A DNA stretch of 44,878 nucleotides from Protaetiibacter mangrovi (GTDB taxonomy: Bacteria > Actinomycetota > Actinomycetes > Actinomycetales > Microbacteriaceae). The first letter of the stretch is position 1. Every line of letters begins with the position of its first letter. The position numbers and the translations under genes are program-made. The stretch is from positions 42,261-87,138 of the forward strand of contig NZ_JANTHX010000002.1 in NCBI RefSeq assembly GCF_024752305.1. Direction: 5' to 3'. This document shows, piece by piece, positions 1-44,878 of the stretch. A model generated the notes under the pieces. That model did not search any database. It worked only from the letters and a program-made list of their open reading frames with translations, and was not told the origin of the DNA.

Positions 1-1
1 G

Positions 2-115
2 ATCCGACGGCAGGGCGGTGACTACGTGCTCGAGAAGCCCGACCGAGACGGGACACTCCGGCACACACCGCTGCCCTCCCGCAGCCCCGCACTCTCGCGA
101 CTCCTCACCGGATGA
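2..115 (+). CDS. Possible 3' end of an unidentified gene (partial)
   Basis: An open frame runs from the window edge to a TGA at 113-115 and would encode the last 37 residues of a protein (begins IRRQGGDYVLEK, ends SRLLTG). Third positions are about 78% G or C, which is compatible with coding in this genome but lower than in the clear genes nearby. I do not recognise the family. Support is indirect: the neighbouring gene at 376-642 points towards it, so a convergent arrangement with a repeat element between the two stops would be natural. It could equally be non-coding. Confidence 0.35.
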   Translation: MRRQGGDYVLEKPDRDGTLRHTPLPSRSPALSRLLTG

Positions 116-132
116 CCGGGCCCGGCGGCGGG

Positions 133-177
133 GGTCTCGAGACGCGTGCCGCTACACGGCGCGCTCCTCGACCACCT
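133..177 (+). repeat. 45-bp hairpin repeat, copy A (intergenic)
   Basis: The left arm reads ggtctcgagacgcgt and the right arm gcgctcctcgaccacct. The centre forms a stem (gcgtgccg with cggcgcgc, one G-T wobble) around a 5-nt loop. It matches the reverse complement of 13013-13057 at 43 of 45 positions and shares both arms with 13084-13128. It lies between the possible gene end at 115 and the stop of the minus-strand gene at 376. This is the usual location for REP-like palindromic elements. No transposase of the RAYT type is visible in the window. Confidence 0.85.
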
Positions 178-298
178 CACGTCGCGCTCCGGGAGAGGGC
201 GGTGCGGGTCGCCCGCTCGGGCGGATGCGCTCCTCGGCCGGGCGGGTCCGCCGCGGGCGCGTCGCAACGGGAGCGAGTGCGCGACCGAGAGCACCCGA

Positions 299-335
299 CC
301 CGATCGGGGTGGGTACGTCACCCGATCGGGGTGGG
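299..335. repeat. Two 15-bp direct repeats with palindromic core
   Basis: The sequence cccgatcggggtggg occurs at 299-313 and again at 321-335, 22 bp apart. Its first ten bases, cccgatcggg, are self-complementary, so each copy can also form a small hairpin. The pair lies just downstream of the minus-strand gene ending at 376. It may contribute to transcription termination, but there is no T-run. The rest of the gap from 178 to 298 shows nothing I can name. Confidence 0.6.
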
Positions 336-407
336 CCCTTCAGTGGTGGCGCAGCAGATCGATCAGCTGGGCCCCTCAGTGGTGGCGCAGCAGATCGATC
401 AGCTGGG
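332..407. repeat. 36-bp tandem duplication across a stop codon
   Basis: Bases 332-371 and 368-407 are direct repeats with a 36-bp period and a single mismatch (339 T against 375 C). The unit covers the last ten codons and the stop of the minus-strand gene at 376-642. A second, now untranslated copy of the sequence coding for QLIDLLRHH plus stop therefore lies directly behind the real one. The layout looks like replication slippage. Because 36 is a multiple of three, loss of the first stop would simply append another copy of the tail. Confidence 0.9.
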
Positions 408-642
408 ACTTCGTCTTGCCCGAGTAGCCGTGCAGACCGAGCTCCTTGGCGCGCGAGCGCAGCTCCGGCACGGTGCGGTCCTCGTAGTCCTCCGCGCTCC
501 CGCCCTTCCGACCCACCGCACTCGATCCGCGGGCCGCGACCGCATTCGAGATGCGCGCCGCCTTCTCCTTGCTGTTCCCCTGGTCGCGGAGCTCCTCGTA
601 GAGCTTCGGATCCTTGAGCGAGTCGTTGCGTGAACCGGGCAT
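376..642 (-). CDS. Small Rho_N/SAP-like domain protein
   Basis: This 88-residue basic protein has two parts. An N-terminal part (residues 1-50) contains the motif NDSLKDPKLYEELRDQGNS, seen in short actinobacterial proteins of unknown function. The C-terminal helix-extended-loop-helix (about 57-86, VPELRSRAKELGLHGYSGKTK) resembles the Rho N-terminal or SAP nucleic-acid-binding fold. I infer binding of RNA or DNA; the role is unknown. The ATG overlaps the TGA of the upstream SDR gene by one base, so the two are probably co-transcribed and translationally coupled. The last codons are duplicated just past the stop. Confidence 0.8.
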   Translation of the reverse strand: MPGSRNDSLKDPKLYEELRDQGNSKEKAARISNAVAARGSSAVGRKGGSAEDYEDRTVPELRSRAKELGLHGYSGKTKSQLIDLLRHH

Positions 643-1523
643 CACAACCCCTTTCCGCCCGTGACGGGCACGATCGCCCCGGAGACGTAGGACGACTCCG
701 GGGAGGCGAGGAAGACGTACGCCGGCGCGACCTCGGCGGGCTGGCCCGCCCTGCCGAGCGGGGTGTCCTGACCGAAATCGGGCAGGGAGTCCGGCCAGCT
801 GGTCGCCGGGATCAGCGGGGTCCAGATCGGTCCGGGGGCGACCGCGTTGACGCGGATGCCGCGCGGGCCCAGCTCCTGGGCGAGGGCACGGGTGAAGACC
901 ACCTGGGCGGCCTTCGTCATGGCGTAGTCGATGAGCTTCGGCGACGGATGGAACGCCTGGATCGACGAGGTCGTGATGATGGAGGATCCGGGCTCCAGGT
1001 GCGGGATCGCCGCCCGCGCGATCCACAGGGGCGCGAACAGGTTGGTGTCCACGACGCGCCGCAGCTCGGCGGTCGGGATGCTCTCGAGGCCGTCGCGGTT
1101 CTCCTGATACGCCGCGTTCAGCACCAGGACGTCCAGACCGCCGAGCTCCGCCACGGCAGCGGCGACGAGCTCGTCGCACTGCTGCTCGGTGCGCACGTCG
1201 CCCGGCAGCCGCACCGCGATCCGACCCTCCTCCTCGATCAGTCGGGCGGTGTCGAGAGCGTCGTCCTCCTCGTCGTCGAGATACGAGATGGCCACGTCGG
1301 CGCCTTCACGCGCGAACGCGATCGCGACGGCTCGCCCGATCCCCGAGTCGCCGCCGGTGATGAGCGCGCGCATGCCCGTCAGGCGCCCGGAGCCCCGATA
1401 GCTGCTCTCACCGTGATCCGGTCGAGGATCGGTCAGCGAGGTGAGACCGGGCTGGCTCTGCTCCTGCCGGGGGAAGCCGTCGGTGCGGTAGCGGGTCACC
1501 GGGTCCACGCGTGCGTCGTCCAT
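642..1523 (-). CDS. SDR family oxidoreductase (stress-protein-39-like)
   Basis: This 293-residue short-chain dehydrogenase has an N-terminal extension of about 50 residues, as in the Bacillus YhdF/YhxC/GSP39 group. The cofactor motif TGGDSGIGRA follows ALI at about residue 55. NAAY comes next, then catalytic Ser (TTSSIQAF) and the YAMTK Tyr-Lys pair. The end, VSGAIVPVTGGKGL, is the usual SDR C-terminus. It should be an NAD(P)-dependent alcohol or sugar dehydrogenase; the substrate cannot be read from sequence. I took the ATG at 1523, which gives the usual extended N-terminus. The gene overlaps the next gene by one base and lies 62 bp after the YihY/BrkB gene. Confidence 0.88.
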   Translation of the reverse strand: MDDARVDPVTRYRTDGFPRQEQSQPGLTSLTDPRPDHGESSYRGSGRLTGMRALITGGDSGIGRAVAIAFAREGADVAISYLDDEEDDALDTARLIEEEGRIAVRLPGDVRTEQQCDELVAAAVAELGGLDVLVLNAAYQENRDGLESIPTAELRRVVDTNLFAPLWIARAAIPHLEPGSSIITTSSIQAFHPSPKLIDYAMTKAAQVVFTRALAQELGPRGIRVNAVAPGPIWTPLIPATSWPDSLPDFGQDTPLGRAGQPAEVAPAYVFLASPESSYVSGAIVPVTGGKGL

Positions 1524-1585
1524 GCGTCCAGCCGACGCCTCCCGCCCCGATGTGGAAAGGGGGTTCCCGATCTGCGGCGGACGTG

Positions 1586-2605
1586 CTACTCGTCCACGCG
1601 GTGCTGGGCGCGCGCGCGTTCGAGCAGCACCCGCGCGTCGGCGACATCCTGATCGTGCTGCCGCGCGATCCAGTGGTCGCGGGTGACGTCGCGCACCGGC
1701 ATCTGCAGGGTCTCGCTCGCGTCGATCCCGCGCGCGAGGTGGCGCAGCCGTACGAACTCGGCATCGAGTTCGGCGCCCGCGACGAGGGCGATGTTCGTGA
1801 GATAGATCCAGAGCAGCGCGACCAGCAGCGTGCCGATCGACCCGTAGAGCGCGCCGTAGGCGCCGATCAGCGTCACGTAGAGCGCGTACCCTCCGGTCGC
1901 GACCGCCCACGTCGCGATCGCGAACCCGGTGCCGACGCTCGCCCACACGATCCGCGCGTGACGCACGTTGGGGGTGAGCGTGTACAGCGTCGCCACGAAG
2001 ATCAGGGCCAGCACGAGCAGCAGCGGCCAGCGCGTCCAGTTCCAGACGGTCGCCACCACCGGGGCCAGTCCGCGCCGCCCCAGGATGTCCTCGGTCGCGT
2101 CCGGGGTGGCGAGCAGGCCCAGCACGAGGGCCGCGGCGAGCGTCACCAGCAGCGCGGCGACGAGCAGCATCCGACCCCGGAACGCCCAGAACGGCCGGCC
2201 CTCCTGCACCTCGTACACCGCGTTGACGGCCCTCCCGAACGCCGTGGCGTAGCCCGAGGCGGTCCACAGCAGCAGGGCGAGCGCGAGCGCGAGCGCGATG
2301 CCGGCGTTGTCGAGCTGCAGCAGCTGGCGGATGGGTTCCTCGAGCTGCGCGGCGATCCGGTCCGGCAGCAGCGACTCGGCGATCGCGAGCAGGTCGTCGA
2401 CCGCCCGTTCGCGGTCGCTCACGAGCGCGAACCCGGAGGCGAAGGCGAGCGCCGCCGGAAACGCCGCGAGGGTCGTGAAGAACGTCAGCGCCGCCGCGGC
2501 GTCGATGCCGCGATGCCGCACGAACCCGTGCCACGCGCGCCGCACCGCGAGCCGCCAGCTCCCCCGGGGGAGCGTCGAGGGCCGTCTGCGCAGAGGCGAA
2601 TCCAT
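1586..2605 (-). CDS. YihY/virulence factor BrkB family membrane protein
   Basis: The 339-residue protein has the BrkB/YihY pattern: an amphipathic start (about residues 20-35), an AAAALTFFTTLAAFPAAL segment at about 36-56, and further hydrophobic spans near 105-120, 145-165, 195-215, 225-245 and 260-280. The family motif YGALYGSIGTLLVALLWIYL precedes a GAELDAEF tail. The family was once called RNase BN in error; its transport role remains unsettled. A charged cytoplasmic tail of about 55 residues follows. The ATG overlaps the TGA of the DUF6328 gene by one base, so the pair forms an operon, possibly with the SDR downstream. Confidence 0.9.
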   Translation of the reverse strand: MDSPLRRRPSTLPRGSWRLAVRRAWHGFVRHRGIDAAAALTFFTTLAAFPAALAFASGFALVSDRERAVDDLLAIAESLLPDRIAAQLEEPIRQLLQLDNAGIALALALALLLWTASGYATAFGRAVNAVYEVQEGRPFWAFRGRMLLVAALLVTLAAALVLGLLATPDATEDILGRRGLAPVVATVWNWTRWPLLLVLALIFVATLYTLTPNVRHARIVWASVGTGFAIATWAVATGGYALYVTLIGAYGALYGSIGTLLVALLWIYLTNIALVAGAELDAEFVRLRHLARGIDASETLQMPVRDVTRDHWIARQHDQDVADARVLLERARAQHRVDE

Positions 2606-3102
2606 CAGCCGACCCGCCGCATCCGGATCCGGGCGATGCCCGGAGCCAGGAACCAGGCGAGCAGACCGAGAACGAGGGCGACGGTGCCCGCCGTGAACCC
2701 GGCCGCCCGGCCCGCGACGATGTCGAACACGAGCAGCGCCGTGCCCGACAGCGTCAGCAGCACCGCGAGCAGCGTCAGCACGAGCAGCACGTTCCCGGTG
2801 GCGACGAGGCGCTTCTTCGCCCGGCGGCGGAAGAGCGCCCGGTGCATGCTCACCGGGGTGAGGGCCAGCAGGGTCGCGACCACCGCGATGCAGACGAGCA
2901 CCAGGTAGACCGCCTCCTGGAAGCCGTCGAGCTCCGCGAACCGCGCCTGGAACGCGATCGCCAGCAGGAAGCCCGTCAGGATCTGGGTGCCGGTCTGCAC
3001 GACGCGCGTCTCCTGGAGGATCTCGTTCCAGTTGCGGTCGAGTCGCTCGGCCTCCGTCTCGTCGCGCCCGTCGCCCGGCGCCACGTCGTCGTCTGCGGAC
3101 AT
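2605..3102 (-). CDS. DUF6328 family membrane protein
   Basis: This 165-residue protein has an acidic N-terminal tail and a conserved LDRNWNEILQETRVVQTGTQ block at residues 21-40. That block leads into the first membrane span (ILTGFLLAIAFQARF), followed by three more spans at about 64-83, 101-127 and 134-155. This arrangement is typical of DUF6328, small actinobacterial membrane proteins of unknown function. Its ATG is six bases downstream of a TAGGGT -10 element, so the message is probably leaderless. It is the first gene of the minus-strand operon 3102-376. Confidence 0.85.
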   Translation of the reverse strand: MSADDDVAPGDGRDETEAERLDRNWNEILQETRVVQTGTQILTGFLLAIAFQARFAELDGFQEAVYLVLVCIAVVATLLALTPVSMHRALFRRRAKKRLVATGNVLLVLTLLAVLLTLSGTALLVFDIVAGRAAGFTAGTVALVLGLLAWFLAPGIARIRMRRVG

Positions 3103-3108
3103 GCGCTC

Positions 3109-3124
3109 ACCCTACGGCTATCGT
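3109..3124. promoter_or_regulatory. Back-to-back leaderless -10 elements
   Basis: The gap between the divergent starts at 3102 (minus) and 3131 (plus) is only 28 bp. On the minus strand TAGGGT (3114-3109) lies six bases before the ATG at 3102. On the plus strand TATCGT (3119-3124) lies six bases before the GTG at 3131. Both put the transcription start at or next to the initiation codon. The two -35 regions would lie inside the opposite gene, so the promoters overlap and probably compete for polymerase. Confidence 0.65.
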
Positions 3125-3130
3125 TTCCCC

Positions 3131-4027
3131 GTGACCGCCCCGTTGCCCGACCCCGCGGCGGATGCTACGGAGGCCGTGCGGCTCGACGCGGAGATCGGCG
3201 AGATCGACTGGACCCGTCCCGCGCCCGGCTCGACCCGTTCCGTGTTCGAGGCCCCCAGCGGCCCGCTCGCCGTCGTCTCGCTCGGCGACCCGCGCGACCC
3301 CCGGGTCGTGCTGGTGCCGGGTGCCACGGGCTCGAAGGAGGACTTCGTGCTCATGCTCCCGCTGCTGGCGGCGGCGGGCTTCCACGTGCAGAGCTACGAC
3401 CTGGCGGGCAACTACGAGTCCGCGGCGGCGGGACCCGCGGACGGCGGACGCTACGACTATCCGCTCTTCACGGCCGACCTGCTCGCGTTCCTGCGCGCGG
3501 GTGCGCCCGCCCACCTGCTCGGCTACTCCTTCGCCGGCATCGTGGCGCAGCTCGTCGCCGCGGAGCACCCCGAGCTGGTGCGGAGCCTCACGCTGCTCAC
3601 GACGCCTCCCGACCCGGGCAACGCGTATCGCCACGTGAAGCGCATCGGCTGGCTCTCGCGGTTCCTGTCGGGGCGACAGGGCGCCGGCCTCATGATCTGG
3701 GGCATCCGCACCAACAAGAACCGGGTCGGCCCGTCGAGGCTCGCGTTCGTGCGTGCGCGTTTCGCCTCGACGCGGCGCGCGTGCATCGACGACATCGTGC
3801 ACCTCATGAAGAACGCGCCGGATGCGGCGGCCGCCGTCCGCGCCGCCGGCATCCCGGTGCTCGTGGCGACGAGCGAGCACGACCTGTGGCCGGTGCGACG
3901 CTACGCCCTGCACGCCGAGCGGCTCGATGCGCGTCTCGCGGTCTACCGCACCGGCCACAGCCCGTGCGAGACCACGCCGCACCAGCTGGTGCACGACATG
4001 CTGCGCCTGTTCCGCGACGTCGGCTAG
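3131..4027 (+). CDS. Alpha/beta fold hydrolase
   Basis: This 298-residue alpha/beta hydrolase begins its core with VVLVPGATGSKEDFVLML (oxyanion loop region) near residue 58. The nucleophile elbow is LLGYSFAGIVAQL, giving the G-x-S-x-G serine. An acid candidate lies in VATSEHDLWP, and the catalytic histidine is in TGHSPCETTP near the end. Substrate is unknown; esterase or C-C hydrolase activity is possible. I chose the GTG at 3131, not upstream codons, because a -10 element lies six bases in front of it. The gene converges on a GT2 gene; their stop codons share the bases CTAG at 4024-4027. Confidence 0.85.
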   Translation: MTAPLPDPAADATEAVRLDAEIGEIDWTRPAPGSTRSVFEAPSGPLAVVSLGDPRDPRVVLVPGATGSKEDFVLMLPLLAAAGFHVQSYDLAGNYESAAAGPADGGRYDYPLFTADLLAFLRAGAPAHLLGYSFAGIVAQLVAAEHPELVRSLTLLTTPPDPGNAYRHVKRIGWLSRFLSGRQGAGLMIWGIRTNKNRVGPSRLAFVRARFASTRRACIDDIVHLMKNAPDAAAAVRAAGIPVLVATSEHDLWPVRRYALHAERLDARLAVYRTGHSPCETTPHQLVHDMLRLFRDVG

Positions 4028-4791
4028 GCCGCGCGCCGCATCCGACGCGGCGGTCGCTGCGCGGCGCGCCAGCGCCGGCGGGCCGCACGTCGCGCCCACG
4101 GAGCGTCGGCCGGCCAGTGGTTGCGCAGGGTCGGCACCACCCATCCGACCCGCCTGCGCAGCCCCGCGACGGTCGCGAAGGGTCGCGCCGACAGCCCGAC
4201 CCGGAAGTCGGGGTCGTAGGCGACGGTCATCCACGGCTTGATGTGCAGGCTGAGGTCGAGGTCGTCGTGGATGCCGCGCTGGGTGCGGTGCACCTCGCCC
4301 GCGAGCTCCCGCCACACCTCGCGGCGCATCACGAAGTTGGAGCCGAAGATCGGCGGATGGCCGAGGTAGGGGGTCATCGAGGCGAGCATGCCGCCGAGAT
4401 AGACGACGCGACCGAGGGTGTGGACGAGGGGCGTCGACCCGTAGAAGTCGCCGATGCCGGTGAGCACCGACAGGCCCGGGTCGTGGTCGAAGCGCTCGAG
4501 GGCGTGCGCGATCCAGCCGGCGGGCGGCACGCTGTCGGCGTCGAGCCGTGCGATGAGCTCGCCCGTCGCGGCGTCGTAGCCCGCGGATGCGGCCTGCGGG
4601 ATGCCCGGGGTCGGCTCGGCGACCACGCGCGCGCCGGCCCGGCGGGCGACGAGGGCGGTCGTGTCCCAGCTGCCGTTGTCGACCACCACGATCTCGTCCG
4701 GGCGGCGGGTCTGGCGCGACAGCGCCTCGAGGCAGGCCTCGAGCATCTCGGCGTCGTTGCGCGCCGGGATCACCACCGAGACGGTCGTCAT
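4024..4791 (-). CDS. Family 2 glycosyltransferase
   Basis: The 255-residue GT-A enzyme starts with the GT2 signature VSVVIPARNDAEMLEACL. VVVDNGSWD follows (nucleotide binding), then the metal-binding DXD-type motif ARLDADSVPP at about 87-96. An acceptor-side region includes IFGSNFVMRREVW and the HDDLDLSLH motif, where the catalytic base is expected. It should transfer a sugar from a nucleotide donor to a membrane or wall acceptor; donor and acceptor are unknown. No membrane span is obvious. It lies apart from the large EPS cluster. It has its own promoter, whose -10 overlaps the stop codon of the upstream ada-alkA gene. Confidence 0.88.
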   Translation of the reverse strand: MTTVSVVIPARNDAEMLEACLEALSRQTRRPDEIVVVDNGSWDTTALVARRAGARVVAEPTPGIPQAASAGYDAATGELIARLDADSVPPAGWIAHALERFDHDPGLSVLTGIGDFYGSTPLVHTLGRVVYLGGMLASMTPYLGHPPIFGSNFVMRREVWRELAGEVHRTQRGIHDDLDLSLHIKPWMTVAYDPDFRVGLSARPFATVAGLRRRVGWVVPTLRNHWPADAPWARRAARRRWRAAQRPPRRMRRAA

Positions 4792-4797
4792 GGGCTC

Positions 4798-4803
4798 AGG
4801 CTA
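4798..4803 (-). promoter_or_regulatory. -10 element (TAGCCT) overlapping the ada-alkA stop
   Basis: On the minus strand TAGCCT is followed by six bases (GAGCCC) and the ATG of the GT2 gene at 4791. The first three bases of the -10 are also the TAG stop of the upstream gene (4803-4801). This layout matches the other leaderless starts in the window and suggests that the GT2 gene is transcribed independently. Confidence 0.55.
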
Positions 4804-6270
4804 CGCCCGAGCCGCCGCAGTCCGCGGCGGCCGCGCGCGCCAGAGGTGCAGTGCGGCGTAGCTGCGCCACGGCGACCATCGCTCGGCGTGGGCGGCGAGC
4901 GCGCGACGGTCGCCGGGCATCCCGTGCGCGGCGGCGCTCTGGCGGATCACGAGGTCGTCGACGGGCAGCACGTCGGGGGAGCCGAGCGCGCGCATCGCCA
5001 GGTAGTCGGCCGTCCACGGTCCGATGCCGCGCTGGGCGAGCAGCGCGGCGCGGAAGTCCGCGAGCGGCATGCCGATGTCGAGCACGAGCCGACCCTCCGC
5101 GAGCTGGCGCGCGATGCCGAGGATCGACGCGATGCGGTTCGCCGGTCCGCGCAGCACCTCGTGCCCGCGCGTCGCGATCGTCTCGGCATCCGGGAACCCC
5201 GGTCCGAGCGCGGCGACCAGGCGGCCGAGCGCGGTGCGTGCGGCGGCCACCGAGATCTGCTGACCGATGAGTGTGCGGAAGAGGGCCTCCACCGGGTCGA
5301 AGGAGCCCGCGATGCGGATGCCGGGCGTCGCCCTCACCAGGGGGGCGAGCACGGGGTCGGCGGAGAGCGCCGCGTCGATCGCGACCGCGTCCGCGTCGAG
5401 GTCGAAGGCGCGCCGGATGCGCGACACCGCCGCGCCCACGTCGGCGAGGCGGGTCAGCCGCACGGTCGCGAGCAGGGCGCCTCCGGTCGTGTCGGGGCGC
5501 ACCTCGATCGCCGCGGGGCCGCCCGGCAGCGAGATCGTGCGTGCGAAGGAGGTCGGATCGCCGTTCTCGAGCCCGGGTACCGCGTGATCGGCGAAGAAGC
5601 GGAACAGGCCCGGGTGGTCGAGGGGCGCGCGCGCCGCGAGACGCAGGGTCAGCTCGCCGGGGGTGGCGGTCTCGTCCACTCGCGCCCCGGACCGGCCTCG
5701 GCGGCTCAGCGCGCGCAGTTCGCTCGGCGTCGCACGGTAGACGGCCGCGATGGTGTCGTTGAACTGCCGCAGGCTGCCGAAGCCGGCGGCGAAGGCGATG
5801 TCGGCGACGGGCAGCTCCGTCGAGGCCAGCAGGGTGCGGGCGGTCTGGGCCCGGTTCGCGCGCGCCAGCGCGAGGGGACCGGCGCCGAGCTCGGCGGTCA
5901 GCACCCGGGTGAGGTGCCTGCTCGAGTAGCCGAGCCGTCGGGCGAGTCCCTCCACGCCTTCGCGTTCGACGACCCCGTCCTGCACGAGCCGCATGGCGCG
6001 CGCGGTGAGGTCGTCGCGCAGATTCCAGTCGGGGGAGCCGGGCACGGCATCCGGCTGGCAGCGTTTGCACGCGCGCAGCCCGGCCTCGTGGGCGGCCGCG
6101 GCGGTGCGGTAGAAGGTGACGTTGCGCTGCTGCGGGGTGGTCGCCGGGCAGCTCGGTCGGCAGTAGATGCCGGTCGAGTGCACGCCCGCGATGAACTGGC
6201 CGTCGAAGCGGGCGTCGCGGGAGGCGAGCGCGCGGTAGCGCGTCTGGAAGAGCCCGTCGTCGTCCGTCAC
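4801..6270 (-). CDS. Ada-type sensor fused to AlkA DNA-3-methyladenine glycosylase
   Basis: The 489-residue fusion has three parts. Residues 1-75 are the Ada metal-binding domain with Cys37, Cys41, Cys68 and Cys71 (GIYCRPSCPA and CKRCQPD); one Cys accepts methyl groups from phosphotriesters in known Ada proteins. Residues about 85-185 are an AraC-type DNA-binding region (GYSSRHLTRVL, FAAGFGSLRQFNDTI). Residues about 195-489 are AlkA, with helix-hairpin-helix GQQISVAAART and GIGPWTADYLAMRA; catalytic Asp is probably 439 in LPVDDL. The Ada methyltransferase domain with PCHR is absent. The sensor thus controls, and is joined to, base excision of alkylated purines. The GTG at 6270 was chosen because a weak -10 (GACCCT) lies six bases upstream. 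Confidence 0.9.
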   Translation of the reverse strand: MTDDDGLFQTRYRALASRDARFDGQFIAGVHSTGIYCRPSCPATTPQQRNVTFYRTAAAAHEAGLRACKRCQPDAVPGSPDWNLRDDLTARAMRLVQDGVVEREGVEGLARRLGYSSRHLTRVLTAELGAGPLALARANRAQTARTLLASTELPVADIAFAAGFGSLRQFNDTIAAVYRATPSELRALSRRGRSGARVDETATPGELTLRLAARAPLDHPGLFRFFADHAVPGLENGDPTSFARTISLPGGPAAIEVRPDTTGGALLATVRLTRLADVGAAVSRIRRAFDLDADAVAIDAALSADPVLAPLVRATPGIRIAGSFDPVEALFRTLIGQQISVAAARTALGRLVAALGPGFPDAETIATRGHEVLRGPANRIASILGIARQLAEGRLVLDIGMPLADFRAALLAQRGIGPWTADYLAMRALGSPDVLPVDDLVIRQSAAAHGMPGDRRALAAHAERWSPWRSYAALHLWRARPPRTAAARA

Positions 6271-6351
6271 CCTCTCAGGGTCGCACGCGCGACCGACGGA
6301 CATCAGCGGAAATCGGACACCGCCCTCGCGCCGCCCGTCGAGCGCGCTCGA

Positions 6352-6357
6352 TACGCT
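6352..6357 (+). promoter_or_regulatory. Leaderless -10 element (TACGCT)
   Basis: TACGCT is followed by six bases and the GTG at 6364, the same spacing as at 3131, 4791, 8395 and 16372. It fixes the start of the FAD oxidase gene. The gap to the divergent ada-alkA start at 6270 is 93 bp, so the two promoters share the region. Confidence 0.6.
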
Positions 6358-6363
6358 CGGATC

Positions 6364-7725
6364 GTGCTGGAGCAGCTGCGGGCGGAACTCGGCGAGGTGC
6401 TCGTCACCGATCCGGTGGCGCTCGACGCGCTGCGCGCCGACAAGTCGGGTCAGCGGTCGGACGGCCCGCCGCTCGCGCTCGTCGAGGCCCGCGAGGTCGC
6501 CCACGTGCAGGCCGCCCTGCGCTGGGCGCACGCGCACGATGTGCCGGTCGTGCCGCGCGGGGCGGGCACCGGTCTCGCCGGCGGCGCGATCGGGCGCTCG
6601 GGCGAGCTGGTCGTGTCGACCGCGCGCATGACGCGCGTGCTCGAGATCTCGGCAGACGACGAGCTCGCGGTCGTCGAGGCGGGTCTCGTCAACGCCGCGC
6701 TGAACGCCGCTCTCGCCCCGCACGGGCTCTGGTACGCGCCCGACCCCGCGAGCCGCGACATCTCCACGATCGGCGGCAACATCGCCACCAACGCCGGCGG
6801 CCTCATGTGCGTCAAGTACGGGGTCACACGGGAGGCGGTGCTCGGCCTCGCGGTCGTGCTCGCCGACGGGCGCCTGCTCCGTCTCGGTCGACGCACCGTC
6901 AAGGGCGTCACCGGCTACGACCTCACGGCGCTGTTCATCGGCTCGGAGGGCACTCTCGGGGTGGTCGTCGAGGCGACGCTGCGCCTGCGTCGCCTCGACC
7001 GCGGCGAGGTCGTCACCCTGAGCGCGGCCTTCCCGGATGTCGCGGCCGCGGCGGCGGCGGCCGCCGCGATCACGGCTGCGGGCATCCGCCCCGCCGCGCT
7101 CGAACTGCTCGACGCCTCCGCGCTCGAGGCGATCGGCGCGCATCTCGGGCTCGACCTCGGAGCGCGCGCCGCGCAGCTGCTCGTGCAGACGGACGGCGCG
7201 GCGGCGGCCGTCGAGGCGGCCGCGGTGCTCGCGATCCTCGGCGCCCACGGCGGAGCGGCCGAGCGCGCTGCCGACGCGGACGAGGGCGAGCGGCTGTTCG
7301 CGGTCCGCCGGGCCTTCCACCCGGCGATGGAGCGGCTCGGCACCGTGCTCATCGAGGACGTCGCCGTTCCGCGCAGCGCCCTGCCCGACATGTTCGCGGC
7401 GATCGGCCGGATCGAACGGGAGCACGGCATCCGGATCCCGACCGTCGCCCACGCGGGCGACGGCAACCTGCACCCGAACTTCGTGATCACGGCGCACGAC
7501 GGATCGGGTGAGGTCGGCGTACCGGACGAGGTGTGGGCGGCCGCCGACGACCTGTTCCGGGAGTGCCTGCGGCTCGGCGGCACGCTCACGGGCGAGCACG
7601 GGGTGGGGCTGCTGAAGCGCCGCTGGCTGCGCGACGAGCTCGGCGACGACGCCGTCGAACTGCAGCGGGGCATCAAGGCGGTCTTCGACCCGACGGGCAT
7701 CCTCAACCCCGGCAAGGTCTTCTGA
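6364..7725 (+). CDS. FAD-linked oxidase (GlcD/D-lactate dehydrogenase family)
   Basis: This 453-residue flavoprotein has a PCMH-type FAD domain (about 40-215) with VVPRGAGTGLAGGAIG and ISTIGGNIATNAGGLMCVKYG, then GSEGTLGVV. The FAD-oxidase C-terminal domain has the AHAGDGNLHPNF motif. It also has GTLTGEHGVGLLKRRWL and the ending ILNPGKVF. Family members oxidise D-2-hydroxyacids such as glycolate or D-lactate; GlcE or GlcF partners are not nearby, so a stand-alone D-lactate or 2-hydroxyglutarate type enzyme is also possible. It is probably monocistronic, with its own leaderless promoter. Overlapping long reading frames on both strands here are GC-driven shadows. Confidence 0.9.
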   Translation: MLEQLRAELGEVLVTDPVALDALRADKSGQRSDGPPLALVEAREVAHVQAALRWAHAHDVPVVPRGAGTGLAGGAIGRSGELVVSTARMTRVLEISADDELAVVEAGLVNAALNAALAPHGLWYAPDPASRDISTIGGNIATNAGGLMCVKYGVTREAVLGLAVVLADGRLLRLGRRTVKGVTGYDLTALFIGSEGTLGVVVEATLRLRRLDRGEVVTLSAAFPDVAAAAAAAAAITAAGIRPAALELLDASALEAIGAHLGLDLGARAAQLLVQTDGAAAAVEAAAVLAILGAHGGAAERAADADEGERLFAVRRAFHPAMERLGTVLIEDVAVPRSALPDMFAAIGRIEREHGIRIPTVAHAGDGNLHPNFVITAHDGSGEVGVPDEVWAAADDLFRECLRLGGTLTGEHGVGLLKRRWLRDELGDDAVELQRGIKAVFDPTGILNPGKVF

Positions 7726-7802
7726 CGCACCCCGGATTCCCACCGCGCATTCAGCCGATGTACGGGAATGTTCCGGCCAGGGGGCGTGTTGTAGCGGGAG
7801 AC

Positions 7803-8360
7803 ATGACTACCCGTATCGCCGTCCCGCGCCCGACAACGGGCGTCCTGCGCCTGCGCCCCACCCTGCGTGGTCGGGGCTTCGTCGTCGGCATCGTGGATGC
7901 CGCCGGTCCCGACACCAACGGATTCGCCCCCCGCGATCGCGTCGCCTGGCGCGACAGCGGCGAGGAGCTCGGTGAGCTGCTGCTGCGTCCGCAGCGCGAC
8001 GTGCTGGGCGTGCCGCGCTGGATCAGCGACGAGCAGGTCGTCTCCTATCTCGGCCCCGGCCTCGTGGCACGGGCGCTCGTGCGCACCCGCCCCTTCAGCA
8101 GGGGGGACGGCGTGCGCGTCGTCTCGGCGGAGCCGCTGGTCGCCGACATGACGGCGGCGTGGGCGAAGTCCCTCGGCGCGCAGATCGTCGAGAAGGAGGG
8201 CGTGCTCGCCATCCACGACGACCTGCGGGTGCGTCGCGCGGTGCTCGAGGGGCACGGCAAGCTCGCCGAGGCGGCCGTCGAGGTGTTCCAGGCGATCCGC
8301 CGCGGCGTCTTCGACGACGTGCACCTGCTCGCGGGTGCGTCGTCGCGTGTCGCCGCCTGA
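7803..8360 (+). CDS. Shortened quinone oxidoreductase-like protein
   Basis: The 185-residue product resembles a zinc-independent quinone oxidoreductase that has lost large parts. Residues about 22-48 (GFVVGIVDAAGPDTNGFAPRD) match the GroES-like segment G-x-V-x-x-x-G-x-x-V-x-x-F-x-x-G-D-R-V. PRWISDEQVVSYLGPGLVARAL matches the linker before the Rossmann domain. SLGAQIV matches the K-x-L-G-A-x-V end of the first nucleotide-binding unit. The glycine-rich AAGGVG loop and most of the coenzyme domain are absent. Reading frame and codon use remain intact, so it may have another role. The ATG follows a gggag ribosome site at about 7795. Function unknown. Confidence 0.65.
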   Translation: MTTRIAVPRPTTGVLRLRPTLRGRGFVVGIVDAAGPDTNGFAPRDRVAWRDSGEELGELLLRPQRDVLGVPRWISDEQVVSYLGPGLVARALVRTRPFSRGDGVRVVSAEPLVADMTAAWAKSLGAQIVEKEGVLAIHDDLRVRRAVLEGHGKLAEAAVEVFQAIRRGVFDDVHLLAGASSRVAA

Positions 8361-8382
8361 TCCATCCGGGCGGGCGCAGCCC

Positions 8383-8388
8383 TAGGCT
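8383..8388 (+). promoter_or_regulatory. Leaderless -10 element (TAGGCT)
   Basis: TAGGCT is followed by six bases (gtgcgc) and the ATG at 8395. The spacing argues for that ATG and against the in-frame GTG at 8389, which would lie only one base after the -10. Confidence 0.6.
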
Positions 8389-8394
8389 GTGCGC

Positions 8395-8940
8395 ATGACG
8401 TTCCTGCCCATGTCGGAGGACTCGGAGCTCGACGCCACGGCGATCGCGGCGGCCGAGCGTCAGCTGGAGCTGCACGGCGGGCGCATCACGAACATGAAGC
8501 GCACGCTGCTCGGCCACGTGCCGAGCTTCGACGCCTACATGGAGTGGTACACGCTCAAGGACGAACTCGAGCCGTACATCGGCGAGCGGGCGGTGTCGCT
8601 GTTCTCCTACGCGATCTCGGACGCGAACGAGTGCCTGGTCTGCTCGGTCTTCTTCCGCCGCATCCTGATCGAGAACGGCGACGACCCCGACAACCCGCAG
8701 GTGACCGAGACGGAGCAGCTGCTGCTCGACTGGGGGCGGATGATCGCCACCGATCCGGTCGGCATCCCCGCCGAGTTCCGGGCGCGGCTGGAGCAGGCGT
8801 TCTCGCCGAAGCTGCGCATCATCCTGGTCGCCTTCGCGGGCCTCATGGTCGCGACGAACCTGTTCAACTCGGTCGGGCGCGTGCCGCTCGACGAGGTGCT
8901 CTACGACTTCCGGAAGCCGGGGGATGACCGCACCGAGTGA
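8395..8940 (+). CDS. Carboxymuconolactone decarboxylase/AhpD-like protein
   Basis: This all-helical 181-residue protein has the AhpD-type redox motif NECLVCSVFF (Cys80 and Cys83, preceded by a conserved Glu) in the middle, where AhpD-like enzymes carry their peroxidatic E-x-x-C-x-x-C site. The start LPMSEDSELD and the later LVAFAGLMVATNLFNSVG helix fit the same family. It could be a peroxidase or alkylhydroperoxidase-like enzyme. Its start is fixed by a -10 element six bases upstream. The 3' end overlaps the next gene by 17 bases in another frame, which indicates co-transcription with the SDR and perhaps a shared redox pathway. Confidence 0.75.
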   Translation: MTFLPMSEDSELDATAIAAAERQLELHGGRITNMKRTLLGHVPSFDAYMEWYTLKDELEPYIGERAVSLFSYAISDANECLVCSVFFRRILIENGDDPDNPQVTETEQLLLDWGRMIATDPVGIPAEFRARLEQAFSPKLRIILVAFAGLMVATNLFNSVGRVPLDEVLYDFRKPGDDRTE

Positions 8941-9745
8941 GACCTCGCTCGCGGGGCGGGTGGCGCTCGTGACGGGCGCCGCGCACGGCCAGGGTCGCGC
9001 CATCGCGCGGGCGCTCGCCGAGGACGGCGCGGCGATCGTGGCGCTCGACGTGGGTGCGGAGCTCGCCTACCCGGCGTACGCCCAGGGCACGACGGCCGAG
9101 TTGGAGACCCTCGTCGCCGAGATCCTGGAGGCGGGCGGACGCGCGATCCCCGCCCTCGCGGACGTGCGCGACGCCGCCGCCGTGCAGCGCACCGTGGACG
9201 CGGCCGTGGAGGCTTACGGGCGCCTGGACATCGTGGTCAACAACGCCGGCATCGTCGCCTACGCGGAGCTCGAGACGATGACGGATGCTGAGTGGGACGC
9301 GATGATCGGCATCAACCTGACGGGTCCGTTCGTGGTCGCGCGCGCCGCGGTGCCGCACCTGAAGCGCGCGGGGCACGGCGTGATCGTCAACAACTCGAGC
9401 GTGATGGGGTTGCGCGGCGGCGACCGGCTCTCGCACTACGTGGCGTCGAAGCACGGGCTCACGGGGCTCACCAAGGCGTGGGCGATCGAGCTCGCGCCCT
9501 TCGGCGTCCGCGTGGTGTCGATCCACCCCACCGGCGTCGACACCCCGATGAACGACGGGCTCGCCGCGCTCGAGGGCGCGACCCCGCGCGAGATCGCCGA
9601 GCGCAGCGCCGGGAACCTGCTGCCCGGCGTCCCGTGGATCGAGACCGCGGACGTGGCCGAGCTCGTGCGCTACCTCGTGAGCGACCGCGCCCGATACGCG
9701 ACGGGCGCCCAGTTCGTGATCGACGCGGGCCTCCTCACCCGCTGA
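8924..9745 (+). CDS. SDR oxidoreductase, mycofactocin-coupled type
   Basis: The 273-residue SDR opens with VALVTGAAHGQGRAIARAL, the G-A-x-x-G-Q-G form typical of carveol-dehydrogenase-like enzymes that use mycofactocin as electron acceptor. It also has their insertion after the second strand (LAYPAYAQGTTAELETLV) before ADVRD. NNAG, the catalytic NNSSVMGL serine and YVASK Tyr-Lys are all present. Such enzymes keep NAD bound and pass electrons to mycofactocin. No mycofactocin biosynthesis genes lie in this window, so the dependence is inference from family resemblance. The ATG lies inside the end of the AhpD-like gene. Confidence 0.82.
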   Translation: MTAPSETSLAGRVALVTGAAHGQGRAIARALAEDGAAIVALDVGAELAYPAYAQGTTAELETLVAEILEAGGRAIPALADVRDAAAVQRTVDAAVEAYGRLDIVVNNAGIVAYAELETMTDAEWDAMIGINLTGPFVVARAAVPHLKRAGHGVIVNNSSVMGLRGGDRLSHYVASKHGLTGLTKAWAIELAPFGVRVVSIHPTGVDTPMNDGLAALEGATPREIAERSAGNLLPGVPWIETADVAELVRYLVSDRARYATGAQFVIDAGLLTR

Positions 9746-9766
9746 CGGGTGGGCCGACGCACCGAG

Positions 9767-9817
9767 TTGGGGTGCTCGCGACCCTTAGTGGTAGACTCTG
9801 TTCTAGTCAAACTGACT
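9767..9817 (+). promoter_or_regulatory. Promoter and candidate NrtR operator for the NAD operon
   Basis: A possible -35 TTGGGG (9767-9772) and -10 TAGACT (9792-9797), spaced 19 bp apart, precede a perfect inverted repeat AGTCA-AAC-TGACT at 9805-9817. That places the repeat at or just after the predicted transcription start. The bases GACT also occur inside the -10 and pair with the first half of the repeat. The ribosome site AGGAG (9823-9827) follows five bases before the ATG at 9833. An operator here would let the first gene product repress its own operon. Confidence 0.6.
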
Positions 9818-9832
9818 TTTACAGGAGTCGTC

Positions 9833-10519
9833 ATGAGCACGGGCATCGATCTCGCGGTCTCGACCGTGATCTTCGCCCTGCGTCCGGGCGACGCCGGACG
9901 CCTCGTGCTGTCGATCCCGCTCGTGCGCCGCACGCGCGATCCCTTCGAAGGGCGCTGGTCGCTGCCGGGCGGCGCCGCGGATGCCACGGAGAGCCTCGCG
10001 GCGACCGCCGCGCGCAAGCTCGCCGAGACGACGGGTCTCGCGCCCGCCTACCTCGAGCAGCTCTACTGCTTCGGTGCGCCCGACCGCTCCCCGTCGGGAC
10101 GCGTCGTCTCGGTCGTGTACTGGGCCCTCGTGCGCGCCGACGAGGCGGAGCTCGCGGCCGAGGGCGAGAACGTGCGGTGGTTCGCGGCCGACGAGCTGCC
10201 GCAGCTCGCCTTCGACCACAACCTCATCGTCGACTACGCGCTCTGGCGGCTGCGCACCAAGCTCGAGTACGCCGCGATCGCGCACGCCTTCCTCGGCCCG
10301 ACCTTCACGCTCGCGGAGCTGCGGCAGGTGCACGAGATCGTGCTGCAGCGGGCGCTGGATCCGGCCAACTTCCGGCGCCAGATCGAGTCGAGCCGCAGCG
10401 TCGTTCCGACCGGCGAGCACGTCACGGGCGGCCGGCACCGCCCGCCCCGCCTCTACCGCTACGACGGGAGCGTCCAGCTCGTCGACAACGGCCCCCTGAC
10501 ATCGGTCGCCGTGCGCTGA
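9833..10519 (+). CDS. nrtR: NrtR-like NUDIX-winged-helix regulator of NAD synthesis
   Basis: The 228-residue protein joins a NUDIX fold (1-140) to a winged-helix domain (about 145-228) with FTLAELRQVHEIVLQ and NFRRQI, then the RPPRLYRY tail typical of NrtR. The NUDIX box starts GGAADATESL, but the catalytic RE-x-x-EE is RKLAET, so two of the Glu residues are replaced. This fits a ligand sensor rather than a hydrolase. NrtR proteins repress NAD genes and are released by ADP-ribose or related compounds. It is the first gene of an operon with nadA, nadB, nadC and a cysteine desulfurase. Control of this operon is inferred from family and position. Confidence 0.87.
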   Translation: MSTGIDLAVSTVIFALRPGDAGRLVLSIPLVRRTRDPFEGRWSLPGGAADATESLAATAARKLAETTGLAPAYLEQLYCFGAPDRSPSGRVVSVVYWALVRADEAELAAEGENVRWFAADELPQLAFDHNLIVDYALWRLRTKLEYAAIAHAFLGPTFTLAELRQVHEIVLQRALDPANFRRQIESSRSVVPTGEHVTGGRHRPPRLYRYDGSVQLVDNGPLTSVAVR

Positions 10520-10546
10520 CCGAACCCCCGAGAGAGAAGAACCGTC

Positions 10547-11836
10547 GTGGCATCCGTCGACCAGACCATCCAGCTCATCCGCCGCACCGGGCGCGATGCG
10601 ACCGGGCAGCAGGCCGCCGCCTGCAGCCCCGCGCTCGCGAAGGCCCCGTGGGAGTTCGACGGGGTGCTGCAGTACGGGCCGGGCTCCTCGATGGGCGACG
10701 TCATCCCCGTCGGCTCGCCGCGCCAGGGTGCGATCCCGGCCGAATACCAGCGCGCGAGCACCGAGGAGCTGCACGAGCGCATCCGGGCTGCCAAGCAGAC
10801 GCTGGGCGACCGGGTCGTGATCCTCGGGCACTTCTACCAGCGCGACGAGATCGTGCAGCACGCCGACTTCCTCGGCGACTCGTTCCAGCTCGCGAACGCC
10901 GCCCAGACGGTGCCGAACGCCGAGGCCATCGTCTTCTGCGGCGTGCACTTCATGGCCGAGACGGCCGACATCCTGGCGAAGCCCGAACAGGCCGTGATCC
11001 TGCCGAACCTGGCGGCCGGGTGCTCGATGGCCGACATGGCCGACATCGACTCGGTCGAGGAGTGCTGGGCGCAGCTCGAGGCGCTGTACGGCACGGAACC
11101 GGACGCCGACGGGCGGGTGCCGGTGATCCCGGTGACGTACATGAACTCGTCCGCGGCGCTCAAGGGGTTCTGCGGACGCCACGGCGGCATCGTCTGCACC
11201 AGCTCGAACGCGGAGACCGTGCTCGAGTGGGCCTTCGAGCGCGGCCGGCGGGTGCTGTTCTTCCCCGACCAGCACCTCGGTCGCAACACCGCGAAGAAGA
11301 TGGGGGTGCCCCTCGAGCGGATGCCGATGTGGAACCCCCGCAAGCCCCTCGGCGGCAGTTCCGGCGACGAGCTGCTGGATGCCCGGGTGATCCTCTGGCA
11401 CGGCTTCTGCTCGGTGCACAAGCGCTTCAGCGTGGAGCAGATCGAGCAGGCGCGCGCCGAGCACCCGGGCGTCCGGGTGATCGTGCACCCCGAGTGCCCC
11501 ATGCCCGTCGTCGACGCGGCCGACGAGGCGGGCTCGACCGACTACATCCGCAAGGCGGTCGCCGCCGCGACGGAGCCGACGACCTTCGCGATCGGCACCG
11601 AGATCAACATGGTCAACCGCCTCGCGGCGGAGTTCCCCCAGCACACGATCTTCTGCCTCGACCCGGTCGTCTGCCCGTGCTCGACGATGTACCGGATCCA
11701 CCCCGGATACCTCGCCTGGGTGCTCGAGGGACTCGTCGCGCGCGAGGTGCTCAACCGCATCGAGGTGCCCGAGACGGTCGCCGAGGACGCGCGGGTCGCC
11801 CTCGAGCGCATGCTCGACGCGAAGCCGAAGGCCTGA
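10547..11836 (+). CDS. nadA: Quinolinate synthase
   Basis: The 429-residue enzyme condenses iminoaspartate with dihydroxyacetone phosphate to give quinolinate, using a 4Fe-4S cluster. Likely cluster ligands are Cys131 in VFCGVHFMAETA, Cys217 in IVCTSSNAETV and the Cys in CPCSTMYR (376-378). ILGHFYQRDEIVQHADFLGD is the family's first substrate-binding block. An N-terminal extension of about 70 residues is typical of actinobacterial NadA. The GTG at 10547 follows a purine-rich gagagaaga site and lies 27 bp after the regulator. nadB begins 2 bp after the stop. The cysteine desulfurase later in the operon can supply sulfur for the cluster. Confidence 0.96.
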   Translation: MASVDQTIQLIRRTGRDATGQQAAACSPALAKAPWEFDGVLQYGPGSSMGDVIPVGSPRQGAIPAEYQRASTEELHERIRAAKQTLGDRVVILGHFYQRDEIVQHADFLGDSFQLANAAQTVPNAEAIVFCGVHFMAETADILAKPEQAVILPNLAAGCSMADMADIDSVEECWAQLEALYGTEPDADGRVPVIPVTYMNSSAALKGFCGRHGGIVCTSSNAETVLEWAFERGRRVLFFPDQHLGRNTAKKMGVPLERMPMWNPRKPLGGSSGDELLDARVILWHGFCSVHKRFSVEQIEQARAEHPGVRVIVHPECPMPVVDAADEAGSTDYIRKAVAAATEPTTFAIGTEINMVNRLAAEFPQHTIFCLDPVVCPCSTMYRIHPGYLAWVLEGLVAREVLNRIEVPETVAEDARVALERMLDAKPKA

Positions 11837-11838
11837 TC

Positions 11839-13428
11839 GTGCGCGTCGTCGTCGTCGGCACCGGCATCGCCGGGCTCATCACCGCGTATCGCGCGAGCGC
11901 GCGCCACGAGGTGGTGCTCGTGACGAAGGCCGAGCTCGCCGAGTCGAACACCAAGTACGCGCAGGGCGGGATCGCCGCGGCGCTGTTCCCGGACGACTCC
12001 GCGGCGTCGCACATCGCCGACACGCTGCGCGCCGGCGCGGGGCTGTGCGACCCGGCGGCCGTCGAGATCCTGTGCACGGAGGGTCCCCAGCGGGTGCGGG
12101 ACCTCATCGCGCTGGGCGTCGAGTTCGATCGTGCGGCCGACGGCGAGCTGGCCCGTGGACACGAGGCGGCCCACTCGAACCGCCGGGTCATCCACGCGGG
12201 CGGCGACGCCACGGGGCTGGCGATCGAGGTCGCGCTGCTGCGCGCCGTGCGGGCGTTGGCCGTGGAGGTGCACGAGCACACCCTGATGCGCGACCTCGTG
12301 CTCGACGGCGGGCGGGTGGTCGGCATCGACGTGCTGGGGCCCGGAGGCGTTCCGGCCCGCATCGCCGCGGATGCCGTGGTGCTGGCGTCCGGCGGGGCCG
12401 GGCAGCTCTACCGGCACACGACCAATCCGGGGGTCACCACGGGCGACGGGGTCGCGGCCGCCTGGCGCGCGGGTGCCGAGCTCGCGGACGTCGAGTTCTA
12501 CCAGTTCCACCCGACGGCGCTCGCCGTGTCGGGCAGCCCGCTCGTCTCCGAGGCGGTGCGCGGCGAGGGCGCCGTGCTGCTCGACGCCGCCGGACGCCGC
12601 TTCATGTTCGACGTGCACCCCGACGGCGAGCTCGCGCCCCGCGACGTCGTCGCCCGCGGCATCGCGGCGGCGATGTCCGCTCAGGACGGAAACCCGGTGC
12701 TGCTCGACGCCACGGGGCTCGAGCGCGAGCACGGTGCCGGATTCCTCGCCGAGCGCTTCCCCTCGATCACCCGCGTCACCCGCGAGCACGGTCTCGACTG
12801 GACGGTGGAGCCGGTTCCCGTGACGCCGGCTGCGCACTACTGGATGGGCGGCATCCGCACCGACCTCGACGGACGCACGAGTCTGCCCGGGCTCTACGCG
12901 GTCGGCGAGGCCGCCTGCACGGGCGTGCACGGCGCGAACCGTCTGGCCTCGAACTCGCTGCTCGAGTCGCTGGTGTTCGCCTGGCGGGCGGCGGATGCGC
13001 TGGATGCGGTGGAGGTGGTCGAGGAGCGCGCCGCGGAGCGGCACGCGTCTCGAGACCACGCGCTCACGGTCGTCGAGGGCGCCGATCTCGAGACGCGTCC
13101 GCCTGCGGCGGGCGCTCCTCGATCACCTGCCAGAGCCGAGATCCAGGAGCTCATGTGGCGCGCGGTCGGTCTCGAGCGGGACGAGACCACGCTGCGCGCG
13201 GCCGTCGGCACCCTCGCGGACTGGGAGGTGCGGGGCGAGAGCTTCACGGCCCTCGAGGACCGAAACCTGCTCGACCTCGCGCGGATCGTGACCCACGCGG
13301 CGCTCGTGCGCGAGGAGTCGCGCGGAGCGCACGACCGCACCGACCATCCGGAGACCCGGGACGCCTGGGCGCATTCCCTCGGCTGGCGACTCGCCGCGGT
13401 CCCGGCGCTCGAGGGGGTGCCCGCGTGA
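11839..13428 (+). CDS. nadB: L-aspartate oxidase carrying two in-frame repeat elements
   Basis: The 529-residue flavoenzyme oxidises aspartate to iminoaspartate for NadA. It has the FAD loop VGTGIAGL (7-14), the SNTKYAQGGIAAAL block and the RRVIHAGGDATG loop. HYWMGGIRTDLDGRTSLPG and the GEAACTGVHGANRLASNSLLE signature are also present. The C-terminal helical domain starts near EIQELMWRAVG. Between these parts, residues about 392-430 are encoded by two inverted copies of a 45-bp hairpin repeat that also occurs at 133-177. The insert lies in a surface linker, so the enzyme is probably active. The GTG start was chosen by position; the stop overlaps the nadC start. Confidence 0.95.
   Translation: MRVVVVGTGIAGLITAYRASARHEVVLVTKAELAESNTKYAQGGIAAALFPDDSAASHIADTLRAGAGLCDPAAVEILCTEGPQRVRDLIALGVEFDRAADGELARGHEAAHSNRRVIHAGGDATGLAIEVALLRAVRALAVEVHEHTLMRDLVLDGGRVVGIDVLGPGGVPARIAADAVVLASGGAGQLYRHTTNPGVTTGDGVAAAWRAGAELADVEFYQFHPTALAVSGSPLVSEAVRGEGAVLLDAAGRRFMFDVHPDGELAPRDVVARGIAAAMSAQDGNPVLLDATGLEREHGAGFLAERFPSITRVTREHGLDWTVEPVPVTPAAHYWMGGIRTDLDGRTSLPGLYAVGEAACTGVHGANRLASNSLLESLVFAWRAADALDAVEVVEERAAERHASRDHALTVVEGADLETRPPAAGAPRSPARAEIQELMWRAVGLERDETTLRAAVGTLADWEVRGESFTALEDRNLLDLARIVTHAALVREESRGAHDRTDHPETRDAWAHSLGWRLAAVPALEGVPA
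13013..13057 (-). repeat. 45-bp hairpin repeat, copy B, inside nadB
   Basis: Read on the minus strand this copy matches the intergenic copy at 133-177 at 43 of 45 positions; both differences lie in the loop. On the plus strand it is translated within nadB as part of EVVEERAAERHASRD. It lies 26 bp from copy C and points the opposite way, giving a head-to-head pair. Confidence 0.9.
13084..13128 (+). repeat. 45-bp hairpin repeat, copy C, inside nadB
   Basis: Both arms are conserved (tctcgagacgcgt and gcgctcctcga). The centre is different but still forms a strong hairpin: gcgtccgcc pairs with ggcgggcgc around a TGC loop. Stem sequence has changed while pairing is kept, which suggests selection on the hairpin, or descent from a different subfamily. 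In nadB it is read as DLETRPPAAGAPRSP. Confidence 0.85.
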
Positions 13429-14270
13429 GCGCGCAGACCGACGACATCATCCTGCGGGCACTGGCCGAGGACGCCCCCTGGGGTGACGTCACGAGCGAGG
13501 CGTTCCTGCCGGAGTCGGCCACGGCATCCGCGGCGCTCGTCGCGCGCGAGCCGGGGGTGTTCTCCGGCGGGGAGGTCTTCGCCCGCGTCTTCGCGCTCGT
13601 CGATCCCGACACGACGGTCGAGCTCGGCCTCGACGACGGCGAGCCGTTCGCCGCGGGTGCGGTGCTCGCGCGGGTCGCGGGCCCGGCGCGCGCCGTGCTG
13701 CGCGGCGAGCGCATCGCCCTCAACCTCGTGCAGCGCATGAGCGGCATCGCGACCCTCACCGCGCGCTACGTCGCGGCGGTCGAGGGCACCTCTGCGCGCA
13801 TCGTCGACACCCGCAAGACCACGCCCGGATTGCGCGTGCTCGAACGGCAGGCGGTCCGCGACGGCGGCGGACGCAACCACCGCTTCTCGCTCTCGGATGC
13901 GGTGATGGCCAAGGACAACCACCTCGCGGTGCTCGCGGCCGCCGGGGTGCCGCTCGGGGATGCGATCCGGGCCGCCCGCGCGCGGATCGGTCACACCGTG
14001 CACCTCGAGGTCGAGGTGGACCGGATCGACCAGATCGAGGAGGTCGTCGCCGCGGGTGTCGACACGATCATGCTCGACAACTTCGCGCCCGACGAGCTGC
14101 GCGCGGGGATCGCCGTCGTCGCGGGACGCGCGCTCGTCGAGGCCTCCGGCGGCGTGACCCTCGACACGGTGGCCGACATCGCCGCGACGGGCGTCGACGT
14201 CATCTCGGTGGGCGCCCTCACCCACAGCGTGCGGGCGCTCGACCTCGGACTCGACGTCACCGTCTCCTGA
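13425..14270 (+). CDS. nadC: Nicotinate-nucleotide diphosphorylase (carboxylating)
   Basis: The 281-residue quinolinate phosphoribosyltransferase makes nicotinate mononucleotide from quinolinate and PRPP. Recognisable blocks are EDAPWGDVTSEAFLP at the start, ALNLVQRMSGIATLT, DTRKTTPGLR with the PRPP and substrate contacts, GGGRNHRFSLSDAVMAKDNH, LEVEVDR, TIMLDNF and the closing VDVISVGALTHS. Length is normal for the family. The GTG start overlaps the nadB stop (GTGA), so translation is coupled. A cysteine desulfurase gene follows after 5 bp. Confidence 0.96.
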   Translation: MSAQTDDIILRALAEDAPWGDVTSEAFLPESATASAALVAREPGVFSGGEVFARVFALVDPDTTVELGLDDGEPFAAGAVLARVAGPARAVLRGERIALNLVQRMSGIATLTARYVAAVEGTSARIVDTRKTTPGLRVLERQAVRDGGGRNHRFSLSDAVMAKDNHLAVLAAAGVPLGDAIRAARARIGHTVHLEVEVDRIDQIEEVVAAGVDTIMLDNFAPDELRAGIAVVAGRALVEASGGVTLDTVADIAATGVDVISVGALTHSVRALDLGLDVTVS

Positions 14271-14275
14271 TCGCC

Positions 14276-15427
14276 ATGGACGAGCTGCTCTACCTCGACA
14301 CCGCCGCGACCACCCCCACCCGCCGCGAGGTGCTCGAGACGATGTGGCCGTACCTCACGGGCGAGTTCGGCAACCCCTCGAGCCACCACCAGCTGGGGGA
14401 GCGCGCCGCCCACGCGGTGCAGGCGGCGCGTGCCACCATCGCGGAGCAGCTCGGGTGCCGTCCGTCCGAGATCGTGCTCACCTCGGGGGGCACCGAGGCC
14501 GACAACCTCGCGATCAAGGGCATCGCGCTCGCGCAGCCCCGCGGGCGGCATCTCGTGACGACCGCGATCGAGCACGAGGCCGTGCGGGAGTCCGCCGACT
14601 ACCTCCGCCGCCTGCACGGGTTCGAGGTGACGGAGCTGCCGGTCGACGAGGAGGGGCTGGTATCGGCCGCCGCCCTCGCCGCGGCGCTCCGCCCCGACAC
14701 GACCCTGGTGAGCATCCAGCACGCCAACAACGAGATCGGCGTCGTGCAGCCGATCCGGGAGCTCGCCGCGGTCGTCCGGGACGTCGGCGTCCCGTTCCAC
14801 ACCGACGCCGTCCAATCCGCCGACGCGCTCGAGGTCGGCCTCGAGCAGCTCGGCGTCGACGCCGTGAGCGTCGCGGGGCACAAGCTCGGCGCGCCGAAGG
14901 GGATCGGTGCGCTCGCCGTGCGGGCGGCGATTCCCCTCGAGCCCCTCCTGCACGGCGGCGGGCAGGAGCGCGGGCGCCGTTCCGGCACCGAGAACGTCGC
15001 CGGCGTCGTGGGGCTCGCGACGGCTCTCGCCCTCGCCTCGCTCGAGCGGCCGCAGAAGGCGCGGGTCGCCCGCGCCCGCGACGCGATCATCGACGGCGTA
15101 CTCTCGCGGGTGCCGGGGGCGTTCCTGACGGGCTCGCGCGTCTCGCGGCTGCCGAACCACGCCTCGTTCTGCTTCCCGGGCACGAGCGGCGAGGCCGTGC
15201 TGCTGGAGCTGGAGGCGCGGGGGATCGCGTGCTCCTCGGGGTCGGCGTGCGCGGCGGGCAGCGACGAGCCGTCCCCGGTGCTCCTCGCCCTCGGCATCCC
15301 GCCGGAGGTCGCGCAGACGGCCGTGCGCTTCACCCTCCCCGCGGATGTCACCCCGCTGCAGGCGACGGAGGTGGTCGACCGCGTCGTGGCCGCCGTCGCG
15401 GCGGTCGGCGGCCTCGCGACGCGCTGA
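14276..15427 (+). CDS. Cysteine desulfurase of the NAD operon
   Basis: The 383-residue PLP enzyme belongs to the NifS/IscS class. Lys203 in SVAGHKLGAPKG should bind PLP and Cys325 in CSSGSACAAGS should carry the persulfide. TEADNLAIKG and IQHANNEIGV are family blocks. NadA needs a 4Fe-4S cluster, and NifS-like genes next to nadABC are a known arrangement, so its likely job is supplying sulfur to NadA; it could also be the general enzyme. It is the last gene of the operon and converges on the LysR gene, with both stops inside one palindrome at 15421-15437. Confidence 0.93.
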   Translation: MDELLYLDTAATTPTRREVLETMWPYLTGEFGNPSSHHQLGERAAHAVQAARATIAEQLGCRPSEIVLTSGGTEADNLAIKGIALAQPRGRHLVTTAIEHEAVRESADYLRRLHGFEVTELPVDEEGLVSAAALAAALRPDTTLVSIQHANNEIGVVQPIRELAAVVRDVGVPFHTDAVQSADALEVGLEQLGVDAVSVAGHKLGAPKGIGALAVRAAIPLEPLLHGGGQERGRRSGTENVAGVVGLATALALASLERPQKARVARARDAIIDGVLSRVPGAFLTGSRVSRLPNHASFCFPGTSGEAVLLELEARGIACSSGSACAAGSDEPSPVLLALGIPPEVAQTAVRFTLPADVTPLQATEVVDRVVAAVAAVGGLATR

Positions 15428-15437
15428 TCGTCAGCGC
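15421..15437. terminator. Perfect palindrome joining two convergent stops
   Basis: GCGCTGA-TCG-TCAGCGC is a 7-bp perfect inverted repeat with a 3-base centre. It contains the TGA of the cysteine desulfurase gene and, on the other strand, the TGA of the LysR gene. It could act as a two-way transcription barrier, but no U-tract follows on either side, so termination is inference. Confidence 0.45.
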
Positions 15438-16372
15438 GCGACGGGCACGAGGCCCCAGTCCCGCCCCTCGAGCCCGATGACGGCGTCGAGCGTCGCCGCG
15501 ATCGACGGGACCCGTCGCGAGCCGTGCTGCACCGCGACCTGGATCGACCTGTCGCTCGAGGGCGCCGTGGCGCGCACGACGGCACCGGCGGGCGGGAGCG
15601 CGGTGGCGAGCGCGAGCCGGGGGAGCAGGGCGACCCCGAGTCCCGACGCCACGAGGTTGAGCACCGCGATCGCGTTGTCGGTCTCGAGGGCGATGTCGGG
15701 CTCGACGGCGACGGCGTCGCAGGCGGCGAGCAGGTGGCCGCGGCAGAGCGGGCAGCCGGCGATCCAGCTCTCGTCACCGAGCCGCGCGAGCTCGACCGGG
15801 TCGCCGGTGGCGGCGAGCGGATGCCCGTCGTGCAGGGCGATCACGACCGGCTCGGTGAACAGCGGGACGGTCTCGATCGGCCCCTCCGACTCCCGGTGCG
15901 GGTCGGCGCGGTCTCCGGGGTAGGCGAAGGTGATCGCGAGGTCGACGAGGCCGTCGCGCAGCATCCCGAGCGCCTCGGGCGGCTCGGCCTCGATGTAGGT
16001 GACCGTGAGACCGGGGTGGGCGTCACGGAGGCCGCGCAGCAGGCGCGGCACGATCGTCGACGACGCCGTCGGGAACGCCGCGATCCGCACCGCGCCGGTG
16101 TTCAGGCCGACCAGCTCGGCGAGTTCGCCGCGTGCGGCGTCCAGCGCCTGGCCGATCGCCTGGGCGTGGCGGGCGAGCACGAGCCCGGGCTCGGTGAGCC
16201 GCACGCCGCGCCCGGCCCGCACCACGAGCGGCACCCCGAGGCGCTGCTCGGCACGCCGCAGGTGCTGGCTGACGGCGGGCTGGCTGTAGCCGAGCGCGCG
16301 CGCCGCCCCGCTGATCGATCCGTGCTCGGCGATCGCGCGGACGATGCGCACCGACTGGAGGTCGAGGTCCAT
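15431..16372 (-). CDS. LysR family transcriptional regulator
   Basis: The 313-residue protein has an N-terminal winged helix (DLQSVRIVRAIAEHGSISGA, then ALGYSQPAVSQHLRRAEQRL) and a two-part effector domain from about residue 88 to the end. Within it, TDNAIAVLNLVASGLGVALLP is the usual LysR cofactor-pocket block. A short Cys-containing stretch, IAGCPLCRGHLL, is unusual and could make it redox- or metal-sensitive. I chose the ATG at 16372, giving the standard LysR start, because a TATCGT -10 lies six bases upstream; an ATG at 16399 is the alternative. It is divergent from an aminotransferase gene, its probable target. Confidence 0.88.
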   Translation of the reverse strand: MDLDLQSVRIVRAIAEHGSISGAARALGYSQPAVSQHLRRAEQRLGVPLVVRAGRGVRLTEPGLVLARHAQAIGQALDAARGELAELVGLNTGAVRIAAFPTASSTIVPRLLRGLRDAHPGLTVTYIEAEPPEALGMLRDGLVDLAITFAYPGDRADPHRESEGPIETVPLFTEPVVIALHDGHPLAATGDPVELARLGDESWIAGCPLCRGHLLAACDAVAVEPDIALETDNAIAVLNLVASGLGVALLPRLALATALPPAGAVVRATAPSSDRSIQVAVQHGSRRVPSIAATLDAVIGLEGRDWGLVPVAR

Positions 16373-16378
16373 CGGATA

Positions 16379-16427
16379 ACGATAGTGAATGGATGCCATG
16401 CGGGATATGCCCTTGTGAAATGGATGC
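16379..16427. promoter_or_regulatory. Divergent promoter with direct repeats (candidate LysR sites)
   Basis: On the minus strand TATCGT (16384-16379) lies six bases before the LysR ATG. Two direct repeats follow, GTGAATGGATGC at 16385-16396 and GTGAAATGGATGC at 16415-16427, 30 bp apart or about three helical turns. They flank a partly symmetric GGGATATGCCC. They lie between the two divergent starts and are the best candidates for LysR binding. Confidence 0.5.
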
Positions 16428-16447
16428 GGGCCGCGCACGCTGGACGG

Positions 16448-17506
16448 GTGAGCATCCTGACCGCGCCCTCCCGTGACCTGGCCGCCGCGATCGCCGAATT
16501 CGGCGAGCCGCGCGGCTACGTCGCGGCCGCCTCGATCGGTCTCCCGCCTCGACGGGCGGTGGAGGCGTTGCGCGCCGACCTCGACGCCTGGAGCCGCGCC
16601 GACCGCGACCCGCAGGGCTACGACCCGATCGTCGAACGCACGCGCGCCTCCTACGCGCGCCTCGTGGGCGTCGAGGCGACCCGGGTGGCGATCGGCTCGC
16701 AGACCTCGGTGATCGCGGCGCTCGTCGCGACCTCGCTCCCCGACGGCGCGGAGGTGCTCGTGGCCGAGCAGGACTTCTCCTCGCTCGTGATGCCCTTCAC
16801 CCAGCGCCCCGGCATCCGGGTGCGCTCCGTTGCGCTCGAGGCCCTCGCCGACGCGGTCGAGCCCTCGACCGACCTCGTCGTCTTCTCCCTCGTGCAGTCG
16901 GCGACCGGCGTGGTGGCGGATGCCGCCGCGGTCCGCGAGGCGGCCGCACGGCACGGCGCGCTGACCTTCTGCGACACCACCCAGGCGGCCGGGGTGCTCC
17001 CGGTCGCCGCGGGCGACTTCGACCTCACCGTGTGCCATGCCTACAAGTGGCTGTGCGCTCCGCGCGGGGTGGCGTTCCTGACCGTGGGCGAGCGCGCCGA
17101 CGCGGTGCTGCGCCCCACCCAGAGCGGCTGGTACGCGGGCGACGACGTCTGGCGCAGCTGCTACGGCACCGGCATCACGCTCGCCGGCGACGCCCGCCGC
17201 TTCGACGTCTCGCCCGCCTGGCAGGCGTGGGTGGGTGCGGAGCAGTCGATCGGGCTCTTCGCCGGCCTCGACGTCGCCGAGGTCTGGGAGCGCGCCGCGG
17301 GGCTCGGCGAGCTCCTGTGCCGCGAGCTCGACCTGCCCGTGCAGCGCCAGGCGATCGTCGCCTGGCCCGACCCCGACGGCACGCAGCTCGCGCGGATGAC
17401 GGAGGCCGGCATCCGCATCTCGGGTCGCGCCGGGCGGGCGCGCGCCTCCTTCCACCTCTGGAACACCGAGGAGGACGTCGCCGCGATCGTGCGGGCGGTG
17501 CGCTGA
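16448..17506 (+). CDS. Class V aminotransferase-fold PLP enzyme
   Basis: The 352-residue PLP protein has a PLP-pyridine Asp in TFCDTTQAAGVLP (Asp176) and the Schiff-base Lys in VCHAYKWLCAPRG (Lys200), the arrangement of class V enzymes related to kynureninase and cysteine desulfurase. It lacks the C-terminal catalytic Cys loop of desulfurases. Substrate unknown. A divergent LysR gene suggests it is induced by a metabolite. The GTG at 16448 is preferred by alignment with the family start; an ATG at 16424 in the same frame is possible. Confidence 0.8.
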   Translation: MSILTAPSRDLAAAIAEFGEPRGYVAAASIGLPPRRAVEALRADLDAWSRADRDPQGYDPIVERTRASYARLVGVEATRVAIGSQTSVIAALVATSLPDGAEVLVAEQDFSSLVMPFTQRPGIRVRSVALEALADAVEPSTDLVVFSLVQSATGVVADAAAVREAAARHGALTFCDTTQAAGVLPVAAGDFDLTVCHAYKWLCAPRGVAFLTVGERADAVLRPTQSGWYAGDDVWRSCYGTGITLAGDARRFDVSPAWQAWVGAEQSIGLFAGLDVAEVWERAAGLGELLCRELDLPVQRQAIVAWPDPDGTQLARMTEAGIRISGRAGRARASFHLWNTEEDVAAIVRAVR

Positions 17507-17523
17507 CCCGGGGGCGCGATCGG

Positions 17524-17579
17524 TAGGCTGGGGTCCACACCCCCAGACCGCGCAAGCCGGCGCGGCCGATCATCAGGAG
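17524..17579 (+). promoter_or_regulatory. glyS promoter and ribosome site
   Basis: A TAGGCT -10 (17524-17529) precedes a leader of about 50 bases, followed by AGGAG at 17575-17579 seven bases before the GTG at 17587. Unlike several neighbours this gene is therefore not leaderless. The leader (cacacccccagaccg and onward) shows no T-box features that I can recognise. Confidence 0.55.
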
Positions 17580-17586
17580 CTCCTCC

Positions 17587-18972
17587 GTGGCGACGCCCAA
17601 CACCCTCGACCAGGTCATCTCCCTCGCGAAGCGCCGTGGCTTCGTCTTCCAGGCGGGCGAGATCTACGGTGGATCCCGCTCCGCATGGGACTACGGTCCG
17701 CTCGGCACCGCGCTGAAGGAGAACATCAAGCGCGAGTGGTGGAAGTTCATGGTGCAGCGCCGTGACGACATCGTCGGCATCGACTCCTCGGTGATCCTGC
17801 CCCGCCAGGTGTGGGAGGCCTCCGGTCACGTCGAGGTGTTCTCGGACCCGCTCATCGAGTGCCTCAACTGCCACAAGCGCTACCGCGAGGACCACCTGCT
17901 CGAGAACTACGAGGAGAAGAAGGGCCGCGCCCCCGAGAACGGGCTCGCCGACATCGTCTGCGACAACTGCGGCACCCGCGGCCAGTGGACCGAGCCGCGC
18001 GCCTTCTCCGGGCTCCTCAAGACGTTCCTCGGCCCCGTCGACGACGAGGAGGGGATGCACTACCTGCGTCCCGAGACCGCGCAGGGCATCTTCGTGAACT
18101 TCGCGAACGTGCTCTCGAGCGCCCGCATGAAGCCCCCGTTCGGCATCGCGCAGATCGGCAAGAGCTTCCGCAACGAGATCACCCCCGGCAACTTCATCTT
18201 CCGCACGCGCGAGTTCGAGCAGATGGAGATGGAGTACTTCGTGCAGCCGGGCACCGACGAGGAGTGGCACCAGTACTGGATCGACGCCTCCTACGGGTGG
18301 TACCGCGACCTCGGCATCCGCGAGGAGAACCTGCGGCTCTACGAGCACCCGAAGGAGAAGCTCAGCCACTACTCGAAGCGCACGGTCGACGTGGAGTACC
18401 GCTTCGCGTTCGCCTCCGGCGAGTGGGGCGAGCTCATGGGCATCGCCAACCGCACCGACTTCGACCTGAAGACCCACTCGGAGCACTCCGGCAAGGACCT
18501 CAGCTACTTCGACCAGACCACGAACGAGCGCTGGGTGCCGTACGTGATCGAGCCGGCGTTCGGTCTCACCCGCGCGCTCATGGCGTTCCTCATCGACGCG
18601 TACCACGAGGACGAGGCTCCGAACGCCAAGGGCGGCACCGACGTGCGCACGGTGCTGCGCATCGACCGCCGCCTCGCGCCCGTCAAGGTCGCGGTGCTGC
18701 CGCTGTCGCGGAACGAGCAGCTGTCGCCGGTGGCGCGCGAGCTGGCGGCCGGGCTGCGCGAGGACTGGATGATCGAGTTCGACGACGCGGGCGCCATCGG
18801 ACGCCGCTACCGCCGGCAGGACGAGATCGGCACGCCGTTCGCGGTGACGGTCGACTTCGACACCCTCGACGACAAGGCGGTCACCGTCCGCGAGCGCGAC
18901 ACGATGGCGCAGGAGCGCGTCTCGCTCGACCGCCTGCACGGCTACCTCGCCGAGCGGCTGCGCGGAGCCTGA
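17587..18972 (+). CDS. glyS: Glycyl-tRNA synthetase, single-chain type
   Basis: The 461-residue class II synthetase charges tRNA-Gly. It is the alpha2 form used by actinobacteria, not the alpha/beta form. Key blocks are [17 protein letters not shown] at the start, a Cys pair region ([10 protein letters not shown] and [11 protein letters not shown]), [35 protein letters not shown] (motif 2), [14 protein letters not shown] and [13 protein letters not shown] (motif 3). The anticodon-binding domain follows, with [10 protein letters not shown]. The GTG start has a good ribosome site. The stop TGA overlaps the ATG of the CPBP gene by one base, so the two are co-transcribed. Confidence 0.97.
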
Positions 18973-19964
18973 TGAGCGACGGCCCCGCGGTCGCCCCGCC
19001 GTCGTACGAGCTGAGCACGCCCCGACCGGCCGCCCCCGCGGTCGAGTCGCCCACGCCGTACCACCGGCTGTTCCGCACCGCGCCGCGCTACGCCGCGTGG
19101 CGACCGCTCGTGGCGGTGCTGATGTTCCTCGGCTTCCTGATCGTCGCCGAGTTCGCGATCGGGATCGTCTGGATCATCGTGGCGTTCGCGACCGGCGACG
19201 TCGAGCTCGACATGCTGACCGACCAGGACACCCTGCTCGCCCACTTCTCGGATGTGTCGAATCCGCTGAGCGTGGCGTATCTGCTGGCGAGCGTGGCCGT
19301 GATGCTGCCGTTGCCCGGCCTCGCGATGCTGTGCGTGGGGCTGCGGCCGATCGGGCTGCGGCACTCGGTCGCGTTCCGGCTGCGGTGGCGCTGGATGCTG
19401 TGGTGCAGCATCCCGGCGCTCGTCATCACGGTCGTGAACACGGGCCTGTCGTTCCTGCCGTTCCTGTTCGGCGACCCGATCCGGCCGGTGCCCGTGGATC
19501 CGGGCACCCTTCTCGTGCTCGTCGTGCTGATCGTGCTGCTCGTGCCGCTGCAGTCCGCCGCCGAGGAGTACGTCTTCCGCGGCCTCATCCAGCAGACGGT
19601 GGGCGCCTGGGTGCGCAACGTGTGGGTGGGCATCGCCGTGTCGACCGTGATCTTCACCGTCGGACACACCCAGTACGAGCTCTGGGGCATGCTGAGCGTC
19701 GCCGTGATGGGCGCGGGCTTCGCGATCGTCACCTGGCGCACCGGCGGGCTCGAGGCGGGCATCGCGATGCACGTCGTCAACAACCTGCTCGCGTTCCTCG
19801 CGCTCGCGAGCGGTGCGCTCGGCACGACCCAGATGGGCTCCGAGGGCAGCGGGCCGCTCGCGCCGCTCATCCAGGCGGTGTTCACGGCGGTGTGGGTGCT
19901 CTGGATCGAGTTCGCCGCGCGGCGGCACGGACTGGTCCGCGCGCGGCAGACCCTCCCGGCCTAG
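18972..19964 (+). CDS. CPBP family intramembrane metalloprotease
   Basis: The 330-residue membrane protein has a proline-rich cytoplasmic start and about eight hydrophobic spans. The CPBP (Abi/Rce1-like) motifs are intact: Glu198-Glu199 and Arg203 in SAAEEYVFRG, His232 in FTVGHTQY, and His267 with Asn271 in MHVVNN. These are the metal and catalytic residues of the Rce1 family. The substrate is unknown. It starts within the glyS stop. Its TAG stop lies in the CTAG that became the target of the IS481 element, and the 6-bp duplication kept this stop intact. Confidence 0.9.
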   Translation: MSDGPAVAPPSYELSTPRPAAPAVESPTPYHRLFRTAPRYAAWRPLVAVLMFLGFLIVAEFAIGIVWIIVAFATGDVELDMLTDQDTLLAHFSDVSNPLSVAYLLASVAVMLPLPGLAMLCVGLRPIGLRHSVAFRLRWRWMLWCSIPALVITVVNTGLSFLPFLFGDPIRPVPVDPGTLLVLVVLIVLLVPLQSAAEEYVFRGLIQQTVGAWVRNVWVGIAVSTVIFTVGHTQYELWGMLSVAVMGAGFAIVTWRTGGLEAGIAMHVVNNLLAFLALASGALGTTQMGSEGSGPLAPLIQAVFTAVWVLWIEFAARRHGLVRARQTLPA

Positions 19965-20010
19965 ATGTACTGCGCCGGGACGTGGGTGACAGTTGGGTCT
20001 TGTTTGTGAG

Positions 20011-20065
20011 GAGAACCTCCGGGCTTAGTGGAGCTGTCTAGTTCTGCCACGTCCCGGAGGTTCTC
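20011..20065 (+). promoter_or_regulatory. 13-bp inverted repeat masking the transposase ribosome site
   Basis: GAGAACCTCCGGG (20011-20023) is perfectly complementary to CCCGGAGGTTCTC (20053-20065), with 29 bases between. The right arm contains the ribosome site CGGAGG and ends directly before the GTG at 20066. A transcript reading in from the CPBP gene would fold and hide the ribosome site. A transcript starting within the loop would lack the left arm and be translated. This matches the logic of foldback inhibition known for other IS elements. Confidence 0.75.
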
Positions 20066-21022
20066 GTGCCCCAAGTTATCCCGCGTCTGTCGCCGTTTGG
20101 GCGGGCGTTGATTGTTGAACGTGTCGCGCAGGGTCGGCCTGTGGCTCATGTCGCTGCCGAGTTGGGTGTTTCGCGTCAGACGGCGTATCGGTGGGTCCGG
20201 CGGTACCGTCTCGGCGGTTCGGATGCATTGTTTGACCGATCGAGTCGGCCGCGGCGTTCACCGAATCGCACGACTCATCATCGTGAGGCTGCGGTGCTCG
20301 CAGCTCGTGAGCAGCTACGGCAGGGGCCGTTGCGGATCGCTGCGGTCACCGGGGTGCCAGCCCGGACTGTTTCGCGGATTCTGGTCCGGCATGGAGTTCC
20401 TCGGTTGGAGTGGTGCGATCCCGTGACCGGGGAGTTGATCCGCGCCTCCCGTGCGACGACGAACCGCTATGAGCGCGAACGACCCGGCGAGCTGGTCCAC
20501 ATCGACGTGAAGAAGTTGGGGCGAATCCCGGACGGCGGAGGCTGGCGCGCGCACGGCCGCTCCGAAGAGGTTCGCGGTCGCGGGATCGGATTCGACTACG
20601 TCCATACCGCGGTCGATGATCACACCCGGCTCGCCTACGCCGAAATCCACCCCGATGAACGCGGAGTGACCGCAGCCGGCTTCCTGATCCGCGCGGTCAA
20701 CTACTTCGCCAGCCACGGCATCACCCGCGTCGAGGGCATCATCAGCGACAACGCGTTCGCCTACCGCAAATCGCACGATTTCGGGTCTGCGGTCGCCGCG
20801 CTGGGCCTGAAGCAACTGTTCATCAAGCCGCACTGCCCCTGGCAAAACGGAAAGGTCGAACGCTTCAACCGCACCCTCGCGCAGGAATGGGCCTACCGGC
20901 AACCCTTCACCTCGAACAGCGAACGAGCTGCCGCCCTTGCGCCCTTCCTCGAGCACTACAACACTGACCGCATCCACACCGCCCACGGGCAAACTCCCGC
21001 AAGCCGAGTGTCACCAACGTGA
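20066..21022 (+). CDS. IS481-family DDE transposase
   Basis: The 318-residue transposase has an N-terminal helix-turn-helix (AAELGVSRQTAYRWVRRY, about 30-48) and a second DNA-binding helix region (TGVPARTVSRIL). The rve-type catalytic domain has Asp147 (HIDVKKLG), Asp228 (IISDNAFAY) and Glu265 (NGKVERFNRTL). HCPWQNGKVER and the NTDRIHTAHGQTPASR ending are typical of IS481. Length is normal and no frameshift is needed. The GTG start is five bases after CGGAGG, which lies within a hairpin. The stop is 12 bases inside the right end. Confidence 0.95.
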   Translation: MPQVIPRLSPFGRALIVERVAQGRPVAHVAAELGVSRQTAYRWVRRYRLGGSDALFDRSSRPRRSPNRTTHHREAAVLAAREQLRQGPLRIAAVTGVPARTVSRILVRHGVPRLEWCDPVTGELIRASRATTNRYERERPGELVHIDVKKLGRIPDGGGWRAHGRSEEVRGRGIGFDYVHTAVDDHTRLAYAEIHPDERGVTAAGFLIRAVNYFASHGITRVEGIISDNAFAYRKSHDFGSAVAALGLKQLFIKPHCPWQNGKVERFNRTLAQEWAYRQPFTSNSERAAALAPFLEHYNTDRIHTAHGQTPASRVSPT

Positions 21023-21035
21023 TGGCTCAGTACAC

Positions 21036-22307
21036 CTAGACGGCGGCGGCGTCGGGCACCCGCAGCCCGTCGAGGTTGCGCGCTGCCCGCGCGACGACCT
21101 CCGGCAGCGTCGCTGCGACGGCGAGCCGGATCGGGGAGCCGGCCGGCAGGGCCGCGCCGATCACCGGCACCACCCGCGAGCCGAGGCCCGCACCCGGGGG
21201 CTGGCAGAGCTCCTCGGCGCCGAGCGAGCGCATGAGCCCCTCGACCTTGCCCTGGGTCGCGACGGTGACCGCGGGCACCCCGCCGAGCAGCGACATGATC
21301 GCGAGATGCATGCGACCGGTGACGGTCAGCTCGGCGCGTCGGGCGAGCCCGCGGATGCGGCGGGGTGTCTCGAGGCGTTCGACGAGCACCACCTGGGGGT
21401 CGTCGGCGGCCGCGACGAGGCGTCGGCAGACGGGCAGATCGTCGGCGCCGGGTCGCGACACGTGGGGGAGCACCACGACCGCGAGACCGGCGGCCCGCAG
21501 TGCCGACACGATCGGCAGGTACTCGGCCAGCTGGGGTTCGACGTCGCCCACCAGCCCGCTCGCGTTGACGATCGCGAAGGGGCGCCCCGCGAGCCGCTCC
21601 GTCACCTCGTCGGCGAGGGCCTCGTCGACGGTCGCGGCGGTGAACACGATGTCGGCGGTGAGGACCGGATCGCGGAAGCCGTCGGCGATGGCGCGCTCGT
21701 GCGACACCGGGTCGCGCAGCAGCATGCGCACCCCGGCGCGCTCCGCGCGCAGCACCGCCGCCCGCGCGGCCGGATGCGGAGCGGCGTTCCAGCTGAAGCC
21801 CAGCACCCGGCTGTCGACCCCGCGGCGCGCCGCGAATCGGGCGATGTCCGCGCGCGCGACGGACGCGCCCGTCACATAGGCGCCGTCCATGACATCGGCG
21901 CCCACGACGCTGAGCGAGACGGCGTCGTCGAGCAGGCGCGCGAAGGTGCGGAGGTCGCGGGCATGCCCGAGCGCGCCGCCGTAGACGAGCGACGGGAGCG
22001 GGCGGACCACGACCCGGTCGCGGGCGTCGTCCGGCACCTCGACGTCGCCCGCCCGGCGGGTGATCACGGTCACCGGTCCCGCGACCTGCTCGAGGAACGC
22101 CTCGACGAGCGCCTGGTCGCCGATGTTGCCGTGGCCCGGCGGGGCGACGAGCAGGTGGGTGCGCGGCGCGGCCGTGCGGTGGGCCGGCGTGAGGGCGGCC
22201 GCGGCGGCACCGGCGACGCGCCGGAGCCCGGGAGCGCGGAGCGCCGCGCGCAGGCGCACGGCCGCGCGATGGGGGAGGGACGCGGGGGAGTCCTGGGGGG
22301 TGGACAT
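21036..22307 (-). CDS. Polysaccharide pyruvyl transferase family protein
   Basis: The 423-residue protein has the GT-B-like fold of the CsaB/pyruvyl transferase family. It includes APPGHGNIGDQALVEAF near the N-terminus, SVVGADVMDGAY in the place of the family's G-G-D-x-D block, and a C-terminal segment with TVTGRMHLAIMSLLGGVPAVTV. Family members add pyruvate ketals to surface glycans from phosphoenolpyruvate, but some act as sugar transferases. It is the first gene of the EPS region and faces away from it. The ATG at 22307 follows TACCCT with seven bases between. Its TAG stop at 21036-21038 is in the right-hand copy of the IS target duplication. Confidence 0.85.
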   Translation of the reverse strand: MSTPQDSPASLPHRAAVRLRAALRAPGLRRVAGAAAAALTPAHRTAAPRTHLLVAPPGHGNIGDQALVEAFLEQVAGPVTVITRRAGDVEVPDDARDRVVVRPLPSLVYGGALGHARDLRTFARLLDDAVSLSVVGADVMDGAYVTGASVARADIARFAARRGVDSRVLGFSWNAAPHPAARAAVLRAERAGVRMLLRDPVSHERAIADGFRDPVLTADIVFTAATVDEALADEVTERLAGRPFAIVNASGLVGDVEPQLAEYLPIVSALRAAGLAVVVLPHVSRPGADDLPVCRRLVAAADDPQVVLVERLETPRRIRGLARRAELTVTGRMHLAIMSLLGGVPAVTVATQGKVEGLMRSLGAEELCQPPGAGLGSRVVPVIGAALPAGSPIRLAVAATLPEVVARAARNLDGLRVPDAAAV

Positions 22308-22314
22308 GTCCGCG

Positions 22315-22320
22315 AGGGTA
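22315..22320 (-). promoter_or_regulatory. -10 element (TACCCT) for the pyruvyl transferase gene
   Basis: On the minus strand TACCCT is followed by seven bases and the ATG at 22307. This is one base more than the other leaderless starts here. No ribosome site is evident between them. Confidence 0.5.
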
Positions 22321-22329
22321 GCCACCTCG

Positions 22330-22412
22330 TGTTGCCGCGAGGGGGCCCCGTGTAAACGCGACGTAAATTCCGCGTGACCCCGCTTCGGGGGACACGCTCC
22401 CGCGGTTATGGT
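22330..22412 (+). promoter_or_regulatory. EPS promoter region with GTAAA-hairpin element (copy 1)
   Basis: TGTTGCCG (22330-22337) and GTAAATTCC (22363-22371) precede a strong hairpin. In it GCGTG (22372-22376) pairs with CACGC (22393-22397), and CCCCG with CGGGG, around a CTT loop. A TATGGT -10 follows at 22407-22412. The ribosome site GAGGAGA lies just before the ATG at 22449. Related GTAAA-plus-hairpin arrangements occur at 33683 and 43227. Confidence 0.45.
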
Positions 22413-22448
22413 GGGCCTCGCGGGACAGGACCCCGGCGAGGAGACGTG

Positions 22449-23006
22449 ATGAACGCGCTCGGAATTCTGATGGTTCTGCAACGCGCCAGGGACGCCGCGT
22501 TCAGTGTGCTGGCGGCGAGGGGTTTCCACTCCTTCGGTCACGGGTCGCGCATCCTGCTGCCCTTCCGCACCGGGAACCCCGACCTGATCTCGATCGGATC
22601 CGGGGTCATCATCGGGCCCGGCTCCTGGCTGATGTCGCCCGAGCGCAGCCACCCGGCGCCCGTCATCGAGCTGCGCGACCGCTCGCGCATCAACCAGACC
22701 TCGATCACCGCGGTGCAGAGCGTCATCATCGAGGAGGGCGTCGACATCGCCCGCGGCTGCTACATCACCGACCATTCGCACGGCTTCGACGACCCGGACG
22801 CGTTCATCCGCGACCAGCCGCTCGTACGCGTCGCGCCCGTGCGGATCTGCCGCGGCGCCTGGCTCGGCCAGAACGTCGTGGTGCTGCCGGGGGTGACGAT
22901 CGGCGAGAACGCGGTCGTCGGCGCCAACAGCGTCGTCCGCGAGGACGTGCCGCCGCGTGCCGTCGTGGCGGGCGTCCCGGCCCGCGTGATCCGGCAGCTC
23001 GCATGA
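22449..23006 (+). CDS. Left-handed beta-helix acyltransferase (EPS)
   Basis: The 185-residue protein has hexapeptide repeats from about residue 45 to 175 (ISIGSGVIIGPGSW, VIIEEGVDIARGCYITDHSHG, WLGQNVVVLPGVTIGENAVVGANSVV) and the ending VVAGVPARVIRQL. This is the fold of the CapG/WcaF/NodL group, which transfers acetyl from acetyl-CoA to sugar hydroxyls. His in TDHSHG is the likely catalytic base. The start ATG has a GAGGAGA ribosome site. The stop overlaps the ATG of the next glycosyltransferase gene (ATGA), so they are coupled. Expected role: acetylation of the polymer or its repeat unit. Confidence 0.88.
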   Translation: MNALGILMVLQRARDAAFSVLAARGFHSFGHGSRILLPFRTGNPDLISIGSGVIIGPGSWLMSPERSHPAPVIELRDRSRINQTSITAVQSVIIEEGVDIARGCYITDHSHGFDDPDAFIRDQPLVRVAPVRICRGAWLGQNVVVLPGVTIGENAVVGANSVVREDVPPRAVVAGVPARVIRQLA

Positions 23007-24172
23007 GCAGCGGCGGCCACGAGGTGGTCTTCACCTTCTCCTACGAGACCTGGGACGACGCGGTGCACCGCGGCATGATGCGCCCGCCGGATCGTCTCGC
23101 GGCGGCGCTGATCGCGGACCCCGAGGTGCGCGAGGTGATCATCGCGAACCCGTATCGGTGGCTGCCGACGCTCGCCGCCCGCCGTGCGGTCGCTCGGGGC
23201 GCCCGGTTCCCGGATCTCGCGGGGCGGCACCTGGTGCAGCCGTGGCGGGTGCGCGACCGCCGGGATCCGCTCGACCCGGACGCGCTCGAGGCGCGCTATC
23301 GCGCCTACGGCGACGCCCTGGGGCGCGCCGCGCGGCGCGCGGGTCAGCGCTCGCCCGTGCTGCTGACGACGCATCCGCTCGTGGCCGGGTTCGCGCGGCC
23401 CGAGTGGGCGAGCCGCGTGGTCTACTTCGGACGGGACGACTGGACGAGCTACCCCGGCCGGTCCGAGTTCTGGCCGGCCTATCGCGAGGCGTATCGCCGG
23501 ATCGCCGCGAGCGGGATGCCGGTCGCCGCCGTGTCCGCGCAGATCGTCGAGCGGATCGCCCCCACGGGACCGGGCGTCGTGGTGCCGAACGGCGTCGAGG
23601 TCGCGGAGTGGATCGGACCCGAGCCCGAGGTGCCGGCGTGGTTCGCCGCCGTCCCGGGACCGCGGCTGGTCTACGTGGGCACGATCGACGACCGTCTCGA
23701 CGCGGAGGGGGTCGCGGTGCTCGCGCGGGCCCGCCCCGATGTGTCGGTCGTGCTGCTCGGCCACGTGGCCGCGCCCGACCATCTCGCGCCGGTGCAGGGC
23801 ATCCCGAACGTGGTCGTGCATCCGGCCGTCGGCCGCACCGAGCTCGTCGCGGTGCTGCGCGCCGCGGAGGGGGCGCTCGTCGCGCACCGTGTCACCCCGC
23901 TGACCGAGGCGATGAGCCCGCTCAAGGCGTACGAGTACCTCGCGGGCGGCGCGCCGGTGCTGTCCGTCGACCTGCCCCCGATGCGCGACGTCGACGACCG
24001 GGTGCTGCTGGTGCCGCGGGTCGAGGACTTCGCGGGCGCGGTCGACGAGCTGCTCGCGCTCGGCCGCGCCGACGAGGAGCGCCGCCTGCGGTTCGTGGCC
24101 GAGAACTCGTGGGAGTCCCGGCACCGCGCGGTGTTCGATCTGCTCTACGACCGCGCGAATGTGTCGGGCTGA
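23003..24172 (+). CDS. Glycosyltransferase, GT-B fold (TuaH-like)
   Basis: The 389-residue protein shows the pattern of TuaH-like and related GT4 enzymes. An N-terminal FTFSYETWDDAVHRGMM segment is followed by VVYFGRDDWTSYPG and an AVSAQIVERIAPTGPGVVVPNGVEV hinge. The C-terminal donor domain has LVYVGTIDDRLD and the MSPLKAYEYLAGGAPVLSVDLP block, where the sugar-nucleotide ribose-binding Glu is expected. It probably adds a sugar to the lipid-linked repeat unit. It is translationally coupled to the acyltransferase upstream, and a 230-bp regulatory gap follows. Confidence 0.83.
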   Translation: MSSGGHEVVFTFSYETWDDAVHRGMMRPPDRLAAALIADPEVREVIIANPYRWLPTLAARRAVARGARFPDLAGRHLVQPWRVRDRRDPLDPDALEARYRAYGDALGRAARRAGQRSPVLLTTHPLVAGFARPEWASRVVYFGRDDWTSYPGRSEFWPAYREAYRRIAASGMPVAAVSAQIVERIAPTGPGVVVPNGVEVAEWIGPEPEVPAWFAAVPGPRLVYVGTIDDRLDAEGVAVLARARPDVSVVLLGHVAAPDHLAPVQGIPNVVVHPAVGRTELVAVLRAAEGALVAHRVTPLTEAMSPLKAYEYLAGGAPVLSVDLPPMRDVDDRVLLVPRVEDFAGAVDELLALGRADEERRLRFVAENSWESRHRAVFDLLYDRANVSG

Positions 24173-24237
24173 TTTCGCCGACGCGAACTCCGGGTAACGA
24201 ACCACCGTGAGGCGTTGTCGGCTTTCGCCGCCCTCGC

Positions 24238-24243
24238 TAGCCT
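24238..24243 (+). promoter_or_regulatory. -10 element (TAGCCT) before a long leader
   Basis: TAGCCT in the 24173-24402 gap is the best -10 candidate for the sugar transferase operon. It would give an untranslated leader of roughly 155 bases. Upstream is ccgggtaacgaaccac, with GTAA at 24194, only a weak resemblance to the GTAAA elements found elsewhere in the cluster. Confidence 0.45.
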
Positions 24244-24366
24244 CTCACCCAGTACCACTCTCCGGATGCATCCCGATTGCCGCCGGAACGGCCGCCCTGC
24301 GCGGTCGTCCGTCCCGCTGTCACCGCTGACGTCCGCGCGGTACCCCGACCGCGGTCCAACGTGCGG

Positions 24367-24400
24367 AGTCGTCGAGTTCCCCCACTCGAAAGGCACGACT
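24367..24400 (+). promoter_or_regulatory. Leader hairpin with the ribosome site in a bulge
   Basis: AGTCGT (24367-24372) pairs with ACGACT (24395-24400), and CGAGT (24373-24377) pairs with ACTCG (24384-24388) around a six-base loop TCCCCC. The only unpaired part of the right side is AAAGGC (24389-24394), which holds the ribosome site, and the ATG follows at 24403. The structure could tune translation of the priming enzyme. The pairing is exact; the function is inferred. Confidence 0.5.
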
Positions 24401-24402
24401 GC

Positions 24403-25926
24403 ATGTCCGGTCTCTCGCCCTCCCTGCCCACGGGTTCCTTCGCGCCCGGATCCACGCCGCGCGGCGCGGATGCCGCGCGCGACGTGCGCCGCTCCGATCG
24501 CGTCACGGCGCAACCCCAGCACCTCGCCTGGCCCCGCCGCCTGAACCGCGTGCTCGTCCTGACCGACCTGCTCGCCGTGGCGGTGAGCCTCGTCGTCGCG
24601 CAGATCGTCCGCTTCGGCACGCCCGACGTGCGCGGCGGCTCGATCGACACCCTGTACCTCGGGGTGGCCGTCGCGATCGCGGTGCTGTGGATGCTGTGCC
24701 TCGCGGCCACCCGCTCCCGTGACACCCGCATCATCGCCGTCGGCATGATCGAGTACCAGCGGGTCGTCAACGCGACCCTCTGGACGTTCGGGGTGCTCGC
24801 CATCCTGTCCTTCATCGTGCAGCTGGAGGTCGCTCGCGGCTACCTGGCGGTCGCCCTGCCGGTGGGTCTCGCGCTGCTGCTCACCGGACGGATGGTCTGG
24901 CGCCGCACCCTGAACTCCCTGCGTCGCGCGGGTCGCTGCCTCACGGGGGCGATCGTGGTCGGCCCGGCGGCGGACGTGCAGCGGGTCGTGTCCCAGCTGC
25001 GGGTCAACCTGCGCGCCGGGTACCGCCCGATCGGCGTGGTGATCACCGACGGGCGCCGGCTCCACGATCCCGAGCCGCTCCCGATGGTCGACGTCGAGGA
25101 TCTCCCCGCCATCTCGCGCCGCACCCGCACGCGCGCCGTCATGATCGCGGGCAACCTGCCGGGCGGGCACGCCCAGATCCGGGAGCTCGGCTGGCAGCTC
25201 GAGAACGCCAAGACCGAGCTCATCCTGGTGTCGCGGCTCACCGACGTCGCGGGCCCCCGGATGCACCTGCGGCCCGTACAGGACCTGCCCATGGTGCACG
25301 TCGACCTGCCGCAGTACTCGGGGGTCAACCACGCCGCCAAACGCGTGATCGACGTCGTCGCCGCGGCGAGCGCGCTCGTGCTGCTCGCACCGGTCTTCGC
25401 CTTCCTGGCGATGTCGATCCGGCTCTCCAGCGTCGGCCCGATCATCTTCCGGCAGACCAGGGTCGGTCTGCAGGGGCAGACCTTCACGATGTTCAAGTTC
25501 CGCTCGATGGTGGTCGACGCCGAGGCGCGCCTGGCGGCGCTGCAGGCCGAGCGCGACGCGGGCAACGACGTGCTGTTCAAGATCAAGGACGACCCGCGGA
25601 TCACCCCGATCGGCAAGATCATGCGCCGGTACTCGCTCGACGAGCTGCCGCAGTTCATGAACGTGCTGATCGGCGACATGAGCCTCATCGGGCCGCGACC
25701 GCCGCTTCCCGCGGAGGTCGAGATGTACGAGGACCGCGTCAACCGCCGGCTGCTCATCAAGCCCGGCATCACGGGGCTCTGGCAGGTGTCGGGGCGCTCC
25801 AACCTCAGCTGGGAGGACAGCGTCAAGCTCGACCTCTCCTACGTCGAGAACTGGTCGGTGACGGGCGACATCCTCATCCTCCTCAAGACCATCCGCGCCG
25901 TCTTCCGCAAGGAAGGCGCCTACTGA
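24403..25926 (+). CDS. Priming sugar transferase (undecaprenyl-phosphate, WcaJ/ExoY type)
   Basis: The 507-residue enzyme starts EPS assembly by moving a sugar-1-phosphate from a nucleotide sugar to undecaprenyl phosphate. The N-terminal half has about four membrane spans (near 50-67, 80-100, 122-140 and 147-160) and a CoA-binding-like soluble region with AIVVGPAADVQRVVSQL. Residues about 309-507 are the catalytic domain: a span at 320-345, then FRQTRVGLQGQTFTMFKFRS, DDPRITPIGKIMRRYSLDEL, MSLIGPRPPLPAEV and KPGITGLWQVSGRS. The ATG at 24403 follows AAAGG. It leads a two-gene operon with the fused glycosyltransferase. Confidence 0.94.
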   Translation: MSGLSPSLPTGSFAPGSTPRGADAARDVRRSDRVTAQPQHLAWPRRLNRVLVLTDLLAVAVSLVVAQIVRFGTPDVRGGSIDTLYLGVAVAIAVLWMLCLAATRSRDTRIIAVGMIEYQRVVNATLWTFGVLAILSFIVQLEVARGYLAVALPVGLALLLTGRMVWRRTLNSLRRAGRCLTGAIVVGPAADVQRVVSQLRVNLRAGYRPIGVVITDGRRLHDPEPLPMVDVEDLPAISRRTRTRAVMIAGNLPGGHAQIRELGWQLENAKTELILVSRLTDVAGPRMHLRPVQDLPMVHVDLPQYSGVNHAAKRVIDVVAAASALVLLAPVFAFLAMSIRLSSVGPIIFRQTRVGLQGQTFTMFKFRSMVVDAEARLAALQAERDAGNDVLFKIKDDPRITPIGKIMRRYSLDELPQFMNVLIGDMSLIGPRPPLPAEVEMYEDRVNRRLLIKPGITGLWQVSGRSNLSWEDSVKLDLSYVENWSVTGDILILLKTIRAVFRKEGAY

Positions 25927-25938
25927 GGGGAGCCCCCG

Positions 25939-26901
25939 ATGGCCCGTACCCTGCTCATCTGCTCCGGCGGCGGTCACCTCAAGCAGCTCTTCACGCTCGC
26001 GCCGCGGCTCGGCATCCGCCCGGAGGATCAGCTCTGGGCGACCTTCGAGAACGGCCTGTCGACGAGCCTGCTCGAGGGCCGCGACACGGTGTTCGTCCCC
26101 TTCGCCGCTCCGCGCGACGCCTGGAACACCGCGCGCATCGCGCGCATCGTGCGCCGGCTGCTGCAGAGCGGCGACATCGAGCGGGTCGTGAGCACGGGCG
26201 CGAGCCCCGCGGTCGCCGCCCTGCCGCAGGCCGCGCGACGCGGCATCGAGGCGCACTACATCGAGTCGGCCGCCCGCGCCGACGGCCCGTCGCTCTCGGG
26301 CCGCATCCTGGCGCGCTTCGGCGGGGTGCGCACCTACACCCAGTACCCGGCGTGGTCCGACGAGCGGTGGCGCTTCCGGGGTGCGATCTTCGACGCCTTC
26401 GAACCCGGTGCCGAGCGGACACCGACTCCCATCCGCCGCGCGGTGGTCTCGCTCGGCACCCAGGACGGCTACGGCTTCGCCCGGCTCATCGGGGCGCTCG
26501 CCCCGCTCCTCGGGGATGCCGAGGTGCTCTGGCAGACCGGACCGCTCGACGTGCACACCCACGGGGTCGCCGGGCGGGCCACGGTACCGCACGCCGAGCT
26601 CGCCGCGGCGGTCGCGGAGGCCGACCTCGTCGTCGCCCACGCGGGCGTCGGGGCCGCCGTGACCGCGATCGAGGCGGGCCGGTGCCCGGTGCTCGTGCCC
26701 CGGCTCGCCCGCCACAAGGAGCACGTCGACGATCATCAGGTGCAGATCGCGGCGGAGCTGGAGCGCCGCGGACTCGCGGTCGCCGCGGCACCGGAGGAGC
26801 TCGATGCGGAGCTGCTGCAGCGCGCCGCGGCGCGGTCGACCCGCACGGTCGGCGCGGGACCGTTCCTGCTCGACGGGGCGCCGCTCGCCCACTCCGCCTG
26901 A
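25939..26901 (+). CDS. Fused Alg14/Alg13-type glycosyltransferase (GT28)
   Basis: The 320-residue protein combines two subunits that are separate in streptococcal capsule systems (Cps14F/G type) and in yeast (Alg14/Alg13). The N-terminal half has the Alg14-like LLICSGGGHLKQLFTL, then VVSTGASPAVAALPQA and HYIESAARADGPSLSGR. The C-terminal half has the GT28 donor site VSLGTQDGYGFARLIGAL and ADLVVAHAGVGAAVTAIEAGRCPVLVPRLARH. It should add the second sugar to the lipid-linked primer made by the enzyme just upstream, 12 bp away. Donor is unknown; UDP-linked sugars are usual for the family. Confidence 0.88.
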   Translation: MARTLLICSGGGHLKQLFTLAPRLGIRPEDQLWATFENGLSTSLLEGRDTVFVPFAAPRDAWNTARIARIVRRLLQSGDIERVVSTGASPAVAALPQAARRGIEAHYIESAARADGPSLSGRILARFGGVRTYTQYPAWSDERWRFRGAIFDAFEPGAERTPTPIRRAVVSLGTQDGYGFARLIGALAPLLGDAEVLWQTGPLDVHTHGVAGRATVPHAELAAAVAEADLVVAHAGVGAAVTAIEAGRCPVLVPRLARHKEHVDDHQVQIAAELERRGLAVAAAPEELDAELLQRAAARSTRTVGAGPFLLDGAPLAHSA

Positions 26902-26908
26902 TCCGGCG

Positions 26909-28063
26909 TCAGCCGACGGCGATCGCGCCGGCGACGTCGTCGGGCAGCGCGGCGCCGTCGATCCCGGCCGGTGCCGGTTCGAGATCTCCCGCCGGGCTGA
27001 TCCGGGCCTGCGTCGGCTCGACGGGGGCGAGGTCGCCCGTCGTGGGGTCGAGCGGCTGGTAGTCGCCCGTGCGGTTGCCGTCGGCGTCCAGCCACTCGGG
27101 CACCTTGCACATCTTCACGTTCCACTTCAGCACCACGGAGTTGCTGATCCGCGACCCGCACTCGCTCAGGTACGAGACGACGTTGCGGTCGAACACCGCG
27201 CCCGGGGCGGATCCCCAGCGCACCGAGCCGTTGAGGAAGGTGTTGTTGCGCACCACGAGGTCGCTGACCCCCTGCTCGCGCAGCTCGGCGGCGGAACCGC
27301 CCCCGCAGCGCTCCGTGCGCTCGACGCAGCCCTGGATGAAGTTGGCCTCCACGAGCAGGCCCTGGATGCCGCGACCGCCGCCCGAGATGATGAGGCCGGC
27401 GTTGTAGCAGTTCGACAGATGGTTGCCGCGGATCACCACGTCCGCGACGTCGAAGAGCTGGATGCAGTCCGCGTGGCGCCCGTTGTCGATCTCCTGGTCG
27501 TAGTCGCGCACCGTCGTGCCCTCGACGAGCACGTCGCTCGCACGGGCGATCTGGATCCCGTCGACGGAGCTGCCGCCCTCGAACAGCGAGTCGACCACCT
27601 GGACGTGGTCGGCGCGCACGAACATGCCGCTCCCGGTCACGTGGACGCGCTCCGCCCTCCCGCCGTCGGCGCCGGCGTCGAAGGAGAGCAGCCCGGCGAC
27701 GGTGAGATCCTCGAGGTGCACGCCGGGGCTCGAGATGCGGAGCCCCCCGACGACGGGTTCCGCGTCCGGCGCTGCGGTGATCACGAGCGGGTCGGCGAAC
27801 TCGGCGAACCGTCGGTACCCGTCGATGCGCAGATCGCCGTAGTCGCCGGGGCCGAGCTCGATCCGCGTCCCCGACGCGGCGCGGTCGAGAGCGTCCTCGA
27901 AGCCGCACGGCGCCTCGGCGGTGCACGCCCCGGTCCCCGCCGGCGAGACGGTGAGCACGGTGCCGCCGCTCGCGTCCGGCGCGCCGACGGAGGCCGTGCA
28001 GCCGGTGAGGGCCGCGGCGAGGAGCATCGCGCAGGCGACGGTGCGGGGACGGGTGGGCGTCAC
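26909..28063 (-). CDS. Parallel beta-helix lipoprotein
   Basis: The 384-residue protein has a lipoprotein signal with lipobox LTGC (Cys22), so it should be anchored outside the membrane. Residues about 60-330 form a right-handed parallel beta-helix like pectate-lyase-type and CSLREA-type proteins. Block 161-250 (FEGGSSVDGIQI, DYDQEIDNGRHADC, SNCYNAGLIISGGG, CGGGSA) is nearly repeated in the paralogue at 41680-43191. Conserved Asp, His and Cys residues in this block suggest a site for glycan binding or cleavage. It may be a polysaccharide lyase, epimerase or binding protein; activity is unproven. The GTG start overlaps the SGNH gene stop. Confidence 0.82.
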   Translation of the reverse strand: MTPTRPRTVACAMLLAAALTGCTASVGAPDASGGTVLTVSPAGTGACTAEAPCGFEDALDRAASGTRIELGPGDYGDLRIDGYRRFAEFADPLVITAAPDAEPVVGGLRISSPGVHLEDLTVAGLLSFDAGADGGRAERVHVTGSGMFVRADHVQVVDSLFEGGSSVDGIQIARASDVLVEGTTVRDYDQEIDNGRHADCIQLFDVADVVIRGNHLSNCYNAGLIISGGGRGIQGLLVEANFIQGCVERTERCGGGSAAELREQGVSDLVVRNNTFLNGSVRWGSAPGAVFDRNVVSYLSECGSRISNSVVLKWNVKMCKVPEWLDADGNRTGDYQPLDPTTGDLAPVEPTQARISPAGDLEPAPAGIDGAALPDDVAGAIAVG

Positions 28064-28941
28064 GGCGTGCCCGACGGGACCCGCGCGAGGGCGGCCCAGA
28101 TGAGCTCGGCGACCACCCGCTGGCCGTCCTCGGACGGGTGGAAGTAGTCGATCGAGGACAGCTCCGGGGAGCGGAACGGGTGGTCATGCACGGCACCGCC
28201 GTCGGTCGTGCACCGCGGCCGGGCCGCGCAGACGTCCTCGATGACCGTGTTGAACGCCTCGACCCGGTCGCTCACGGCCGCGCGACGAGCCTCCGCGGCC
28301 GGCCCGGTGTCCTCCGCGTCGGCGAGCAGCGACCGGCATGCGGGGGTCGACGCCCAGACGCGCAGGGCTCGGCCGTTGCCGTGACCCTGCTCCCAGACGT
28401 TCTCGAGGTCGGGCACCTCGACCAGCAGCACCTCGGGATCGGTGTCGGCCGCGAGGGCGTCGAGCAGCTGCCCGAGCTCGTCGCGGAACTGCTCGGGCTC
28501 CGTCATCTCCCCGAGCGACGGCGCGCAGGCGTCGTTCGCGCCGAGGAAGACGATCGCGAGCTGGGCGTGCTCGCCGACGACGTGGTCGAGATTTCCGAGC
28601 GCCGTCGACAGCCGGGCGCCGTCGCGCGCGAGCGACTGCACCTCGACCGCCGGGTTCTGGGCCGCGGCTCGCACGGCGAGGGAGTCGACCTCGGCGTTCC
28701 CCGTGGCCCACGACGCCGACCCGCAGATGCGGTCCTCGGCCGGGCAGGCGTTGACCCCGAGCGTCACCGAATCCCCGAGCACCACGATGCGGGTGACCTC
28801 GTCGATGATCGCCGGACGCACCTCGGTCGGGGTGGGGGTGGGAGCGGCCGGCGTCTCGTCGGGGGTGGAGGCCGCGGGGGTGCAGCCGGCGAGCACGGCG
28901 GCGAGCAGGGCCGCGGCGAACGCGCCCCGCGCCCGCCTCAC
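28060..28941 (-). CDS. SGNH/GDSL hydrolase lipoprotein
   Basis: The 293-residue protein has a lipoprotein signal (AAVLAGC, Cys20), a Pro/Thr-rich spacer (21-45) and an SGNH domain. Block I is VVLGDSVTLGV with Ser58, block III FLGANDAC and block V DYFHPSEDGQ with Asp265 and His268, so the catalytic triad is present. Such enzymes remove acetyl or other acyl groups from sugars. In this cluster, with two or three acyltransferases, it could de-esterify the exported polymer. The GTG start overlaps the flippase stop by four bases and its own stop overlaps the beta-helix gene start, so the genes are coupled. Confidence 0.87.
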   Translation of the reverse strand: MRRARGAFAAALLAAVLAGCTPAASTPDETPAAPTPTPTEVRPAIIDEVTRIVVLGDSVTLGVNACPAEDRICGSASWATGNAEVDSLAVRAAAQNPAVEVQSLARDGARLSTALGNLDHVVGEHAQLAIVFLGANDACAPSLGEMTEPEQFRDELGQLLDALAADTDPEVLLVEVPDLENVWEQGHGNGRALRVWASTPACRSLLADAEDTGPAAEARRAAVSDRVEAFNTVIEDVCAARPRCTTDGGAVHDHPFRSPELSSIDYFHPSEDGQRVVAELIWAALARVPSGTP

Positions 28942-30461
28942 ACCGCCTCCGGCTCGGGCGCCCCCGGCTCGGGCGCGGCCGGCCGACGTCGGCGCACCTG
29001 CGCGACGAACCCCGCGATCCGGCGGATGTCGCGCCGATACGCGGGGACGGCGAACGCCGCGGCGATCGGCACGAGACCGGCTGCGCCGCCCGCGAGCAGC
29101 TCGAGCACGGCCACGGTGTCGACCAGCTGCACCACCGCGAAGGCGGCCGCGAACGCCGGCACGGCGACGATCGCGGGGCGCAGCAGCGGGCCGACGATGT
29201 CGCTGCCGTGCACGAAGGTGCCCCGGATGGCGAACCAGAACCCGGGGACCGCGAGCACGAGGGTGATCGCGCTGTACACGAGCGCGACCCCGTCGATGCC
29301 GCCCCACCAGATCCCGAGGAAGAAGCCGCCGATCACGAGCGGCCGGGTGATCGCGTAGTAGACGAGCTGGCGATGCGCGCGCTCGAGGGTCAGGTACAGC
29401 CAGCCCTGCACGCTGCCGACCGCCTGGACGACGCCGGCGACGGCGAGCAGCGAGAAGACGAGCGCCGCGGGCTCCCAGCCCGGGCCGAGCAGCAGCGCGA
29501 TGAGGGGGCCGGACACCGCGGCGGCGACCGCGTAGGTCGGGATGGTCAGGTACCCGATGACGAGCACCGCACCGCGCACGTAGTTGCGGAAGCGCTCCGG
29601 CTCGTCGCGGAGGGTCGAGAGCACGGGGAGCGCGACGCGTCCGAGCGGGCCGTTGAGCTGCTGCAGCGGCAGCAGGAAGAGGGCGTAGGCGCGGGAGTAG
29701 TAGCCGAGCTCCTGCGGCCCCAGCTGGTAGCCGATGATGACGTTGTCGAGGTTGCGGGCCGCGTAGTTGAGCAGCTGCACCCCGAAGACGCTGCCGCCCG
29801 TCGACACCAGCGGCAGCACCTCGCGCGAGATCCGGGGACGTCCGAAGCGGGGGCGGGCGCAGATCCACAGGGCGACCAGGCGGTAGACCTGCCCGGCCCC
29901 GGCGAGCAGCACGAGCGACCACACGCCCCAGCCGAGGAGGGCCGCGGCGATCGAGAGCACGACGCCCGTCAGCATGGAGCCGACGTCGATGTGCGCGAGG
30001 GTCGTGAACCGGAGCTCGCGTTGCAGCTTCGCCTGCATGGGCATGGCCAGTCCGTTGACGAAGAGCGTCGGCGCGATGACGATCGTCAGCAGTACGAGCC
30101 GCGGTTCGTCGTAGAGCAGGGCGATCACGGGCGCGAGCAGCACCACCGCGACCGAGAGCACCACCCCGAGCACGACCGAGAGCCAGAGCGCGCTCGACCA
30201 CAGCCTCGAGGTCATGGTGCGCGACTGGATGAGGGCCGCGGTGAGGCCGAAGTCGCGGACGAGGTCGGCGACGCCCACGATCGCGGTGATCATGGCGAGC
30301 AGACCGAAGTCGGTGGGGTCGAGCAGTCGCGCGAGCACGACGGTCGACGCCGTCTGCAGCAGCGCACGGCCCCAGAGCCCGCCCGCCGTCACGAGGGTTC
30401 CGCGCGAGGCGCGATGCGCGAGGTCGCTCGGCGCGGTCGTCCGCTCCTGCTGCGCGGTCAT
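28938..30461 (-). CDS. Lipid-linked oligosaccharide flippase (Wzx-like)
   Basis: The 507-residue membrane protein belongs to the polysaccharide biosynthesis (MOP/WzxC-like) superfamily. It starts ASRGTLVTAGGLWGRALLQT and has ARLLDPTDFGLLAMITAIVG, the usual first helices, then about 12-14 membrane spans. NYAARNLDNVIIGYQLGPQELGYY is the typical mid-protein block (split here by family convention at G). It should move the undecaprenyl-linked repeat unit to the outer face. A charged C-terminal tail ends EPGAPEPEAV. Start ATG at 30461 overlaps the upstream GT2 stop. Partners: the Wzy-like and Wzz-like genes of the same operon. Confidence 0.92.
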   Translation of the reverse strand: MTAQQERTTAPSDLAHRASRGTLVTAGGLWGRALLQTASTVVLARLLDPTDFGLLAMITAIVGVADLVRDFGLTAALIQSRTMTSRLWSSALWLSVVLGVVLSVAVVLLAPVIALLYDEPRLVLLTIVIAPTLFVNGLAMPMQAKLQRELRFTTLAHIDVGSMLTGVVLSIAAALLGWGVWSLVLLAGAGQVYRLVALWICARPRFGRPRISREVLPLVSTGGSVFGVQLLNYAARNLDNVIIGYQLGPQELGYYSRAYALFLLPLQQLNGPLGRVALPVLSTLRDEPERFRNYVRGAVLVIGYLTIPTYAVAAAVSGPLIALLLGPGWEPAALVFSLLAVAGVVQAVGSVQGWLYLTLERAHRQLVYYAITRPLVIGGFFLGIWWGGIDGVALVYSAITLVLAVPGFWFAIRGTFVHGSDIVGPLLRPAIVAVPAFAAAFAVVQLVDTVAVLELLAGGAAGLVPIAAAFAVPAYRRDIRRIAGFVAQVRRRRPAAPEPGAPEPEAV

Positions 30462-31294
30462 CGCCTGCTCGTCTCGTCGCGCTCCCAGCCGAGGGGCCCG
30501 CGCGCTCCCGCCCGCAGTCGCGGCCCCAGGGTGCCGACCACGTACACCGGGAAGGCCGGCCACAACGACGGCCGTCGGGCGACCCGCGCCAGCAGGCTCC
30601 CGTGGCGCCCGGTCGCGGGGGCGGGCCGCAGCTCGGGGTAGTCGCGGGCGATCTCGGCGTTGCCGCGGTGGATGCGGGTGGACCGCCGGATCTGGGCGCG
30701 CAGCGTCCGCGGGGCCGGCACCTCGAAGCTGTGCCCGTCGAGCGCGAGCCGCTCCTCGGGCGCGAAGAGCTGCTGCACGTAGCGGTCGTCGGCGATCACG
30801 TCCGGGAAGGCGTCGAACCGCGCGCGCCCCGCCGCGGAGAGCGCGTAGATCCCCGACCCGACGTGGCCGCTGCGCCGGTAGTCGGTGTGCTCCCACACGC
30901 GGTAGTGCGCGCGCGCGAAGATCGACGAGCGCGAGGTGTCGACGGTGAAGCGCGGGGCCGCGACCCGCGGCAGCGGCGTGTCGAGCAGTTCGGCGAGGGC
31001 CAGCAGCGTCGTGCCGGCGACCCGCACGTCGGCGTCGACGTACGCGCGGATCGGATGCCGGGCGACCGCGTCGCCGGCGTTGAGGGCCGCGATCTTGGAC
31101 CCCTCCGCGAGCTCGACCACGACCGCGTCCGGGATCGCACGGGCGGCACGGGCTGCGGTGTCGTCGCGGCATCCGTTGGCGACCACCACGAACTCGAGAC
31201 GCCCCGCGGGAACCCCCCGGGCCATCCGCGCCAGGTTGGCGCCGATCACGTTCGCCTCGTCGTGCGCCGGGACGATGACGCTCATCGGCGTCAT
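30458..31294 (-). CDS. Family 2 glycosyltransferase (EPS)
   Basis: The 278-residue GT-A enzyme opens MSVIVPAHDEANVIGANL, followed by EFVVVANGCRDDTA. The metal-binding motif is YVDADVRVAG at about 88-97. The acceptor region has SGHVGSGIYALSAAG and an IADDRYVQQLF motif with the expected base. A basic C-terminal part may hold a membrane-contact segment (FPVYVVGTLGPRL). It probably adds one sugar of the repeat unit. Start and stop overlap the neighbouring Wzy-like and flippase genes by four bases each, so all are coupled. Confidence 0.88.
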   Translation of the reverse strand: MTPMSVIVPAHDEANVIGANLARMARGVPAGRLEFVVVANGCRDDTAARAARAIPDAVVVELAEGSKIAALNAGDAVARHPIRAYVDADVRVAGTTLLALAELLDTPLPRVAAPRFTVDTSRSSIFARAHYRVWEHTDYRRSGHVGSGIYALSAAGRARFDAFPDVIADDRYVQQLFAPEERLALDGHSFEVPAPRTLRAQIRRSTRIHRGNAEIARDYPELRPAPATGRHGSLLARVARRPSLWPAFPVYVVGTLGPRLRAGARGPLGWERDETSRR

Positions 31295-32733
31295 GTGACC
31301 GCCTCCGGCGCGGTGCGCGCCCCGTCGGGGGCGGCGCGCAGCCGACGCGCACCGGGCGCCTCGGTGAGCACCCAGGCGCCCACCGCCCACAGCACGCACA
31401 GCACCAGCAGCGTCTGCATGAAGCCGAAGGCGTCGTAGAAGAACATGGCCGCCGCGTAGCCGGACGTCGACACCGCGAGGGCGAAGGCGAGGGAACGGTA
31501 GCGCGGCGGCACCGCGCCGTCGAGCGCGTGGCGCACGAGCATGAGGAACGGCACGAGGATGAAGACCGCGAGACCGATGAGTCCGATCACGCCGGAGTCC
31601 ATGAGGATGCCGAGCACCTGGTTGTCGAGGATGAAGCCGTTCGCATCCTCGCCCACCACGATCCGCCCGCCGTACCCGGTCCCGAGCACCGGATGCTGCT
31701 GCACGAGGGCGAACGCCGGCCCCAGGTCGGCCAGCCGACCCTGGCCTCCCCAGCCCGGCGAGGTGTACTGCGAGGCGACCAGCGAGTCCACGTCGAGGAA
31801 CGACAGCAGGGTCGTCGAGACGGTCTTCGGGCTCAGCAACGACGCGATCAGCAGCGTCGGCACCGCGGCGAGCACGATCGAGATCCCGGTGAGCGGGCGC
31901 AGCAGGATCGTGACCACGAGCATGACCGCGAGCACCACGACGCCGGTGCGGGAGACCGCCATGCCGATGCCGCCGAGGATCACGATCAGGAGCCCGCCGT
32001 GCACGATCGCCCGGCTGATGCGGTTGCGCGGCCAGCTCGCCTCGCGCGCGAGGTAGAGCACGATCGGGATGAGCATGCAGAGCATGACCGACAGGGCGAT
32101 CGGGTGCTGCGCGGATCCGAAGGAACGCGCCCCGCCCGCCCGGTAGTCGTCGGCGATCGTGCGCAGCGTCTCCAACGGCAGCACCTGGCCGAAGAGGAGG
32201 AAGACGTTGACCCGGGTCACCCGCTCGACGATCGCGAAGAAGGCCACGATCGCGCCGCCCCAGGCCAGGAACGACAGAGTCGCCATCACGACGCGCTCGG
32301 AGCCGAGGAACTGCCGCACCAGGAAGAACACGCTCAGGATGAACAGCAGGTTCACGAGGCCGCCGACGGCGGTGCCCATGAGCCCCTGCTCGGCCAGGGG
32401 CACGGCGTTCGCGACGATCGACACGACGAGGGTCGCGACGAAGATCGCGATCGGCAGGCCGAACGCCACCGGGCGGATGCGCAACCGTGGGTTCGCGAGC
32501 AGCGCGAACACGGCGCCGACGAGCAGGAGCGCGACGTAGAGCCGGTACGGCTCGAGCTCGAACGGCAGCGGGATCGGCAGCGCGTAGGTGCGGATCGGCA
32601 CGAACACGATGAGCACGAGCAGGCCGACGAGCGCCGCCGTGGGTCCGCGGAGGGCGCGCCGCGCCGCCGGTTCGGGCGACGGCGAGGCGCCGGTCGGCCG
32701 CGCACCGCCGCCGACATCCGTCGTGGTGGTCAT
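31291..32733 (-). CDS. O-antigen ligase/polymerase family membrane protein (Wzy-like)
   Basis: The 480-residue protein has about 12 hydrophobic spans and a large extracellular loop near residues 320-380 (SLVASQYTSPGWGGQGRL, then HPVLGTGYGGRIVVG). The loop is followed by NQVLGILMDSGVIGL, the classic Wzy_C/O-antigen ligase pattern with a conserved Arg and a H-P-x-x-G-x-G motif. It should polymerise repeat units outside the membrane. The ATG at 32733 lies 11 bp after the Wzz-like stop; the stop overlaps the GT2 start. It could instead be a ligase attaching the polymer to another acceptor. Confidence 0.9.
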   Translation of the reverse strand: MTTTTDVGGGARPTGASPSPEPAARRALRGPTAALVGLLVLIVFVPIRTYALPIPLPFELEPYRLYVALLLVGAVFALLANPRLRIRPVAFGLPIAIFVATLVVSIVANAVPLAEQGLMGTAVGGLVNLLFILSVFFLVRQFLGSERVVMATLSFLAWGGAIVAFFAIVERVTRVNVFLLFGQVLPLETLRTIADDYRAGGARSFGSAQHPIALSVMLCMLIPIVLYLAREASWPRNRISRAIVHGGLLIVILGGIGMAVSRTGVVVLAVMLVVTILLRPLTGISIVLAAVPTLLIASLLSPKTVSTTLLSFLDVDSLVASQYTSPGWGGQGRLADLGPAFALVQQHPVLGTGYGGRIVVGEDANGFILDNQVLGILMDSGVIGLIGLAVFILVPFLMLVRHALDGAVPPRYRSLAFALAVSTSGYAAAMFFYDAFGFMQTLLVLCVLWAVGAWVLTEAPGARRLRAAPDGARTAPEAVT

Positions 32734-32744
32734 GGCGGACCCGG

Positions 32745-33530
32745 TCAGTGCGATTCGTAGGCGGGTGTCGCGGTCGCGAGGGGCGCGCGGGCGGCGGCCG
32801 GGCTCTCGGCCGCGTCGGGTTCCCCGGCCTCGGCCCGTCGGCGGGCGCGGCCGGCCTGCACGTTCCAGACGACGAACGCCGCGATCACGAAGAGCAGGAA
32901 CACCGCGAGCCCGGTGACGATGACCGGCAGCATCGAGCTGCTCTTCGTCACGTCCTCCGCGGGCCGCTCGTCGAGGGTCGTCAACTGCACGCGGGACGAC
33001 TCGTCGATGCCCGACTCGTTCTGCTCGCGGGCGACGTACTCCTGGAAGGCGACCGTGGCGGTGCGCGAGATGTCCTCGGCGCGGGAGGCGGTCTCCGCCG
33101 TGCCGATGACGTCGAGGATCGGCAGCGAGAAGCGCCCGGGCGAGGACTCGTCGCCGCCCGGCTGGGTGGTGCGCCGGACGGCGGAGATCGCCTCGCCCTC
33201 GCCGAGTTCGCCGATCTCGGCCTCGACCGCGGCGCGGATCTGGGCTCCGGCGACGAGGTACGCGTAGACGACCGCGGTCTGGGTGAGATCGCGGGTCTGC
33301 ACCGTCCCCGACCCGGCATCCACGGGTGTCTCGGCCTGGAAGATCGGCTGGCTCGCGCTGCCGACCAGCACGGTCGTGGCCGCGCGGTAGCTCGGCGTGA
33401 CGCGGGAGGTCAGCGTGCCGTCGGTGATGGTGTAGCCGGCGAACAGGCCGGCCGCGACGGCCACGACGAGGCCGACGACGAGGAGCCACTTCTGGGCCCA
33501 GAGGATCTGGAGGTACTTCGGGATGTCCAT
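32745..33530 (-). CDS. Chain-length determinant protein (Wzz/YveK-like)
   Basis: The 261-residue protein has the Wzz topology: a first span (WLLVVGLVVAVAAGLFAGY, about 15-33), an extracellular domain with coiled-coil potential and a second span (MLPVIVTGLAVFLLFVIAAF). A short Ala/Glu-rich tail follows. SYRAATTVLVGS is the usual beginning of the periplasmic part. The tail lacks the Walker motifs and Tyr cluster of a BY-kinase, and no kinase gene is in the window. It should set polymer length with the Wzy-like protein. The ATG at 33530 is preferred; GGAAGG lies ten bases upstream. It leads the minus-strand operon 33530-26909. Confidence 0.85.
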   Translation of the reverse strand: MDIPKYLQILWAQKWLLVVGLVVAVAAGLFAGYTITDGTLTSRVTPSYRAATTVLVGSASQPIFQAETPVDAGSGTVQTRDLTQTAVVYAYLVAGAQIRAAVEAEIGELGEGEAISAVRRTTQPGGDESSPGRFSLPILDVIGTAETASRAEDISRTATVAFQEYVAREQNESGIDESSRVQLTTLDERPAEDVTKSSSMLPVIVTGLAVFLLFVIAAFVVWNVQAGRARRRAEAGEPDAAESPAAARAPLATATPAYESH

Positions 33531-33670
33531 GCGGGGGAACCTTCCGATCGGGGGAGGACATACCCGGAAGGGCGTCATTGCTCAACACGGGGGGAGGTGG
33601 AGCTGAGGGGTATCGGGGGTCCCTCACGGGACACGATGCCAGCATCGGTGTTTCCGCCTCCACCCCCGCA

Positions 33671-33784
33671 TGTTGCCGACATGTAAAACCTGAGCGAATC
33701 CTCGGGAACATTTCCCGCCAGGTATTGCGCCGCGGTGGTGACCCCCGTAAGGGTGACGGCATCACCTGATCCCGACGGAGGTGA
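33671..33784 (+). promoter_or_regulatory. EPS promoter region with GTAAA-hairpin element (copy 2)
   Basis: TGTTGCCG (33671-33678) is followed by GTAAAACCT (33683-33691). A six-base-pair stem starts within it (CCUGAG with CUCGGG). GTATTG lies at 33722-33727 and may overlap the -10. A leader hairpin follows in which GGTGA (33737-33741) pairs with TCACC (33762-33766). The ribosome site GGAGGTGA (33777-33784) is nearly perfect and five bases before the ATG at 33790. The rest of the 259-bp gap to the divergent Wzz-like gene shows no gene. Confidence 0.45.
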
Positions 33785-33789
33785 GAGCC

Positions 33790-35001
33790 ATGACGTCGTA
33801 CCGAGGATCAGAGAGCAACGGCCGGCTTTCTGTCGTCTACTCGTTCCCGCACGCCATCGGCGCGCCCGGCATCGGCTGGACGGCGTGGAACCAGGTCACG
33901 GAGCTCGTGGCCGCGGGCCACGAGGTGCACCTGGTCAGCGCGAGCGTCGCGCGGCCGATCCCCGGGCTCGCCTCGGATCGCCGGGTGCTGCAGCGCGGTC
34001 GGGTGCGCATCCCGCACCGCGCCGTGGGTCGCGACCGCGCCTTCGCCTTCCACGACCGGATCGGGGCGGAGCTCGTCCGCCGGGTGCGACCGGATGTCGT
34101 GCACACCTGGCCGCTGGCGGCCGAGCGTACCCTCCGCGCGGCCGCCGAGGTGGGCGCGCCGGGCCTCCGGGAGGCGCCCAACACGCACACCGCTCACGCC
34201 TACCAGGTCGTCGCCGAGGAGTGCGCGCGCCTCGGGGTGGAGCTGCCCGCCGACGCCTCGCACGCCGCGAACGCCGCGCACCTGGCGCGCGAGGAGCGCG
34301 AGTGGGCGGCCGCCGCCGCCGTGCTGGCGCCGTCGGACGCGGTCGCGCGCAGCTTCGTCGCCCGCGGACACGATCCCGAGCGGATCCTGCGTCATCGCTA
34401 CGGCGCCCGCTCCGACGGCGCGCCCGCGGCGCCGCGACGGTCCGACGACCCGCCCGTCGTGCTGTTCCTCGGCCGGGTGGAGCCGCGCAAGGGCCTGCAC
34501 CACGCCCTCCGCGCCTGGGCGGGATCGCGCCTGAGGGACTCCGGCCGCTTCGTCGTGCACGGCGACCCCATCCCGACCTACGCCGCGGTGCTCGCCCCCC
34601 TGCTGGACCAGCCGGGCGTCGAGATGCGCGGGTTCACCCGGGACCCGGGCGCCGCCCTGGCCGCGGCCGACGTGCTCGTCCTGCCCACCGTCGAGGAGGG
34701 GAGCGCCCTCGTGACCTACGAAGCCCAGCTGGCGGGATGCGTTCCGCTCGTGTCGACAGCCGCCGGCGCGTACCTCGACGACGGCGTGCACGGCCTGCTG
34801 CACGAGCCGGGCGACGTCGACGCCCTCCGCGCCCAGTTCGATCTGCTCGCCGATCATCCGGAGGAGTTCGCCCGGATGTCCGCGGCGGCGGCGGCGCACG
34901 CCCCGGAGCTCAGCTGGGAGGCGGCGGGCCGATCCCTCGTGGCCGCCTATCGCGCGGCGATCGCGCGACGGGGAGGTGCCGTCCATGCCGTCGCCGAGTG
35001 A
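33790..35001 (+). CDS. Family 4 glycosyltransferase (EPS)
   Basis: The 403-residue GT-B enzyme starts with SVVYSFPHAIGAPGIGWTAW, the N-terminal acceptor domain. The C-terminal donor domain starts PPVVLFLGRVEPRKGLHHAL. The E-x7-E-like region (LVLPTVEEGSALVTYEAQLAG) is the conserved donor site. It retains a GT4-style nucleotide-sugar pocket; the donor is unknown. The ATG at 33790 is fixed by a strong ribosome site. It is the first of eight plus-strand genes that run to 43191. The next gene starts inside its last 17 bases. Confidence 0.88.
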   Translation: MTSYRGSESNGRLSVVYSFPHAIGAPGIGWTAWNQVTELVAAGHEVHLVSASVARPIPGLASDRRVLQRGRVRIPHRAVGRDRAFAFHDRIGAELVRRVRPDVVHTWPLAAERTLRAAAEVGAPGLREAPNTHTAHAYQVVAEECARLGVELPADASHAANAAHLAREEREWAAAAAVLAPSDAVARSFVARGHDPERILRHRYGARSDGAPAAPRRSDDPPVVLFLGRVEPRKGLHHALRAWAGSRLRDSGRFVVHGDPIPTYAAVLAPLLDQPGVEMRGFTRDPGAALAAADVLVLPTVEEGSALVTYEAQLAGCVPLVSTAAGAYLDDGVHGLLHEPGDVDALRAQFDLLADHPEEFARMSAAAAAHAPELSWEAAGRSLVAAYRAAIARRGGAVHAVAE

Positions 35002-35929
35002 GCTGGCCGTCGTCGTCTGCTCGCGGGAGCGGGCCGAGATGCTCTCGGCGGCGCTCGTGACGATCGTCGCCCACACGCCGCGTGAGGCGGAGATCCTGGT
35101 GGTCGACTCCGCCTCGACCACCTCCGCGACGATCGACGTCGCACGGGCGGCCGGTGTGCGCTACGTGCGCACGGACACCAAGGGGCTCTCGATCGCGCGC
35201 AACGTCGGCCTCGCGGCCACCCGGCGCCCGTACCTGGTCTACACCGACGACGACTGCGTGGCGGTGGAGCGCTGGACCGAGGGGATCCTCGAGCGCTTCG
35301 CCGACGAGGCGGTGGGCTCGGTCACGGGCGAGATGATCGATCACACGCTCGCCGACGAGGTCGCGCCGGGGGAGCCCCGTCGGTACGAGCGCGTGCTCGA
35401 CGGCCTCGACGCGGGGCACGGCGCCCTCATGGCCTTCCGGCGCGACGTGCTGGTGGAGCTCGGGGGCTTCGACGAGGTGCTGGGGGCGGGGCGGCGGTTC
35501 GCCGGCGCCGAGGACCTCGACATCTTCTGCCGCATCCTCGACGCGGGCTACGCGGTGGTGCACGACCCGAGCTGCGTGGTGCACCACGTGAACACCCGCG
35601 ACGACATCGCGTACGAGGCGCTGTACCGGGGCTACGGCCTCGGCCTCGGCGGACTGGTCGGCAAGTGGCTGCGCGTGCGCTGGATCACCGGCGCCCGCAT
35701 GTTCGCGATCCTGGCGGGGCGCACCGCGCGCCGCGCGTTCCGGCAGCGCCGCGACCCGCGCCGCGGTCCAGCGGAGCGGGCGATGCTGTCCGGCATCGTC
35801 ACGGGCATCGCCGAGAGCAGGCGCCTGGAGCTCGAGGCCGGGAGGTTCGTCGACGCCGAACCGCCCGCGCCCATCGTCGTCGACGGCCTCCCCGATGCGG
35901 CCGCCATCCGGATGGAGGAGGGGAGCTGA
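34985..35929 (+). CDS. Family 2 glycosyltransferase (EPS)
   Basis: The 314-residue GT-A enzyme opens [18 protein letters not shown], with [25 protein letters not shown] and the metal motif [31 protein letters not shown] and the [12 protein letters not shown] base motif complete a full catalytic set. The ATG at 34985 follows GGAGGT by seven bases; a GTG nine bases upstream is possible. Its stop overlaps the start of the acyltransferase gene by one base. It should add one sugar to the repeat unit. Confidence 0.9.
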
Positions 35930-37227
35930 TGGCGACACGGTTGCCGGTCGAGCTCATGCGCACGCTCGACGAGAAGTTCGTGGCCGACTGGGTCGCGTTC
36001 CAGACGATGCGCCCGACGGGCGGCCTGATCGTCGAGGGCGCGCCATACCGTCGCGCGGACGGCACGATCGATCGCGAGGCGGTGCTCGTGCTCGCGCGCC
36101 ACCTCGTCGCGAACTGGCCGGCGCTGCGGATGCGCGTGCGGTCGATGCCGCTCGGGATCACGACCCCCGCGTGGGTCGCGGCCGAGCCGGAGCTCGCGTG
36201 GCACGTGCGCTTCATCGACCACGTCGAGCCCGACGACGTCGCCCTGGTGCTCGGCGGCGAGCGCAACGGACCCCTCGCGCTCGACCGTCCGCTGTGGACG
36301 CTCCTGGTGGCCGGGCTGCCGGACGGCGATGTGGCGTTCGTGCCGCAGGTGCAGCACGCGCTCGGCGACGGCATCTTCGCCCTCCGCTTCATCGATCAGC
36401 TGACGGCGGACGCCCCCTTCGACCCCTCGGCCACCCCGGCGGCGGACGAGCTCGCACCGCCGCCGGGGGCGATGGGCATCCTGCGGGAGGCGGGCGCCTC
36501 CTGGTGGCGTCGGCAGGGCGGCCTCGGCGCCGCGTGGCGGGAGTACACCCGCAAGCCGTTCCCGCGTCGGCTGCGCCGCACGGGCGGACGGATCCTCCGG
36601 CCCCGCCGCCTGCGGCGGCAGCAGGGGATGCCGCTGCCGCACCGGCACCACGCCTTCCGCACGCTCGATCTGCGCGAGGTGAAGCTCGCGGCCCGGGCGG
36701 CGGGGTGCTCGGTGCACGACCTCGCCGTCGCGGCGTCGCTGCTCGCCGCGTCCCGCACGGATCCCGCCGCCGAGACGGCGCTCCTCGTCCCGGTCTCCCG
36801 TCGGGCGGGCACCACGGGCGACGAACGCAACAACATCTCGATGACCGAGGTGTCGCTGAGCCCCGGGAGCGGCCGCGCGGAGGCGGTCGCCCAGGTGGGC
36901 GCCCAGCTCGGCGCCTTCATCGCCGGCGACCCGGACGCCCTCGCCCGGCCGCTCTCGGCGCCCGGGTACACCTCGTACCTGCCGTGGAGGGTGCGACCGC
37001 GCTACGCGGGCGCCGCACTCGTGCGGGAGGTGGTGCTCTGGCCGGTGCTGGATCCGCGGCATCCGTTCGCGGTCTTCGCCGGCAGCTACGCGTCGACCTT
37101 CAGCATCGCCGTCTCGGGTGCGCCGGACGTCGACGTCGAGTCGATCGCCGCGGACATGGCGCGGGTGGTCCTCGGCGACGACGATCCCTCGGCCGCGTCC
37201 GACGCGCGCGCGGAGGTGCCGGCATGA
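35929..37227 (+). CDS. WS/DGAT-type acyltransferase within the EPS cluster
   Basis: The 432-residue protein resembles the wax ester synthase/diacylglycerol acyltransferase and condensation-domain superfamily. [20 protein letters not shown] precedes the active-site motif QHALGDGIF, with His143 and Asp147 of H-x-x-x-D-G intact; the first His of the usual H-H pair is Gln. A later [10 protein letters not shown] block fits the family's second motif. Such enzymes transfer fatty acyl groups from acyl-CoA. Placed between glycosyltransferases and coupled on both sides, it may acylate a sugar or glycolipid intermediate. No membrane span is evident. Substrate is inference. Confidence 0.75.
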
Positions 37228-37796
37228 GCCGCGTCGGGGGCCTCATCCGGTCGATGCTGGACGTCGGGACGTACCTCCAGGGCATCCGCCTGGCCCATTT
37301 CGCCTCGTACTCGCACGTGCGGCAGGTGCGCGTGCTCGACCGCGGTGCGGATGTGTCGTTCGCCCCGAACGTGTCGTTCCGCAACGCCGAGCGCATCCGG
37401 ATCGGCGACGGGTCGCACATCGGGGAGTTCTCGGTGCTGTGGGCCGGCAACTCGACCGGGCGGATCATCCTGGGGCGCAAGGCCCTCCTCGCCCCCCACG
37501 TCACCATCACGGCCTCGAACTACGGCATCGAGCGCGGCACCCCCGTCATGGACCAGCGGAAGGTCGAGCGCGACATCGTGATCGGCGACGACGTCTGGCT
37601 CGGCGCCAACGCCGTCGTGACGGCCGGGGTGACGATCGGCGACGGGGCGATCGTGGGGGCGGGCGCCGTCGTCACGCGGGACGTGCCGGCGTTCGCGATC
37701 GTCGGCGGCGTGCCGGCGAAGGTGATCGGCTGGCGCCCGGACGCCACCGCGGACGGTGTTCCGGTCGGCGTCGACGCGGGCGAGGTGTCGGCATGA
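37224..37796 (+). CDS. Left-handed beta-helix acyltransferase (EPS, second)
   Basis: The 190-residue protein has hexapeptide repeats across about residues 45-165 ([41 protein letters not shown]) and the ending [13 protein letters not shown], as in NodL/VatD/WcaB-like enzymes. [14 protein letters not shown] replaces the usual D-H-x-H loop, so the catalytic His is not in the standard place, in contrast to the enzyme at 22449. It probably transfers acetyl or a related group to a sugar of the polymer. The ATG overlaps the previous stop (ATGA) and its own stop overlaps the next gene. Confidence 0.85.
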
Positions 37797-38728
37797 GCCC
37801 CGCGGTGTCGATCGTGGTGGTGAACTACAACACCGCCGAGGCGACCGCCGAATGCCTCGCCTCGCTCGAGGGCGAACCCGTCGACGCCGAGGTCGTCGTG
37901 GTCGACAACGGATCGGTCGACGGGAGCGTCGCCCTGCTGCGGGAGCGCTTCCCGGGCGTCGTCGTGGTCGACGCGGGGGAGAACCTCGGCTTCGCGGCCG
38001 GGGTGAACCGCGGTGCCGACGTCGCGACGGGGGAGCGCATCCTGCTGCTCAACCCCGACACGCTCGTGCGGCGCGGGTCGATCGCCGCCCTCGTGGCCTT
38101 CGCGGACGAGCACCCCGAGTACCGGGTCTACGGCGGGCGCACACTCCGCCCGGACGGCGGGCTCGATCCGAGCTCGTGCTGGGGCGAGCCGACCGCGTGG
38201 AGCCTCATCTGCTTCGCGACCGGGCTCAGCACGGTGTTCCACCGTACGCGCCTCTTCGACCCGGAGTCGCTCGGCCGCTGGCAGCGCGACACCGTCCGGG
38301 AGGTGCCGGTCATCACGGGCTGCCTGCTGCTCATCTCGCGCGCCGACTGGGACCTGCTCGGCGGCATGGACGAGCGCTTCTTCCTGTACGGCGAGGACGC
38401 CGACTTCTCCCGCCGGGCGCGGCTCGCGGGCATGCGGCCCGTGATCGTGCCGCGCGCCGAGATCGTGCACGAGGTCGGCGGGTCGACGTCGTCGAGCGGG
38501 CGCAAGATGTGCCTGGTCATGGCGGGCAAGGCGACCGACGCGCGACTGCGCTGGCCCGGCATCCGCGCACGGGTCGCGGTCGGGATGCTGCGGGCGGGGG
38601 CGGGCCTGCGCGCGGCCCTCGGCAAGGACACCTGGCGCGAGGTCTGGCGTCGGCGCGGGGACTGGTCGCCGGGCTATCCCTCGGCGCGCGCCGCCCTGTT
38701 CTCGACGCGCGAGGGGGTGACCGCGTGA
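37793..38728 (+). CDS. Family 2 glycosyltransferase (rhamnosyltransferase-like)
   Basis: The 311-residue GT2 opens [18 protein letters not shown], then [12 protein letters not shown] and the signature [20 protein letters not shown], with the metal motif LLNPDTLV. The motif [18 protein letters not shown] is typical of WbbL-like rhamnosyltransferases. These add deoxyhexoses to lipid-linked chains, so a rhamnose-type sugar is a reasonable guess. Coupled to its neighbours by ATGA overlaps at both ends. Confidence 0.9.
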
Positions 38729-39900
38729 CGCGCCTGATCGTCGAGGCGGAGCCCGCGTACCGCACCGCGGCCGCGAACCCCTACAACGCGCTGCTCGCCG
38801 ATGCGCTGGCACGCGAGGGGCTCCGGGTGCGCGACTTGAGCTACCTCCGCCTCGCCCTCGCGCGCGTCGACATCGTGCACCTGCACTGGCCCGACCTCAC
38901 CTTCCTCTCGGGTCACCGCATGTCGATCGTGCGTGCGCGGCTGCTGCTGTTCCGTGCGGCGCTGCGGATCGCACGGCTCCGCGGCACCCGGATGGTGTGG
39001 ACCGTGCACAATCTCGACTCCCACGAGCAGCGGGCGACCCCGGCGCTGCGCGCGCGGATGCACCGGTTGCTGGTCGAGGAGCTCGACGGCCTGCTCGCCC
39101 TGTCCGAGTCGAGCCTCGAGCTCGCCCGCGAGCGGTATCCCGAGCTGCATGCGCTCCCGGGCTTCGTCACGCCGCACGGCCACTATCGCGACGCCTACGA
39201 CTGGTCGCTCGACCGGCGGGAGGCGCGGGAGCAGCTCGGACTCCCTCTCGACGCCAAGCTCGCGGTCACGATCGGGCAGCTGCGCCCGTACAAGAACGCG
39301 TCGGCCCTGCTGCGCGCCTTCGCGGAGGTCCCCGGAGACGACCTGGCCCTGGCGGTCGCGGGCCGACCCTCCTCGCCGGAGCTCGCCGAGGAGCTGACGA
39401 CGCTCGCGGCGGCGGATCCCCGGGTACGGCTCGACCTGGCGTTCCAGGACGACGAGCGGATGGCGGCGTACCTGCGTGCGGCGGACCTGGTGGTGCTGCC
39501 GTACCGGGCGGTGCTCAACTCCGGATCCGCCATCCTCGGGCTCTCGGCGGATCGGCCGGTGCTCGTGCCCGCCCTCGGCTCCCTCGTCGAGCTCGCGGGT
39601 CAGGTGGGCGAGGACTGGGTGCGCACCTTCGACGAGGAGCTGAACGCCGCGGACCTGGGAGACGCGCTCGAGTGGGCGACGCGCGGCAATCGGCCCCCCG
39701 GTGTTCCCCTCGGCCCTCTCGAGTGGGATACTGTCGCCCACACCACACTCGAGGCGTACACCCGGATCCACGGATCCCCGCGTGTCCCCGGCTCGAGGCG
39801 GAACGTTCCACCCCCCGAGAACCAGTCCGCGACCGGCTCCCCGATAGCGCCGGCTGCACCCGCATCCCCACTCGTCGATGCGATGCACCGCTCGCCGTAA
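38725..39900 (+). CDS. GT-B glycosyltransferase (EPS)
   Basis: The 391-residue protein has a compact acceptor domain (NPYNALLADALAREG, then VDIVHLHWPDLTFLSG and MVWTVHNLDSHE) and a GT4-like donor domain with VTIGQLRPYKNASALL, AYLRAADLVVLPYRAVLNSG and SAILGLSADRPVLVP. The T-V-H-N-L block is found in mannosyl- and glucosyltransferases that extend lipid-linked chains. The GTG at 38725 overlaps the previous stop. The last 40 residues are rich in Pro and Ser and look disordered. A 26-bp gap separates it from the protease gene. Confidence 0.86.
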   Translation: MTRLIVEAEPAYRTAAANPYNALLADALAREGLRVRDLSYLRLALARVDIVHLHWPDLTFLSGHRMSIVRARLLLFRAALRIARLRGTRMVWTVHNLDSHEQRATPALRARMHRLLVEELDGLLALSESSLELARERYPELHALPGFVTPHGHYRDAYDWSLDRREAREQLGLPLDAKLAVTIGQLRPYKNASALLRAFAEVPGDDLALAVAGRPSSPELAEELTTLAAADPRVRLDLAFQDDERMAAYLRAADLVVLPYRAVLNSGSAILGLSADRPVLVPALGSLVELAGQVGEDWVRTFDEELNAADLGDALEWATRGNRPPGVPLGPLEWDTVAHTTLEAYTRIHGSPRVPGSRRNVPPPENQSATGSPIAPAAPASPLVDAMHRSP

Positions 39901-39926
39901 GGCGCTACACCCGATGGAGCCCCCCG

Positions 39927-41669
39927 ATGACCGCTTTGCCGTACCCGCACACCCGTGGATGGTCCGTTCCGCGCCTCCCGTCCACCCTGACCGGGCGCCG
40001 CGCCCGGCTCGCCGCCGTGATCGCCCTCGTCGCCGCATCCGCCGTGATCGCCGCGACCGCGCTCGTCGCGCTCGCGCCCGCCATCACGCTGCCGGCCGGG
40101 CGCTACATCCTCTCCTTCGGCGACGAGGCCCGCGCGACGCAGGTCGCCGCGAACCTCGAGCTGACGCCCACCGCGGAGTACGCGTCCGTGCAGGGGTATG
40201 CCGCCCAGCTGACCTCGGCCCAGGCGACGGCCCTGTCCCGCGACGGATCCGTGCGCGGCATCACCATCGACCGACCGACCTGGGGCTACGGGCAGACCGT
40301 CACGAACGTGCCCAAGGCGGTGGAGGCCACCGGCGCGCCGGTGTATGCGGGTGACGGCATAGACGACTACTCCGGCCCGGCCGTCGCCGTCATCGACTCC
40401 GGCGTCGACGAGAACGCCGACTACGACCTGGCCGGAGCCGTCAACTGCTTCGGGTCCGGCACCGCCTCCGACGCGAACGGCCACGGGACAGGCGTCTCCG
40501 GCTACATGGCCGCATCCGACAACGCGATCGGCATCGTCGGCGTCGCGCCCGGCGCGCCCATCTACTCCGTCCGCGTGCTCGGCACCAAGAACGAGGGCAC
40601 CCTCTCCGGCCTCATGTGCGGACTCGACTGGGTGCTGCAGAACCACGCCCAGTACGACATCGAGGTCGTCAACATGAGCATGGGCACGACGGGCGCCGAC
40701 GACGGCAACTGCGGCTACAGCAACGGGGACGTGGTGCACCAGGCGATCTGCGACATCGTGGCGGCCGGGGTCACCGTGGTCGCGGCGGCCGGCAACCAGA
40801 AGGTCGACTTCCGCACGCTCATCCCCGCCGCCTACGACGAGGTGCTCACCGCGACGAACTACGCCGACTACGACGGGATGCCGGGCGGGGTCGGCGTCGC
40901 GCCGTGCGCCGTCGAGACCCCCGACGACAGCTACGCCGCCACGACGAACTTCGCCGTGCTCGACTCGGACAAGGCGCACACGGTGGCGGCTCCCGGCATG
41001 TGCCCGTACACCCTGAAGAAGGGCGGCGGCGCGGCGTACATCCAGTCGGGCACCAGCATGTCGACGGCGGCGACGAGCGGCGTCGTGCTCGACTGCCTCT
41101 CGCCCGGCGGCGCGTGCGTCGGCAAGTCGCCGGCCGAGATCATCCAGGTGATCCGGGCGCAAGCAGCCGCCGCCGCCCAGCTGCGCGGACACCAGTTCAC
41201 GGGCGACCCGCTGAACCCGGTCAGCGGCAAGTACTTCGGTTTCGCCGTGTCCGTGATCCCGGTCGGCGACATCGTGCCGACGCCGACGCCCACCCCGACC
41301 GACACCCCCACCCCGACCCCCACGCCCACCGCCACGGAGACGCCGACGCCGACGCCGACGCCCACTCCGACCCAGGCGCCGGACACCCAGGCACCGATCG
41401 TGTCGATCCTCACGCCGTCGAGCGGACAGACCATCTCGGGCTCCTTCACGGCGCTCGCGTCGGCGTCCGACGACGTCGGCGTCGAGGGCGTCTCGTTCTG
41501 GTCGGGTTCGCAGAAACTCGGCGACGCGGCCTGGACGGGGCAGTACTGGGCGCTTACGGTGAATACAAGTGCTTATCGAAACGGCTCGTACCCGATCGTC
41601 GCGAAAGCTCGCGATGCGGCCGGCAACACCGGAAACAGTGCGCAGATCACGGTGGTGATCCGCAACTGA
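39927..41669 (+). CDS. Secreted subtilase (S8) with PT-linker and Ig-like domain
   Basis: The 580-residue protein has a signal or anchor segment (about 28-54) and an I9-like propeptide (58-117, YILSFGDEARATQV). The catalytic domain runs from about 120 to 445, with Asp157 (AVAVIDSGVD), His186 (DANGHGTGVSGY), oxyanion Asn290 and Ser377 (IQSGTSMSTAATSG). His is in HGTG instead of the usual HGTH. Residues 451-486 are a Pro-Thr linker. Residues about 488-580 are a Big_17-like Ig domain (APIVSILTPSSGQTISG). It should act at the cell surface, perhaps on EPS enzymes or to free the polymer; that role is a guess. Ribosome site GGAG is seven bases before the ATG. Confidence 0.9.
   Translation: MTALPYPHTRGWSVPRLPSTLTGRRARLAAVIALVAASAVIAATALVALAPAITLPAGRYILSFGDEARATQVAANLELTPTAEYASVQGYAAQLTSAQATALSRDGSVRGITIDRPTWGYGQTVTNVPKAVEATGAPVYAGDGIDDYSGPAVAVIDSGVDENADYDLAGAVNCFGSGTASDANGHGTGVSGYMAASDNAIGIVGVAPGAPIYSVRVLGTKNEGTLSGLMCGLDWVLQNHAQYDIEVVNMSMGTTGADDGNCGYSNGDVVHQAICDIVAAGVTVVAAAGNQKVDFRTLIPAAYDEVLTATNYADYDGMPGGVGVAPCAVETPDDSYAATTNFAVLDSDKAHTVAAPGMCPYTLKKGGGAAYIQSGTSMSTAATSGVVLDCLSPGGACVGKSPAEIIQVIRAQAAAAAQLRGHQFTGDPLNPVSGKYFGFAVSVIPVGDIVPTPTPTPTDTPTPTPTPTATETPTPTPTPTPTQAPDTQAPIVSILTPSSGQTISGSFTALASASDDVGVEGVSFWSGSQKLGDAAWTGQYWALTVNTSAYRNGSYPIVAKARDAAGNTGNSAQITVVIRN
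41277..41384 (+). repeat. Low-complexity Pro-Thr repeat coding region
   Basis: The protease linker is encoded by runs of ccgacg/cccacc-like six-base units (PT dipeptides, residues 451-486, with DT, AT and ET breaks). Such tracts vary in length by slippage, so strains may differ here. This is a protein linker, not a CRISPR or other array. Confidence 0.85.
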
Positions 41670-41679
41670 TGATCAGGGG

Positions 41680-43191
41680 ATGGGGGCGGTCGTCGTGCGC
41701 GATCGATTCGGGAGAAGTCGTGGTCTGACGCTCGGGACGCTGGGGGTGCTCGTCGTGGCGCTCCTGGCACCGGGGTCACCGGCGGGGGCGGCGACAGCCG
41801 ACCGCTACGCGTCCGCAGCGGGGAGCGGCACGGCCTGCACGGCCTCGGCGCCGTGCGCCGTCGGCACCGCGATCGCCGGTGCCGGTGGTGGCGGACGGGT
41901 GCTGCTGCTCTCCGGCAGCTACCCCGACCTGACGGTCTCCGGCGGCGGGGGGACCGCGTCGGCCCCCGTCACGGTCCGACCGGCGAGCGGCGCCTCCGTC
42001 ACCCTCAGCCGGGTGAAGAGCACCGCGCCGTACCTCGTCTGGACGGGTATGCGGGTCGTCACGACCTTCTACCTCAACGCCGGATCGACGGGCTCGCAGC
42101 TGCGATCCATGCACTTCGACGGGGGCGGGCTCTTCCTGCGCGCCGCGAAGATCACGGTCACCGACTCGGAGTTCGAGGGCGGTCACTCGATCGACGGGAT
42201 CCAGGTCGGGAACGCCTCGGACGTGCTGATCGAGGACAACACGATCCACGACTACGACCAGTCGATCGACAACGGCTACCACGCCGACTGCCTGCAGATC
42301 TTCGACAGCTCGCGCGTCACGGTGCGCGGCAACAGGATCGCGAACTGCTACAACGCGGGCGTGATCCTGTCGCCCGGCGGCGGCACCGGCATGACCGACA
42401 TCGTGATCGAGTCGAACTTCATCCAGAGCTGCGTCGTCCGCTCGCCGCTCTGCGGCGGCGGCTCCGCCGTGGACCTGCGTCCGCCGAAGATCACCGGACT
42501 GGTCTTCCGCAGCAACACGGTGCTCGCCGGGTCGACGCGCCTGACCGCGTCGCCCGGGCTCGTGGCCGACCGGAACATCCTCGGATACCTCTCGGACTGC
42601 GCGGCCCCGTTCACCAACACGGTGATCCTCGCCTGGAACACCTCGGTGTGCGCCCAGCCCTCCGCGCTCGGCGTCGGCGGAACACGCTACGGCGAGGTCG
42701 ACTTCCGGGATCGCGACGGCGGCGACCTGCATCTGGTCGACCCCACCCAGGCCCGCATCTCGGGGGCCGGCTCCGTCGCGACGGCGGCCACGGACGTCGA
42801 CGGCCAGGCGCTCGACACACGCCTCGCGGGCGCCGACAGCGTGCCGGGTGCCGTGCTCGGAGCCGTCCCCGCGCCGACACCTCCGGTCGGCTCGGGCGGG
42901 GGCGGCTCGGGCGGATCCGGCGTGCTGACGCTGCCCGCCGGCACCGGTACGAGCTCCGACATCCCCGGGATCGACGCCTACTTCGCGTCGAAGGGCATCG
43001 CGGCGGCCTCCTTCACGATCCCGGTGAACGGGCGCACGCTCGTCAGCGGCACCCGCTCGGCGTCGCGATGGACGGTCTCCTGGAACCTCACGGGCGTGCC
43101 CGCCGGTCTCTACACGACCGACGCGGTCGTGGTCACGACGAGCGGTGCGACGACCACCATCCCCGTGACCATCCGGGTGGTGCCCGCGTAG
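41680..43191 (+). CDS. Secreted parallel beta-helix protein (paralogue)
   Basis: The 503-residue protein has a signal peptide (about 16-40, ending AGAATA) without lipobox, so it is secreted or loosely held. Its beta-helix block 164-266 (FEGGHSIDGIQVGNAS, DYDQSIDNGYHADC, ANCYNAGVILSPGGG, CGGGSA) aligns with residues 161-250 of the lipoprotein at 26909-28063; both also share PTQARIS. A Gly-Ser linker (404-414) joins a C-terminal beta-sandwich-like domain that could bind glycan. It may modify or hold the EPS. Start at ATG 41680 is uncertain: GTG 41695 has a better ribosome site. It lies 10 bp after the protease and ends the operon. Confidence 0.82.
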   Translation: MGAVVVRDRFGRSRGLTLGTLGVLVVALLAPGSPAGAATADRYASAAGSGTACTASAPCAVGTAIAGAGGGGRVLLLSGSYPDLTVSGGGGTASAPVTVRPASGASVTLSRVKSTAPYLVWTGMRVVTTFYLNAGSTGSQLRSMHFDGGGLFLRAAKITVTDSEFEGGHSIDGIQVGNASDVLIEDNTIHDYDQSIDNGYHADCLQIFDSSRVTVRGNRIANCYNAGVILSPGGGTGMTDIVIESNFIQSCVVRSPLCGGGSAVDLRPPKITGLVFRSNTVLAGSTRLTASPGLVADRNILGYLSDCAAPFTNTVILAWNTSVCAQPSALGVGGTRYGEVDFRDRDGGDLHLVDPTQARISGAGSVATAATDVDGQALDTRLAGADSVPGAVLGAVPAPTPPVGSGGGGSGGSGVLTLPAGTGTSSDIPGIDAYFASKGIAAASFTIPVNGRTLVSGTRSASRWTVSWNLTGVPAGLYTTDAVVVTTSGATTTIPVTIRVVPA

Positions 43192-43226
43192 CCGTTTCGC
43201 GGATTCGCCGCCGGCGTTAACGGCAG

Positions 43227-43276
43227 GTAAAACCTCCCCGTTCGGGGGGCATCGAGTATTGACACCCGATGCCCCC
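43227..43276 (+). promoter_or_regulatory. GTAAA-hairpin element (copy 3) with competing hairpins
   Basis: GTAAAACCT (43227-43235) is identical in nine bases to the copy at 33683. CCCC-GTTC-GGGG (43236-43247) forms one hairpin. A second, perfect inverted repeat GGGGGCATCG (43245-43254) with CGATGCCCCC (43267-43276) uses part of the same G-run, so the two cannot form together. The element lies in the 233-bp gap before the UDP-glucose dehydrogenase gene and 36 bp after the beta-helix stop. It may be a terminator, an attenuator or an operator. Confidence 0.5.
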
Positions 43277-43424
43277 GCTGCCACCTTGGTGCCAGCAACT
43301 GTTGGACGGTCGCCGGGTACCCCCACCGAGCGGATGATCCCGCCCACGGTCGATGAGGATTGCGTCACCACCCCGATGGGTGGCGTCAGTTGAGATCGGA
43401 CACTCCTGACGCGAAGGACGTACC

Positions 43425-44777
43425 GTGAACGCTCGCCCCCCGAAACCCCGCATCACCGTCATCGGCACCGGTTACCTCGGAGCCACCCAGGCCGTCTGCA
43501 TGGCCCACCTCGGCTTCGAGGTGGTGGCCGTCGACGTCGATCCCGTGAAGGTCGATGCCCTCGCATCCGGTCGACTGCCGTTCTTCGAGCCCGGCCTCGA
43601 CACCCTGCTCGTCGAGACCCTCGCGACGGGTCGGCTGCGGTTCACCACCGACTTCGCCGACGCGGCCGCCTTCGGCGAGGTGCACTTCGTCTGCGTCGGC
43701 ACGCCGCAGTCGTCCGGTTCGGATGCGGCGGATCTGCGCTACGTCGACGCGGCGTTCTCGGAGCTGGCGCGGCGCATCACCGGACGCGCCCTGATCGTCG
43801 GCAAGTCGACGGTGCCGGTGGGCACCGCCGAGCGCCTGGCCGGCATGGTGGCGGAGCTCACGGGCGGCGAGGTCGAGGTCGCCTGGAACCCGGAGTTCCT
43901 GCGCGAGGGCTTCGCCGTCGAGGACACCCTCCACCCGGACCGACTGGTCTTCGGCGTGGCGAGCGCCGAGGCCGAGCAGAGCCTGCGCGACGCCTACGCC
44001 CCGCTCCTGGAGGAGGGTGTGCCCGTCGTGGTCGCCGACCTCGCGACCGCCGAGCTCGTGAAGGTCGCCGCGAACTCCTTCCTCGCCACCAAGATCTCGT
44101 TCATCAACGCCATGGCCGAGGTGTGCGAGGCATCCGGGGCGGACGTCTCGCTGCTCGCCCGCGCACTCAGCTACGACGACCGGATCGGCGGCCGCTTCCT
44201 GAAGCCCGGGCTCGGATTCGGCGGCGGCTGCCTCCCGAAGGACATCCGCGCCTTCCGCGCCCGTGCCGAGGAGCTGGGCGTCAGCGCGGCGGTCACCTTC
44301 CTGCACGAGGTCGACCAGATCAACCTCCGGCGCAGGTCGCGCACGGTCGACCTGGTCCGCGAGCTCGCGGGCCCCGACCTCCACGGCGTGCGGGTGGCCG
44401 CGCTCGGCGCCGCCTTCAAGCCGGACTCCGACGACGTGCGCGACGCGCCCGCCCTCGACGTGGCGCGGCTGCTCTACCTCGAGGGGGCGAGCGTCGTGGT
44501 CTACGACCCGAAGGCGAACGCCAACGCCCACCGCGCCTACCCCGACCTCGACTACGCCGACTCCCTCGCGGAAGCCGTGAACGAGGCGGATGTCGTGCTG
44601 CTGCTGACGGAGTGGGCCGAGTTCGTCTCCGCCGCACCCGAGGACATGGGGGTGCTCGTCGCCCATCGACGCATCGTCGACGGGCGCGGGGCGCTCGACG
44701 TCGAACGCTACCGGGCCGCGGGATGGGAGTACCGCGCCCTCGGCCGGCCGGCCGAGGTCGGCGCGGCTCGACCCTAG
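43425..44777 (+). CDS. UDP-glucose 6-dehydrogenase
   Basis: The 450-residue enzyme oxidises UDP-glucose twice to UDP-glucuronate with NAD. The Rossmann loop is VIGTGYLG (13-19). GKSTVPVGTAERL and WNPEFLREGFAVEDTLHPDRL bind substrate, and Cys269 in GFGGGCLPKD is the catalytic thiol. The C-terminal domain has LGAAFKPDSDDVRDAPALDV and YDPKA. The gene supplies UDP-GlcA for the EPS, so the polymer probably holds uronic acid. GTG start at 43425 has AAGGA six bases upstream. It is transcribed separately from the operon before it, and a hairpin follows the TAG stop. Confidence 0.95.
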   Translation: MNARPPKPRITVIGTGYLGATQAVCMAHLGFEVVAVDVDPVKVDALASGRLPFFEPGLDTLLVETLATGRLRFTTDFADAAAFGEVHFVCVGTPQSSGSDAADLRYVDAAFSELARRITGRALIVGKSTVPVGTAERLAGMVAELTGGEVEVAWNPEFLREGFAVEDTLHPDRLVFGVASAEAEQSLRDAYAPLLEEGVPVVVADLATAELVKVAANSFLATKISFINAMAEVCEASGADVSLLARALSYDDRIGGRFLKPGLGFGGGCLPKDIRAFRARAEELGVSAAVTFLHEVDQINLRRRSRTVDLVRELAGPDLHGVRVAALGAAFKPDSDDVRDAPALDVARLLYLEGASVVVYDPKANANAHRAYPDLDYADSLAEAVNEADVVLLLTEWAEFVSAAPEDMGVLVAHRRIVDGRGALDVERYRAAGWEYRALGRPAEVGAARP

Positions 44778-44780
44778 AGT

Positions 44781-44832
44781 TCCGCCGGGGTCCGGGGTTT
44801 ATCGGGAACTCCGGCCCCCGGCGGACACCTTT
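44781..44832 (+). terminator. Likely intrinsic terminator after UDP-glucose dehydrogenase
   Basis: TCCGCCGGGG (44781-44790) pairs perfectly with CCCCGGCGGA (44816-44825), with a 25-base loop that can itself pair in part. CACC and a TTTT run (44829-44832) follow. The hairpin starts just after the TAG at 44775-44777. The T-run is short, as is common in high-GC genomes. The last 46 bases of the window show no gene. Confidence 0.6.
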
Positions 44833-44878
44833 TCGACGCTACTCCCCGCCTCCCCGGGAATAGCAGTAGACGTGACGT

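Follow-up and report, generated by a model that had tools for sequence, protein, structure and literature searches.

The window analyzed here is a stretch of 44,878 nucleotides from Protaetiibacter mangrovi (G000:C6:42261-87138, in a genome of 2.98 Mb on 16 contigs) and includes nadB as well as three copies of one palindromic repeat (Table 1), one of them intergenic and two within nadB. The intergenic copy is 96% complementary to the first nadB copy over 46 nt (133-178 versus 13012-13057), while the two nadB copies are 81% complementary across 43 nt (13013-13055 versus 13086-13128, 30 nt apart) and lie in opposite orientation. Both are in frame in the 529-codon gene (11839-13428). The positions, the retained frame and the head-to-head pairing agree with a first-pass annotation of this sequence. 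As RNA, the nadB copies can pair as one long hairpin (13008-13133, -99.1 kcal/mol, z -9.2). The predicted hairpin would need opening by ribosomes, and the pair may, as the first-pass annotation suggested, affect nadB-nadC mRNA.

Table 1. Repeat copies and nadB features in the window
Feature	Position	Strand	Remarks
G-type palindromic repeat, intergenic	133..177	+	G000:C6:42390-42437; covariance model E 2.5e-21, the model being built partly from the same copy
nadB, L-aspartate oxidase, 529 aa	11839..13428	+	Pfam FAD_binding_2 residues 3-374, Succ_DH_flav_C residues 432-512
G-type repeat inside nadB, reverse orientation	13013..13057	-	translated as VVEERAAERHASRDH
Spacer separating the two nadB copies	13058..13083	+	
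Second nadB copy, GA-ended G-type variant, forward orientation	13084..13128	+	translated as DLETRPPAAGAPRSP
Repeat-encoded portion of the NadB interdomain linker, residues 392-430	13012..13128	+	AlphaFold, linker-length comparison

The repeat belongs to a dispersed family, as the first-pass annotation had supposed in calling it REP/BIME-like. A pattern of the two arms with a gap of 3-30 nt has 29 exact matches in the genome and the reversed-pattern control has none; a covariance model trained on this set yields 62 matches at E <= 0.1. The nadB copies score E 2e-21 and 8e-20, which is high by construction because the model was built from the same 29 copies. Across nine genomes of the genus there are 60, at least 150, 132, 96, 42, 24, 20, 2, and 0 matches at E <= 0.01 (42 in G008, 20 in G004, 2 in G007, and 0 in G001), and model matches at E <= 0.001 occur in 65 of 120 genomes sampled from the family. 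One arm base divides the 62 matches into 38 G, 16 C, and 4 T types, with 4 unassigned, counts from a model (R1) biased toward the G type on which it was trained.

Units measure 44-48 nt (G type) or approximately 40-42 nt (other units) and are predicted to fold into strong hairpins. The arms are invariant across the 29-copy set, by construction, while inner stems of different length and sequence all keep their pairing, and one outer-stem pair changes from G-C to A-T in 8 of the 29 copies. Stem changes on both sides occur in 34 cells versus 10.0 in shuffles (none of 500 shuffles as high), but the number of pairs with two-sided change shows no excess (5 versus 4.9; 340 of 500 shuffles); altogether three of five pairing measures beat all 500 shuffles and two do not, for a stem structure drawn after the sequences were inspected. 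The compensatory inner stems of the family bear out the earlier remark that the third copy in the window had changed its stem and kept its pairing. These units thus have the generic anatomy of REPs, short palindromes in many dispersed copies that form imperfect hairpins with compensatory stem changes, and the close mates in opposite orientation correspond to a BIME-like arrangement. Neither the 29-copy alignment nor the types contain a terminal unpaired GTAG. In the C and T types, GTAG occurs mid-unit beside the inner hairpin, where the G type has GGAG.

Several copies lie directly after stop codons, judged by eye without a count. Four repeat copies (window 1-120, L001, L006, L015, L017) follow one kind of gene 3' end (..LPSRSPALSRLLTG-stop or variants), so the gene was probably duplicated together with its repeat; we take it to be possibly of the DUF222/HNH type. 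A minus-strand reading frame has at its 3' end (window positions 341-406) a tandem duplication of a different unit, approximately 35 bp long and containing cagtggtggcgcagcagatcgatcagctggg.

In NadB, the repeat-encoded residues 392-430 fall between the two Pfam domains, as the first-pass annotation had placed them (between the FAD and helical domains). AlphaFold pLDDT is 51, 54, and 57 in the blocks spanning residues 391-420 and 71 in 421-430, versus a protein mean of 88.4. The linker (D386-E434) has 47 residues in the window genome, 27-39 in ten near repeat-free relatives and 46 in an eleventh, with a median of 39 over 67 rows, where repeat-free means lying outside the ten repeat-bearing rows (duplicates included), the truncated L095 is excluded, and the remaining 67 rows were classed by exclusion from that list rather than row by row. 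Because repeat-free relatives already have a shorter linker at this place, the net gain is approximately 8-20 residues instead of the 39 first proposed, and these lengths lead us to reject the reading of the nadB repeats as a clean insertion. The repeats are translated as NadB linker, but they did not create it and mostly replaced a variable linker that was there before. Within the linker, dN/dS is approximately 0.4-0.8, versus 0.12-0.18 in the rest of nadB. Judging from these sequence comparisons, the insert appears to behave as a tolerated spacer, nearly neutral and flexible.

The same repeat pair is found in nadB of three congeners (G008, G002, and G005) in various states of decay, a decayed remnant in G004, and a different repeat set in G003; nadB of G007, G006, and G001 has no repeats in the linker. 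In G016, a genome of another genus, related repeats are stacked in this linker.

Nine of the 62 matches in the window genome lie in genes and in frame, based on a codon-usage scan and translation. They include, besides the nadB pair, two in an Lhr-type helicase, two in a CydDC-like fusion, and one each in an ABC-F ATPase, pabB, and dus; Pfam confirmed the gene families except CydDC, which was named by eye. The CydDC-like copies lie at the apparent joint of the fused protein. The ABC-F copy (residues 520-534) falls in the gap from residue 447, where one Pfam match ends, to residue 545, where the next begins; the PabB copy (residues 164-179) precedes a match starting at 184. The main Lhr copy (residues 503-517) falls inside WH2_Lhr (453-569) and the Dus copy (residues 259-273) inside a match spanning 25-336, which rules out an interdomain linker as the site of every in-gene copy. 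Two further in-gene matches, in an RluD-like frame (C1:6663) and at C16:281150, were set aside as chance-like at 18-19 bits.

The same protein regions have been entered repeatedly. Lhr of G003 and G005 contains an opposite-orientation pair in the same reading frames as nadB, and Lhr of G002 contains C-type copies at the same region. ABC-F of G006, G003, and G002 has other repeat types at the same place. None of these repeats is present in Lhr of G006 or G001 or in ABC-F of G007; the G007 Lhr and the ABC-F proteins of G005 and G008 did not enter the comparison. Hairpin repeats have thus become protein sequence at matching positions of NadB, Lhr, and ABC-F in different lineages. Lhr of the window genome is approximately 10-11 residues longer than in two repeat-free relatives, while a unit spans 16 codons. 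As these net gains differ from the unit lengths (10-11 versus 16 in Lhr, 8-20 versus 39 in NadB), the relatives of Lhr and NadB that were compared provide no clean empty site. In nadB, lhr, and the ABC-F gene, reverse G-type units read VVEER.. and forward units ..ETR.. or ..DTP.., suggestive of a frame bias in these three genes.

Another palindrome, GGTGTCACTTTCGGTCGC..GCGACCGAAAGTGACACC, and its look-alikes occur in the same protein regions, in Lhr of G004 and G008 (L340, L339) and in ABC-F of G001 (L343). The species with this palindrome have fewer of the repeats studied here (G004 20, G008 42) or none (G001).

In three genomes of the genus (G000, G002, and G003), repeats lie on both sides of a gene of approximately 95-100 codons whose product is a predicted single-domain GIY-YIG nuclease (PF01541, E 1.8e-16). 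The gene lies outside the window, so the first-pass annotation could not have seen it. It is present in six of the nine genomes of the genus; the three in which it was not found are the two genomes that have 0 and 2 repeats and G004, a 160-contig assembly with 20 repeats. A GIY match occurs in 32 of 120 genomes of the family sample. Model matches are found at 30 of the 42 GIY loci fetched, two of which are overlapping pieces of one gene (L283 and L286, the pieces of a broken GIY gene, were replaced by L330). Among control loci, 9 of 30 hold model matches, six of the nine being nadB loci with repeats within the linker, and among DUF222 loci only one of eight does.

Typing 56 GIY loci with regular expressions gave typed repeats on both sides for 22, on one side for 6, and on neither for 28. 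Since such typing misses other repeat types, we added a model-free test that compares the 450 nt to the left of a gene with the 450 nt to its right without knowledge of the repeats. Of 51 Microbacteriaceae GIY loci, 41 exceed the 99th percentile of dummies and 10 fail, versus 4 of 420 dummy windows, which were drawn from 76 nadB and 8 DUF222 loci, are mostly coding, and do not all come from Microbacteriaceae. Of 168 dummy genes set next to a known repeat, 5 passed; four of these represent the GIY locus, and the fifth is a repeat cluster. Some GIY genes of the family (L310, L313, L325, L301) are flanked by CCCTTCGACAAGCTCAGGG-like repeats, unlike the type studied here; the CCCTTCGACAAGCTCAGGG-like repeat is very common in bacteria.

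The GIY nucleases of the genus divide into three clades, each adjoining its own repeat type: G type for clade A (14 of 14 typed repeats), C type for clade B (11 of 11), and T type for clade C (29 of 29), or 54 of 54 overall. This match holds where all three clades coexist (G000, G002), and G067, of another genus, has three GIYs with three repeat types. In G016, the repeat type stacked in the NadB linker is the one that flanks the genome's own GIY gene. Random mixing within the five genomes that have more than one typed locus gives a joint log10 p of -16.7; as neighboring repeats may be local duplicates, the effective sample is nearer to three clades plus G067, and local duplication could be part of the cause of the type segregation. 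Copies of the three clades have dN/dS of approximately 0.06-0.24 (broken clade C copies L285 and L330 excluded), values that place the nucleases under purifying selection.

Comparison of loci for clades A and C showed that clade C occupies one locus in six species and that clade A has flanks common to species on one or both sides. In G006, the clade C gene (L278) is inverted in place relative to five sister species (L279, L282, L284, L285, L330) with the same outer flanks, as recombination between inverted repeats would give. The clade C copy of the window genome is broken and this genome has 4 T-type matches, which fits, as a single case and with a model that favors the G type.

Based on these observations, we consider it somewhat probable that this is a REP-like hairpin family with a dedicated GIY-YIG nuclease in the place of RAYT, an enzyme that would cut its cognate repeat and thereby spread it. 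In the genus, every GIY lineage has a single, matching repeat type on its flanks. The nuclease may cleave its cognate repeat in hairpin or cruciform form, and the unit would then be copied to new sites, often as an opposite-orientation pair, while the break is repaired. Most copies lie outside coding frames; a copy in a gene would survive only if it is in frame, free of stops, and situated in a tolerant region such as that of NadB. That the nuclease moves the repeats is what we infer; a nuclease bracketed by its own repeat type is a concrete, testable candidate for one class of such repeats. Weighing against it are the repeat-rich genomes where the query used found no GIY (9 of 25), G004 with 20 repeats in its 160-contig assembly, the 10 of 51 GIY loci that fail the flank test, the net gains in Lhr and NadB that fall short of the unit lengths, and a presence correlation that DUF222 matches. 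The genus offers natural contrasts: copy numbers range from 0 to at least 150, and nuclease lineages are present, broken, or not found.

The main rival, which we regard as doubtful, is that the nuclease exploits the repeats instead of moving them, as a passenger or homing-type parasite, and that another host process (replication slippage, template switching, or an unknown transposase) spreads them. Homing endonucleases are known to have the GIY-YIG domain, the loci of clades A and C are common to species, and 9 of the 25 genomes with at least 10 model matches have no GIY match with the query used. However, nuclease clade and repeat type match at both flanks, and matching flanks are missing from 20 of the 25 GIY-YIG loci evaluated in a phylum sample, so GIY genes in general are no gathering point for repeats. 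The correlation of GIY presence with repeat-rich genomes is not specific, since DUF222 correlates about as well (Fisher p 4e-5 versus 9e-6 for GIY, with three draws of 120 genomes treated as one set). The DUF222 correlation (24 of 25 repeat-rich genomes versus 51 of 95 others), together with four copies of the window genome whose common left flank finishes with one and the same gene end, led us to consider the DUF222/HNH protein, also multi-copy, as the mover. It was set aside on the flank test, for eight loci only: none of these genes, the best-scoring of other genomes, has matching repeats on both sides (one has a left flank of only 90 nt), and a model match occurs at just one locus, which makes such a partner very improbable.

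The anatomy of the units and their opposite-orientation pairs would also suit REPs mobilized by RAYT, and the first-pass annotation had expected a RAYT-like transposase. A Y1 transposase (Y1_Tnp) was not found in the window genome and is present in 1 of 199 family genomes, while 65 of the 120 family genomes sampled have model matches, and we reject this reading as one with hardly any remaining probability. That the repeats are selected host sequences (terminators, mRNA stabilizers, or nucleoid or gyrase sites), with accidental copies in genes, is in keeping with strong hairpins and the copies seen directly after stop codons, but it seems improbable given copy numbers that differ among congeners from 0 to at least 150, with G001 and G007 managing on 0 and 2, the coexistence of several types per genome, and in-gene copies in both orientations. 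High GC and a low-complexity linker might instead have produced the nadB similarity by coding-driven convergence. To this we attach next to no credence: there are 27 other exact-arm copies, 26 of them without a coding frame running through (codon-usage scan), the stems covary, the linker has the elevated dN/dS given above, and most NadB homologues lack these residues. The two refuting checks proposed in the first-pass annotation, on NadB homologues and on other copies in the genome, thus came out in favor of its reading. The GIY-YIG nuclease acting on its cognate repeat remains the reading that we favor.

The arrangement resembles the REP/BIME and RAYT pair (REPINs, REPtrons), with an unrelated enzyme. 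In both, short, dispersed, mismatched hairpins of more than one type coexist in a genome and have mates of opposite orientation, a gene conserved at a shared locus has its cognate repeats on its flanks, and many dispersed copies are non-autonomous. Unlike in those systems, the flanked gene here encodes a GIY-YIG protein of unrelated fold, no HUH/Y1 protein was found, and the terminal GTAG is lacking. The CGTC-tagged REPs, which include Rickettsia RPE-4 and RPE-6 (Di Nocera et al. 2013, PMC3733652), are likewise REP-like, mostly paired, and have intragenic copies, and they apparently lack a dedicated transposase, according to the sections of that article available to us; the same sections report them in five phyla, Actinobacteria not among them. 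Membership in that class is ruled out, as the 29-copy alignment has no CGTC at an end and shows another stem plan than the one described in those sections, a terminal unpaired CGTC with an 8-9 bp stem and a CCA-like tail.

Rickettsia palindromic elements (Ogata et al. 2000, as cited in excerpts of PMC10969869) are similarly translated within metabolic genes where the protein tolerates it, and, judged by reading frames, the comparison drawn in the first-pass annotation is an apt one; the Rickettsia elements are approximately 150 bp with nearly half in genes, as the excerpts state, whereas units here are 44-48 or approximately 40-42 nt with 9 of 62 in genes. Rickettsia is a valid precedent but not the only one: intragenic REPs, including pairs and one site used in different species, are on record for many species in the available sections of PMC3733652. 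The nadB repeats are therefore a new example of a published phenomenon, and the new part is the GIY-YIG partner. Open-licence PMC text yielded no link between GIY-YIG and REP-like repeats. Judged by title, the listed papers that mention GIY-YIG together with palindromic repeats concern editing, phages, introns, or other unrelated subjects; in the parts available, PMC9465073 has RAYT and GIY-YIG as separate rows of one pangenome table, and the co-mention in PMC4642659 is a name match.

The nuclease shares its catalytic domain (PF01541) with GIY-YIG homing endonucleases and with a single-domain family that we presume to be YhbQ/YazA-like, from which it differs in being flanked by cognate short repeats; yazA is among the matches of the GIY search. 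A GIY match occurs in 30 of 296 genomes of the phylum sample. From these, 29 loci were carried forward, and 25 could be evaluated after 4 had yielded no local match. The five that pass the flank test are the close relatives L363 and L364, L378 and L385 (family f41, with similar repeats), and L381, with a different-looking repeat; as the other 20 fail, matching flanks characterize certain GIY lineages and not the domain as such. In two genomes of another actinobacterial family, the GIY gene is flanked by TCATTCTGAGC..GAAGAATC repeats. In a plasmid collection, two Methylobacterium GIY loci have inverted repeats on their flanks, CCTTCGAGG..CACCTCAGGATGAGG, which recur 35 and at least 40 times in the two replicons. 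One of these GIY genes appears as two tblastn pieces and probably has a frameshift. GIY relatives in housekeeping neighborhoods on three plasmids, two from Sphingomonas and one from Radiobacillus, fail the flank test.

We tentatively suggest that single-domain GIY-YIG nucleases may be dedicated spreaders of a large class of bacterial palindromic repeats without RAYTs, an extension that could well prove too broad. If true, one enzyme family would account for several orphan repeats and for their leakage into proteins. By eye, the distant flanking repeats share a similar core, with TTCG or TCTCG in one arm and CTCA or CTCG in the other. The distant GIY genes L385 and L378, both from one other actinobacterial family, have TCATTCTGAGCGAAGCGAAGAATC-like flanking repeats.
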